A stretch of 64,000 nucleotides of DNA from Paramacrobiotus metropolitanus. Taxonomy: Eukaryota; Tardigrada; Eutardigrada; Parachela; Macrobiotidae. Under the pieces are notes generated by a model. It saw only the letters and a program-made list of their open reading frames with translations, had not been told where the DNA came from and did no database searches. Made by a program: the position numbers and the translations under genes. The stretch is from positions 558,001-622,000 of the forward strand of contig NW_026570302.1 in the NCBI RefSeq assembly GCF_019649055.1, written 5' to 3'. Every line of letters begins with the position of its first letter. Within the stretch, counting starts at the first letter, position 1. This document shows, one piece after another, positions 1-64,000 of the stretch.

Positions 1-599
1 GAATGAAATTGCGCACTAAATACGAGTAGCAACGTTAGGAAGTGTGCCAAATCCGAATGAATGTTTCATTTATAAGACTACCCCACCGGCACCAACGGCT
101 TCAATACGCATTAAAATGTTAGTCAGAATTTCAATTCGAAATTTGCGAACGAAGATCCTGTTCTACATGCATCATTCATTTGCCCACATTCTGGAACACT
201 CGGTAACAGTACAAAAATTTTCGTCTCTGTTGTTATCGTTTTATGGTGGCATTATACACCAGTCCGAAATACGAAAACAGCTGATTTTCCAGCCGCCTCT
301 GCTACACAGTGCTCGTAGGTAAGACTGATCAAAGCATCCCCACATGTACAATACTTCAGGTACCCGTGCATTTAGGCCAACTGCCTGCTTTTGTCACAGC
401 ACCAAATTTCCTGCATTAGTTTGCATGTATATTTTAAGCAGTTTTACTTTAGTAAGTACTTCTATTATCATTATATTATGAGTAGTTTCGCAGAAACAGA
501 TTGTCGAAAAGAGATTTCCGAAATCGAAAACCCGACACCTGTACCAAACTTCTGCAGCACTGTTTTCACAGGTGAATGTTCGATAGTTTGGTCTCTCTT

Positions 600-1205
600 G
601 CATCGCCCTTCATCTGGTCGACTGCACTATGAATCTGCATTATGGACCCCCTGGAGATGGAGGTATCGGTGGGACTCTTTGCTGTTCAGTTGCCGTTGAA
701 TGATGCTGTGGGCAACGCGGTGTGGAACGCGCTGGAGAACGGCATGGTGAAGATTACTAGGGAGCACCTGGACACGTTATCAGAATGGTTACTGACGGCT
801 ACTGATAATGAGAGCTGGCGCTTCGAGCGGCTCGTTGCATGCATGGTAAGTGTGGCCTTGAACCTTGAATAGTGTAGTCTTGAACAAATTATAAATACGT
901 CTTCCGGAAAATCAGAAAGGACAGCCTCAATTTGTTTTTTGTTGTTACAACATGCTTTAGTTTGCTTTTTGTTCAAAGACGGCAAGACGCTCATGCTGAT
1001 CGGTTTTTCATTGCAGATGTTGTGCGCGACGCAGACAGCCGATCCGCGTCCTTCTTCCAATTACCGAGGCAAGAAATGGTGCGTTGCCGGCCTGCAAGAT
1101 CTGCACTTGGATAAACTCTCATCGATTGCGCTGCACTTTTTGGTCGAACTGACGGAATATTCTCAGAGACTGTCGTCTAACGATGACGACCCGTACGACA
1201 GCTAA
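600..1205 (+). pseudogene. 5'-truncated NGLF/F-box family copy (copy 0)
   Basis: This is the end of exon 2 plus exon 3 of the family that fills the window. Exon 2 is recognisable from about 600 (HLVDCTMNLHY) to 845 (VWNALENG, then LDTLSEWLLTAT), and a GTAAGT donor follows at 846. There is a frame change near 635-645: the upstream part and the LEMEVSVG part are in different frames, and a stop lies just upstream in the second frame. Exon 3 starts at 1017 after TTGCAG, with MLCATQTADPRPSSNYRGKKWC, and ends in an acidic tail with TAA at 1203-1205. The exon 1 modules and the F-box are not found upstream, so this is a truncated relic at the head of the tandem array. It could still be transcribed. 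Identification as a family member is firm; the pseudogene call rests on the truncation and the frameshift. Confidence 0.75.
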
Positions 1206-1986
1206 AGCGCGGCATGTTGTCGGACAAATGACGAGTCTAAGGTCCGCTTTTTTCGAGACATTAGTGCGCGCAACGCAAGTGGTTTTGTTGTGTGGTTAAC
1301 GCTGGTGTTGTGCTTCTGCTTAGAAAATACCGTATTAGGCTTTTGGCTTTCAGCTAGATGCTGTGTGTTAATTATAATCAACGTTTCTTACGTGAAAAGT
1401 TAAAGTTTGAGTACAACTCTGCAGTACGAGTACGAGGTACTTTTAGCTACGCAGTAAGGTCATTTTTTTGAATTTGGTTTTATAAAGTGGGTACTGCGCG
1501 TACCAGTGCATGATGGTTTTAAAAGATGATTCATTTACGTTCTGATAGGTCTGCGCAGTGAACTGGTATCCAGAATGTATATACTAAACACATCGAGCAT
1601 TGACTTTTGCGTGGGGTGATTAAACCGATTAAGTTAAAATTAAAATGTAAGCTTACGAAAGCTGCCATTGGCTGAGCCGTAAATAGCCGTACAATTTTCT
1701 CAGTCAAATACTGTAATTTTACGGGCAGAACGTGTACTCATACAGTCGTACCACTACAGACCGATTTTAAGCCATTTACTACTTAAGTTTCTTAATTACT
1801 CCCGATTAAGAAATTTCCGATTTGCAAAATTTGTAGATTTTCTTAATCGGACGGATTACCGGGTTAAGTGATGAAACGATTTAACGAGACACAAAACTGC
1901 CTGAACGTTTAATTTGCGTGTTCGTTGCTTACTCGGTTTTCGCCTAGTGCTCACGATTCACGCCGAAACACGCGCACCCTACAACG
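1206..1986. other. Intergenic spacer with a short hairpin
   Basis: No coding sequence is recognisable. A 12-bp inverted repeat (CCGATTAAGAAA at 1802-1813 and its complement at 1839-1850) could form a hairpin about 130 bp upstream of the next start codon. The spacer presumably holds the promoter of the next copy; no TATA or initiator element is clear enough to call. Confidence 0.4.
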
Positions 1987-4376
1987 ATGTCTGACGATGT
2001 CGGCCGTACTATCCGCGTTGACGTTTTGGGCGACGATAACCTGTTCCGCAACGGACGAGTGGTGGACATCTCGGATAACGGGCTCTTCGTCGACTTCTTC
2101 TGCCCCAACCGACGACGCGAATTCACCCCGTTCAACCGAATTTTCCAGAGTAAAAAGACATTGAAGGATAAAGACCTGGCCACTGCCTTCGCTTACGCCA
2201 AACCCAACATGACCATTCCCGTGGATGCCCTGGTGCTCGAGACACCCTCCGGTCCGTGGATCTGGATCCCGGCTGAAATCATCAATATGGCACGGGGTAT
2301 CCGGCAGACGGCATGCGGCGTAGCCGTTGTACAGTGGATAGGGGATATTCCGCGTATGGATCTGGTTCCTCTGGAGCGATTGCGGTGGAGAGTGGCAGGC
2401 AAATGGTGGGCCACTATCGGTCGAAAGGATCCAGCGCAGCATTCAGCCTCAAACAAATGGCATAACGGCGGCTATAGGCTAAGCGAAATGGTCACGCGGC
2501 CTAAGCTAATCAAACCAGGGACCTTCGAGAAACATAGCGCAGCGTTTCCGGAAAACTGCCGCGATGTGGACGTCGACAAACTGCTCCAGCACTTAAATGG
2601 TCCAGCATGCCGTTATTTGGAGATCGGAGGCCAACCGGTTTCCTTCGCGGCCGTGATGGACGGACGTGTGTGGTACGTTCGTCGGCCGAGTAAAAAGTGG
2701 TATTATTTCCCCCGGGATCAGGTAAGGGCCGAATACTGTTTAATGCGCTGATGGTAACTTTATTTCAAGAACTTGGTATGAAGGCACTGAGAAGCAAGGA
2801 CTCATTCGAGTTTTTCTACCGAAATAACGAGCACTCAGCCTATTCATAGTTTCCGCTTATAATTCGTTGTCAGGAGCTTTTAATATCATTTTTTGCAGGC
2901 CGCCGTCAGTATGTATGAAGATCTCCTTACCAGACGTGTAGGCAAAATTACTGCAATGTTGGTCGAAGAAAGCACACCGTCTGTGGAAATTGACGATGTA
3001 CATGTCCTACCCTCGGCTGTGCTGCTGGAAGTTTTCGCTCATTTGGATACTCGAACGCAGACCGGATTACGCTCCGTTTGCTTTGCGTGGAACGGGATCC
3101 TGGAGTCACCAGTGTTGGCGGCTTGCATCGTTGTAACTGTTGACTTCTCCTGCGAAGAGAATGCCTATCAGAGGAAGCGCAGCCCGAAGGATTACTTTCT
3201 CATGTCACCGGTTTTCAAGTGCCTTCGCAAATCCACTCAACATATCGTCGTTGACACTCGCGGTTGGTCAAACACCGGCGATTTCCTCGCGCTGACTGAT
3301 GGGATACAATTTACCTGCCAGAAAACAGGGACCCGATTGCGAACGATCCATTTAGCGGGAGTGCACTTAGAACTGCGACTCGGCCAGGCTGCAAACTATC
3401 CCGAGAAGTGTAAGCTGCATCGCTACGGCGCCGACAGTACCGACTGCCTTTTGAGCTCCCCCTCTCGCCTGGTCGATTTCGTCACTGCTTGCGGTGGTCT
3501 GCTGTGCGATTCCATTCATCTGGTCAACTCTACTATAGTTCTGGAGTACGCTATGAAACAGCCGTATGTGGAGGAACCGGACAAGATGGAGCTCTCGGTT
3601 CGCCGGTTAGATTGCCGCTTGACTTTGAATGATGCTTTGAACCGAGCGCTGTGGGATGCCCTGGAGGGATGCGTTAAGGGGAGGCTGGAGGAAACCCAGT
3701 GAGGAGCAGCTGTTTACCTTGTCAGAGTGGCTGACTTCTATCCGTGCTGAGGAGAATCAGCGATTCGAGAGAGAACTGGTCTGTGGGGTAAGTAGAGCCG
3801 GTGGTTCGTACAACATACGTCGGCCTTCGAAGTGATAAGATTCCGAGGGAATCGTTCTGATCTGCGAAAAAAATTTTTGTAAGGAGGTTCGAATATTGCT
3901 GGCACATATATTGCATGTATTGCATGGGTTTTCTATAAGGCACGTTGGCTTTATGGATTTCCTAGCAGCAGTCGCAGTACTCTACTCATGTTTCTGGAAT
4001 TTCGTGGCAATCGTCTAGCATTCTTGAAGAAAACTAAAAATGCTTGACGGATGTGATAGCCTTGATAGTCCCGTCAAAACATGTAGACATATATTTTCGG
4101 TTAGGATTGACACGATTTGATCATTCGGGTTATATATTGCAGATGTTGTGTGCGACGCAGACAGCTGACCCGCGTCCATCGTCCCATTACCGTGGCAAGG
4201 AATGGTGCGTTGCCGGCCTCGACGATTTGCAACTGGAGAGACTGTCTTCGATTGCGCTGCACTTCCTGGTTGAACTGTCTGAATATTTTGCGCAAAGCGA
4301 CCACGATGCCGAATCGTACTACAGTGACGGCGGGTCAGACCACTGTTCTTCGACGGATGACGATTCTGATGAGTGA
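1987..4376 (+). pseudogene. NGLF/F-box family copy A, frameshifted late in exon 2
   Basis: Three-exon member. Exon 1 (1987-2721, 245 codons) starts at an ATG in MSDDVGRTIRVDVLGDD and holds both N-terminal modules (NGLFVDFFCPNRRREF, then GPWIWIPAEIINMARGIR) and the full middle section, ending at GATCAG before GTAAGG. Exon 2 (2899-3787) follows TTTTTGCAG in phase 0. Its F-box is LPSAVLLEVFAHLDTRTQTG with VCFAWNGIL, followed by an LRR-like stretch. The frame breaks close to 3670-3695: the reading reaches TGA at 3702, while the expected ending PSEEQLFTLSEWLTS continues in another frame to the GTAAGT donor at 3788. Exon 3 (4143-4376) begins after ATTGCAG and ends in an acidic Ser/Asp tail. Exon 1 and the F-box are well preserved, so the break is recent, or a base error. 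If translated as is, the product would stop near residue 513 and lack the exon 3 domain. Confidence 0.8.
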
Positions 4377-4523
4377 TGAAGACTGAAGCCGTAGTAGTAG
4401 TAGTGTGCGTGAGTTTTTCTGGCAGGCTGTTTAATGCTATGTTTTTGTCTTAGAAATTCTGTAGATATTTTGAGGATGCCTTTGCCTATTTTCCAGTCGC
4501 TGTAGTCTGTTAACTTTAACTAT

Positions 4524-4529
4524 AATAAA
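4524..4529 (+). promoter_or_regulatory. Candidate polyadenylation signal AATAAA of copy A
   Basis: An AATAAA hexamer lies about 150 nt after the exon 3 stop codon, the expected placement for a 3' end signal. No transcript evidence is available. Confidence 0.4.
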
Positions 4530-5493
4530 TAACTGTATTTTTTCCTGAATGCAAAAGTGAAAGCAACACTAATACTTTCTAGCTGCTTCATGCTTTACTT
4601 GTGGATAAGTTTGTTCTTGTTGCGGTTGTCAACCAGCGATAGCAGTTTAAAATGCCAGTTTTGCATAATATCACTATGACGTCTGTAATTACTGTACAGT
4701 AGTGCCAGTAACAAGGTGTAATGAATTTTGGGGGATCCCTTTGGGTTCAAATCGGAATGCGCAGTGAATTGATTTATAAAGATAGAAATAAAATAAAAAA
4801 ATGAATAAAGTAAAATTTAAAAAATTGATGAAAGTGCCGCCAAGAGCACTTTTATAACTGTATGGATCTGGGGGCGAGCGAGTGCCGGGAATTAGTTCGG
4901 CATTCTAGAAAAAGGCTACAGCCGACAGTTGTTGCTGTTTTAACTTTTCGAGATGAAAATCACCCGCCCTTTTCAGCTTGTCTCTCTTGAATTGGTTCTG
5001 CAATGCACCCGTTAACGAGAACGGGTGATAGGCAACTGCCAACTGGCGAGCATTAGCATTCGACAGTCGTCAATTAGCCAAATTGTTCCGTGCTATGTAC
5101 TCTGTAGTGGCGTTAGATGTTATCAGAAAATTACATCCGGAAGACGACATAGTATTCATACCGTCGTACGTCACTGTAACAAAGCGGGTTCAAGCGGATT
5201 TCAGCAACGAGCTTTAACTAACGCCTGAGGACTTGCGTAACTAAAAAGGTAGGCATTCTTCAAGGTCGTGCATGGAACTGGAAAGTGTTACTGAACGATC
5301 CTAATGAAATTACGGCAAAGTAGCATCAATACGAGGTTTTTAAGGGTAAAACGATCATGAATGCCTAACTTAGCGGTAGTTTTGTTGGCAGTTTTTTCTC
5401 TGTGAACGCTCTTATTACACTCAAACTTGTGTAGCAGTGTTTTATTTGCTTACGTGTCGTGAGCTGAAGACTGGGCATTAGCAGATCTTGACG
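4530..5493. other. Intergenic spacer upstream of copy B
   Basis: No gene is recognisable. The last 200 bp share blocks with the region upstream of copy D: GAACGATCC near 5293 and 13298, and GAGCTGAAGA just before each start. Copies B and D therefore inherited the same upstream region by duplication, and it probably contains their promoter. Confidence 0.45.
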
Positions 5494-7937
5494 ATGTTTC
5501 GTACGAACTACGTCGACGTGTTGCGCGAAGACGGTTTATTTCGTGTTGGCCGTGTAGCTGAAGCGACTGGCAGTGGGCTCTTTATCGAATTCCTCGGAAC
5601 CAACGGCCAACGCGAACTCACCCCGTTCAACCGCGTTTTCCGCATGGCCAAGTCGCTAACGGAGAAGGACCTTGCCAATGCGTACGCCTACGCCAAGCCC
5701 TCCACGACGATTCCCGTTGAAACTCTCTTGTGTGAACCGTCCGGTGGCGCATGGACGTGGTTCCCTACGGAAATTGTTAATGTAACGCGCGGCATCCGCC
5801 ATCATACGTGCAGTGTAGCCATCGTCCAATGGGGAAGTGATCTGCAGTATACGGATATCGTTGCTGTCGAGCAATTGCGTCGAAGAGTGATGTGCGCCGA
5901 TCGCTGTCCAGTGTCTTTTGGGGACGTTATCGATTGGCGCCTGGAGTCATTTTGGTGGAGTCTCTGGATACACAGCATCGGAGCAATGCGCACCCTCGCG
6001 CAGGTACAAACTCATACTGCTTTAAACCTTTTGCGGATAAGTATTTTTCTTGGGGATATGTCTTCGGTGGAAGAGTACTTTTATATTTATTTTTTTCTCT
6101 ACTGCAAACCTTCGATGTATGAGAATTTCCTGGAAGATACTATTAATCCGTGAAATTTGATACGAATAGTGATACGAGCAGTAAAAAGTAAAGGTCATTT
6201 TCCCGCAGGTGGTTCTTCCTTACTATGACGCGTTAACCTCACATGTACGACACATCAAACGGCAGCTGACAGATTTCTTCTGGGAATGCGCAGAAATCGG
6301 TGACGTACATGTGCTAACGCCAGATGTGCTAGTGGGCGTATTTTGCCATTTGGATACCAGGACACAGACCAGATTACGCACCGTCTGCTCTGCGTGGAAC
6401 GGCATCTTACAATCACCTTTGGTGGCGTCATGCATCGTTGTTGCAAGCTCTGACAAATACTGTGCGATCCACAACCGACTGAATTACTTTCTAGTGGCAC
6501 CTGTTTTCACATGCCTTCGTAAATCCACACGGCATATCATAGTTGATGATCGCGAACTTTTAATGGATACCGGAGATTTTATGACGCTGACCGATATGCT
6601 ACACCATATTGGCCAGAAATCAGAGAGTCGGTGGCGAGGGATCCATTTCGTGGGGCTTACCATGGAACTACGTCTAGGCTACGTTTTGGAGTCTGAGGGT
6701 TTCGCAAACGGTAAACCGTAAATGTCAACTGCATCGCCACAGCGCCAACGATCCCATTTCGTCGTTGCCGTTTGCTTATCGTGTTATCGATTTTATCGCC
6801 GCCTGCGGTGGTCTGCCGTGCGATACCATGCGTCTAATCGACTGCCGCATCCATCTGAACTACGTCGCGTTGGACGAGTGGTTGGAGGAGACTGTGACCA
6901 TCGAGCTTCGTGTTAGCCTGGCATCGGTTTCGTTCCCAATGGGGGATTTTGGGAACGCGGTGTGGGATACACTTGAGAGAGGCGTGCCGAAGCCCAGAGG
7001 AAGGCAGCTCGTGACGTTAAAGTGGCAGTTGGCTTCGGCTGCTGCGGACGAACGCGGATTGGCATGCAAGGTGAGTGCGGTCGTCGACGATAAAGAGCTG
7101 TAACTTTAAAACTGAAATATCTGTTATCCTATCTTGTTTATTGTACCGGTTTTAAGGAAAAATAAACGAAAAACTCAGGGATAGCTTTGAAAATCTGTAC
7201 AAGGGCTCCTTCCATTGTTTCGAGCACGGTAGCGGCGCTGCCTCGCCGAATTTTCAGCGATTGCCGTTAGCGGAAAAACTCGTGAGACCCGAGGATCTTT
7301 CGTGTGCTGTTGGAGTCGCTTGCCGATTATTTTTACTAAAACGGTAGCTGACATTCCCATGGCCTAAGAGTTTCGAAAGCTAGCGGTTTGAAGACGTATC
7401 TGACCTTCGGATATGAATATGAGCTGCACCTTCTTCTCTTCAATGAATTTGTATGGCGAAATGTTTATATTTCTGAAAACGTTTTCGTTTTGTCTTGAGA
7501 ACGTCATTAAATAAGTTTTGAGGGCGTGTAGACTCTACACTGTAGAGCAAAATAATGTACTCGCAGCGGTGTAAAAGTATTCGCAGCGGTGTAAAAGTAT
7601 TCGCAGCGGCGCCGAGCAAAACAAGCAGCTCAGATGGATGCAGGTCCTGTTATCAATAATGGTTTGTTTGGTCATAGGTAATAAATAGTCAATGCAAGTG
7701 ATGCAACTTGCTACGTTGCAGGTTTTGTGCGCGACGCAGTCAGCCGACCCACGCCCATCCTCCCAGTACCGCAACAAGGAGTGGTGTACTGTCGGCCTGG
7801 AGGATTCGCAACTGCGGAAACTGTCCACGATTTCCCTGTGCTTCCTGGTGGGATTGATTGGTTATTTTACTCTGTCTTATATAAGCGATGACGACTCGGA
7901 CTATGATTACTATGATGATGAATTGAACGACACGTAA
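5494..7937 (+). pseudogene. NGLF/F-box family copy B, short exon 1 type, frameshifted
   Basis: Exon 1 is 5494-6003, 170 codons, beginning MFRTNYVDVLREDGLFRVGR. It lacks about 75 residues of the middle section seen in copies A and G, and the same shortening occurs in copy D. Exon 2 starts at 6209 after TTCCCGCAG with VVLPYYDALTSHVRHIKRQL and carries the F-box (LTPDVLVGVFCHLDTRTQTR, VCSAWNGIL). A 7-nt insertion near 6714-6722, a near duplication of GGTAAA, puts a stop at 6719-6721. The rest (LPFAYRVIDFIAACGGLPCD, later VWDTLERGVPKPRG) follows in another frame to 7070, before GTGAGT. Exon 3 (7722-7937) begins VLCATQSADPRPSS and ends in an acidic Asp/Tyr tail. Apart from the insertion it reads cleanly, so inactivation looks recent. 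Its closest relative in the window is copy D. Confidence 0.82.
7561..7610 (+). repeat. Tandem repeat, 20-bp unit, 2.5 copies
   Basis: The unit TCGCAGCGGTGTAAAAGTAT occurs at 7561-7580 and 7581-7600, and a third partial copy runs to 7610. It lies in intron 2 of copy B. It is probably a local slippage duplication with no evident function. Confidence 0.9.
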
Positions 7938-9177
7938 CCACTTCTTTTTGGAATAACAGTGAGCGTAGGGAAAAGCGGTCATAATGAATTTAATGCTTTT
8001 ATAATAATGCTTGCGATAATTGTTGTCGGTTTTTTCTAATGGGTTGCATCTGGGTTTGTCTTGAAAACCTTACTTTATGCTGTTATACCCTGCTGTTAAC
8101 GTTGGATCTGTCTTATATAAAATTTCATTTTTAGTGTGGCAAAGCGGAATGCGGGGCTATAAGTACGAGTACGACCTTTCAAGCATTTAATATGATAATG
8201 AATAGATTTCTACATATTTTACCTTTACAGGCGATATACTTATTATTATCTTATCATTATTGCTTTTTCTACGGCAAAGTCACACTAACTACGTACATTC
8301 TCCTTGACTGAAAAAACGCTCTTAATATGGATGGTCTTTCGAAAAGTGAAGATTGGAATAAAACCCAACTGCGCAAAAAATCAGAAGGTACCGTTCCTAA
8401 ATGACGCAGAGGTTCTCCAGCAGCTCGGGCATGGTAGCGACTACGCGGTGGTAGACGCAGTGAATACGCTACCGGCTCTGTTGTAATGTATACCTCCTCG
8501 TAGTCTGGCAACCATATCCTATTGCGGCGGGTTACGGGGATGCTGCGGTTTGTGCGGATTACTCTGATGCTTCTCAATATTCATTACTACTGGACACTAC
8601 GATCTGATTACATCGAGCTGATATGGTCAACAGTATTCAGGCGGAGGTGATTGTTGCGCAGAGACTGTCTACACCGGTAAATTGCATTCGGTTCCGCGGA
8701 AAATGTGTGCTGCATCTGTGGACCATGCAGGCAGCAGTTATAAAGGAAAGATATAATACATATATGCATAGTAAGAGAATTTTGTCCTACGTAATAGACT
8801 TACAGCCTATAGGCGATCCATTTCCCTGATCATTCATGATTCATGAATAATTTGGAACATGACGTTTAGCCAGTGCGCAAAGTACATAAAGCGTCTATTT
8901 TCGGCCGTTTTTAGGGAACTTCATTATTAGTATTTGGCTACACAGTATAGAATCATCACTGTGTCGTACTTGCGTTTTGTGACCTTTTGCACATGTCCAC
9001 AGCATGGAGTTGACCTATCCTCCATTCTAAACTTATATATTCTGAATTACTGTCGGTTACAGACGTACATTATCTTTTGCGTTGCACATTAGACGAAATT
9101 TTAGCGGACTGTCTCAGTCTGTCTGGTATATGTCAAACGAAATGGCTACTGGAATTGGCTTCATGCAAGTTCCAACG
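7938..9177. other. Intergenic spacer between copies B and C
   Basis: No protein similarity is recognisable. Short open frames at 8304-8486 and 8623-8829 have no family features and look like chance. The region takes the same place in the roughly 3.5-kb repeat unit as the other inter-copy spacers. Confidence 0.4.
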
Positions 9178-12100
9178 ATGTCTGACAGAGTGAATCGAAA
9201 TAACTTGGTCGATGTACGGGTGCTGATGGCCTGTTCCGCCTTGGCCGGGTGGTGGATGTATGTGACACTGGACTGTTCATCGATTTCCTCTGCCCCGACC
9301 GGCGTCGTAAATTCACCCCGTTCAATCGGGTTTTCCTGAATCAGAGGCCCATGATGACCGGAGACCGTCTGGCCTATGCGCACCACTGCGCGGAAAACCA
9401 CGATCGTGGACGCGGTGATTCCCGTGGACGTCGTGATGCGTGAGGGACGCGGATGTGCGAGGACGTGGTTTCCCGGGGAGATTGTCAACGTGGCACGTGG
9501 CATCCGCCACAAGGAGTGCGGAGTGGCTATCGTCCAATGGGCAAAGTGAACTACAGTATACCGGTATGGTCCCCTTAGAGCAGATACGTTGGAGAGTGGC
9601 GAGCGGTTGGTGGAAACTGAGGAATTTGCAAGCTCCAGATATTCGGATAACTGGCATTATTACTGCTCAATGTTGAGCGGCCTGGGCGCTTGGCCGGAGC
9701 CTGTTGTGCCGGCGAACTTTGAAAAACGCAATTTACCGTTGCCGGAAGACTGCCGCGATATACATGTCGACAGACTGATCCAGCACTTCAATAGCAAAAG
9801 CGAAGTTGAAACACCGTTTGATTTTGGGCCGGTATATTTCGTGGAAGTTGCGGACGGCGTGTGTCGTAAGTTTCCTGGACCGGCGTACGGCTCAATGCCA
9901 AGACAGTGAATAGAGTCCTGAGGAACGTGCCCGTGATCAGGTAACTGTTGAACGCTATCAAGTTCTCTTGTAATTAAATCTTGTTTCGAGGAGGCTCATA
10001 CTGAAAAAAACTTACTTTGACTAACTACGAATTTTTGTTTTAGCAAAATGCCGTTAGACGTTATAACGCGGGGCCGTATGGGCGCCACGCGTATCCTCGA
10101 CAGCGAACAGCGGTGAACCCGGATGAGGCTTTATTGCCGAATCTAATGCGCACCGTGGCGCAGCAACACCAGACCAACGAGGAAGGATTCTGCAGCCAGT
10201 GCAACTGTGCTGCAGATCCGTCAAAACAGCGCAGCAATGTGCGGGGTGGAAATCCCCAAAAACAGCGAATAGCCACTCAGGAGGGCGCAGCGTCCCGCCC
10301 TTACAACGTAAATTATTCGATTAGTGAACAACAGTTTCTTTGTAGCACGAAATTAAAAAATACCATGAAGCGACAGCCTCACGCATGCGACTGTTTAATG
10401 GGCTGATGAGCGAAGAAAAAACAGTTGCCCCGAATTTAATGAAATCGGCATGCTAAAGCCCGACGAATTGCAAAAAGTGTTGTCCCATCTAGATACTATT
10501 ACACAGGCTGCTTTGCGCAGTGTTTGTTTTACGTGGAACTCCATCCTGGAGTCTCCGGCCTTGACAAGCTAGGAGTACATCCTTATCACCGTATCTCGCA
10601 AGGACAGAACGCACAGCAGTCAGCTGCATTACAATTTGACGTCACCTGTCTTTAAATCAGTGTTGTATTTACTATTGCCCCAAAACCTTACTTACTTTTT
10701 ACTTTTCGTCTGGCCATTGACTTTACTATTTACTTTACTTTTACTTTTCATAATCTTTCTTCTTTACTTTTACTTACTTTTTACTTTTTTTATCGTAACC
10801 TTACTTACTTTTACTAACTTGGTAATTACTAGTAAAATAGTATTTACTATTCGTGTTTTGCGATAAGTCGCAGTACGCAACAAAAGTTTTCAATTTTGCC
10901 ATATTCGCTTCTTAAGCATATTACGTTTCCAGAACAAAAATTACAGTGCTGTTTGTACTGTGGGACATTGTGCTGTGTGCAGTGGCATGCACACCGAGTA
11001 CTTTTAATTTGTGGTCAGAAATTTGTTTCAATGGAGCGATTTGGTTCTGTGTGTAAAATTTCAGTACTTTTTTTGACAAAAATTAGTAGAAGTCATTACA
11101 CCGCATCCGGTGCCAAGGCAAGTATTGCAGTGAAGCGGCACTTGCTAATATGCCTGGCAGTCACGTAACTCGCCCACCTGAGTGGTTGAAAGCGTCCGCT
11201 GTGCAGCGAAATTTTAACGATTCCGAAGGAAACCTGTTCTGCCAAACGTGAAAGCATGTTCAGCAGAATTCTGTTGATGCCCGTCACTTTTATTTGTTGC
11301 GGACGCTTAGTAAAAAGACCGATTTACTAATTAAACTATTCCCGTTTCGCGCCTCTTACTTTTACTTACTATTTACTTCTCAAGCCTCGGCTGCTATTAA
11401 TTTTACTTTAATTTTACTCTTCCGTTTTCCTCCTTACTTACTTTTTACTTAATTAGTAAGAGGCAAAAACGGCTTACTAAGTAAGGTTTACTATTTACTT
11501 TTACTAAGTAAAGCAACACTACTTTAAATGCCTCAGCAAAGCCACACAGCACATCCTTGTGGATGGACACAAACGCTGGATGGATGCCGACGATTTTGTG
11601 ACGCTGACCGATGTGATACACTACTGTACATGGGCCTGGAAACAGGGTGCCGATTGCGAACGATCAGCTTTGGGAGGATTCGCTTAAAAACCATCAGTGT
11701 ATTGTCGTCCGCCTATCCGCTCGCCGATATCAGCGCGGCTTATGGCGGCCTGCCGTGCGAGGCTATTAATCTGGCCATTTGTTCGGTCAACTTCGAATAT
11801 ACAAGATCGCAGCAGAAAAAAGAGGTCCGACAGTCGGTGAACCTGTTGGCCGTTCGGCTGCCGATGAGCGATGATATGAGAAGTGGGATATGGGATGCAT
11901 TGGAGAACTGCGTGCCAGTGTCCAATGAGGAGCAGCTCGAGAGGTTATCAGCGTGGTTAGCATCCATAGCTGTTGGCGAAAGTCACAGTCTAAACGGGAA
12001 ATGGCTTGCTGGGTAAGTGGAGCGGTTGATGGGTGCACAGTTGCACTTGGCGTATATGGTGAGTTTTGTACTGCACGAACATTCGTTTGAGTCGTACTGC

Positions 12101-12600
12101 TTTTGCCGGAAGTGGTTTTTGATGTCAGTAACTCACAAGCAAGCCGATTATTTAAAATGACGTTGTTAAGTAACAGGAAGTGCTGCATTTACTCAGATCT
12201 TTGCGTTACTTAACACTGCTCGCTGATAAGGGTCAATGAATCCGCCCGCCCTAGTTGTCGGCTCCTTTGACATCGAAGCAGTCGACGCCGGGCCGTCCAA
12301 GGAATTCTTGAATCTTATTATGGAGTAAATAAAAAACTGTAGCTGGGGTTGGCAGTTAGGAAGAGTAAGGTGGTTATTCAAGGCATTTAACATTTTAGGG
12401 GTTATGGTCGGCGCAGTCAGTCGACCCGCGTCTTTCCTCCCATTATCGCGGCAAGAAGTGGCGCGCTGATGACCTGAAGGATTTGCAGTTGGGAAGACTG
12501 TCTTCGATGTCTATGCATTTTCTGCTCGAAATAGCGGGCTATCGTAAGCCCTCGTTGGCAGTCGTTGCCGAAGAATGACGACTTCGGGCGACGGCTATGG
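9178..12600 (+). pseudogene. NGLF/F-box family copy C, heavily decayed and split by a hAT element
   Basis: Exon 1 starts at an ATG (MSDRVNRNN) at 9178, but its pieces lie in several frames: TGLFIDFLCPDRRRKF near 9262-9320, RTWFPGEIVNVARGIRH near 9460-9510, and FEKRNLPLPEDCRDIHVDRL near 9718-9775. There are therefore several frameshifts. Exon 2 resumes near 10040; the F-box region (LKPDELQKVLSHLDT, VCFTWNSIL) lies at 10450-10560 and is followed by an in-frame TAG. The exon is then interrupted by an 864-bp element at 10658 and continues after 11529 with KCLSKATQHILVD, ending before a GTAAGT donor at 12013. The exon 3 remnant (about 12399-12600) starts near LWSAQSVDPRLSSHYRGKKW and is also frameshifted. 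This is clearly a dead copy. It shows that the array tolerated inactivation long enough to collect point changes and an insertion. Confidence 0.85.
10658..11521 (+). mobile_element. Nonautonomous hAT-type element with 8-bp target duplication
   Basis: The element begins CAGTGTTG and ends CAACACTA, nearly perfect terminal inverted repeats of the hAT kind. It is flanked by the direct repeat CTTTAAAT (10650-10657 and 11522-11529), the 8-bp duplication typical of hAT insertions. Removing the element and one repeat restores the reading ...PVFK/CLSK... of the host exon, which confirms the borders. Both ends carry many TTACTTTTACT-like simple motifs. The interior (about 11150-11260) reads PPEWLKASAVQRNF and LFCQ, like the start of a hAT-linked zinc-finger protein, but it is too short and broken to encode a transposase. 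Mobility would need a transposase supplied from elsewhere. Confidence 0.85.
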
Positions 12601-13562
12601 CGCACCGGGCTGTCCGAACAAGAGTTGGAAGAAATTTTAAGTCGGTTTGATATAAGGAAAATTTATGCGCATTTTGGGTTGAAAGAGCAGCGTACCCGAG
12701 TATCAAATATTTTGTGGTTCTATTATGTATATATAGAGTCGACGCCGCTATTACTAACAAAAATGAACTGCTAGTCTGCTCAGGTAACTTGAGGTTCGCA
12801 AAATCTGACATAAGTTAAAATCCGGAATTTTTTAAATAATACTCATAAATTCTAGAATCCTAAAAATAATAGCAGTGTGACAAGGGTATGCAGTGGAAAA
12901 GGCTATAGTACAGTTTTTCAACTGTATACTATTTCAGTTGGCATTTTGCCGCAGCATGACAGAAAACTCTTTTAGGCTATTTCCTACACACATCTTTTCG
13001 GAATAACCATTAAAAAAGGTTTCCCAGGTAATGTTCTTAGGTTAGGTTCATTAAATACGAAAGTTCTTTCAAGACCGAGAATCTAAGTACTAGTATAGTG
13101 GTCAAATCATACTCACTCATAACTGCTACAGAATAAAAAATAGTACAGCGCGATTAGAACAGCGTATCCGGGACATGCTACCTACTACCTAGTACCTAGT
13201 TCGTCATGATAACAACGCGAGGTCACCCGGATTTTAACTGTAGTTGAAAAGTTAATCTCCGGGTCACCTCGCTCAAAGATTTTGAGAAGCGTTATTGAAC
13301 GATCCTGGCAAAATGTATGCCTAATGGAACCAGGTCAAGATTTTTATGGGCAAAACAATTATTACTGCCGAACTGGTGTGATCAGAGTTGCATAGTTGTA
13401 TACTGTAGTCATCTATAGACTGGGCGTACAGTTTCCGCACTACGCGCAGTAAGTTTCGAGGGGAATGTTGCTTTTCATCTAGGCGCTTTTACTGCAGTCA
13501 GATATTATGGAGCATTTCTTATACGCCCTGAGCTGAAGATTAGGTACTAGCAGTTTTCCACC
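12601..13562. other. Intergenic spacer upstream of copy D
   Basis: No gene is recognisable. The region is AT-rich. The block around 13290-13560 resembles the upstream region of copy B (GAACGATCC, GAGCTGAAGA) and probably contains the copy D promoter. Confidence 0.4.
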
Positions 13563-15866
13563 ATGTTCCGTATGCCCCACGTCGACGTGTTGGGTGAAGA
13601 CGGCTTGTTCCGCATTGGGCGCGTGTTAGAGGCAACGGAGAGTGGGCTCTTTATCAACTTCCTCTGTCCCAACCGACGACGTGAATTCATCCCGTTCAGC
13701 CAAGTTTTCCATATTGCCGCGTCACTGACGGAAAAAGATCTTGCCAAAGCGTACACCAACGCCAAACCGTCCGCGACAATTCCCGTTGACACTCTGCTGC
13801 GCGAATCCCTTTGCGATGTATGGACGTGGACTCCTTCGGAAATTGTTAATGTAACGCGCAGCATCCGTCATCAGATGTGCAGTGTGGCCGTCGTCCAATA
13901 TGGGAACAACCTTCAGTGTATGGAGATCGTTCGGGTAGAGCAACTGCGTCGTAGAATGGCGAGGGATGATTGCCGTCCAGTTTCCTTGGTTGATGTTATG
14001 AATTTGCGCGTATTGCCCTTTTGGCGGAGGCTTTGGATGCGGAGCAGTGTGTCAATTTGCACCCTCACGCAGGTAATTGGTTACACTTCCCAAATTTTTC
14101 CAGGTAAGTTCTTTCTTAGAAACTGTGAAAAGGCACTTCTACCTTTATTTCGGTCGATTAGAAAATGAATGAATTAACTTCTAAATGAGCTATATATACA
14201 TAGAATGAACTTTATATGAATTTTCATGAAGAAATGCGGTACTTATATGCTTAATTTGTGAAATTCCGTACGAGTAGTGAAGACTAAGAACGAAGGTCAC
14301 CATCCTGTGAAGATCCCTTATTCTGTTGGATGATAGCATCACTGTCAGCATGTATGATTTTCTTGAAGGTGCTTCTTCCTTACCTTGACGCGTTGACCTC
14401 AAGTGTACGACACATTAAACGGCAGCTGGCCGATTTGTTCTATCCCGATGAAATCGATGACCTGTGTGCGCTTCCGCCAGAGGTGCTGTTGGACGTGCTT
14501 TCCTATTTGGATACGAAGACCCAGATCAGATTACGCACCGTTTCTTCTGCATGGAACTGCCTCTTGGAATCAGATTTGTTGGCGATATGTTTAATTGTTA
14601 CAAGCTCGCATAAGGGCCGTGTGAGAATCAGCCAACTAAATTACTCTCTAGTGGCACCTGTTTACAAATGCCTGCGCAAATCAACACGGCACATCATTGT
14701 GGATGATCGAGAACGTTGGATGGATACCGGCGATTTTATGCAACTGACAGATCTGCTACACTATATTGGCCAAAATGCAGGGCGTCGATGGCGAGCGATC
14801 CATTTCGTAGGACTTGTCATGGGACTGCGTTCAGGCTACGTTATAGAGTCCGAGAATAATATAAACGGGAAATGTCCACTGCATCGCCACAGCGCCGACG
14901 ATACCAGTAATTCGTTGCCGTTTGCTTATCGTCTCGTGGATTTTATCGTCGCCTGCGGCGGTCTGCCGTGCGATACCATCCGTCTTATTAACTGCCGAAT
15001 CCATCTGGAGTTCGCTGCGCTGGACGAGTGGTTGGTGGTTAATCGGGAGATCAAGCTTTGTGCTAAGCTGTCGGCGGTTTCGTTGCCGCTGAGTGGGGAT
15101 TTCGGGAGCGTTGTGTGGGATGCATTTGAGAGATGCGTGCCGAAGCCCAGAGGAGGGCAGCTCGAAACTTTAAAGGCGCGGTTGGCGTTGGCTACTGCTG
15201 AACAACGGGGATTGGCATGCAGGGTGAGTGCGGTCGTTGACTTTAAAGCGCTGCAACTTCAAACTGATTAAAGCCGCCGCTTGAATTATTTTTCGAATAA
15301 TTAATTTTTAAAATAAGCGAAGAGCAACAATAATCGGACGGTTTTTGAAGTATGTAACTTTCTGTATGCTGGGTTTTTTTTACTTCTGAGACTGAGTTCG
15401 AAAGACGTTATTTTTGTTTTGAAAAGCCCTGCACTTAAACGGTCGAGCGAAATACATTTTTTGAAAAATGAGATCCAACAGAATACATTACTCGATAAAA
15501 ACATTAGCGTCGATTTTCGAAACACTAGGCTTAGACGCTTTAGACGAAAAGAAGTCCTGTTGACAATAGCGCACTGCGTTCGCGGTTAAGATGGACTTAA
15601 GGGATCGAGTGGAATAGTCAGTGCAACTTGCTACGTTGTAGGTTTTGTGCGCGACTCAGTCCGCCGACCCACGTCCATCCTCGCAATACCGCGGCAAGTT
15701 GTGGTGCGTTGCCGGACTGAATGAACTGCAGCTGCAAAAACTGTCTAAGATTGCGCTGTACTCCCTGGTGGAACTGGTTTATGAGTTTAATGTGTCTTCT
15801 ATAAGCGATGACGAATCGGACTATGATTACTACTATGACACGGATGACGAGATTGACGACATTTAA
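13563..15866 (+). CDS. NGLF/F-box family protein, copy D, intact, about 529 aa
   Basis: This is the only unbroken member of the first array. Exon 1 is 13563-14072 (170 codons, start MFRMPHVDVLGEDGLFRIGR, donor GTAATT). Exon 2 is 14369-15223 (285 codons, after TTGAAG, donor GTGAGT). Exon 3 is 15642-15866 (74 codons plus TAA, after TTGTAG). All junctions are phase 0. Residues about 7-50 hold the NGLF module (SGLFINFLCPNRRREF) and about 76-137 the second module (VWTWTPSEIVNVTRSIRH). The F-box is at about 205-250 (LPPEVLLDVLSYLDTKTQIR, SAWNCLL). It is followed by an LRR-like region, CGGLPCDTIRLINC, and VWDAFERCVPKP. Exon 3 adds LCATQSADPRPSSQYRGK and an acidic tail. By family knowledge the F-box would bind Skp1 in an SCF ubiquitin ligase, with the C-terminal part choosing the substrate. 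The role of the N-terminal modules is inference; they resemble small SH3-like (Tudor/Agenet-type) barrels. Exon 1 is the short type shared with copy B. Confidence 0.82.
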
Positions 15867-16549
15867 CCGGATCTTGGATCAGTGAATGGAATGACAGTGA
15901 ACATATGGAACATGTATGCGTTTGTTATAATCTTTTTGAAGCGTTTTAGACTGGCACAGCTGACCATGAGTGCGACGCTGTAAGCCTGTGCGAGCACTTT
16001 TAGCCGTCAAATGCTGCTAGCAGAAGTACGGGTACCTTGACAAATTCCTTATTCCGGCTCCCCTTTACGATTTTTACCATATTCCGGCTACCGGTTATTC
16101 GAAAATGGGCGGTATGAACAGGTGCCCTGGTTGGCGACTGCAAGTTTATTAGCTGCACTCGATCCATCTGTTTTTCGAATTTTCCTATTGGTCGACGTAG
16201 CATCGTGTACTTTATAGTTCATACCGCATTTTCAAATAACCGAAGTATACTTTTCTCTTTAATTATGTTTTGTGGTTAAGAAGATTCTTCCTTCTAAAGT
16301 GCGGATTCATATCGTTACTGGACGGACAGCAATTGAATATTAGTTGTTTTGTTTAGCCAAGTTGTCACTGTCATTAGCAAATTATTTCTGATGCAATGAA
16401 ATTGATATCGACGACTGCGAGCAAGCTACGAATAAATTTCTAACGGCCGTTTCTAGCTTTCTTTTTCAGCTAACAAATATGATTTTTTCGATCGGGATTC
16501 GGCCATCACAATTGTAAGCGACGTATCTTTAGCTTGCGCAGATCGGTTA
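15867..16549. other. Intergenic, no gene seen
   Basis: This stretch lies 3' of copy D. No protein similarity is recognisable, and no clear AATAAA signal is seen in the first 150 nt after the stop. Confidence 0.35.
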
Positions 16550-16846
16550 GGCACTCAAAATCGCTTTTAGAGTAGTATATGGAACAGCGCAGTTGGCGCA
16601 TACCCGTTCAACGTCAAAGATTTAAAATCCCATCCGCGCTGTTGTAACTCTTGTAACTCAATGTCCCACTATGAGTCTAAGTTAGGACTCCTAAGTTGAA
16701 CTTAGGAGTCCTAACTTAGACTCATAGTGGGACATTGAGTTACAAGAGTTACAACAGCGCGGATGGGATTTTAAATCTTTGACGTTGAACGGGTATGCGC
16801 CAACTGCGCTGTTCCATATACTACTCTAAAAGCGATTTTGAGTGCC
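16550..16846. repeat. Perfect 297-bp palindrome
   Basis: Positions 16550-16697 are the exact reverse complement of 16699-16846, with a single G at 16698 as the centre. I compared both arms base by base and found no mismatch over 148 bp. Neither arm codes for anything recognisable. Such a perfect inverted repeat is either a very recent inverted duplication or foldback insertion, or an assembly or library artefact in which a read folds back on itself. Long perfect palindromes with almost no spacer are unstable in vivo, which makes an artefact a serious option. Confidence 0.95.
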
Positions 16847-17541
16847 CAACGTGCGGTTGTAGGTGTTTACATAATTGTCTGCCGCAACAAAGTGTATGTA
16901 GTGCTAGTATATACAGACTCTGTACTGTACTTACATACAGACAGATACAGTTCGTTTCCTAATTGTTGGTTCCGAGGAAAAAACGGCCTGAGTCTGCGTA
17001 GTCCTTAACACGTGCGCTCTAGGGTGACGGTTCGAATACCAATCATTACAACAACATTGAGCAGCTCTGCAGTCGCTAGTCAGCGAAGTTTTCCACCAGA
17101 TTTGAGCTTTTCAGTCTTGAAATTTGCAGACGAGGATCCTACTCCAAAATCATCTCCATTTCGATCATCCGACCGCGTTGATCAATTGATCAAACGCGTT
17201 GATCATTCAATGTGTTGACATTCTGGAAACGTGTTGACACAGTTTGCTTAGTCTTGAAATAACTTACTAAGTTCCATTGCTTGTTTGTTCGACAGATTTC
17301 AGGTAAAACTGTCTCAGCTCACCTCCTCATTTCCGCAAGCCTGTTTTGCAAGTTTTTTAAGGGGTTAGTGCATTTATATATGTAATTTATAAACATTATG
17401 ATTGTGTAAGCCTGTAAGTGGTTTACGAACTAGCTTCGCCAGCTTCCCAGACGAAAGACAATCTTTCTCACTTCCAGCTGTACTCCTTGTATAATAAATC
17501 ACTCTGTGTAGACCGTACACTTGCAGCTACAGGGAATTGGC
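16847..17541. other. Spacer with a tRNA-like stretch and a near-palindrome
   Basis: No gene is visible. Around 16990-17042 the sequence has tRNA-like features (CCTGAGT, later GGTTCGAATACC resembling a B box), as in a decayed tRNA-derived SINE, but it cannot be folded convincingly by eye. A near-palindrome lies at 17176-17200 (CGCGTTGATCAATTGATC and onwards). Confidence 0.25.
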
Positions 17542-17955
17542 TTAAACTGCAGTATTCACTGTGACAGAGTGTTGTGAAATCGGGCGTTCGCTAGGTATTG
17601 ACGTCGCTGATCGGTAATCCGCTGTGTGGGCACCGCCATTGCACGACGGCGCCTCCATTGAATCTGGACGGCAATTTACGCCCCAAACCACGCATTTCGC
17701 CCGGGACACCCAAACCGACGGACCGGCTGGTGTTTCCGGCACCAGAACCTCCACAAGTTGCGAAGCTTGAAACCGTTTTACATCCCCGGAATCCATTGGA
17801 CGATGGAAGAAGATGCTACCGAAGGGTGCGAATTCACGTCGCCGATTGGTACACAGCAGGTCGACGTAAACGCCATACTTTGCCACGTACACGACGCGCC
17901 CGTAACGCATCCGCTGATCTCTTCCCAGAACCCACATGGCGTTAGCGCGATGCAT
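17542..17955 (-). pseudogene. Orphan exon 1 fragment of the NGLF/F-box family (copy M)
   Basis: An open frame of 137 codons begins with ATG at 17955 (MHRANAMWVLGRDQRMRYGR). It carries the NGLF module (YGVYVDLLCTNRRREFAPF) and the start of the second module (VLVPETPAGPSVWV), after which family similarity fades. No F-box or exon 3 follows downstream on this strand. It is most like the N-terminal part of copy J (VLVPETPSGAWIWV), so it belongs to the second subfamily found at 48-54 kb although it sits beside the first array. It lies opposite to its neighbours. It could be a short single-module protein, but truncation is simpler. Confidence 0.65.
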
Positions 17956-18860
17956 TTTTCAAGGTGCGACTGACGACGCTAGACAGAAAATGACGCACGT
18001 TGTTCTGGTGTAGAACAACGAACTATATTGATACTGTGTGTGTATGTTGTAGATGATGATCTTCCGAACCCGTACCTTGCAAGTTAGAAGCCCTTAAGTG
18101 CCACTTTTGATTTATGTTCTTTACTGACTGACAATGCTGAAAAGTAATGCAAGCTAAGAGCTTGCCAAAACAGAAACAGCTTCCATTGGCCATCGCGTAA
18201 TTAGGCTCAAAGGTGGGTGGTGTCCCAAGCACACCTTTGGTTACCGTTTACACGCGAAAACTGGATGTTATAATCCTCTGATTGGAAACGTACCACCATT
18301 GCTGCTTTTCTGTTGTTCTTTTTCCTATACTTTTTTGGGATACGGTGTACTGTAAAATTCCTTACGCAGTACACACTCGTGACGCAACACGTCCCATAAC
18401 GGGTGTCATACTGTACTCTCCTGGAAGTCTCCTATTAAACTGTTGGTTTGTAATTTTGTCTTTGCGTTTATCTTGTTACGGTTCTAAAATTGTCGTAAGT
18501 CTACGCTACAAAATTTCCGTAAACTAGGAAAAAGTACCAGCTGGTTCATTAGCAGACCGGAGCGCAGCTGCCCATGCACCAATGCACCTTAAAAATGCTA
18601 TGCGAGAAAACCTTAACAACAACTCCGAGCATTAAATGCTGTACAAACTACAAAGGGCATTCCAAACGTTAGAGAAATTCTCCATTTTTGGGTTTACCTC
18701 ACAACCTCATTCTGCTCTTCGCACCCATATTGTTTACCATATTCTTTTCTATACCCGTTCAATGAGAACCTAATTTGTGTTCACCAAGCTGAAAAACTTC
18801 GGAAAAAAACAGTTACGCGCTTTCTTACATCCAATGTTGTGAGTTTCCGGCAGTAAATTT
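17956..18860. other. Intergenic, no gene seen
   Basis: No coding region, RNA gene or repeat structure is supported here. Confidence 0.3.
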
Positions 18861-18869
18861 TATTCCACA

Positions 18870-19120
18870 GCTTGGCAAAAATTTACTCGTAACTAAAGTG
18901 CACTGGAATCGACTAAAAAATCGGCCTTTATTGACAAAATTCGCAGAACGCATGAAACCGGAAATCCGCAAGAAATGTTACGTCTTATGGTAAAAATCAC
19001 TTCTTTAATTAGTGAGAGTTTGTAGACGATTTGTGTCATGGTAATAACAAGGGCGGCAGTTTTGGGCACTTTGCCGCGAGTTAAACAGTTCAATAACGCT
19101 AATGATGGTATTGGATGTTT
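18870..19120 (+). other. Possible decayed coding remnant sharing AVLGTLP with 27.88-28.08 kb
   Basis: A plus-strand reading over about 18900-19090 contains KIRRTHETGNPQE and then ITRAAVLGTLP. The minus-strand reading at 27880-28080 contains GRKTKERSGECRS and then GNAAAVLGTLPGK in the same order and spacing. The two look like decayed copies of one repeated coding sequence, probably from a mobile element. I cannot name the family. The in-frame stop in this copy shows it is not functional. Confidence 0.35.
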
Positions 19121-19330
19121 TGGTAGTACCTAATTTTGTAGCAGTAGTGTCTGGTTAATACTGTCATAATTATGAATCGAAATAAAGAAGAGATTAATAA
19201 CAAGGGTGCAATTAGCATTCGGCGACATCAATTAAAATGGAAAGCAGAAGAGTGGCAATAAAATAACTGAGAAGCGTTAAGAGGCAGAGAAGTGGTAGTG
19301 AAGTGAAACAAATGAATTTTAGGAAGGGCA

Positions 19331-19990
19331 GTGGTAAGACTGGCCGAACCATCACCAGTTAAACAATTTTTATCTGGACAGTTCTTCTTCGATGATTTTA
19401 TTGCAGTAGCTTACATGTCAAGATATATATCGTTTGGTGCTATATATATAAGATATATATCGGTGCAAAAATATATATCGTTTGTGTATCACTTAAAACG
19501 GAAGCAGGCAAATGGCGGGAAAGAACAATTGAAACGCCCTTTGTCTTACGCATATCTGCCGTTGTTGATGACGGGTGGTAATTTAACACAGCTTTGTAGC
19601 TACAGTTTACTTTCGAAATGGATTTTAAGCCGATATGTGCTATTAAAATTATCTGGAGCAGAATGTTATGAACTGTATCAGGAATTACTATTTGCTTTCG
19701 CAATTTCCCGCAACTGTTCCACTGGCCGAAAATTGATGAGACGAACCGAGCAGTTTTGGTCTGATAAAAGAAACGTTTCGTTTTCCTGTGTAAAGGTTAT
19801 GCAATCATTCCAATGTGCAGTTGTTGTTGTCAGACAGGTATGCAGAGCAACCTGCCAGTTCCAACTGGATCTCTTTGTGCTCTGTGTTTTAGTTTATTCA
19901 GTTGCATTTTATAAAAGAGCACGGCGCTTACGTCGTGACAGGCACCGAAAGGCGTTTGAGTCCGATAGAATTTTGTGCATTTTAGGTTGA
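19331..19990 (+). CDS. Uncharacterised 219-codon open frame, doubtful
   Basis: This open frame has no recognisable domain. It is rich in hydrophobic and basic residues (VLCVLVYSVAF, then RARRLRRDRHRKAF), and its start overlaps an ATAT-rich stretch. A 220-codon frame can arise by chance in 64 kb of sequence of this composition. No exon borders, repeats or family features support it. It is listed because it is the longest unexplained frame between copies D and E. Confidence 0.15.
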   Translation: MVRLAEPSPVKQFLSGQFFFDDFIAVAYMSRYISFGAIYIRYISVQKYISFVYHLKRKQANGGKEQLKRPLSYAYLPLLMTGGNLTQLCSYSLLSKWILSRYVLLKLSGAECYELYQELLFAFAISRNCSTGRKLMRRTEQFWSDKRNVSFSCVKVMQSFQCAVVVVRQVCRATCQFQLDLFVLCVLVYSVAFYKRARRLRRDRHRKAFESDRILCILG

Positions 19991-20082
19991 AAAATTTAAA
20001 ACCATTCAGTGTTTCAGTAACTACTTTCGCCGAGCTGTGAATTCCAAAGATAGTACAGATACCTTAGTCATTGTAGCCGCTG

Positions 20083-20211
20083 GCGAACTTGCACCACTGT
20101 CAGGTCCCACAGCTGCTCGCCCCCTGCCGGCCTTCGCACGCGTTACTGAGAAGATAGACCCAGCATGAAGGGCGTTCTTCATACACCAAGCTCTGTGGTG
20201 CAAGTTCGTCC
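20083..20211. repeat. 14-bp inverted repeat pair
   Basis: CGAACTTGCACCAC near 20083-20096 recurs inverted near 20198-20211. The arms are about 100 bp apart and bracket no gene. The pair could be the ends of a tiny foldback element or coincidence. Confidence 0.4.
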
Positions 20212-20224
20212 ACCAGTTGCAGTA

Positions 20225-20592
20225 TATAACGTCACCTTTACATCCTTATATGACGTCGGTTGACTCTCTTATTTGACGTAATTTCTATTCTTATATCGAG
20301 ATATTTTTTACTTCCTTGTATGACGTCCCTTTTACTTCGTTGTATGATGTCACTTCTCTCCTCGGTATAAAGAGAGATAGAATATTTTCAATCTCGCGTG
20401 AATTAGATGACCTTTGCTGCGCACTGGTCGATGGCGACATTTACTTCCCTTATGCTGTCCTTTTACTTCCTTATATGGCGACATTTACTTCCTTGTGTGA
20501 AGTCATTTTCTTTCTTCCGTAACGGACAGACAGACAGACACTTTTTAATTTTGTCTGAATTAGAAGACCTTCGCTGCGCTCCGGTCGACTAA
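20225..20592 (+). repeat. Degenerate tandem repeats with TTACTTCCTTATATGACGTC-like units
   Basis: Units resembling TTACTTCCTTATATGACGTC, about 24-40 bp long, recur with changes through about 20240-20510. A longer block (GAATTAGATGACCTTTGCTG and onwards, near 20399) recurs at 20557 as GAATTAGAAGACCTTCGCTG. No protein is encoded. The unit contains TGACGTC, the CRE-type palindrome, but function is unproven. Confidence 0.6.
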
Positions 20593-20798
20593 TATTTTCG
20601 AAACACCCTTTAGCTTCAGCAAATGCAGTTAAACACATCGCGTCATTTCTATAGCCGCGTTTTGTTTCTGTTTCGAGGTTGTGCTGTCAGGTTAACTTTG
20701 TTTTCAGGCAGATCCTACTGATTTTCATAAAAACGATTGTTTGGTATTCTTCAGGACCGGAGTCTGCTGACGATTCCAAGTAACTCCAAACAACTGCG

Positions 20799-23026
20799 AT
20801 GTTCTTCTCTGACCGTGCCTGTCTAACTAACGGCGTTGAGGTTTTGGGGTTACTGTTTCGCAGTGGGCGCGTGGTGGACGTGGCGGACAATGGACTCTTA
20901 ATTGACTTCCGCTGTCCCAGCCGACGCTGCGAATTCACTCCGTTCGGCCGGCTCTTCCACAAGGCAATGTCCGAATCAATGAACGATCAGCTTCTTGCCA
21001 CAGTGCACTTATTCGCAAAACCCGGCGTAAACATTCCCGTGGATGTGCTGGTGCGAGAGACACCATCGGGTCCGTGGACCTGGTTCCCCGCTGAAATGCT
21101 CAGTGTGCTGCGCGACCTTTGCCACAAAACCTCCACCGTAGCTGTTGTCCAGTGGATGCGCGATGTGCGTGTACGGATCTGTTTCCGTTGAAACGCTTGC
21201 GCTGGAGAGTACCAAGCAGTTTTTGGGCGACAGTGGGCCGTGAAGTTCCCGTCACGCTCTCCATATCGAATTACTGGCGTGATGATTCTTCTCATGTAAA
21301 GCAACCAGTCACTTGGCTTGAGCCAGTGAAACCAGGCATATTCGAGAAACGCAGTATGCTGTTGCCGGAAGACTTTCGCCACAGGAATGACGATCAACTG
21401 CTCCTGTACTTGAATGGCGAAGCGATTTGTCGTCCTGCCTCTAACTGCCAGCCGGTTTATTTCGTGGATGTAACGGTTAAGGATGGATGTGCCAGACTGT
21501 CCTCTATTTGGCGGCATCCGGTCGATGATTTGTGGCAACGGACTATGAACCATTTTGGCCTCGCTCAGGAAACCACAAGATCTTGCGAATACTTTGAGCC
21601 GTCTGAGGTCAGGCTTTTGAAACTGAAGTGCAGTTGTGTTAACTAATTCTTTGATTCCGTAATGCCAATTTTACTGGTAGACTTGCTTGTGGTGAAAAGT
21701 TTTCCGTGCTTCGGATACATCTTATTCTACTTTCATATAATTTGATAACATTTGTTTTACGTCTGTTTTTGCAGTACGAAATCAAAGAATGTGAACATGC
21801 TATAGCTTCAAGTTTGCGGAACATCAGTTGCCTGCCAGAAAAGGGAATTCAACTGTAGAGCGCGAGGAAATCGATGAGATCCACATGCTCACGCCAGCTG
21901 TGCTGGTGGAAGTGTTTTCCCAGTTGGACACCTGGACGCAGGTCGGACTGCGCACCGTTTGTTTCACGTGGGACGCCATCTTGGAATCTCCTGTGTTGAC
22001 GACCTGCATTGTTATTACCAGCCCGCAAAATGACTCCCAACCGAATTGCAGTCAGCTGCATTACTTTCTTACCTCGCCTGTTTTCTCTTGTCTCCGCAAA
22101 TCCACGCAGCACCTTATTGTCGATGCCCGCAACAGTGGGATGGATATGGGCGATCTTCAGAAGCTGACGGAGATGACACACTATATCGGCCAGAAAACAG
22201 GGAGCCGATTGCGTACCATCCATTTCGTACGACTCAACCTGAAACTGCAATTTGGCAACATTGGCGATTCCGGTGATCGTGAGGATGCTCGATGTCAGCT
22301 GCACGGTCACAACGCTGACGATTCCAGCGGGTTGTTCTCGTCATTCTATCGTCTCGTCGAATTCATCGAAGCTTGTGGTGAACTGCCATGCGATATGATA
22401 CACCTGGTGACCTGTTCAATGAAATTTGATTTTGCTGATTTACGCCAGTGGAAGGAGACGCTGCTGTCGATTAACCTGACAGCGGTTCGGCTGCCGATGA
22501 GTGGGGGTATGAGCAGCGCGTTGTGGGATGCCCTGGAGTCCAACATGATTATGCCCACTGCCAAACAGCTCGGATTCTTGTCAACATGGCTGGCATCCGT
22601 CATCGACAGTGCACATCCCAGAAAGCGCTCTACGCGCGGAATAGCCTGCAGGGCGAGTGCGCTTTTGCTACGTTAAATTAAAGATATCGTTGATCCACTT
22701 CGTTCGAACGGCACTGCTATTGCGGAATTTGACTTTATGTCGCAACGATCCAAGAACAACTCAGTGTTCACCAAATTAGAGGAAACCATGAATTAGAGTC
22801 CATGAATTAGAGGAAACCGTTCGGAAAGAAAGTAGCTTCGCCTCAAACAGTCAATGTTTATGAACCGTTTCAGTGTTGCAACTAAGCTGACAGCGTTTGC
22901 GTGGTAAAACGATACTATTTTCGTGCTGGAACTCAGTTTCTGATTGCAGGCGTTGTGCGCGACACAGACAACCGACCCGCGTCCGTCCTCACATTATCGC
23001 GGCAGGAAATGGTGCGCTGACACATA
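20799..23026 (+). pseudogene. NGLF/F-box family copy E, frameshifted, truncated exon 3
   Basis: Exon 1 begins at 20799 (MFFSDRACLTNGVEVLG) with NGLLIDFRCPSRRCEFTPF and GPWTWFPAEML. Near 21165 one base appears to be lost: the frame ends at TGA 21191, and the expected LFPLKRLRWRV continues in another frame with the full middle section (FEKRSMLLPEDFRH) to about 21607. Exon 2 starts at 21775 after TTTTTGCAG and is again out of frame before its long readable part (LTPAVLVEVFSQLDTWTQVG, F-box; IEACGELPCDMIHLV; LWDALESNM). It ends at a GCGAGT donor (22653) where sister copies have GTGAGT. Exon 3 from 22950 starts ALCATQTTDPRPSSHYRGRKWC but stops at TAA near 23026, losing the tail. Most of the sequence is well kept, so inactivation is fairly recent. 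Confidence 0.82.
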
Positions 23027-24809
23027 ACAGTTTCGAAGTGCGGGGCTAAGAGTTACGTCAGTGTGTCACCGCCTTTCATTCTGTCATTTTTTATTTTCAA
23101 AATTCACCGAATTACATATCTCAAAATTAATTCCGGACATTCGCAAATATATGCCGACCCTCGAAACACGATAAGTAATACTGAAGTAAGTTCAGAAAAT
23201 AGAACCCTAAGTTACCGGTTGAATGGCCAAACGCGAAGCGCCCATGTTAATTCACCTATACTTGAAGTTTAATTTAGTTTACCTATATACCAAACTTAAT
23301 TTACCTAATTTATCTCCTCCACAATAAAAGCCTCCTCTGCGGTATAAGCCTTTTTCCGGGCACCTTTGAAAATTTAGAATTCTAGGGCTTGTGATTCGAA
23401 AAATACGGTAAGCGGGTCTGGCTCACAAAATACGCTAAATGAAATTCCCCCACTAACGGTTTTCCTTTTACCTACGAAAGAAAGACATACCATCTAATCG
23501 TTTTCCATAAACGTTTCGTCGTTTCGACATCCCATGTTCTGCCGAAAACGAACCACCTTTACCTAAATCATATCCAATGATTTTTTTCGAACAATTTTGC
23601 GTTAAAATATTTTGCGCAGTTATAAGGAAAGTCTGAATCCGTGTACAAGCTAACAAAGACAATCAGTATCTTAATTCAACAATAAATGTATGATTTAGAA
23701 TAGACTTGTCGAATATCTCTGCGCAAATACCATTTTATTTCGAAGCAATTAACGGTTGCAACTGGATCGAACACATATTAAGTTAAACAGAAAGGTGGAT
23801 GACCTTTGCAGAAAGGTGGATGACCTTCATTGAAGATCCACCATCCACCCGTCCACCTTCCTGCCGGCTACAAGCGTCGCTTACTAGCGCCTTTAGCAGT
23901 ATAATGTTTTTGGTAAGTGATGTGTAAATTACTGGCTAATAACTAAACCAATAAAATTCACTCCCTCAGCAGTATAAAGCGGCGTTAATACTCCATGCAC
24001 CTTGTACTAATAGTGAGTCACGAACGTCAGTAGAATGTTACGGAAAGTACATTCTTGAAACCAATATCGTACTCAAGGACTTTGTTATATAGATATTACT
24101 TACATTATACAGAACAGTGAGTACGGCAAGTACTGTTTCAGTGTGAGCAACTACTTGAACTTATGTCTTAATACGAGTAGTCTTTGCAAGCAGACCTGAA
24201 CCTTTGACCCTTTTGGGTTATATTCTCCTTTACTGTTCCTAGCTTCGCTTCGGTCTTATAGTGCTAGCCTAAAGCGGTGCACTTTCCTAGTTAATATCAC
24301 TCTATAGCAGCCATTGACAGACCTGTGCTGTTATGGAAAATTTACCCAGAGTTATAGTTTTCGTTTTCTGTTACAGTGCGAGTTACGCTACGGGTTACGC
24401 TATCCATCCAAGCAAACCGACTTTCGAGTTATTCAGTGAAATACACTACCACAAGCAATTAACCCTTGATTCACCTGTACAGATACATCGACTTTTGTCA
24501 GAACAACAAGTTTGTGTTACGATGTTCAAGTTCAGAACTGTCTTCGCTTTCGCTCCAGTAACGGTAAGATCTGAGTCGGAATCATCAGACAAACCAAAAG
24601 AAAAAAACATACAACATTTATTTACAATATAAAGTGTATACAGCAGCGTAAATACCGGTAACTGTGCCGACAGGTTCAGCTGTATAGCGGATTAGCGACT
24701 TAACAAAATACACGACAACATTGAATTTAGTGCTTTTAAAAAACAAATGGCGATGGCCTTTTGTAAAAGTTATTTCACACACGATCTCGACCCCGAAAAA
24801 GGACGGTCA
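23027..24809. other. Spacer between array 1 and copy F; small tandem duplication
   Basis: No gene is visible. At 23790-23827 the 20-bp unit AGAAAGGTGGATGACCTTTG is duplicated in tandem. It is followed by a partly inverted copy (GATCCACCATCCACC), giving a potential hairpin. Near 22780-22820 another short duplication (ATGAATTAGAG) occurs in the last intron of copy E. The open frame at 24333-24632 starts with a hydrophobic, signal-peptide-like stretch but has no other support. Confidence 0.35.
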
Positions 24810-26640
24810 AAAAACTCGCCATCCATCGGAAAATCCGCTCCAGAGTAATCATCATCCCAGTCTTCTTCCATCGTCCCAGTTGATTAAAATATTCCGCCAC
24901 CTCGACCAGAAATTGCCGCGCACGCTTATCGGTAGAAGCAAACATAGGTCAGCACATACCCAGCAAATTATTACCCTCTCCGAACGATGGCTGTCATCAG
25001 CAGTGGTTACCTTCAGCCACATCGATAGCATCTCGAGCTGCTCTTCCGTGGGTATCGGGATGGATTTCTCAATAGCATCCCGCATCGTGCAGCGCACATC
25101 AGCGCTCATGGCAAACAAAGTGGTGCAAGGTCGACTTCCAGCTGCATCTCCAGCCCGTCGCCTGTCTTATTATAATCCAAATCGATAGTGCAGTTTACTA
25201 GATGCATGACGTCGCACGGCAGATCACTGCAAGCGGTGATAAAACTGACCAGCCGATAGGTCGGCGAAAAACATCTGATTTTCAATCGAAGCCCAATGAA
25301 ATTGATCACTCGCAATCGACTTCCGGTATTCCGGACGGCATAATGTATCATATCAGTCAGTGTTATAAAATCTCCCGTATCCATCAAATGGTTACGGTCA
25401 TCGACAACGATGTGCTGTGTGGATTTGCGGATGCATTTGAAAACAGGTACCGCCAGAAAGTAATGCAGCTGACCGTGATTCGCTTGATAGTCTTTGTGAG
25501 GGCTCGCAACGAGGATGTAAGTCTTCAGCGGAGGTGATTGTATGATCCAATTCCACGCGTTACAAACTCTGCGTAATCCGGTCTGTGTCCAATTATCCAA
25601 TTGCGAGGAAACTTCCCGCAGCCCGGATGTCTTTAGTACACGCACATCATCAATCTCCTGGCGATTCGCAGAAAATATTTTTTCTTCAATCAGCAACCGA
25701 TTAATGTATCGAATACGCGAGGTTAGCGCGCCATGATATCGATGAACCTCCTGCTGCAAAAAAAATAATTTAGCGTAGGTTCTTTAGAGAAGAGCCCGTC
25801 AGAGTTTTTGTGAAAGCAGCTTTCCGCTGGAAAATAACTAACAAAGACAGCATTGAAAAGCAGAACGTATTTTGCCGGTACCTGACAAGATGACGGAGTC
25901 TCTTTACGCTGATATTCAGACCGATGCCGCCAAATGTACGACACACGTCCGTCCTTTACTTCGACGAACGACACCGGCCATCCTTCTGTGTTACCATTTA
26001 GTGATGGAGCAGTTTCTCGACATCCACATCGCGGCAGTCTTTCGGTAACGGCAGACTGCGCTTCTCAAAGGTCCCTGGTTCAACGGGCTCTGACCATCCG
26101 TCCTACCCGATCATCTCCAAGAAGTAGTCATGCCAGGCATCCGACAAAGAATACTTACTGGGCGGGGGGCTGCAAGCCCATATAATCCCACCAGTCGCTC
26201 GCCGCTCTTCAACGCAGCCCCTCAATGGGAAGCACTTCCGTGTACTGTAATCCATTCTCCCATCGGACCACGGCCACTCTGCAAAACCTGTGGAGGATAC
26301 CGCGCGTCACATTCACAATTTCCACCGGAAACCACGTCCACGCACCACCGGGCGACATGCGCATCAATGCGTCGACTGGAATCGGTGTACTGGATTCGGT
26401 GTATGCGTCGGCCAGGTCTCCCTCTTTTACTGACTTGACATTTCGGAAAACATGATTAAATAGGGTGAATTCGCGGCGTCGATTATAACTGAGAAAATCA
26501 ATGATGAGACCATTGTCCGCCACGTCGACAACCTGTCCGACACGGAATAGACCGTCCTGGCCCAATACCTCCACGGAGTTCGTCCTATAAACTTTGCCAA
26601 ACAACGTTAACGTTGAAGCTGGCAAGTCGTCTGCTCCTGG
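24810..26640 (-). pseudogene. NGLF/F-box family copy F with several lesions
   Basis: Read on the minus strand. Exon 1 (about 26640 down to 25882) has no ATG at its head but begins after a plausible acceptor (TTTCCAG), so a short upstream exon may once have existed. It carries DNGLIIDFLSYNRRREFTLF and GAWTWFPVEIVNVTRGI. A stop (TGA at 26209) and frameshifts then break the middle section before WPVSFVEVKDGRVSYIWR and a GTACCG donor. Exon 2 (about 25751 to 24940) has a degraded F-box (LKTSGLREVSSQLDNWTQTG), the LRR-like region, and a one-base loss near 25106 before SADVRCTMRDAIEKS. Exon 3 keeps only its end (FLVEVAEYFNQLG, about 24925-24810); the CATQTADPRPSS part is missing. It is a dead copy, in the opposite direction to array 1. 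Confidence 0.8.
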
Positions 26641-26859
26641 AAATAGAATATACAAGGCAATCCTTGGATAATTTTACCGTCTATGGATTGAACAGTCTGG
26701 AGAATCCGTAGAAAGTCTCGCACATAAAATTAGCCGCAGATCAGTCAACTGCATCCATCTAATGCTCATAGTTGTAACTGTTTCTGTTGTACTTAAATTA
26801 TGTGTTCAGCATTAATACGATTACTAGTAACCTTCACTCTTTAGTCTTTAAAATAAGGA

Positions 26860-27410
26860 AATGGCTATTCTCACCACCCTGACACCACCTTTGGCTATTG
26901 TCACCACCTTTCACCTCGTTTTGGCTATCCGCACAACGTTTTTTATAATATTTTTCACACCACATTTGGCTATTCCCACCCCTTGTGGCTTTGCTGCTCT
27001 AGTGCATTCGGCTATTCCCATCCGTTTCTGAATATACATATATCTTCGCTTTCAGTCACACTTCACTTTTCTGTACTGTTGCGAGCCAAAAACGTTCGAA
27101 CAAAACTGGGTGCTGACAGTGGTCGGTGACTACTCTGTTCGCATTGCAGTGCTATGCTGCCAGAAAAAATGCAGATCTATACCACCTTAGAACAACAACT
27201 GGTGCCACTGTCAAAAATTGTGGTCATAAGGCTTACGACATACAGAGCGCAAAGAAACAGTTTTATTAAAACTTGCTTCAAGATTTGTTAAAGATTTTTA
27301 AAACTGTCTAATAAAAAAACATTTCCTACGAAGAAGTGGGAATAGTCAAAAGGTGGTGAACGGTGGTGAGAATATCCAAATGGCGGTGCGAGGTGGTGGG
27401 AATAGCCACA
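26860..27410. repeat. Iteron-bearing foldback element
   Basis: Copies of a motif like GGCTATTCTCACCACC lie at 26863, 26893, 26923, 26968 and 27010 (the later ones degenerate). The same motif lies inverted at about 27336, 27362 and 27392 (GGTGGTGGGAATAGCC). The block is therefore flanked by inverted clusters of short iterons about 450 bp apart, as in foldback or miniature inverted-repeat transposons with repeated subterminal sites. No coding sequence lies between them. Exact ends and a target duplication could not be fixed. Confidence 0.55.
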
Positions 27411-27429
27411 CCCTTAAAATAATGAGGGT

Positions 27430-27879
27430 CCGTGTATCCGCATTCGGTATACCTACTGTAGTAGACACTGTGTATTAGTGATTGTAACAGTCGGCGCATA
27501 GACTACAGTACAAATTCTACGTACAATGTAGGACTAAATAGTCGCATAACCCTATACCCAGCATTCTGTGCGCATGCGGCGCAGTGCACTTGTACGAACC
27601 GGATATTTTGAACTCACTCGTACAGCGCACTGCGCTGCATACGTACTGAATGCGGATATGTTCGGTATGCGACCATTTCGTCCTAAGCTGTACGATATAG
27701 ACAATCGACGATTATTTTTTCGACCGCTGTTAGGCGCTGCATACCGGCGGCAGGGTATGGTACCAGTACTGGTAGGAATGAAATCTTTATTGATGTTCTT
27801 ATCACGACATAACAGTCGTAATTCATATCACTACGGCCAACAATGCACAATTAAGAATTAAAACAAAACAAACGAAATC
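27430..27879. other. Intergenic, no supported gene
   Basis: An open frame on the plus strand (27568-27861) has no recognisable domain and is probably chance. Nothing else is supported. Confidence 0.3.
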
Positions 27880-28080
27880 AGTATTATCCATCAGTTTATT
27901 CTTGCCCGGTAAAGTTCCTAAAACGGCAGCTGCATTGCCTTTAATAATTGCGAGGCTAATACGCGGCTTTAAAAAAGCTGTGGATCTGCATTCCCCGGAC
28001 CTCTCTTTCGTTTTCCGTCCAAGGAAACTGACCATTTCTCTGGCTTCTTCGCCGAGCACTCCCAGGGTTTCCACGGCAAA
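27880..28080 (-). other. Coding remnant related to 18.87-19.12 kb
   Basis: The minus-strand reading is open over about 65 codons and reads EEAREMVSFLGRKTKERSG, later LAIIKGNAAAVLGTLPGKNK. It resembles the remnant near 19 kb, with shared AVLGTLP and a similar spacing from the preceding basic stretch. It looks like the C-terminal part of an unidentified repeated coding sequence. No flanking terminal repeats were found. Confidence 0.35.
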
Positions 28081-28336
28081 AGGATAAAACCACTATTCTT
28101 CGCCCAGCTGCCGATAGTTGTATCGCTTCCGGCATTCTGCTTGGTGTGCTTTACCAGTACTGTACTGTTGTAAAAGTCATGTTATTACTCCTTTTAATCC
28201 GAAATTGTCAACTGCGGCGGTATAAATGAAACAGCTGAAAACATTTGACCTGCTGTATACGAATTACGAGGTAACACTTAATCGAATTGCCACGCATTCA
28301 TTCGGAATAAAAGTAAACGGGGAGTGGTGTAACTGG

Positions 28337-29031
28337 TACGAGGAGGGGGTAAATACACGGGATAGACAGAAAAAACGGCAATAATAAGGGATAACCATTC
28401 ACGTGTTGTGCAACACGGCCAGCCACCAAGGGAAGGCAGTTCAGTAACACAGTGCAGAACAGCCGTTGAGACTCCAGTCTCGAGCTGTTTCTCCGTAGAC
28501 TTCTATGTTAAATTCAACCACCTTCGTCTTGCACATTTCAGAACTAATCCGCACAATTGATAGCTCAAAAGAACAAGAAAAAATTTACAAGATTTTTTAT
28601 ACCAAACAACTTGCCACTTACGAAAACTGAAGCAAGATTGAGCCATTTGAGTTTCGTAGACTAAGCATAGGAGTTGGATGGTTTGCTTCCACGGAGCTCC
28701 TATGCTTTGTCTATGGAAAACTTAATTGGCTCTAGCTTGTCTTATTTCTCATAGATCACGGTTTGCGTGGTATCGAAAATCTTGTTAATTTTTTCTTGTT
28801 CTTTTGAGCCATTGATTGTGCGGTTTAGTCCTGAAATGTGCAAGATGCAGGTGTTTAAGTTTAACATGGAAGCGTACGGAGAAGGCAGCTCGGGTCTCAA
28901 AGCCTGAATTTTATGTAGTGTCGCTGGACTGCCTTCCCTTGGTGGCTGGCCGTGCTGCACAACACGTGAATGGTTATCCCTTGTTATTGCCGTTTTTTCT
29001 GTCTATCCCGTGTATTTACCCCCTCCTCGTA
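28337..29031. mobile_element. Foldback (MITE-like) element with long inverted arms
   Basis: The left arm from 28337 (TACGAGGAGGGGGTAAATAC) pairs with the inverted right arm ending at 29031. Similarity continues over about 270 bp per arm with scattered mismatches, leaving a middle of about 150 bp. Within that middle a second small inverted repeat (GCATAGGAG near 28667 and its complement near 28697) forms an inner hairpin. There is no transposase. No convincing target duplication was found. Its right end lies only 11 bp from the left terminus of the large transposon that follows. It shares the terminus TACGAGGAGGG with the element at 30146-30440. Confidence 0.75.
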
Positions 29032-29042
29032 CTTCAAATATA

Positions 29043-29081
29043 GGGGGCAAAACTAAACGTGTTCCACGGTTCCCCTGTATT
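29043..29081 (+). repeat. Left terminal inverted repeat of the 11.6-kb transposon
   Basis: This 39-bp repeat begins GGGGGCAAAACTAAACGTG and matches the complement of 40593-40631 with two mismatches. TATA precedes it. Confidence 0.9.
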
Positions 29082-29684
29082 CCCTCGTGAAAATGAAAGT
29101 TACAAAAAAGATCTAGTTAAGAATTCGTGTACTATAGAAGTTACTACTAAACGTTGTAAAATATTTTGTGAGCAGCCGATCCTATGTCGAAGTTTAATGT
29201 AACTTCTCATCTTTGTTTACTTACACTGAATGCTACACAAAACTTCCACGACAGTTCAACATTTTCATTACCACAAATCGAGAACAGACGCGGCAAATAC
29301 TATTCGTAAGAAAATAAAAAAAACAATCAGAACGTCGCAATTATTTGCTAAAGTCTGTCCGAAATTCCTGACTTATTTAAGTAAGCCAGGAGAAAAACAA
29401 CAAAGTTATTGATGCGAAACAAGAAATAATAGGGCAAAAATGATGATTGTAGGAAATGAGCATCGTCGAAGAAGGTTTGAACAAATCCAGGCAGAGGAAA
29501 TGCGATCGGCTAATTCGAACCAGAAACACCACAGTCGCAGCGGTCACGACGGCATGCGTGTCAAAGCCAAAGGAGCATAAATCTGGAAACGAAGAACGTA
29601 ATATTCTCTAGCGAATTAAAAATTATCAAGTGAAGTTGGACAAGAAAAATCGGAAAAATAGAAAAATATGTTTTGCTTACTTTT

Positions 29685-31729
29685 CTACGTGTTGCACAAA
29701 ATGACGAGCTGAGTACTCCCATCCTTCACAGTCTCGTATGTCACCAGCTCGATCAGGTCGTCCGTCGCCGGGATGTTCAGTGGCGGAATTTCAAATCGTG
29801 TGTGCGGTGGAATCACTCGCCCCTCGTGGCCAGCGGTTGGAAGCCAGAGGACACTCCCGAGCGTTGCACTCAATTGCATGTACAACATCACCTTTATAAA
29901 AAGGTCCAGACAAAGGAGCGAAGCAGCCTCGGCATTTCAGGTAAAACTTTTTCTGCAGAGAAAGTAGTTCCATCAGCATTAGAATTATTAGCCAGAACTG
30001 GAGTCGACTCCTTAATTCTTACCGCGTGAATCCTCCTCATATGCGTGGTAATATGCAGCCAGTTGATCTTCTCACCGCAGAGGGTACACAAGACGTAATA
30101 GAACTCCCCCTTTGACCTGCATTAAAGCAGTCATTACAAACTGTATACGAGGAGGGAGTAAGCATCTTCGGTAGCGCGTTCGAATAGTCAAGACTCTTTG
30201 AACACTGTGCGTCAAGTGCGTGACAGCATGATTCATTGAACTGCCAACCGTGGAATGTTGCCCATCGGCGTGCACCTCACCGTCAACCGTGGATGGTTGC
30301 CCTGATTGACAGTGGCCAAGTTAAACGTGGATTGCCAGCCTTCCGCGGTTGACTGTTAAGCCAGATTTGCAGTCAAACGAGTGTTCAAGGTGTCTTGACT
30401 ATTCGAACGCGCTACCGGAGATGCTTGTTCCCTCCACGTACTGATGGAGAAAAATCTACACAATTATAACTAACTACCTTTTACGAGCGTGGTTTAAATA
30501 AGAACGGACTTCCGATCTAATCAGACACATCACGCGGTGGCAGGTTGCAGTTTCTGTCCAATGCTTGTGCGGCAGGGACAGGTCGAGCCGACGGGTGGCG
30601 AGGCGACAGAGTCCCACAGAGTCCAGCATACTTTTCGCCGTCTGTTAAATGCGCAAATAAAATGACTGAGAATCGTACAAATTATGACTTGACCGAACAA
30701 TTCCTCTACCTCCGGCGAGTTTGAAAGGAACGGTTTAATCCAGTCGTAAACATAACAGGACACCGACGCCTGGTCTTTAACGGATGGCGGCTTCTGTAGA
30801 CTGCGGGGGAGGAAGACAGAAGATGCAAGTGTAGGTCGACCTTTGTGTTTTGCCAAGAACTGCGCCCACTCCTGGACCGCCTTTTCCATATCCATTGAGA
30901 AGCGAATGAATTTATGGAGCTCAGTGTCCATCAGCTAACAGTCAATGTCGGAGTTTCTGTAAACCCGGCAAATGCTTGATTAATGATGATTTTGCAAAAA
31001 ACTGAAGAAATATTCAGATCTTCATGTTGGACACAAATACTGCAAGTTATTTATGCTCTGGGGAATTCTGCAGTACCCGAAAATTGGGACTTCTTTGCTC
31101 AGGTAAAACTTCCCCTTGTTTTCGTATCCATCAAAACTGTCTGGAAAAGCGCAGCGGAAAGTATTCAGCGGGAATACAATCGAACTCATTCCCGGAAGAG
31201 GAATCTCTGGTGCCATGGACACCAACGATACGACTGTGTCTAAATTCTGCACCAGATCCGACATGGCGGTGAATCTCAACGCTGCATAAAGCCTCCATCC
31301 CTCGCTGCAAACCAGAAAGAATTACAGTTTGAAAATGGGTCGACCCAACATAGACTGTTAAAATATATAAGTATTACACGTTGCAATTCGGACAACGACA
31401 GACGATGTCATGATTCTCGTCGGCATTTGCTCCCGGTTGTTTCGCAATCCATTCGTCTGCGCATTTATGACACACTATTCCACTACAGCACGGCGAAATT
31501 ACAAGGCTATGGAACGGACAATCTACGCCAATCATACACTGAACGGAATTCTTCACATCCTGCAAACAAAACAGAAAACCGTAAAAACAACTTGTAAATG
31601 TCCATGGGATAAGTCGAGAATTAATTTTGAAAAATCTTATGATTTAAATTTTACATTTAAAATCCGTTATTCAAAAATAGCTAAACGTACGTATACTGCG
31701 TCTAGTAATCTTCTTCGGTGATCTTCCAT
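29685..31729 (-). CDS. Transposon-borne RING and zinc-finger protein gene (multi-exon, tentative)
   Basis: Read on the minus strand from an ATG at 31729 (MEDHRRRLLDA), five bases after one GTCGAC palindrome. The next exon (about 31558-31382) encodes a RING-like finger: QCMIGVDC, then SPCCSGIVCHKCADEW, then CRCPNCN. Further open stretches in plausible order are 31310-31100 (WRLYAALRFTAMSDLVQNL), 30931-30670 (MDTELHKFIRFSMDMEKAVQ) and 30091-30024 (CTLCGEKINWLHITTHMRRIH, a C2H2-like finger closed by GTAAGA). A Cys-rich piece (LKCRGCFAPLSG) and an open C-terminal stretch run to 29685. A RING would suggest ubiquitin-ligase activity; some large animal transposons carry such accessory genes. The exon chain is my inference and a nested foldback element sits in one intron, so this may be one gene or two, intact or not. 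Confidence 0.45.
30146..30440. mobile_element. 295-bp foldback element nested in the large transposon
   Basis: The left arm TACGAGGAGGGAGTAAGCAT at 30146 and its inverted partner ending at 30440 match over about 60 bp, including GGTAGCGCGTTCGAATAGTC. The terminus TACGAGGAGGG is shared with the foldback element at 28337-29031, so they are related families. It lies in an intron of the RING gene. Subtracting its length brings the unusually long palindrome interval 30000-30833 down to about 540 bp, close to the other intervals, which supports a later insertion. Confidence 0.7.
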
Positions 31730-31749
31730 TTTAGGAGTCGACTCCACGT

Positions 31750-33978
31750 AGCGCTAACCTGTAACGAGAACCTCCGTTAAACTCTTGAGACGATTGCACA
31801 CCGAAGCCGTCATGAAAAAAAAATCTATAACCTTCTCGAAGTGTAATCACTTAGACCACAATGCACGGTGCGCCCTGCGAGTCTGCAGCCAACGCTATAC
31901 AGTACTTACTATAGATAATGCCGATCGAATGAATATGCCAAACGCCAAACCAGAAAACAGTTATGATTACGGAAAGTACCAAGATGCCGCTTCAATCAAG
32001 GACACACTGTGATACATTCATATGATGAGAGAGATCTCCCGGCTTCGATCCCGGCGCGGTTGTATTACCGTCCTGTGGCAGCTGCGGCTTGTGCGGCACG
32101 GACTGCTGATCGGGGAACAATAATATCCAAAGAATCTGCAATCAGGAAACAAACTGCAATAACCTTTCAGAATTCCTTAATGCTTACGATCATGTTTCAT
32201 TTAACACAATGCTCAAACTAAATAATCCCAAATCGGACGCCTACAAAGGCTATTATTTTCAGTAATGAAATTCTCTACTAAATGCGTACTCCTGACACAT
32301 GTCACATTTGAGAAGGAAATCAGAGAGAAACGGATTGTAAACGTAACTATTTACTAGTGATTCATTGTGAAGTTATGAAAAAACGGAAAAAATGAATGCA
32401 GTAATGCTAAATAGCTAACAATAAACAACTACCCATCAATAGCTAACCGGGCGTAAACTATCGCAGGAAAAAAACGCAGACTATACAAAAATGGAAAAGC
32501 GCGTATTTTCAATAAATTATTTTTTTTAAAAAACGCGTAATTTTTATAACCACCGGTAATAATTTACCATGAGCTGAGGAAATTGTATTGAAGGCTTAAT
32601 TATCTGTACACAAGTAAAAGTAGTGGCACTTAAAATAAGTGTTTCAGTGAAGCTAGCCTTCATCGTAAGCGGAGCGTTAATAGTACTTTCGGTCCATCAT
32701 TATGACGAAAAAAACGTAAGTGTTAAACACAGGAGACTTAAACTTTTTCACCGAAACCTTCCTCGAATAACGGTAACTAATTACCTGATCGACAAATTGC
32801 GAAAAGCTCCAGCTAACTGCTAGCTGTCAATACGGCCAGGAACCAAGCGTACAAGCACACAGGAACCCGGATCATTGAGATCATAGAGACGCTGATCTAC
32901 AGCAAATTCTCTATTTGGCACAGCCTGCGCTCTACTTTGGCTACAGTGACTACACACCGCCACTGTCGCTTAACGGGTATTTGCAAGTTTACGATATCTT
33001 GCAGCCGTTTTCCTTTCTCTGGCTCTCCGGACTCAGAGTAGTACTTACTTAAAATCCTAGCTTATCGCAAAACTGAATGGTTCTTCAGTCTTACATTCTG
33101 CCGATAAGGACACACGTAACAACTACCCTATTTATTAAACTTAACCGCCAGCGAGCAAAGCACTTACACTACGGTAGGCAAACAGTGACGCGCTACGCAA
33201 CCAAGAAACATCCACTTGGGCCGCTGGGCGCTGGAATCCCTCTTGTTTCGGCTGTAAAAAGGCAATCGCGAAGGCAAGCGTCACTCTACAATCAGATCAC
33301 CCGACTCTTCACCGCAAACCACCACACTACCGCACTCAGCAAATTAAGGAGAACACGAATCAAATAGACACCGCAGTTCCTCGTCCATACAAATAACAAA
33401 TGGGAATATTCGTCACAAGGGGAATGATCAACAGTAGTGATTCTTTAGATCAGCCAACGCTACACATCACTCAATTCAGGAGAATTTCGAGTTCAACCGT
33501 TTATCAGGATGTTATCCAAATTAAGAGTTATTAGTAGCATTTACTCGTCGAAAAGTAAAAGTAAAAAACCCGAATATGTTGCGCAATTTTTGGTTCGTCA
33601 AGTTTTCTGTGCACAACGTTCTCACAGTTCACTGGAAAAACCTGTAAACGGAACCCAGCGGCTTATGCGGCGCGACTCTTTGGCATACCAAAACCGTCTG
33701 ACCCGCCACCTACCTATTCTTGACTTGCATTCATTACTCAGTAACGCATAAGTACTCAAGCCTTGTGCTGCTAAAAGCTGCCGGTCTTTGTCTTGTTTGC
33801 AAAAATTGGTGACTGTATCTGCAGTATTTGGAATTTTGTCCCTACAAAGTCTTTTCGTTTTTTTGCTGGTATCTTTTCATCTTGGTGCTGCTGTTGTTGG
33901 GTCGAACCGTGCCAAGTAAGAAACGCCTGCGTTTTGCTGCGAATTTTTGTTCTACAGTAAAGTGTGGTTGTTTTTAGC
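31750..33978. other. Non-coding 2.2-kb stretch inside the transposon
   Basis: No gene is supported, and no GTCGAC palindrome occurs here, unlike the rest of the element. Small open frames (for example 33077-33367 and 33509-33751) have no domain. The stretch may be a later insertion or a cargo segment of different origin, but I found no terminal repeats for it. Confidence 0.4.
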
Positions 33979-34495
33979 ATGTTGAGCGACGATGAATCGT
34001 TATTTGAAGGATGCTTTATAATTGATCCCCGACCTTACAAGTCTCAAGAAGCAATCCTCGTAGCCCTGAAAACAGCTACCACAAGGGTTGTGAAGGAACC
34101 GAAAGAAGAGACGAAAAAGGTCGACCTACCGTCTGAATAAAATCCGCGTGCCACCGCAACAAGCGATACACCAGAAGATACATGGCAAGCGCTTTCTGTT
34201 CGCGTAAGTGAGGCCCCGTACGATGCAGTGGTGTTATGCATGTTCTGTTTATACAAATTTCCTGTAACTGCACATAGGTTTTGCCCATATATTAATAAAG
34301 TTAGCTATTTTCTATTTATTTTGTTACTTAATACAATACAATAAATTTCAGGTACCAAAACGTGAAACTTCTATCTATCAAGAGCCGACCGGACCGAAAA
34401 AGAGCAATGATGAATTCGATGATTTTGATTATGAAAGTCTAGCGTTTGAAGACGAAATTGTCTTACCGAAAAGAAAAAACAAAAGTAACGGATAA
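33979..34495 (+). CDS. Small acidic transposon protein, two exons
   Basis: Exon 1 starts with ATG at 33979 (MLSDDESLFEGCFIIDPRPY). It can run to a stop at 34138-34140, or splice at AAG/GTCGAC after 34119, where the donor lies inside one palindrome. A second open block (34352-34495) follows TTTCAG and reads VPKRETSIYQEPTGPKK, then DDFDYESLAFEDE and a basic end KRKNKSNG before TAA. Splicing at 34119/34352 keeps phase 0 and gives about 94 aa. The protein is acidic with a basic tail; no domain is recognised. It ends tail to tail with the transposase gene. It could be a DNA-binding or regulatory partner of the transposase, but nothing shows this directly. Confidence 0.45.
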
Positions 34496-34575
34496 AATTA
34501 CTTTTTAAAGTCCATCTTGTTGAAAGCGGTTCTAGGGTCGACCCGTTTTATTTACTCGAAGAGATGTGATTTTAA

Positions 34576-37173
34576 TTACATGATAAATCGCTTATTCGGT
34601 ATACAGATATAGAATTCAGGATAATTATGCTTTCCATATATACACACAACAGGTCTAAACAGAATATCGATAGCCACTACATCGTACTGCTGACAATCCA
34701 ATCGCAAGAATTTTCTTATAAAAGGCGGATTTGTACCATCTGGTAGTGTAATGGCACTAAACGGCTCAGTTCCGATATGCTCAACAGCAGCATAAATACT
34801 TCGCACAACCGATTCAAAAAATAACGAATTTTAGCAGCTTCAGTATTCTGCCCGTCACCGTTTGGAACCAGTAATTGCACCGCCGCTCTTTTCTGCGAGT
34901 ACCGTAACACTCCAGTTCAACGCCAACGCTCCTGATTACTCGGTTTCGGAAGCTGCTTGGACAACCTCCTAGCGCTTCTTGCAAATGTCCTATCTTTTTT
35001 AGAATTTGCAATTCCAAATCCGCATCATACATGGGTCAACCCGCTAATTTATGTCATCACTAGTGCCAGTCGCTGACTGGTGACAGCGCGAAGCCTCTAA
35101 ATGTTGATAATTTCGTACAATTTGTTAAGCCACGTCCGTACTGCCATGAACCGATTTCGTTAATCCACCCAAAAAGTCCGCAAAGTAAAAGGTCGACCAT
35201 TGATATGCGGGCACCCAGTTTTCTAGGGCTGTAGAGAGATGAATAAGTTGGTGAACGTTAAACAACATCCGTCGCTCTCCGTACAATTGTTGGAATCGCT
35301 GGCAATAACGAAAAATAAGGCCCTGGGCGGTAGCAGCGTGGTCATTTAGTAACCCACCATGATCCAACATGAGATAGTGCATTGCTGTCACTAAATCTAG
35401 CAGATTGTCACAAAGTACATGAGGCAACTGTCCATCCAATGCATAAAAAGCTCCATACATGAGAAAATTAAGATACTCAGAGGCGTGATACGACGAACAT
35501 TCCGATATGGGGGGAATTGTGCGGCTAAATTGTGATGGAAAGATGATACGGGAAATTCGCAGGTCGACCTCGATCTGAAGATTAGCAGACAAGATCTTCC
35601 TTTTTTTGTTGTTAATATTGGTGTAAACAGGAAGAAAACACATGGGGTCCTTCATCCAGTACTTGCACAGCTTTTTGGTGACTCCCAAAGCAACAGCGTG
35701 GAGAAAATCAGGAGGACAGTGCACATCGGGACTGAAAGAGGGGATTCGAAACAAACTGCTTGCACGAATAATTCCATGGCATTGTTTATTGTGCTGCAAA
35801 GCAACCCGTGCACTGCGGATATACTGCTGACGATCTTTGTTTGCCGAAACACGATCGAAGGGGTACACGCGAACACCATCAACTACTTTTCCGGTGTGTA
35901 GGCACGCAGTGCATCCGTATTCTCCAGCAAAAGATCCATGACACAAGATGTCATTTCTCGCAATGGTATCAGCCACCCATAATGCCGGCTTTATCGCACT
36001 AATTCCGTCCGCTTGGGTCGACCCATTTGCAGTATCTGTAAGTTCCGCTGCAAGGAGTTTTAGGATAATATCCATGTTCGGTTTCGCCTTTCCCACCGCA
36101 AGGGCAAATAAAAACCGGTCACGGTACCGCTTACGCGTAGGAAGCTCGTTGATTATGTAACTAACAACTGTAATTGATCCGTTCAAACTACCATTGAACC
36201 CAAACGTTTGTCCATCGTCCACATGAAATGTCAGCGATACATCTCTTCCGTGTATATTTAGTCTTTGATATCCCTTCCCCCAAAAAATGTCCAGATTTGT
36301 AAAGCTGTTTCTGAATTTAAATACATCGCCTCCTTTGTCCGATTTTACATAGCGTTCGACAGTGCTACCAGTCGGAAACGTGTAGAAAATGCTTCCTCGC
36401 TTTCGGTTGTCTTTGATGGTTTTATGGGTCGACCCGCACTCTGCACTCGAACAGCATATTGGATCCCGAAAACTGTTTTCTTCTCCGATATAGTTTTGAT
36501 GTTCGTAGCAGAAATGATGGATATTGGGATTCAGCAGATAAGGCGTAAGAAACGAATCGAGATAACACAGATTTTCAGGAAACTCCGACGTATCCTTGGG
36601 TAGTTTCTTGAAAAAGCTCAACATTGCCCCTTGTTGAACGCGAGGCATTTTGTGTTTCCTGCAGATCCGCACGAACTGCATGACATTTCCCAGGGTGTCG
36701 ACACCGGAATCACCTTCACCCTCTTCAAGTATATCCGAATCCGAGCTGGCATCTTTTTGAGGTGTTGAAACCACTCGCGAAACATACGCTCCGTCATCCC
36801 AAGTGCCGTCAGGAGACATACTCTTGAAATAAACATTTTACGCACTGAATTACTTTATTTGATAAATATTTCGGATGAAGCGAACAAAACATGACTCCTT
36901 TTACTTTTAGACGGAACAATTAACATCACTGATAACATGTAAGTTTTTCAAACAATAGCACTCGTAGCATAATAAATTAAAAAATTTAATGAGTCAGAAT
37001 AAAAATACCAGGGAGTCGACTCCTTCCGGCTGCGATTCGCTATCACTTGACTCAACAATTCGAGGGTTGGCCACTTTTCCGCGATTTCTCCAGTGAGATG
37101 TTTTCGGCAATAGTCCATCTTCATACAAGTACGATCGATACCGTTTTCGGCGTTTACGCTGTTTCTCCGCCAT
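34576..37173 (-). pseudogene. DDE-type transposase gene of the 11.6-kb element, broken
   Basis: Exon 1 (37173-37009, 55 codons) starts MAEKQRKRRKRYRSYLYEDG and ends in a GTCGAC palindrome before GTATTT. Exon 2 starts at 36822 after TTTCAAG in phase 0. Its N-terminal part is acidic (SSDSDILEEGEGDSG), followed by Cys residues that may bind zinc (CCSSAECGS). The catalytic-type core reads HVDDGQTFGF (about 36226-36199), INELPTRKRYRDR (about 36159-36120), GKAKPNMD (about 36090-36068) and DFLHAVALGVTKK (about 35712-35676), with the DxxH arrangement seen in several eukaryotic cut-and-paste transposases. An in-frame TAA at 35125-35127 interrupts it, although similarity continues. A one-base loss in a T run near 34829 shifts the last part (KIRYF, later DVVAIDILFRPVVCIYG) to a stop near 34576. 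The gene would need both lesions to be errors to be functional. Confidence 0.75.
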
Positions 37174-37633
37174 TGTTTAAATAATTTAAAGATGAAATTT
37201 GTAACTAAAAAATGAATAATTTAGTCAAAATATCTTCGCGTGAACTGTAGCAGCAAAAAGATAAAGACGCCGCCACTATTGTTGTTTCGCTTTATCAAGC
37301 CGCGCGCATAATAGCCGGCAGCGCTGTTTTTTTTCCGGTTGAACTGAACTGTGTTTGCTTGTGTGCGGCACCAGTTGTAGCAGATAGTCGCCGCGGGCCG
37401 ATGGTAACCAAATCTGTATGTACGTATCGAAAGAGAAGGGGTCGACCCCGGTAAACGTAGATGATATGGGTACGCCCGATTCGTGCCGTCCGCATTTTTT
37501 CTTTCAGTCCCACATATGCATGTAGTCTTTGAGTTGTGCGCGGTGAACAGGTTTACGATCTCTGTTCTTCAAATTCTTCGTTTTGTTTACTTAGTTTTCT
37601 TCGTTTCTTGGTTCTTTCCAGCAACAGCGTACT
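37174..37633. promoter_or_regulatory. Divergent promoter region of the transposon
   Basis: This 460-bp gap separates the transposase start (minus, 37173) from the start of the BEN-domain gene (plus, 37634), so it should hold both promoters. The GC-richest palindrome of the set, GGGGTCGACCCC, lies at 37438-37449, close to the middle. A regulatory role such as autoregulation by an element-encoded protein is a reasonable inference; no TATA box is clear. Confidence 0.45.
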
Positions 37634-40098
37634 ATGTCTGCTCAAAAAGATAGACCGCCTACTCAAAAGGGTAGAACGCAGCGTGTGAAGAAAGTTTCCG
37701 GATCCTTGAACGAGGACGACATAGAAATGGATGATCTACAGCGTCAACAAAAAGAAATTCATGCCCGACATGACGCTCGAAAAGGTAGCATCCAACTCGA
37801 AACTGTAAAGATTTCTGGGAGTCGACTCCTGATCAGTTTAGCCGTTTTCTAACAAACCTTATATGATTTCGCATATCTGGAATTAGAAATGGTGAAAAAC
37901 ACCAAATCAGAATGTGTTAAAATTCTAACCTTATTTTATCGGCAGTTGGACGTTAACTAGTTATTACTGACATTAACAGCCGTATCGTTTGTCATCGATT
38001 TCACACTAAAAAAAACTTCAGATTTTGAGCTGCTTAAAGGTGCCTGAATGGAATCGACTCCAGTCTGTTTTTTTATTTTTTAACCGAGTTGTATAGACAA
38101 AGGTAACGCAAGTACTTGTTGATGGATACTTGTTCTACTACTAGTAACAATAAGGAATTTTTCAGATTATTGCGTTGTTCAATTTGCTGAGGACGGTCTT
38201 GTTCACATTATTTCTATGGAGCGGCAGTCCAGCAGCGCGGCATGGCGTTTGGAAGAAATGTCCACATATGAATCACTGCTGAAAGAGAGGGATATTATTA
38301 GCGTGAAGGCACCAAAGAACCAAGACGCTCTGCAACGCTTCTTCACGGCTCGGGTTGTTAAGGTCTCTTCAAGTGAAAAAGTTGCTGTTTCCGTTGCAAA
38401 GAATTTGGAATCGCGAAAGGCAAGACAGTGTTGCAAAACGTTCATTAATGCCAATTTATTTTTATTATAATATTTCGTCACTCTTAGAGTCGCTGTGTAG
38501 TTTGTCAGCAAAGCAATGTTTTGCAGAAAGGAAAGGGCGCGCGGACGCTGGAGTCGACTCCATCCAAAAAGAAAAGTCAAGAAGACCTGCTCAACGAAAT
38601 CAGTTCAGAGTCTGAATCCCAAACTGATGCTAACAACACCCAGGATCTCAGTTGCAACTGGAGATTCGATCCCTATACCGGAAAGCCCGTTGGACAATGT
38701 AGTCCCGTCGCAGCCGGTAGCGGAAGCATGAAAGGAAAGCAACCAGGTACAGAGAAACTCGGTTGCCGTTACTTTTTGTTTTAAGTTATTTAAAATATAT
38801 ATGTAAATTTAGAGTTGCCGGCACATAAGCGGAAAAGACAGGAATTTGAGGAGTCTGATGGTAAGTGGTTCCGATTGCTTTCTAGTACAGCAGGTCGACC
38901 TTTCCATGGTAAGCTCGAGCTGGCGTAAGAACGCTTGAATATTGCCACAAGTCAGCATTACATCTACTAGCCATTAACATGTACTGTACGTTCTTGGCAG
39001 GAAGTGATGATGACAACTATACATGGTACAGGCTGTCTCCCCCTACGGGCAAACCAAAACTGCCGGCAATTGCGGCCCGAGAATTGTTTCCTCAAAAGAT
39101 TATGCGTAGGTTACCCGTCAAAGACCCAAATAATCGCATTTGCATATTCCGGTATTGACATATCATTTAGGAGCCGACAAAGGTGATGACGCCGATTGCC
39201 CTGCTTACGGCAAGGAGTCGACTCCACCGATGAAAGTTAACAGAACCGTTTGCATGTAAATATGGTGCTCTGATTACTTTCAGCATTCGCTTGTGCTATT
39301 TTTCAATGCATCTCTTCTGTTCGTAGATTTTTACGCTGAGCGACGTGGCGGCTCATCAAAAGTGGAGAAGCAAGCTAGCGGTACAAGTACTTATTAAACA
39401 ATTACCTAACCGTTACACCGGTAAAACCATATTTTTCTAGGCACAAAAAGTGCTGGGAATGCGAAACACAAAGGTGCGGCATATCCTATTTCAGATTTTT
39501 TCATACAGATGCTGCACAGATAAGCATGGTCTTTTTTCAATAATTTTTAATAAATAACTTTTATTGGATGAGGTCGACCTTTTTCCGTGAAGTTTTTTTG
39601 ATGTTTCACATAGATTCTATGATGGAAGAGCAAAGAGAATTGGCTGAGAGCTGTCGACAGCAGCTGAGACTGAAAACCAGAGAGAAGGTTGCGCTCTATT
39701 CTGGATCCGGAGTGTACTTGCCGAAGGGACAGTTCATCAGTTTCGAGGCCCGCTTAAAGCCAAAGAATGCCCTCATGGACGGTGTCAACCATGCGGCGAT
39801 GTTTTTCCGCAATACAGAAACGGCAACCCGGATCTTTCGGGGAGACCATTATGGCTTGAAGTCTGCGCTGGGGACAGATCTGATGGGCGAATTGATGCTT
39901 ATTATTTAAAATTTCAAAAACCGCTTATGACATTATCACCATGGAAAATTTTTGATCGTAGCTTACATCAATGGATACCATCCAGCTACGGCCGGGAAAC
40001 AGTTGAAGATCCAGGAAGCAGAGCTGATCCGGGCTTTCAGCCATAAGCTGTACTACCTGCGTAATCATGGGAAGGGGTCGACTCCACGCAAAGGTTAA
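37634..40098 (+). CDS. Transposon accessory protein with probable C-terminal BEN domain
   Basis: Exon 1 (37634-37784) starts MSAQKDRPPTQKGRTQRVKK. Exon 2 (38166-38419) joins in phase 1 and encodes DYCVVQFAEDGLVHIISMER, a small module of the kind that precedes BEN or similar domains in transposon-linked proteins. It ends at a GC donor (AAAG/GCAAGA). Exon 3 (38527-38746) is Ser/Lys-rich, and one palindrome in it encodes LESTP. Very short exons follow (38813-38862 with HKRKRQ, a possible nuclear signal; 39001-39025; others to about 39480). A larger exon from 39613 begins after CATAG and holds the BEN-like block VYLPKGQFISFEARLKP, then MFFRNTETATRIFRG. A last piece, about 40020-40098 (LIRAFSHKLYYLRNHGKG), ends at TAA 40096-40098. 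BEN domains bind DNA or chromatin factors. The later splice sites are uncertain, so I cannot say whether the frame is fully intact. Confidence 0.5.
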
Positions 40099-40474
40099 GC
40101 GTTTCCTACGAAATCAGTGTTAACTTTGGCGCGATGATGTTTTATTGGCAATTTTACCACTGGCGGAATACGTCGATTTAGCGTTTTGCATTTATGACAC
40201 CCACTAGCATATTTTTGATACCTTACGTGAATACCAAAAGTGCACGCGATGTTTTATTTTTATGCACTTTTTGGGTTCGTTTCCTGTATCTTTAGTCTCC
40301 GAAATGTGTTGCACTGTTACCTACAAGTGTTACTGCGAAACTTACAATAAAACTTCTAAAAACGAGTTCCAGATTAAGTTGGTAATTGTAAGTTCTACAC
40401 TAACTTTGTGGCACAAAAAGGTATAGCTGCTGTTCAAAAATTGTTACAAAAAAACTTATACATTTTCGCGGGGG

Positions 40475-40595
40475 ATTGCTACCGTCACCCGGCTGGTGTT
40501 TTACGTTGTGGCTAAACATGGCGCTTATGTACCGCGCCAGATTTAACCATATGTACTGCCGTAACGTCACACTCCAGGCGGGTGACGGCAGCAAT
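40475..40595. repeat. Subterminal inverted repeat next to the right terminus
   Basis: ATTGCTACCGTCACCCGG at 40475 is matched by an inverted, imperfect copy ending at 40595. The two arms are about 55-60 bp with a very short middle, and the structure directly adjoins the right terminal repeat. Nothing equivalent is seen at the left end. It may be a transposase-binding feature or a small nested foldback insertion. Confidence 0.6.
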
Positions 40596-40631
40596 ACAGG
40601 GGAACCGTGGAATACGCTTAGTTTTGCCCCC
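40593..40631 (-). repeat. Right terminal inverted repeat of the 11.6-kb transposon
   Basis: The reverse complement of this 39-bp segment begins GGGGGCAAAACTAAGCGTA and matches the left terminus with two mismatches. TATA follows it. Confidence 0.9.
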
Positions 40632-40635
40632 TATA

Positions 40636-43600
40636 TAGATACTTTTATTCGTATAATGTGGGTTACCAATCTAACAATATGGTTGCTCGCAAACCGCCAC
40701 GGTAACATGTATTATCAACAGCGCAAGGTTTTCGTCTGACGCTGCAGGCCGAGTAACCGGTTTCGTTTTTTTTCGAAAAGTATCCTCACTTCGATATTTA
40801 TTTCTCAACAGCCGGCCAATTCACTACGTATAAGTTTCGAATACCCGGTCACCTGGATCTTTTGTTATCTATTTCCCAACTCTATCCGTTAAGAGACCGG
40901 ATATGGCCGCTAAGCTGGTTTACCTAGTCGTTGTTTGAACGGGGATCAGCAGTTATTTATGCAAAACGTCACAGCTGTTGGACCGGGTTGTTCATAATGT
41001 TGCTGTAAAGTAAGAGTGACCGGTTGAGAAATGTGGAAGTACATATCCTAACGTTCCTCTCATTTTTTCTGCTCACTACAAAGTTCACCAACGAGGCCTT
41101 AGGCCCGTCAAGAACCACCTACTAAATGCATTTCAGCAACCATACTATCCCTGCAAGCTACGAAGTGTCTCGGGGCAACCGTTTTTATTGGAACTGCAAT
41201 ACTTTGTAATGGTATTGTTGCTTGGAAATGGAATTTCCGTAACAATAACGAAATATCGCGGTAATCGTAATTTTATTTTTTTTTACCCTTCCTGAAATAT
41301 GAATGGCCCCCTTGGGGGCCGGGGGTCTCTTCATAACCGCTTTTTTATTTTGTTAATCTGCCCAATAAATTCCACAATAGAAGTAAAATCAGACAATGAT
41401 TCAAATAGTAATCTGGGCCCGCTTTCCTCTTCTAAAAGTACAAAAACTGCTTTGTAAGGTTGAAGCAGCGCGCCTGACGGCAATGTGCATTGTGCATAAT
41501 GCACATAAAATTGTTTGAGTTGAAACAAAACTAATTATTATTTTACTGAGGAGCTTTTGTACCAATCTCGTACGTTTTGCACTAAAAAGAATTATTAGAA
41601 TGATGACAAGAGATTATGTACCAAAAATTCTCGTGAACATCCAATAAATTGCAGTTTAATTGCAGTTTTTGAGAATCTGGTCACAGGATATGGCATTGCT
41701 AAGGATAATACTTAAAAATTGCAATAATAAGTTGCTGAATATTGTACAAATTTGTGGACGCTAATAAGATGAAGATTCCATTTTGGTGTCTTCACCTTTG
41801 CACCGCATTAAATGGTAGGTCATGCTCGTACTTTTCAGTTTGGATGTACGTCTATACTCTATAGCTTTACAAGCTCGTATTCTCCAGTTTGCACCGGTTT
41901 CAAAACTTTTTTGGTTCGCTCATCTTGTACGCCAGTTCGGTACTAAGCAGTTGTAACTAATGAGTACTTGGTGGAAGCTAATGGTCAAAGTACTGGGTAC
42001 AGTAGTGAAAATGCTTAAGCTTTCATTCCAGCAAAAGCTCCGCTGTACCTTATATGTAGTTTCCATGACAATGGTGGCCACACATATTACTCACCATGGC
42101 ACATAGGGGTCCTCCAAATTCAGAAAAATCTCATCTTCTGAAAAAAGATAGTATAGTACCCAAGTATGCTTAAAAAAATATTTTCAGCTGCTGTAATTCA
42201 GATAGGCGTGGCCAGCGCAAATTAAAACAGTACGCAATACCGCATACGTACTATGTTATTTCAATCATCAATGCACAGCGCAGGCTTTATTCATACGAGT
42301 ACATAGCAGTCATTGCAAGACCATTCGCATGGACTCGGGCAGCTGCACAGCACCGAGGCAAGTGAAACCCGCGTGCGGTCGTCCCTGTCATCGCTTTCAA
42401 ATTGCCGACTTTCAAAAATGTGCTATTATCTATCATGTGTTATAATTACACTACGGGTAAAAAATGCGAAAAATTTTCTTGTAATAATTTAACACACCAA
42501 TCCAGAAATAAACAAATTTTGAAGTTTGACAGCGGTGGAAGGGACCACCGCAAAAAAATTCAATTAAGAAAGAGAATTTTTTGTTAGCTTGTGCTGACCA
42601 TAGGTCAGCGGTGGTGACTATGTTGCCTGCTGACAACAATGCCGATGGACAGTCTACTGCATACAAACGTATAATTTTGTAATAATTATAAAAACAGGAA
42701 ATACGTAAAATCAATAACTTATTTAACTACCCCAAAAAAGTGCTTCAAAACAGTAGCACATAAATGGTCAACAAATTGACCACTGGTCAGCAAAAAATTA
42801 AAACCTGTTGAAACCCTTTTCTTTGCATTTTGACCACTAAGAGTACTAGATATATAAAACATAGAAAACAAGCGATGCTGACAATATTCCTTCGCAAACT
42901 TTCATCCCTCTCTTATGTGACATTTTACGAAGCAGCCTTTGTGGAATTTAACATTGCACTTGCTGCCTTGATGAACACGCCGAGCCGCCTTTACACTGCG
43001 TGCATCATTCGGACTTGCACGTTTCCTGTGTGGCCGCAGACTCGCAGTGGTGGGTATAGGGAAAGCGGCGGAAATGATCCAGCTGTAAAAGCGATTGACG
43101 CCGAACCAAATATTAGTAGTCACGTGCACTTTTTCTAACACATTATCGGCCGGATCAGGATTTAACCTACATAAGGCTGTCGCAAAGGTCTTCATCACCA
43201 ATTTGATCGTTCCAGTTTGCAATCGCCCGAGACTGGCCAAAACTCAAAATTCGCATGTTTCTTTAAAGCTGCGCGGCTCCATCGCTTTGCTTGCCCAAGC
43301 GGCATTCGGTATCGAAGGCAGAGAGCAGCAGAGTGCAGGGTTGTGCTGCCATTTCACCGTGCTACGTACAGTGTCGTACACTGGCGGTAGAATTACAATC
43401 AGAACTAAAGCATCAAGACTGCCATGCCGACCGCCCGGGGTGCCGTTCTGGTATCCCATTTTCTGCTAGCTTTCAAAACCAAAACCTCATGGCGCATGTT
43501 TTGCGTCCGAACCGACAGCAACTTACTCCGTTTACGCAATGAAAAGTATCTGTCGAAAGTGCACCCGCCCGTGTATTCATAACCCTTCATGGGCAATGGT

Positions 43601-45153
43601 GCCGGAAGGCGACACACGTTTTTAACGGATTGTGGCCATCTATGGTTCGACTTTTAGAATCCGCATTAGACATTTTCGAATAAAGCGTTGTCAGTATTAC
43701 CTTGCTGATTTATCTGGGTTTAATTATTCATCCACCAATTAGTTAATTAGCAAAACCTACGAGAGGTCAGAAAGTTCAAAATTAGCAATTTTCGCTCATC
43801 TATTGTTCTTAATTAACTGAAGACACAAGTTCAAATTATGTTTTTTTTGCTGCTTTAAAGTCCCTTATTGCTTATTTCGTTATGGGATAACGATTAACTG
43901 CTGCCGATCGCTGGGAAAAAAATACCAAACACCTTGTCGCCTCCAGGCACCAATGCCCGTCAACGGGTTAACATTACACACAAACTGAACCATTTTAATA
44001 AATTTCCAAGCAGTTTCAGCATCAGATTTGTCCGCTGCTTTTAGGATTTCCGGGTTTCCGGTAATCTATTAAATAAAAGCAAAGTTAGAATTAAATTAAA
44101 ACTGAACCAGAATCTGTTCAAGGATTAAACAGTTTGCCGTGAAGGTCAAACCAGCATGCTTGCTTCAGCTTTGGTGCGTTCAAAGCAAGTTTGTCGATTT
44201 CAAGCAAAACAAAATATTTTGTAGCCTGCGTGTCAGTAAAGAGTAGTGCAATATTTCTATACTGTACATTTCCGCTCTTCTGCTACAGTTACCCGCGAGA
44301 GAGACATCTTTTTTATAATATGAAAAGTATCTTCACTGAGCATCAACTTTTGATTTTTTCGGCTTTTTTCGTGTGACTTTTTAGACATTTTAGCTACAAT
44401 TTTTTTCGTTCATCACAGGCTGGAGCAAAAATAGCCGGTTCCGCTAGTAATCATAGCCGAAAGACCGTTTTGTGCGAGAAAAGTCAAGTTTGTCGAGCTT
44501 TCCAAGGTGCACTGAAACACAACTGAAGTCAGGTTTTGTTAGCAAACACTGCAGTGCCAAGTTGGGGCAGTTGCACAAGATCGTTAGTTTTGCCAATGTA
44601 TTACAGATCTACATTACTGTAATTCCTTTATGCCAGCGCTTAACTGCTTACAGTTTACACAGCGACTGACCCAAAAGATAGTTGAGCTGACCTTACATTA
44701 CTTGTTTTACATTAATATGAAAATGTGATGATCATTCAGCTGAAAATGCTGAGCTCAACTTTGAAATTAAATTTCGGTCCTATTTTCAGATAACGTGACT
44801 TTTAAAACGGACTTAATAAATTTCGACGATCATATTTTACCTGGAAATAAAAAATTAGATCCATAAAGTATTAAGTACTTTATTAAGAATAAAGTATTAC
44901 ATTTTGAAAATCTCTTAAACATTATGGAAAAAATGTTTGCAATGGATGGCTTTCAAAAAAATATAATTAATAGCGTTCGTTGGCGTCGTTTAGAAGTTCG
45001 ACAGTAGCTAGGGAAACTCATCCTTATCATCGCACTTTGAAGAGATGCTCCAAAGGGGGCGACTTTTCACTGCCCTCCTGCAGCAATCTGGGATTCCAGA
45101 TTACTGACAAGCATGAACGGAACTTACCACTGCCACCAAAAATTTACCTCAAG
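40636..45153. other. Long intergenic stretch, no supported gene
   Basis: I see no recognisable protein, RNA gene or terminal repeats in 4.5 kb. Two overlapping open frames on opposite strands (42830-43138 plus, 42902-43240 minus) and another pair near 43244-43469 look like chance. Near 42775 the string CCACTGGTCAG is the inverse of CTGACCAGTGG at 54530 and 54570, possibly scattered pieces of one repeat. Confidence 0.35.
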
Positions 45154-45214
45154 ATGCACAATCATTGAAAACTGGTTTTTAAAATTTAAAAACCAGTTTT
45201 CAATGATTGTGCAT
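45154..45214. repeat. Perfect 61-bp palindrome at a gene truncation point
   Basis: ATGCACAATCATTGAAAACT from 45154 and its exact complement ending at 45214 form 30-bp arms around a single central base at 45184. The palindrome begins exactly where exon 2 of copy G loses similarity to its relatives, so it marks a rearrangement breakpoint, for example an inverted repair of a broken end. Confidence 0.9.
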
Positions 45215-46220
45215 GTTGCGTATACGCGAGGTCAGTGCCTTATAACACTCATGGTTCTCGTACTGTAAAAGTAAGGTAAACAACCATTATAACGCAGAAT
45301 TAACATAACATTTTTCAGCACTTAAAATTTAGAATAATACCGCTGAGTCACGTGATTGTGTTTAGATCACGACGTTTCCCCTTTCCAGTACATAACCCCA
45401 TTTAAAAACATTTTACGGGAAATCATCTAATGCCAAGGTATAATTATGCACCTAGGGTAGTTCTTATGTTACGCTTACCCGTGAGAAGTCCAGATAATAT
45501 TAATTTATCCTGGTACTGAAGTTTAGATCGACATCGCCAAATATAAGACAGAGTTCGGTCTTTAAGGTCCACGAACGAAACCGCGCGGATATCATACTCC
45601 GTCCGACGAAACGCATTGCCGTTCAACTGTTGCAGCAATTTATCCAGATTCACGTGACTATATTTCGGGAACGGGATTGTACGTTTCTCGAAACATCCTG
45701 GTTCGACTGGCTCAGGCCGAGAGCCCAATCCATGAACCTTATAGTAATCGTGCCAATTGCCCGAAGATGGAAGCTGGGCTGGAGTGGCGAGGCCTACAGT
45801 GGCCCACCAGTCGCGCGCCACTCTCCAACGCAATCGCTCCACAGGAACCAGATCCGTGCGCTGCTCCTCCTGCATCCATTGAACTATGGCTACCCCGCAC
45901 CGCTCGTGACGGATACCGCGCGCCACATTGATAATTTCAGCAGGGAACCAGGTCCATGGACCGGAGGGCGTCGCACGCATTAGAGCATCAACGGGAATGG
46001 TCCCATCGGGTTTGCCATAAGCGCTCGCATAGCCAAGACGCCGACGCCTTTCGTCGTGCACTGACTTCAGAACCTTGAAAATTCGAATAAACGGGGTGAA
46101 TTCGTGTGGTCGGTTGGGACAGAAGTCAATGAAAAGCCCTTTGTCAGAAACGTCCACCACGCGTCCCCTGCGAAATAGGTTGTCGTCGCCCAGAACGTCG
46201 ACATAGCCGGGGTCCGACAT
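45215..46220 (-). pseudogene. NGLF/F-box family copy G: intact exon 1, exon 2 cut off
   Basis: Exon 1 starts at ATG 46218-46220 (MSDPGYVDVLGDDNLFRRGR). It reads without a break through the NGLF module (KGLFIDFCPNRPHEFTPF), the second module (GPWTWFPAEIINVARGIRH) and the complete middle section (FEKRTIPFPKYSHVNLDKLL) to a GTAAGC donor near 45480. This is the best preserved long exon 1 in the window. Exon 2 begins at 45262 after TTTTACAG (YENHECYKALTSRIR), but similarity ends within about 50 nt at the 61-bp palindrome. The F-box, LRR-like part and exon 3 are absent. Any product would be the N-terminal modules alone, with about 17 exon 2 residues at most before foreign sequence. Confidence 0.8.
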
Positions 46221-46283
46221 CCCTGTAACTCGAAAGTATCCAGTCCTCGGCAGGCTCAACACCTGACGAAAACCAAAACCCAT

Positions 46284-47439
46284 AAAAACAAAACAATCAG
46301 TAACAATCGTACTCCGTATCAGTAACTCCCTGTAACTGCGCGTCTAAAGTTGACAATCGTCGTGCTAAATAGGGAATGTTCAAATGAACGCACTCTCCTT
46401 CAGCCTGTTTTTCAACGGGCTGCACTTGCATTACGGATCCGATTGGATGACCGATGTCCCACTAGGATAAAATACGATAAACACAGAAACAAAAGTTATC
46501 AAAATACCCAGCGGAAATTGCAAATGGATATGTTCAAAGCGCCGGTGCCGTAAATGCAGAAGCTCCGAGAACTGCAAGAACTACGCTATACAGCAACTGC
46601 GAAGAACTCCTCTGCTGATGTATTGAGTGCTGAGCCGCCTTCAGACCGAGAGCGCACGTGCTAGCAGCAGTGCGTAGCAAGTACGCAGAGGCAGCTTCGC
46701 CTCGAAACATCCTATTCGCTGCATCCGCGGCATTGTTGTAGGACATGGAATGTCATCCTTACGGGCTTTTGCCTTTCAGTTAATGTTCCATTTTTTATTT
46801 TCACTAGATTTTGGATTTATTGTTGTGTAGTACTGAGTAATCGACAGAAGAAAAGCTCCTCTATGTTCAAGAAAACGAGATTTTTTTTGTCAAATCGCTC
46901 ACGTCGGTCCCATTGAAACCAGATTTAATTAAAATTTTTTACTGGGTTTTATTTTTAATATAAAAAATGTATTTCAACAATACTAGGGTGTGCAACGCTT
47001 TAGACTATAAGAGCGAAGCGAAGCCACGAATGCTGATCAAGCTAGTAGTGACAGCCGGTGACGGGGCCGTGATCAGAAAAGTCGAAGACAAAGACTGACA
47101 CAATAGCCATGCGCACTAATGTTCGCAAAAGAAAAGCGCTTAAAGGTCAGATTAAGAGTACGTATAATGAAAAGCAAAATTTAAAAACTAAGTAACTACT
47201 GGCAATTAAGTCGGCGCAATCAGGTGGAATAAGAAAATTAAATTAAACATACCAAGACAACAATGCAGTACGATACCATAATAATTATAACGTAGTAAGA
47301 TACTAATATACACTGGCATTCTAAACCAAAACATGAAAATTTGCAAAAACCTACGACATTCTCTCCACGATCTGATCAGCAGCCATCAAACGTCTTCGAA
47401 CTCATCATCCGCCCGGTAACACGCCCAGGAGAATTACAG
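46284..47439. other. Intergenic, no gene seen
   Basis: Nothing is supported in this stretch. A minus-strand open frame at 46534-46746 has no domain and is probably chance. Confidence 0.3.
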
Positions 47440-48335
47440 TAGGTTACCGCGGTTCCTCGCCATGTTGTCAAAATGTTTATACACCTCAACCAGGAAGTAC
47501 AAGCGCAATCGAAGACAGCTTCTTCAGCTGCAGATCCTTCAAGCCGTCAATGCACCACTTCTTGCCGCGGTAATGCGAGGCCGGCCGCGGATCAGTTGAC
47601 TGCGTCGCGCACAACGCCTACAATGCAAAACCGTTTTGCGTAACATTCTTTATTGCATTGGTACTACTCGCCAAAGGCATTTATTAAAAGAGCTTGGCTA
47701 GAATCTGCTGAACTTTGAACATTTTCCATCGAAAATTATTCCTGTAAGAACTTCACGCATCACAATCGAATTCTTCGGTTTTTAACTACGGAAGTTCGCG
47801 ATGTCTTGCGCATATCTCAGTAAACGTACATTGACACTTGGGACAGGAAAAAAACGAGGAATTTTAGGTATTATTGTTGCCGTCAAAAAAATTCCCGCAA
47901 AAGACAAAATCTGAATGGAAAATTTTCAGTTGAAAAGCATAACGTATGAAAACGCGATTACACTCACCTTGCTGCATTTATGCTCAAAATCATGACTCTC
48001 AGTATCAGCGTTGTTATTCGTTGTGATGAACGCGAACCAAGCTGACAAGGTTTCGATTACTTGCGCACTGGGCTTCGGCACGCAATTCTCCAGTGCGTCC
48101 CACACCGCGCTGGCCACATCCCCGGTCAATGACAGCCAAATCCCCGACAGCTCAACCGACAGTTGGATCGTTATCGGCTGGCCTGCCTTAAAAAAATCCC
48201 AATCAAAAGTACATTTGACCAGATGCATAGCATCGCATGGGAGACCATTACAGGCTGCACTAAAATCGTTCATGCGATTGTTGTTGGATAAAAACCCATC
48301 GAATGTGTCAGCCCGTTACGATGCAATTTGCATTT
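47440..48335 (-). pseudogene. NGLF/F-box family copy H: C-terminal fragment
   Basis: Only the end of exon 2 and exon 3 remain. Exon 2 similarity begins near 48335 (KLHRNG), with a frame change, and runs through FSAACNGLPCDAMHLVKC and VWDALENCVPKPSA to a GTGAGT donor near 47970. Exon 3 starts at 47615 after CATTGTAG (ALCATQSTDPRPASHYRGKK). One extra base within IALxFLVE puts a stop a few residues later. There is no exon 1 or F-box upstream. It closely resembles the first subfamily (copies A-E). Confidence 0.78.
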
Positions 48336-48639
48336 ATCATACACATCATCAAAAGCAACAAGAGTTGACCAGACGCACTTCTATGAGTAGTCCAATTAAA
48401 ATTATTTATATCTGTAACCGGCATAACCGTCCATCTTTATCGAGAATATGTTGGTATATTTACTGACCAAACGTTACGAACGAAGCTCGCTTATTGCGAA
48501 CAAATTCAGTACTAATGTAATAAGTAATACGCTCGCAGTAACAGGAACTGGATGGCAGATGCGGCTGACGGCGAGCAAATCCCCCAGCCAATAAAAATGC
48601 AATTCCGGCTTGGGAAGAAGTTCCAAGATCTGAGTGGTT

Positions 48640-49060
48640 GCCGCAGGACCATGTGCCAACAAGCGACATTAGACGTTATATAGATGGAGGGAACGCAGTC
48701 AGATGCCGGGCTGCTGGTCCGCCACGTACTGGATCATGTCGCACACCAGCATCGCGTAGTCCGTGCCCATCGTCTTGTCAGACACACTGCAAGACAATCC
48801 ACTGCGTGCCCGGGCGTAGGCAGTGGTACAGAGTCACCCAGCCGAGGAAAGCTTCCGTTCCGCGTGTGGCGGTGCGGATGACGATAGTCGAGCGCAGCGC
48901 TGCCGCATCCATGATCCGGTTCCACGTTGCGCAGACCGCACGCAGCTACGCCCGGTCCACAGCGTCAAAGTGGGAAAAAACTTCCTGCCACAATTCCATC
49001 GGCCGCGCCCTCTCGTGTTCTATGGTAGGAGTCGTGTCAGGAAGCCTCTTGGCCGCACGG
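48640..49060 (-). pseudogene. NGLF/F-box family copy K: F-box fragment, second subfamily
   Basis: The minus-strand reading from about 49050 gives PMELWQEVFSHFDAVDRA, then an in-frame TAG, then LRAVCATWNRIMDAAALRST. This is an F-box like those of copies I and J. Similarity continues to CLRPGTQWIVLQC and then breaks with a further stop. Flanking exons are not found. It is a dead fragment, convergent in sequence with copy J and lying just upstream of the intact copy I. Confidence 0.75.
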
Positions 49061-49140
49061 ATAAAACGATCATGGCAGAGGTCATCTCCACCCTGAACAG
49101 CGCAGCCACACACGGTAGTAGGACACATACAAGGTAGTGC

Positions 49141-50050
49141 TTCAGCACAAAAACCAGTTTATCACAGAAGCTGAGAGAATCGCTACCTGGGGGATAACGA
49201 AAATTAGCGGACAAACTGCGATTTGCTACGGTCGTGAAATCCTTAAATACTGCAGAAACGGTGTATTGTAAATGTACATGCGCGAAATAATACTTCGTAG
49301 TTCGTAGAAGTGTACATCATGTACGTGCACTTTACTTCCGAAACGCATTGCAAGTTCCTACTGTACATTATTGCTTCGCTTTCCGCGAGCCATGCTGTAT
49401 GCTGTACTATTATTAGTAGGAATGTTTCACAAGGGTTCTGAGTTGTGTCTCAAATAAGACCAGTAAAGTCGGATAAAAAAAATAGAGAACCAAAATAAAA
49501 TTGTGAAGCACGGGATTAATAGGCGCGAAAATGTCACTGACAGAAGCTACTTCCCGTTAAACTGTATGTCGTAAGCGTCTGCACGTCGGGGAGATGTCGT
49601 GACGAACCGACTGAGGCGGAGCCAGTTTATCCACACTCCGCGGATTGGTCAGTCGCACATCTACGAAGTGCATGCGCTAAAACTCCGACTCCGGTGCGAC
49701 CATACAAACACTCGTCAAACAGCTTCGCTACCATAGGAAAATCATGTTATTCTATAAAGGCAATTGTACAGGCACATCTTTGAGCGCATTTCTGCAGAGC
49801 CACGAATTACGATCACTGAGGGCAGCTGGTGGTACATGTATTTCCCAGATCTTCTTCACCTAAACACAGTTTGTGCAGAAAACCAATAGTCTAGTATATT
49901 AGTTTTATCTTTTTATCTGTTGTAGCTCGTACTAATTGTGCTTCTATCGTGCGTGCACTTAACAGGTTGTGACTTTCCAGTGCGCGTTTGATTGCCGACG
50001 GAACTCTGCTGTAACTTTGGCGTGACCAAAAGGTATCAAAACGCAAGGAA
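49141..50050. other. Upstream region of copy I, no gene seen
   Basis: No coding region is recognised in about 900 bp. The stretch presumably includes the copy I promoter; no core promoter element is clear. It was checked for a missing NGLF exon, and none was found. Confidence 0.35.
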
Positions 50051-51511
50051 ATGGACCGCGCCAACGGAATCCCGCTTCGCACGGCCATCGTTCCCACACG
50101 TCGCACTCGCCGCACTCGTCTAGTTGCGCATCCACATCAAAACGCCTCCTATCACGATTCCGTCGCCCCAGGGACCTTCATTATGCTCAGTGTGGATCTT
50201 GGCCAAGGATTTTGCTCGATGTCCCTTGAAGACTCCAAGGCCCTCATCGAGCAGCTGAACGGCTCCCTGCTGCATCCTTACTGCGGGCAGTTCTCCGTGG
50301 TCAGTCTCGTGGACGCAAAGTTAGAAGGCGGTTGTAAGATGGTGACACAAGCGCATGATTTGCCGGTAGGAGTGAACTCGATCCTGTATCCGCCAAATGT
50401 TCGGCTCTTTATGGATACTTTTGCTGCAGGGTTTTGCTGATTATCTCCGTGTTCAAGTGTTCCGCAGAATCAAGTATTTGCTGGACCACGCTCCAGCAGC
50501 TGTTGACGTCACGGTGAAGGGGCTGCCGGTTGAGTTGATGCAGGAGATCTTCTCCCACCTGGACACTGTAAAGCAGAAGCAGCTGCAAAGAGTGTGCGCC
50601 CTGTGGAACCGGATCCTGGTTGCGCCAGCGCTGCGTGGTACGATCGTCATTCGAAGCAACGGACTGACCACATCGGTCCTCGGCTTCATGACGGTAATTC
50701 GCTGCTTACATCCCTCCACACAACGCCTTATCCTGACATCTTTCGAGCACGGGCAATGCAGCACCAACTACGTGATGATGTTCCTGGGCAAGGTCTTTTT
50801 TGTGGCTTCTAGTCGCGCCGGCATCCGACTGCGTTCCATTCATCTGCACCGCGTCCGACTGAATTTACTCATCAGCCGCGCTGTTACGGGTGATGGCGCT
50901 TGCGTCCAACACAAGTCCTCTCGTGGGGACGAGGATCCGGAAAGCGGATACTACTGGATGCAGGATTTCGTCTTTAAGTGCTGTCGTCTGCCGTGCGATA
51001 CCCTCCACATCGGACCGAACGCGCTGGCGTTAATGGCCTGCGACTTTCACACCGATCCGTTCTACCGGCGCATTTATCGACGCAAAGCGGAGGAATTCAC
51101 CATTCAGGTCGAAATCGACATTCACGCCACGCGGCTGAAACCGGATGGTGGTTTCGGCTGTGCATTGTGGGAAGCAATGGAGGCGGCGCTGCCGGTACCC
51201 AGCGACGGGGACGTGCACGACCTCTTCCAGCGCTTCAGAGTGGGCGGGGATCTGCGTAACAATAACAAACTGAAGGCACTCCTCTGCACGGTACTATTGA
51301 CAGTTTCTCATTTGCTCTGCTGAGACTGTAAAAATTCGTTTGGCAGGCACTGTGCGCGCTGCAGTCGGCCGATCCGCGTCCGTCGTCGCACTACCACGGG
51401 AAGAAGTGGTGTGTGGAAGGACTGGAAGAGGTGCAGTTGGAGAACTTGTCGCGCATTTGTCGTCAGCTGCTTATTGAACTGCGAGAGCTGATGGTGGAAC
51501 GGCAATGGTGA
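50051..51511 (+). CDS. F-box protein of the second subfamily, copy I, intact, about 446 aa
   Basis: Exon 1 is 50051-50365 (105 codons, MDRANGIPLRTAIVPTRRTR). A 64-nt intron (GTAGGA..CTGCAG) follows. Exon 2 is 50430-51290 (287 codons). A 56-nt intron (GTACTA..TGGCAG) follows. Exon 3 is 51347-51511 (54 codons plus TGA). All junctions are phase 0, matching the first subfamily. Exon 1 keeps the late middle section (APGTFIMLSVDL, SKALIEQLNGS) but lacks both N-terminal modules. The F-box in exon 2 is LPVELMQEIFSHLDTVKQKQ with VCALWNRIL (about residues 135-175). It is followed by CLHPSTQRLIL, RLPCDTLHIG and ALWEAMEAALPVPS. Exon 3 reads ALCALQSADPRPSSHYHGKK and has no acidic tail. By family knowledge it would be an SCF adaptor. 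The very short introns and clean frame suggest an expressed gene. It faces broken copy J tail to tail. Confidence 0.8.
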
Positions 51512-51773
51512 CGTTTGGAAGGGTCTCCACAGTGCTGTTCCGTGTATGATTTGCCATTTCGACGCTAATCTGTGTGTTCGTGAAGACCTGGTCGGCACCT
51601 TGCGTTTATTCGTCTTGTAGAAATTGCAGGCTTCTGGTTGTTCATTTTGTCGGCTCACTCTGCTGTATCCGTAGCTGTCGCATTATGATGTCGTATTCAT
51701 TTCATCTCTTCATTTTTTGCCTCTAATGCTTCGCTGTTACTAGACTTTTTATTTGGTTATGGAAGAACACTGT

Positions 51774-53440
51774 TCAACACACTACAATGCTTATGGAAGG
51801 GTGTTTCTTGTAAACTAGGTACGTAAGTTTGATGAAGCGCGGACCGAAATACAAATGTGTGGAATGTGATTCCATAACGTCGTTTTCCATTTTGCGGTTT
51901 TTATGGAAACCCCCGCCCACTTTGAAGCGCTGGTGTTGCGTGTCCAGCACCTGCTCACTCAGCCCTGGTAACGCGGCCTGTACTGCATCCCATAACGCGC
52001 AGCCAAAATCACTGCCCAGCGGCAATCGCGCCGTATCGATGTTCATCTGCATCTCCGTTATAAACTCCATGTTTGTGTGCCGCCGATGCTCCGCGATGAT
52101 TGGAAAGCTGCAGACTAGGGAAACCCGGCAGTTGGTCATGCGAAGCACGGTACCGCTTGGCAGGCAGCGGCATCGCTTCACAAAATCCTTCAGCCAAACA
52201 TAATCGTAGTCCTCATTCGACAGTGACTGGTGCAGGCCGCACTCGCGATACTCCGTGCTGTTCACAGCGCACTGCACCAAAAAGTCAAATTGGACACGGT
52301 GTAGATGGATACTTGGCAAGCTGATTCGGATTTGATGAGCAGCAGCGTAGCGTACCATGCCGCACGCTATCAACGCTTAGTCATAGCCGATTCACCCGGC
52401 ATCCTTCAGGTGCGTTATGACAACCCGTTGCGTGTCCGGACGTAAGCATTTGTACACCATCGCCAAGCAGAGAATCTCATTTCGATCCTTGTTCCTCCTC
52501 CATGCGGATGACGATAATGGAGTGAAGCGCCGGCGCATCCATGAGAGTCCTTGTGGGGCACTCGGTACGCAGCTTCGTCTGATTTACGAAGTCCAAGTGG
52601 GAAACGACCTCCTGCCACAATTCCATCGGCAGCAGTAACTGCGCCATCTCGTCATCGAATACCTCGGCAGACTCAGAAAGATTCAGGATCAGGCTCGGCA
52701 GTTCCTCGTGGAGACGGATAATGCTTTCCTGAGAACCACGAAAAACATATTAACTGTACTAATCTGTATTTAATCGGCTAGAGGACTGTCAAAAACCGTC
52801 CAACTATTAAACAGCGTAGCATTCTTCGCATTGTCAAAGCGTCTTATGAGAAGCGCTGCTTTTCTTCAACATTTGTCTGATGGTACGTCAACTCGCTGGC
52901 TACCGTGTCCACCAAATAAACCTGACCGCTGATATGGAGAAGGGGCGATTTAATCGCTGAATAAGTGCCTCGGCTGCTCCCGTGGATAGCGAGCGGGATT
53001 CCTCGGCCAGTTGCGCACTGCGCTTGACGAAGGTGCCTTGAACGATTCGGTCGCGGTGCGAAGGCTTGATAACGTGGTTGTTGACATCGGGAAGCAGGCG
53101 AACGCGTTCCATGGGGACGCGTTCATTTCATTGCGCGCCTAACGCAGTTCATTTCACATGTGACCCAAATCCACGCACCGGAAGGCGTCTCCGGCACCAG
53201 AACCTGAAACCGGAAGGTTCGTCAGTTGTTCGCCAGGGAATCTGATCAGGACGTCGAAGCGCATGAGACGTGGAAGAAGACACTGCCGAATGGCGCATGT
53301 CCTCGTCGTAGACAGGGACAGCGACAGACGAAGAGACCGCCTTTGGCCACGTCCACGACGCGCCCGAATCGCGTCTGCTGATCGCTGCCCACAATGCACA
53401 CGGCCAGCATTCCTCTGGTGAGGTTGACGACGTTGAGCAC
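51774..53440 (-). pseudogene. NGLF/F-box family copy J, multiple lesions, second subfamily
   Basis: Read on the minus strand. The NGLF module (RFGRVVDVAKGGLFV, HAPFGSVFFH) lies at about 53390-53250 and the second module (QVLVPETPSGAWIWV) near 53200-53150 in another frame. MERVRLLPDVNNHVIKPSHR and QGTFVKRSAQLAEESRS follow from 53112, and a one-base shift near 52935 ends that frame. Exon 2 (about 52730-51850) holds an F-box with a small deletion (LPMELWQEVVSHLDFVNQTK; most of the VCxxWN part is missing) and in-frame stops near 52450 and 52375. It then has a long open part (LPSIHLHRVQFDFLV, ALWDAVQAALPGLS) ending near 51850. Exon 3 is not present between here and copy I. It proves that second-subfamily genes once had the N-terminal modules that copy I lacks. 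Confidence 0.75.
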
Positions 53441-53524
53441 AAAATGGAGAACGCAGTAGTTGTGGTGAGGATGGACTCGACGGGACTGAGTTTACAGGGC
53501 GCTAAAACGTATCTGACCGTCATA

Positions 53525-54134
53525 TAAAGCGCTTGTAATGGGCGGGGACTGGACGTCCACCCTGTGGGAGGCCATGGAGGAAGTGCTGCCGGCGCCCAGC
53601 TTGGAGGAGTTGCGGACCTTGGCCGAATGGTTGGCGGGGATCCTAAAGGAAAATAAATAAGTTTTTTCACGGGGCTGTCTGCCGAGTAAAGTGCTGTGTC
53701 TCAAAATTCAGACGGGTTTTCGCCAAACGTAACTACTTCATCGAATTTCCTAAAATTTTGGTCACTTCCAGACGTTTTTTTAATTGGTCTCCGGACGCCA
53801 GAATTGCTCACTTTTAGTCTTGTATATTTTTGTAATAAAAAGTTACTATACGCCCGGACATTCCGGTTATATTAATTAGATTTGAAATCGTTTACGGTGT
53901 GATGCGGAGATCAGTCAGTCTTAAACAATCAGACTGGATTTTGTCGTTGCATAGGCTTTGTGGGCTACCCAGTCCCTTGATCCGCGTCCGTCCGTGCATT
54001 ACCGCGGGAAGCGATGGTGTGAGAAGGGTCTGCAGGAGCTGCGCTTGGACAGGCTGTCCCGTACCGCCCTACGTTTTCTCCTCATCCTGCCGGAATTTCT
54101 GCGTACAACTACCGATCTACTCCGAATGAATTGA
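53525..54134 (+). pseudogene. NGLF/F-box family copy N: C-terminal fragment
   Basis: The end of exon 2 is at 53534-53659 (MGGDWTSTLWEAMEEVLPAP, then LEELRTLAEWLAGIL), closing at TAA before any donor. Exon 3 is at 53955-54134 after a CATAG acceptor (ALWATQSLDPRPSVHYRGKR) and ends RMN with TGA. The preceding sequence shows only broken traces. It is most like copy I, lies opposite to copy J and abuts its first exon, so the cluster at 48-54 kb contains repeated inverted duplications. Confidence 0.7.
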
Positions 54135-55681
54135 GGGAAAGGTCGGCCATCTGACGGTTTAGTTTTTCCCGTTCCGGTTGAGCGTTCCCTTTGGGAACGT
54201 ACGGAGTACGTAAAATGCGAAGTTGTTGTTTCTCCGTTTGTATTTTCAAGATAACTTCGGTGGTTCTCCGCTGAAGGTTATCTTGCTGTAATTTGTTGTT
54301 AGCATATTTCTTTATAGCGGAGTTTATGTATCTTGTGACTCTTGTCATGTGGGCTTCCCGAATTCAAGATCCGCTTAATTGTAAGTAATTTGCTTCATTT
54401 TGCCAGTCATGATCTGGTTCTAAGAGTTTTGCTTAAGAAAATCTTCCGGAAGTGAAGAGACATCGTTACGGGTACTGCCGTACGCTATGTTGATACCGGG
54501 TATTTGCGTAAATATCCACAGATATTTACTGACCAGTGGTTGATAAATGGTGGTGCCTCAGTTGATTAATACTGACCAGTGGTTAAGCGCATCTGTGCTA
54601 TAAAGCATGACCAACCGCTTCGTTTATTATCTTCACGCTTCGTCATTTTGACGACTTACGAACTCTAAATTGCTTCTTACTTGGTATCGACACGCATTTC
54701 TCGATCCAAAGAAACGGTTTGCACATGCTGTTATCGCCTGCTGACAAGCATATAATAATTTATTATGCATTATACGTACATTCGTCGCCGGTTAATTACA
54801 TACTGGTATATGTTACGGTTTGATGATTGCTAGCAAGCCTACCAGTAGCATGATTAACCAAACAATTCTAAGTCGAGAATGGAGGGTGTCCGAAAGGGAA
54901 AGAACGGAAAGAGCCGGCATGTAACTGTGGACAGTCTTTAAGATGAGAATGTGATACGCGGAGACCCGATGGCGGATTCGTATACGGCGCGATTTCGAAG
55001 TCCTCAGGCGCCGCCGCTGAAGTAGCGTCAGACTGGAAAGTGGAAGCCTAAGCTCGATTACTGATTGTTGTCATGATTTTTTTCTATTGCATGCTAGAAA
55101 TCTGGCACTTGGTCTACCATCAATGTGACGCTGCAGTTGTTTTACCAAAAGATATCTATAGAAAACTATTACTAACTCGTGCGAATCGTTGCACTTGCAT
55201 TTTGTTTCAAGGTTCAACTTCAAAAATTCGCCTACAGCACGTACATTTTAGGAACAGAAGATGGGAGTGTTAAAACATCTATAGGAAAGTTGCACCGGTC
55301 GTATTTGGTCATACTTGACGGGATCTAACAGAACATCGGTGAAAAAGCCACAATTCGGAATTGGATAAGCATGTCATCAAAATGCAGAAATTCATAATGT
55401 TATACGTCAACATTCTTGGAACCGCCGAAGGGATTCGCTGAAGGACTCCGCGGTTCACTCGGTGAGGGCGCCATCATTCCGGACAGACGATGTCCACCGA
55501 TCTGCCATCCGGCAGGTAGTGCAATAAGGCAATCCAGCAGAATCTGTTCAGCGCACGCAGCTCCAGGTCGGCCAGATCGGACATGGTCCATGTGCGACGC
55601 CGATAAGAAGAAGAGGGGCGCGGATCACACGACTGGTACTCCCGTAAAATCTGCAGATTTATTCAACCGATTATTATGACG
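54135..55681. other. Intergenic with a short direct repeat
   Basis: No gene is supported. TACTGACCAGTGGTT occurs twice, near 54528 and 54568, a 40-bp-spaced direct repeat. The region 55400-55680 contains a G+C-richer stretch with open frames on both strands but no recognisable domain. Confidence 0.35.
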
Positions 55682-55683
55682 TA

Positions 55684-56628
55684 CGAGGGTTACTCGGAAA
55701 GTAATGATAATCAGTATCAGTTAATAATCATGAAATTATGCACTAATTTTTTAAAAACTGTAGCATTCATAACTAGATCATAGGGCAATGGCCGTGGCCA
55801 TACCGCCTAAGGTTGGCGGTTGGCAAGGCTCTGAACATGGCTGGGTAGCGCTGATTTTCACTGATCACTGAAAGCGTTGCCTTAATTACTGGCCAGTTTT
55901 CATGATATTATTTTGAAAAACTGATTTGCAGAGAGAAGTGTAGAATTTTTTCATACTGCATTGCCTGTTCTGTTGCCTTAATAAGGACCATTCTTTGCTG
56001 ATGTTGCCAGCTGGTTCCAGCGAACTCGCACCGAGCACTCCGTTTTGACAACGGTGCTCAAATTTTGGAATATTTTTTTGAGTTTCCACTTTCGAAAAGT
56101 AATCATAGTCAAAACCCTGATCGAGAAGGATTCTTTTCCCACCCCGAAGCAATAGCAGAGGGTCTAAGCATTATGGAAGAAAAGGTGTCGAGGGTGTGCT
56201 GCAGCTTCTTACTGATAACGCAGAAGAAAATGGTTTCTGACACGGTATCATCCGTGTGGTGCAATATCGCGAAAATCCACAGATAAGCACCCCGTCCCTG
56301 CTTTAATTTTTTTCTCGGCCTGGAGTAAAAGTATCGTTCCACATTATTTTTCTTAGTTTACCTTAGTCCTTTATCTGTTCCAGATATTTCCTGGCTTGAA
56401 AAAATTGTTGCGTGGCAAAAGTTTGAAATGATGAATAACTGGAAGAAAATATCAGTACACCGATCTCTAAGATACCGCCTAATTTCTTTTCGAAAACGTT
56501 TGATGAGTGGCTGTTTAGTTGTTTGCGTTGTATAGAGATTGAGGGACATTGTTTTGAGAAAATACAAGGAAAACGTTGCTGCAATAAAAAATTTTGCGCA
56601 AATTATCATTACTTTCCGAGTAACCTCG
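55684..56628. mobile_element. Mariner-type element without functional transposase
   Basis: The ends are inverted repeats: the left reads CGAGGGTTACTCGGAAAGTA and the right, inverted, CGAGGTTACTCGGAAAGTAA, similar over about 28 bp with one base gained or lost. TA flanks both ends (55682-55683 and 56629-56630), the target duplication of Tc1/mariner elements, and the terminal sequence resembles mariner ends as I know them. The 945-bp interior has only short open frames on the minus strand (for example ILLDQGFDYDYFSK near 56120). I could not recognise a mariner catalytic domain in it, so it is decayed or nonautonomous. Confidence 0.75.
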
Positions 56629-56849
56629 TATCTGCTGAATATGTAATTACATATTTCCTGAATAAAATCTAATGCAGTACACTAATACAGTATATGTCAC
56701 GGTATTTACTAGAGAAAAGGATAGAACTCTCTCTACCAGTAAAAACTACTCGTATTAACCAAAAATTATCAACAATTCACGAAAAGCTTTTCAGCCATCC
56801 CTCGCTTCCAACTTAAAATCCTGCACTTAACCTTTAGGTACCACCGTAT

Positions 56850-57314
56850 TAACGCGGTATGCGTAGTATGCCTGTACTTTGTACGTATGTCGTAGTTACG
56901 TACGGTTTACCTGTGCTTATCTAAAGCTTTTGATCGCTAATTCTATCAGCGATTCTGCTTGTCTTGATGAGTCTGAGTCTTGATGAGAGTGAGTTGAGTC
57001 TTGGATTTGGCAGAGTCTGTGCGCAGTGTGTGCAGATTTGATAGAGTTGGCTGGAGAGTCTGTATGCAGTGTGTGCAGTCTTCAGATTATGATTAAAGGT
57101 TATGAGATCCTGAGTGACCTTCTTGTGGCGAAAGCATTAGTGTGAAGTGTGTACCTGCAGGAAGTCACATAAGAATCTGGATGACAACATCATCCAGATA
57201 TTTGGTTGTGAGCTAGGAGCAGATCACCGTTCAGAAGAGAGTCCCACTCTACCGACTGTGTGTGGTTGGTCATCTAGTACGGTAGTCGTGGTGCGACTGC
57301 CGTATAGCATGTCA
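56850..57314 (+). repeat. Left LTR
   Basis: It begins TAACGCGGTATGCG and ends ATAGCATGTCA. It matches 61077-61541 throughout except for one base (GTGTGAAGTG here, GTGTGTAGTG there). In a full-length element it would carry the promoter; no TATA box is obvious. Confidence 0.9.
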
Positions 57315-57332
57315 TGGCGCCTTCCGGATTTT
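57315..57332 (+). other. Primer binding site candidate
   Basis: TGGCGCCTTCCGGATT starts directly at the LTR border. TGG at this place pairs with the CCA end of a tRNA. Which tRNA is used cannot be told from memory. Confidence 0.6.
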
Positions 57333-57817
57333 ACCAACCCCTGGGATTTCTGGACGGTGAGTGATTTTCGATTGTTTGGATTGTTGGTGTTTTGGTGGCC
57401 GAGTTGGTAGTACCACGTGGATCCTCAGAGAGTCCCGTGAGGATACGGTTCCTAAGTGGAACTGTACAGTCGGCCTTGGTTGACCCAAGTCTCCTTAGAA
57501 GGAACTTGGAGGACACGGTTCCTAAGTGAGAGCCAGGTGTCTGGTACGGTCCCAAAGTGAGAACCAGGTACCGGGAGTCTGCGGGAAGTAGATCTCCGAG
57601 TTTGGTTTGGCGTGGGTACGCTTGGTTTGGCGCAGTACAGTAGTGATCTGTACTCGCGGGTTTAGTTATTATAGACGGTACAGGGAGTCGTAGTGATCAG
57701 CCCCGTTATAGTCTGTAGTTAACTTCCGGGTAGACGCTGGCAGTGTCAGCGTTATCTGGATTTGACATCTTGATCTGTTGTCTGTGTGTCCAGGCATTAA
57801 CTTCGCAGGCGCTGACT

Positions 57818-60072
57818 ATGGATCGGTCAGTGACAGGTGAATCGCAGTTGGCTGTGGATGGCTTATCTGCACGGGCTGCTGCAGGATGCAGCAGACGGAC
57901 TGGTTTAGGGTTCAGTAGTGCTGATCCTGGCCAGGTTAAAGGCACTGTACCTGGTGGTACGGTGAATGGCGGAAGAGAAGTCGTAGATGAAACATCTATG
58001 ATCAAGGAAAATTTTGATTTTACTGGTTTACGGGAACTGGAAAAACGGATCATGGAGATTGACCCTGTTTCCGTTCCAGTTGATCAAATTGGTTTTGAAG
58101 ATGATATCGAATTATTTGGTAATAATTTCGTAAATATTGGCAGTGAAATGGCCGATGCTGTGACAGACTTGCAGCATGGAGATGAGTTGTTTTCGAATTT
58201 ACCAGATATTCGCCAGCAGAGAAGTGGTGAAGGGCATGGCGAGAGCAATGAACTGCTGGAAGTGTATCAGCAGCTTGTCCTTGATTATGAGAAGTTACAG
58301 GCTGATTACAGGATTTCACAGTCAGATTTGAATACTGTGAAAGCGGATCTGCATTCAGAGAGGGAACATGCTAAAAGGTTAGCACGAAAGATTGAGAGTT
58401 TTGAAACAGAACGTGATGACATCATGCGCCAGAAAGTTGATTTGGCGCATGAATGGAACAGGCAGAAGAAAGAAACAGCTGAAATGCAGAAGCGATTGAG
58501 TGAATGTTCTGCATTGCTGAAACTAAAGGTGAATAATTTTCTTTTGGAAAAGAAATTATTTGACGAAAACTTCGCAAAGTTTAATGCAGAAAGAAATCTG
58601 CATAAGCGACCAGATGTAGAAAAAGGAATTAGAGCGCAGTCAGAGAAGAGTTCTGTGATTGAGGTTGTACATGAACGAGATGTACAGGGTACAGTAGGTG
58701 CTGGTAGGCCTGTGCGTCCTCGAACTCTGTCCGCACAGAAATTGAATGGGCAGACTGTAATTGACTTTTTGGATTTGCGTACTCGGTACCATAATCTTCA
58801 AGAAGGGTTTGGAATGAATCGTAGTTTGTCTCCTACGATTTCGAATGTTAGTTCAAACGATTTCTATAATATGCAGTTGAAGTTAGCTGCATTAGAAAAA
58901 CGTATTGATGCGCAGGAAAAAGCGACGGCTGAAAGGAAAGCTGATGAGTCACTCAGCTTGAACAGTCTGGCACGTGTTTTGAAAGGTGCATTCAGGGATG
59001 ACGTAATGTATCCTGAAAAGTTTAATGGCAAGAAAGGTTCGATGACAGTAGAGAACTTTATCGAAAGTGTTGATAATTGTATCACGCACAATGGATGGTA
59101 TGATAGAGATGTGATCGACAAGTGTCTATCACGGTGTCTCACAGGTACAGCTTTGTGCTGGTACAGCGATAAGTACGAGGATAATAAGCATAAGACTTGG
59201 AACCACTGGAAAGAAATGTTGGAGAAACATTTCTCAGATGAGAAAGATGTGATGGCGTTAAGGGAAAAAATTGGTAACAGGATGTTTACCAGTAAGGATA
59301 CCCCGAACACATACGTAGACTGGTTTACAACTATCTTTAGAAAGTAAAGTTGGACGAATCAGAGCGCGTGTACTATCTGAAGCAAGGGCTGAAGAAGTGC
59401 AGATACGGCTGGTACACGTACATGGAAGAGAATGAAATTCAGGATACTGAAGAGTTCCTGAATGGGTTAAAACTGCAGTACAGGTTGGCGAAAGAAGATT
59501 CAGATGTAGAAGATCTGGATCAGCCAAGCGATAATACTGGTGAGTCCGGTAGAGAAGGCACTGGTGACGATGATGACCAGTCTTCAGCAGTGAGTGAGGA
59601 TAAGTCGAGTTCGGATAATGGAAAAATTGTGATTAATTTTTCCAAGTGGTTTCTTCCAAATGGAAAACCGATTTGTTTTAAGTGCCATGGTTTGCACAAA
59701 AGTGTAGAATGCGCAAGTAAAGGGCCGCGTAAGCCTATGTTGGCTGAACCGCCGCCTGAGGTAGTGAAGCAGCACATGTTAAAGTTGAGAGTGAACCCCG
59801 AATGTAACAGCATGGCGGTAGCCCATGTTGGTCGGAAGTTTAAGCCTGGAAGGGATAAATCTGCTGGAAATAAGCAAACGACTTCTAAGGTTTATTTACC
59901 GAAGCGAACGGAAGTGTATTTGCGGAGCTGTAATGCATCCAAGGATGTGAAAGCTTGCATCAGTGGCAGTGTCAGTCAGCAGCAGTTTGACACAGTGCAT
60001 CACAGAGTGGCACCTATTTTGCAGTGGGGGTGCCAAAGCTGGAAAGTTTCCTCTGGCCGTAAATTATCATGA
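57818..60072 (+). pseudogene. Gag polyprotein gene of the LTR element, with one frame break
   Basis: The first ATG is at 57818 (MDRSVTGESQLAVDG). The first frame runs to TAA at 59345-59347 and the second is open from 59350 to 60072. The first part has a long coiled coil (about residues 150-270, LLEVYQQLVLDYEKLQADYR and onwards). It then has a capsid-type domain (YPEKFNGKKGSMTVENFIE, LTGTALCWYSDKY, WNHWKEMLEKHF) of the retrotransposon-gag kind. The break lies inside this domain, since YLKQGLKKCRYGWY continues it in the other frame. That makes a programmed shift unlikely and a one-base change near 59340 likely. The second part ends with a zinc knuckle CFKCHGLHKSVEC and a basic region (KRTEVYLRS). 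Gag would assemble the particle and bind the RNA. Confidence 0.78.
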
Positions 60073-61066
60073 AAATAAGAATCCATGATTTTAGGCTATT
60101 TAAACGAACGTTAATTTATGAGCTGAATATAATTCATAGTTACTGGTGAATTATGAATGCTAGTTGGGCAAGCACTTGATGCTTGTGCAGTTATACTTGA
60201 CTGAATTTGCAGTTTAGATATTGGCAGTGTTAATATCTAACTTGCTTTTGCTTTGAAACTTTTGGTTTAAAACTATCAGCATTAATTGGTTTGCTGATTT
60301 TCGGATTAAATCAATTAGGTTAAATGAACCGGAAGTAAGTACTGTGTGTTGATGCGTTACTGCGTTGGTGGCAGTTACGTATACAGCAGTATTTGAAATG
60401 CTGTAGTGCAGCATCAGAAATTTTGAATTGCTGAATTACTTAGTTTTTCAGCAGATTAGTTTTCGGAACTGAGCAGTGGTGTAATCTGTTCACTTTGGCC
60501 ATGAATCGCAACAGTAAGTGTTTTGCGATGGTTCGGTTGAGGCGTGTAATTGGTGGTTCCATCCTGAAAAGCGAGTACTCAGGATATCAGTAACTGGCTG
60601 TGTATGGCTGCCGTGTGACCATGAAGGAACCTGGCAGAGTGTGGTTCATCGCGTGTGTGCAAGTTTGCAGTGGGGGTGATCCTCATTGTACAGTGGATTG
60701 ATGTTATCCACTGATCGGACTTTTCCTTGGCTTGTGCTGGATGTCGAGCATAATGGATCCTCGAGCTCGGTGTGAGGGAGAGGATGGATGAAACGAAGGA
60801 TTTGGACATTTTGGACCTGGATAACTGATGGATCGTGGACAGATGCGTGTGGAATTGTTGATCATCGGAGGACGAGGACGGACTCAGCAGCGCTGGACCA
60901 CCATTTGGACCTCCCGTACCCTCCGGATTCCACACGGACCACGATAACGATCCACCGGAAGTTGGTACTTTCCTGGATTTTGAGTTTGTTTTGGTTTTGT
61001 TCTTCGTAAATTGGCGGACCTTAATGAATGATTTCTTGTGGTTCTACGCGGACGTTAGAACGGTTT
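60073..61066 (+). other. Post-gag region of the LTR element, no pol
   Basis: There is no recognisable protease, reverse transcriptase or integrase. The motif GCAGTGGGGGT found at the right LTR border (61067-61077) also occurs at 60021 and 60667. These extra copies could be old polypurine tracts or deletion junctions. A short stretch near 60785-60990 reads in an acidic open frame with stops. Confidence 0.6.
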
Positions 61067-61076
61067 GCAGTGGGGG

Positions 61077-61541
61077 TAACGCGGTATGCGTAGTATGCCT
61101 GTACTTTGTACGTATGTCGTAGTTACGTACGGTTTACCTGTGCTTATCTAAAGCTTTTGATCGCTAATTCTATCAGCGATTCTGCTTGTCTTGATGAGTC
61201 TGAGTCTTGATGAGAGTGAGTTGAGTCTTGGATTTGGCAGAGTCTGTGCGCAGTGTGTGCAGATTTGATAGAGTTGGCTGGAGAGTCTGTATGCAGTGTG
61301 TGCAGTCTTCAGATTATGATTAAAGGTTATGAGATCCTGAGTGACCTTCTTGTGGCGAAAGCATTAGTGTGTAGTGTGTACCTGCAGGAAGTCACATAAG
61401 AATCTGGATGACAACATCATCCAGATATTTGGTTGTGAGCTAGGAGCAGATCACCGTTCAGAAGAGAGTCCCACTCTACCGACTGTGTGTGGTTGGTCAT
61501 CTAGTACGGTAGTCGTGGTGCGACTGCCGTATAGCATGTCA
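61077..61541 (+). repeat. Right LTR
   Basis: This is the second copy of the 465-bp LTR, one base different from the left copy. GTAT follows at 61542-61545. Confidence 0.9.
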
Positions 61542-61545
61542 GTAT

Positions 61546-61892
61546 CATGGAAGGGTGGGAATCTAGTGAGGCGTCGAAATAATCTCACATTAGAAAAGTT
61601 CGAAAATGCACCAAGGGATTTATATTACAGCGGTTTACGTTCAAACATTTGATTAGGAGTTTATGGCAACCAATACCATATTCTTTTCTAAAACTAGCCA
61701 ACATGTTTTTGCAGCGTGCAAACAGCTTATCGTTTATTAGCGCACGGTTATTGGCTATGTTTATTCGATACTGTCTGCATAAAACCATCAGCCGAAGAGA
61801 ATCCGTTTAATGTCGTTACTGTTCTTCGTAAAAAAGATTATCTAGTACGTGCCGAATTATACCCGGCTTGACTACTCAATGAAATCAATCAA
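61546..61892. other. Short intergenic stretch between the LTR element and copy O
   Basis: No gene is seen. It ends in an AATC microsatellite (about 61884-61903) that overlaps the stop codon of copy O. Confidence 0.5.
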
Positions 61893-61903
61893 TCAATCAA
61901 TCA
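61884..61903. repeat. AATC microsatellite overlapping a stop codon
   Basis: About five copies of the four-base unit AATC (TCAATCAATCAATCAATCAG) lie here. On the minus strand it forms the final codons and TGA stop of copy O, so changes in repeat number would alter the protein end or leave an equivalent stop in the next unit. Confidence 0.85.
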
Positions 61904-63561
61904 GTACCTCAATCCATTTCCTGGCCTTCACTGCACTGTCAATCCGGACGTCCACGCGCTGCGTGTTGGAGTACAGCTTCGACGGCGGCCGCACGCGGTA
62001 GCGTCGCAGATGCTGTTCCCACAAGTTCACAATGCGCGCCTCATCGACATGCCCCGGGGTGAAGACGGCCGGTGGAATTTTGGCGAACATCATGGGCTGC
62101 CGATCCCGGTCCATCAGGGCCAAGAAATAATCCGTCCAGATCACCCGGTCACAGCACGCCACGAGCCGGGACAGGTGCGCGGCGAACGTGGCCGATACCT
62201 GGCCCCAACTCCATTCATAACCCGAAAATGCTGCTTCGATCTTGATCAGTCGCTGGTAGATGATGAAACGCTGGATACGGATGCCGGCGTCGTCCACGAG
62301 CTTCTTACTCTCCTCCAGCGTTTCATCGACATCATTTAGGTTCCATCGGTGGAGGTATCTCGTTTCGGTTAGACGCATACAGATGGTGCGCGTGTTCGGT
62401 GTGATGTACTTGAAGAGGCAGGCGTACTTAACGTAATGATTACCCCACTGTCCGGGCAACAAAGGATCCAGCGGGTGCTTTGTGACCCGCACCTCCTGGG
62501 ACAGCTCCGCCGACGTGAGAATGGCTTCCCACAGCTGACAAATGCGACGACAGCGCTGACGATCGACGGTGTCCAGTGACAGGAAGACTTCTTTCAGCAC
62601 GTCCAATGTCAACGCCAACCCGTCTCTACCGACATCCCGCCGTATTTTTCGCTTGCGTCCAGAATCCGATTTTCCGATTTTCTCCAGTAACTGACCGTGA
62701 AACAGCGGATGCTGTCGTTTTCTGTCGAACACCCTCGCCTAGGGAAAGATCAAGAAAATTATTATTATTATTGCTATTATTAGGTATATAGTAGCACTCT
62801 ACAGTGCAAACAACAGCGCTGAACTTAGCTTTCATTATGAAACAACAGCAATGACATACCACGTCTTCGGCCGTCAGAGGCGGGTCCTGGCGTCGTCGCA
62901 GAACCAGCATCGTCTGACTGAGCACCTTGGTAAACAGCACGTGGAATTCTCGCTCTACTTGCTTCAACAGCCGCGCCGCAGCAGACGGCTGCAGAGCCCA
63001 GTAACCGTCAGGCACACCACACGACTGGATGCTGAAATGATCCGCAGCAACGAGCTGTGGTTGGCCGCCGTCTCCCGCCGAATTCCGAATCTGGCGGTCG
63101 GGAACCAGCTCACGACGATGCTCCCCGCCCATCTTAACTTCCACCAGCGACACATCAGGCAGGTTTCTGAACCATCTGCACCGCATTTTCCCGGGATACC
63201 ACTTCCACACGCCATCCCCGCCGTCATGCAACAGGACTTCTACAACGGTGCCCATGCCAGCGTCAGCAAATCGCTCGATAGAGCTATCCCAGATCTTCCC
63301 GTATCCCACCACGCAACACTGCAACGGGCTTCCGAAATCAACGATCAGTCGCGACGGAGAGCTATCGTCCCCAGACTTCTCTTCCAGACCGATGACATGG
63401 CCATGCTGAAGGACCCCGTCAATCTCCACGTCCACAGCATTCCACGCATACACAGATCGCTCATTGTCCTCATACAGATGCATTTTCAGTTGTCTGGCTT
63501 GGTCTTCCCTGAGATGCAGCAAAGAGCAAGAGGGGATGAATTCCGCAGCGATGGTAAACAC
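61893..63561 (-). CDS. Divergent F-box family protein, copy O, intact, about 515 aa
   Basis: Exon 1 is 63561-62860 (234 codons, MFTIAAEFIPSCSLLHLRED, donor GTATGT). Exon 2 is 62738-61893 (281 codons plus TGA, acceptor CCCTAG). The junction is phase 0. The N-terminal half follows the family plan but is divergent: AWNAVDVEIDGVLQHGHVIG and RLIVDFGSPLQCCVVGY in place of the NGLF module, then VWKWYPGKMRCRWFRNLPDV in place of GPWTWFPAEI, and later LVPDRQIR. After the intron comes a basic linker (GRKRKIRRD) and the F-box (LTLDVLKEVFLSLDTVDRQR, ICQLWEAIL, about residues 276-320). The C-terminal part has no detectable exon 3 domain; the gene ends at RKWIEVLID. It is likely an SCF adaptor by family logic. 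Its divergence and intactness suggest an older, conserved single-copy relative of the expanding families. Confidence 0.75.
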
Positions 63562-64000
63562 TGAACCAGTGGGAACAACAGCCAGGTAACTGCACGGATT
63601 CGGAGGCAGTAAAAAGCTACAGATAATTTACAGTACTAGTACTTCGTTGATCACAGTTCAAAACTCAAATCACAAATGCCTGCGAAAAACAGCCATTAAT
63701 GGTAAAGGACCGTAAAGCAAATACCAAATAATTGCCAGTGGTGCTGTCAAGCTGCAGGCAACAGGTGGTGAGAAATTGGAGTTAACGTAACCGCTGCTAC
63801 AGGGTGCACCGCCCACCGTTACAATAGAGAAATATTTACTTTTCGGCTTCCACTTTTTACCTTTAAAACACACAGATCGCATAATTATAATATTTTTATT
63901 GTTAAATGCTAGGAGGTGTACATGGTGGATAACTGATCTGTCCTATTGTCCTCTGGTTTGGTGCCCAGCTGATTATGTCACCGAGACACCGGCAATAGGT
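63562..64000. other. Upstream flank of copy O
   Basis: It presumably holds the copy O promoter. No other gene is supported; the minus-strand open frame at 63670-63882 has no recognised domain. Confidence 0.35.

Follow-up and report, generated by a model that had tools for sequence, protein, structure and literature searches.

The locus raises the question of why one transposon should carry the hexamer GTCGAC over and over, in most cases with flanks that extend its symmetry. We analysed a 64,000-nt window, the whole stretch examined here, from Paramacrobiotus metropolitanus (GCF_019649055.1, NW_026570302.1, 558,001-622,000, forward strand). The window held 37 GTCGAC sites, and 20 of these lay between 30003 and 40082, within the element that we call F1 (Table 1). 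Symmetric flanks of at least 1, 2 and 3 bp were found at 19, 18 and 11 of the 20 sites respectively, and flanks of at least 2 bp at 3 of the 17 sites outside F1. Among the 27 palindromes of at least 10 bp in F1, 18 had a GTCGAC core. Across 500 dinucleotide-shuffled versions of 29038-40636, GTCGAC turned up 2.1 times on average (at most 7); sites symmetric over at least 2 flanking bp averaged 0.12 (at most 2), and those symmetric over at least 3 averaged 0.04 (at most 1). The palindromes noticed in a first-pass annotation were thus real, with 18 of 20 sites having at least 2 symmetric bp against a shuffle mean of 0.12, and the enrichment held, although the count of about 22 was corrected to 20. 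Two checks proposed there as possible refutations were run: shuffled sequence did not yield such palindromes, and the sites were kept in other F1 copies.

Table 1. Features of F1 and its insertion site, in window positions.
Feature	Position	Strand	Remarks
MITE hosting the F1 insertion, left part	29038..29081		at least 70 genome matches of this end
Left target-site duplication ATT	29079..29081		read by eye
F1 transposon, 11.4 kb	29082..40474		ends CCCTCGTGAAAATG... / CCCCCGCGAAAATG...; aligned with copies C105, C46 and short derivatives
Palindrome GGAGTCGACTCC	30000..30011		kept in 3/3 aligned copies
Palindrome AGGTCGACCT	30833..30842		sequence and aligned copies
Palindrome TGGGTCGACCCA	31336..31347		sequence and aligned copies
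Palindrome GGAGTCGACTCC	31734..31745		copy C46 differs at one arm base
Decayed site, GTCGAA in window	33901..33906		C46 and C105 have GGGTCGACCC
Palindrome AGGTCGACCT	34118..34127		inside short + strand reading frame (by eye)
Palindrome GGGTCGACCC	34535..34544		sequence and aligned copies
Decayed site, GTCAAC in window	35035..35040		C46 and C105 have GGGTCGACCC
Transposase-like ORF, 570 aa	35125..36837	-	757-769 aa in C46, C214, C105
Weak site GGTCGACC	35191..35198		symmetry ends after 1 bp in 3/3 aligned copies
Palindrome AGGTCGACCT	35561..35570		within transposase-like ORF
Palindrome TGGGTCGACCCA	36014..36025		within transposase-like ORF
Palindrome GGGTCGACCC	36426..36435		within transposase-like ORF
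Palindrome GGTGTCGACACC	36694..36705		within transposase-like ORF
Palindrome GGAGTCGACTCC	37012..37023		sequence and aligned copies
Palindrome GGGGTCGACCCC	37438..37449		sequence and aligned copies
Palindrome GGAGTCGACTCC	37818..37829		sequence and aligned copies
Decayed site GGAATCGACTCC	38050..38061		C46 and C105 have GGAGTCGACTCC
Palindrome TGGAGTCGACTCCA	38549..38562		in-frame reading E-S-T-P (by eye)
Palindrome AGGTCGACCT	38892..38901		C46 core altered
Palindrome GGAGTCGACTCC	39214..39225		sequence and aligned copies
Palindrome AGGTCGACCT	39571..39580		sequence and aligned copies
F1 gene exon, possible BEN-like domain (unconfirmed)	39619..39906	+	
Palindrome GCTGTCGACAGC	39650..39661		C46 core altered; C105 one arm base altered
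GGGGTCGACTCC, asymmetric in window	40074..40085		C46 and C105 have GGAGTCGACTCC
Right target-site duplication ATT	40475..40477		read by eye
MITE hosting the F1 insertion, right part	40478..40636		

The ends of F1 had to be redrawn. The outer terminal repeats assigned to it earlier (29038-29081 and 40593-40636) belong to a MITE of about 200 bp into which F1 was inserted; many of the listed matches to the MITE end occur as inverted pairs about 160 bp apart. The 44-bp inverted repeat was dropped as a transposon end, as copies align only from CCCTCGTG inwards. By eye, 3-bp target-site duplications were seen at four elements (ATT at the window F1, ATA at C105, ATA at C46, TTT at L013), and F1 shares a duplication of this length with CACTA/EnSpm elements. 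Its ends begin with CCC and have no terminal CACTA motif. The transposase-like ORF looks CACTA-like by eye only: its product had no significant relative in Pfam, PDB or databases, no Pfam family (Tnp2 was sought) scored above cut-off for the F1 proteins of 570-769 aa, and the AF2 model (pLDDT 29) was unusable. An element-encoded BEN protein, one of the binders suggested at first together with a transposase or zinc-finger protein, was likewise not confirmed by profile, PDB or structure tests. The candidate domain in the F1 gene at 39.6-40.1 kb had no Pfam match and no protein homologues were found; the only BEN-related match was NAC1, a BEN protein (E=1.5), and the exon model (pLDDT 43) showed two strands followed by helices, as in BEN, but was too poor to count. 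By eye, most F1 sites lie within gene bodies.

The palindromes had also been described as confined to one transposon, which held inside the 64-kb window but not genome-wide, where other, unrelated element groups carry them. GTCGAC palindromes were present in three other F1 copies and short derivatives, in piggyBac elements and in a hAT-like element, and the families bearing them include non-coding derivatives (F1na, F3, F3c). The piggyBac transposase domain DDE_Tnp_1_7 was found in F2, F3a and F4 (219.7 bits in L010, 239.8 bits in L033; F2 above cut-off), and TTAA flanked both ends of F2 (3 copies) and F3 (4 copies). F5 gave a sub-threshold match to the hAT dimerisation domain (E 0.00032, 20.9 bits against a cut-off of 21.4). 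Eight representative elements (28.1 kb) contained 69 GTCGAC sites, 56 with at least 2 symmetric bp. The background of 173.8 kb, drawn from the window apart from F1 and from the peripheral parts of 16 element-flanking loci rather than from random loci, contained 36, 8 with at least 2 symmetric bp and 28 below that. Genome-wide, GGAGTCGACTCC occurred at 74 places, and 50 of the 50 listed fell in these transposon families. TGGGTCGACCCA occurred 28 times, compared with 3 for the mixed-half GGAGTCGACCCA; two mixed forms were rare throughout the genome (3 and 7). Symmetric sites were absent from other sampled loci of this genome, namely 4 of 4 piggyBac and 2 of 2 hAT loci. GAGGTCGACCTC, with 139 genomic copies, was set aside as evidence, being confounded by a coding repeat: the five loci examined around it were one repeat that reads K-K-R-G-R-P-R-K-K, AT-hook-like by eye, and held no other symmetric GTCGAC.

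Arms co-varied across sites. Over the 69 sites, they matched at positions +4, +5 and +6 in 60, 58 and 50 cases, against 29.5, 33.2 and 24.2 expected, and 5000 shuffles of pooled halves gave a mean of 15.5 and a maximum of 29 sites with at least 2 symmetric bp, never reaching the observed 56. The 54 sites of the F1-F4 representatives fell mainly into three arm classes (TC 19, CC 19, CT 11, others 5), with right arms biased to pyrimidines; all 19 TC sites were symmetric at +6 as well. F5 was more varied. Its six homologous sites had six different arm sequences over the copies (TGCTG, TTTGG, TGTAG, TAGG, TGAAG and TGCGG), five of them in L036 (TGTAG twice) and TGCTG in L038, and in L036 as well as L038/L027 the arms matched at every one of these sites with an intact core. 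One homologous F5 site was altered on both sides (GCGG..CCGC versus GCTG..CAGC), and 2 of 3 comparable sites in L043 had a one-sided mismatch. Between copies, in pairs conditioned on a symmetric site in at least one member, divergence rose from 1.7-5.5% within 1-6 bp of the dyad to 6-18% (about 12%) at 7-33 bp; the contrast was significant in 6 of 6 families, three of them non-coding. Sites fell in several reading frames. Within families, 331 pair cells were unchanged, 30 changed on one side and 2 on both, the latter from one event. The earlier view that copies do not decay asymmetrically was therefore too strong, since most changes between close copies are one-sided.

Homologous piggyBac codons revealed how sites arose. 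Both arms differed in CGG GGT CGA CCC versus CGA GGT CGA CCT, and again in GGT GTC GAC ACC versus GGA GTC GAC TCC, so that three two-sided differences are known at homologous sites, one within families and two between piggyBac families. Where F2 reads CTA GGA GTC GAC TCC, a palindrome-free piggyBac element has TTG GGT GTC AAC TCT, and F3a/F4 have TTG AGG TCG ACC TC at the homologous codons. L010 had no palindrome at the G-V-D site. Because homologous codons exist in site-less and site-bearing versions, the sites arose by substitution, and the gain was accompanied by protein changes; an origin by insertion was ruled out, as these codons align without gaps. Together, the association of the arms, the low divergence within 6 bp and the two-sided piggyBac differences support selection for dyad symmetry, which the first-pass annotation had suggested alongside copying.

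Spacing was tested with all sites of at least 2 symmetric bp in nine copies. Sites were more evenly spaced than chance in most families (P 0.014 and 0.021 for F2, 0.0008 for F4, 0.021 for F3a, 0.007 and 0.063 for F5), and in the window F1 only after a split at the 2.4-kb gap. F1 copies contain a 2.4-3.4 kb stretch devoid of symmetric sites; without splitting, the three copies gave P values of 0.47, 0.64 and 0.87, and behind the largest gap 0.012 (window), 0/5000 (C105) and 0.02 (C46, 3 gaps only). Points placed uniformly could readily leave a gap as long as the site-free 2164 bp in F1 (P 0.16), which gives no support to promoter avoidance there.

Our best explanation, tentative and somewhat short of an even chance, is that selection maintains the sites as a cis-acting DNA feature of several unrelated cut-and-paste transposons, where a putative common dimeric trans-factor reads them. 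Each site has the unchanging core GTCGAC, flanked on either side by 2-6 symmetric bp, and the sites recur every few hundred bp across genes, introns and non-coding derivatives. The factor, made by the host or by F1, would bind duplex sites along the element body; F1 is the candidate source as the single large element with what look like additional genes. Once bound, it might keep the element transcribable or mobile, an anti-silencing role suggested by analogy with VANC. The TCC, CCR and CTC arm classes would reflect different binding modes or paralogues, each proposed to be homodimeric so that the halves match. Since the derivatives F1na, F3 and F3c are non-coding and can be expected to do without any product of their own, RNA or protein, a role at the DNA level appears favoured. 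Several points weigh against this explanation. A duplex-binding dimer that reads its halves singly would not force them to match, so that classes or modes must be assumed, and F5, with six arm sequences at six sites, is poorly explained by few classes. Most VANC motifs are found in non-coding tandem arrays, but exons too carry the sites described here. The failed BEN assignment, the site-less G-V-D position of L010, the single two-sided change within families and the 2.4-3.4 kb of F1 copies without symmetric sites also count against it.

The main rival, in our judgement unlikely, makes the arms base-paired stems of RNA or single-stranded DNA hairpins, with GTCGAC as a constant self-complementary loop, either recognised by a protein or pairing with the loops of hairpins in other transcripts. 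It would account for arms that co-vary, most freely in F5, and for the F5 site altered on both sides; the energies of ten site sequences as RNA hairpins, -3.1 to -9.5 kcal/mol, and the position of most F1 sites in gene bodies (by eye) are consistent with it, and oskar granules, in which a kissing loop plays an architectural part, offer a precedent (PMC11567897). However, most F1-F4 sites give stems of just 3-4 pairs, their few arm classes and pyrimidine-biased right arms are not predicted by pairing alone, and sites are retained in non-coding derivatives. By eye, the one-sided changes do not clearly yield G-U pairs, one-sided mismatches affect 2 of the 3 comparable L043 sites, and among the 32 pair cells that changed within families just 2, from one event, are two-sided. 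A broader proposal, possible but doubtful, covers both duplex dyad and paired stem: unrelated DNA transposons would have convergently gained a dispersed cis code of constant GTCGAC and matching arms of no fixed sequence, with symmetry itself read by one trans-factor that licenses the element body.

Binding of a transposase or transpososome for movement, as at the subterminal repeats of CACTA and hAT elements, fits the occurrence of sites both in mobile DNA elements and in non-autonomous forms derived from them, but is quite unlikely: unrelated transposases would have to use one motif, sites spread over the whole body rather than clustering at the ends, and symmetric sites are absent from 4 of 4 other piggyBac and 2 of 2 other hAT loci sampled. 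The fixed core common to different families could instead mark targets of a host silencing or cleavage system. Loss of sites would then be expected, whereas they are conserved and were gained by substitution with protein changes, which makes such targeting very unlikely. We give slight credence to a mutation bias in which cutting and fold-back repair at GTCGAC copy arm onto arm, creating symmetry without selection. It predicts one-step two-sided differences, of which three were seen at homologous sites, but leaves the gain of GTCGAC and the spacing unexplained. Nor does it explain why other GTCGAC remain asymmetric (fewer than 2 symmetric bp at 28 of 36 background sites), and copies still show one-sided changes. 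An ordinary cause, be it base composition, coding constraint or repeat copying, can produce one class, as the five loci examined around the 139-copy GAGGTCGACCTC illustrate. As a general account this is scarcely credible, being contradicted by the shuffles, by conservation in non-coding derivatives and by sites in several reading frames and unrelated surroundings.

Among the titles and abstract openings listed in a literature search, which covered few subscription journals, there was no report of such sites. If the best explanation is true, unrelated selfish elements evolve toward a shared cis signal strong enough to alter transposase sequences. This would reveal a factor, encoded by host or transposon, through which some foreign DNA is tolerated and some is not. 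Matched versus mixed half-sites would then provide a sequence handle for fishing out the putative factor. The mechanism of reading is also of interest in its own right, as dispersed DNA sites whose arms co-vary are not an outcome of standard binding-site models.

Several known systems bear comparison. The subterminal repeats of CACTA and hAT elements are short internal motifs near the ends, bound by the element's own proteins. They resemble the tardigrade sites as short internal motifs repeated in a transposon, whereas here the whole body carries sites common to unrelated superfamilies. HIP1 of cyanobacteria is also a dense short palindrome, but is genome-wide in bacteria (PMC4390886); the dense sites known here are in some transposons, with arms varying in matched pairs. 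BEN-domain target sites, such as ACATGT for NAC1 (PMC7764960) and the CGCG palindromes bound by BANP (PMC11472053), are likewise short palindromes bound by a chromatin protein; here a GTCGAC core has matched variable arms and no BEN protein was confirmed. In Arabidopsis, silencing of VANDAL elements is relieved by VANC proteins, which bind motifs repeated in these elements, and the VANC6 motif is also present in the unrelated AT9TSD1 (PMC5735166). In both systems a particular group of transposons is rich in a short motif that an unrelated one carries too; density matters for VANC (PMC5735166), and the tardigrade enrichment in specific transposons extends to all 50 GGAGTCGACTCC places listed of 74. 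VANC motifs are mainly non-coding, in single orientation and spread by tandem repeats, and the word stem 'palindrom' is absent from that text (PMC5735166). In contrast, the tardigrade sites occur in ORFs and different surroundings rather than mainly in non-coding tandem arrays; they are palindromic with matching arms, also exonic, and born by substitution.

Within the window, 20 of the 37 GTCGAC sites lay at 30003-40082, inside the transposon F1, and 18 of these 20 had at least 2 symmetric flanking bases. The excess of palindromes implied by the first-pass annotation held up against shuffled sequence, since 500 dinucleotide shuffles of F1 gave maxima of 7 sites and 2 symmetric ones. GTCGAC formed the core of 18 of the 27 F1 palindromes of at least 10 bp. 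The 169.8-Mb genome contained 33,053 GTCGAC, on average one every 5.1 kb, and eight representative elements contained 69 in 28.1 kb. Three sites in the window (5512, 7083, and 13581) with 2-3 symmetric bases were located inside the F-box gene cluster, and their flanks differed from the element classes. The gag-like ORFs contained no GTCGAC.

Features of the window and element families carrying symmetric GTCGAC sites
Feature	Nature	Location
F1	11.4-kb transposon	window 29082-40474
MITE, left part	~200-bp MITE family, split by F1	window 29038-29081
MITE, right part	same	window 40478-40636
F-box gene	gene containing F-box; several similar ORFs elsewhere in window	window 2884-3702 and neighbours
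gag-like ORFs	retrotransposon; Ty3_capsid E 3e-6, under that profile's cut-off	window 57734-60072
F1na	~2-kb F1 derivatives, non-coding	L013, L014, L015, L016, L019, L020, L029
F2	piggyBac	L009, L011, L012
F3	non-coding derivatives	L018, L022, L023, L024
F3c	non-coding derivatives	L017, L021, L030
F3a	piggyBac	L033
F4	piggyBac	L010
F5	hAT-like	L027, L036, L038, L043

The outer repeats originally assigned to F1 itself belong to the MITE, whose left part had at least 70 genome matches among those listed, many as inverted pairs ~160 bp apart. F1 proper starts with CCCTCGTGAAAATG and has ATT duplications on both sides; CACTA elements likewise make 3-bp duplications. On its minus strand F1 has a transposase-like ORF, 570 aa long in the window copy and 757-769 aa in three other copies, and it has additional ORFs. 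F1 may also encode a BEN protein, the candidate gene lying near 39.6-40.1 kb. Because searches of Pfam, PDB and databases returned no significant relative of the transposase-like ORF, CACTA membership is a lead rather than a result. Site positions were common to the window copy and the copies on contigs C105 (80-92% alike in aligned pieces) and C46 (93-96%), and also, compared by listing, to the partly fetched copy on C214 (88-89%).

The palindromes were not confined to one transposon, as had been proposed, but also occurred in F1na, F2, F3, F3c, F4, F3a, and F5. GGAGTCGACTCC occurred 74 times in the genome; at 47 of the 50 places listed, the site together with its flanks aligned with a further F1, F1na, F2, F3 or F3c copy, and the remaining 3 were all in the F4 element. 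The 28 occurrences of TGGGTCGACCCA included 26 in the F1-F3c/F4 families, F3a or F5, if L028 is counted as related to F4; the two exceptions were L025 and L026. Six of the 7 places with TAGGTCGACCTA were in F5 copies. Matching across families was poor except for ends shared by F1 with F1na, and by F3 with F3c and L033. The piggyBac transposases of L033 (239.8 bits) and L010 (219.7 bits), as well as the F2 places, exceeded the cut-off of 22.4, and F5 reached 20.9 bits against a hAT cut-off of 21.4. Of the control loci sampled, the four piggyBac ones (L039-L042, each 3 kb, 4 of 38 listed matches) had no symmetric GTCGAC, and the two hAT ones (L049 and L050, each 2 kb, 2 of 53 listed matches) had no GTCGAC of any kind. 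GAGGTCGACCTC occurred 139 times; its five fetched loci (L044-L048) were one coding repeat, read by eye as the AT-hook-like peptide K-K-R-G-R-P-R-K-K, and this repeat is outside the palindrome phenomenon.

We found that partner bases at +4/+5/+6 from the dyad matched in 60/58/50 of the 69 sites of the eight representatives, where composition predicts 29.5/33.2/24.2; past +6, all families together gave no excess in these 69 sites. GGAGTCGACTCC, TGGGTCGACCCA, and TGTAGGTCGACCTACA have matched halves; the mixed-half 12-mers GGAGTCGACCCA and GGAGTCGACCTC were rare genome-wide (3 and 7). Among the F1-F4 representatives (67 sites, F5 excluded), the 54 sites with at least 2 matching bases fell into arm classes TC (19), CC (19), CT (11), AC (3), and others (2), and 36 of 39 fully matched triplets had exactly one A/T, where column shuffling gives 19.5. 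Across its six sites, the F5 copy L036 had five distinct arms, each with 4-6 matched bases and TGTAG occurring twice, and a sixth arm, TGCTG, was present in L038.

Differences between copies were 1.7-5.5% at positions 1-6 from the dyad and 6-18% at 7-33, the rise coming between 6 and 7. When the inner 5 positions were set against positions 9-33, the difference was significant in F1, F2, F5, and non-coding F1na, F3, and F3c (p 2e-16 to 0.007). At corresponding codons of the piggyBac elements, G-R-P was encoded within CGG GGT CGA CCC (L033), CGA GGT CGA CCT (L010), and AAG GGT CGA CCC (L009), and G-V-D-S/T by GGT GTC GAC ACC (L033) and GGA GTC GAC TCC (L009), with no palindrome there in L010. 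Upstream of the D-N-F-F motif, L009 had CTA GGA GTC GAC TCC, L033 and L010 had TTG AGG TCG ACC TC, and the site-free L042 had TTG GGT GTC AAC TCT. Judged from these homologous codons, the piggyBac sites were created by substitution, in one case with alteration of a protein stretch.

Under a fixed site-selection rule, spacing was more even than random points in two F2 copies, in F4, in F3a, and in the first of two F5 copies (P 0.0008-0.021), but not significantly so in the second F5 copy (P 0.063), nor in F1 unless it was split at its largest gap. Mean gaps were 490-620 bp in unsplit F1 and 270-530 bp in the other families. By eye, the three short introns of L036 (~2280-2335, 1500-1615, and 960-1020) had one palindrome each, placed near the donor, in the middle, or near the acceptor, one each.

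Conservation of the sites in non-coding derivatives argues for a function at the DNA level. A simple picture is opposed by the predominance of one-sided changes among close copies (30 pair cells versus 2 two-sided, both due to one event in F5). The one-sided changes mostly resemble decay in single copies, such as at 40077 in the window F1. The sites are less likely to be those of the transposases themselves: unrelated transposases share them and the sampled other members of these superfamilies lack them, which argues for a common trans-acting factor. Matched halves require either discrete homodimer modes, which fit F1-F4 better, or a paired structure, which fits F5 better. The closest precedent is VANC: the VANC6 motif is also found in the unrelated AT9TSD1 (PMC5735166), and like the GTCGAC palindromes it is common to unrelated elements.
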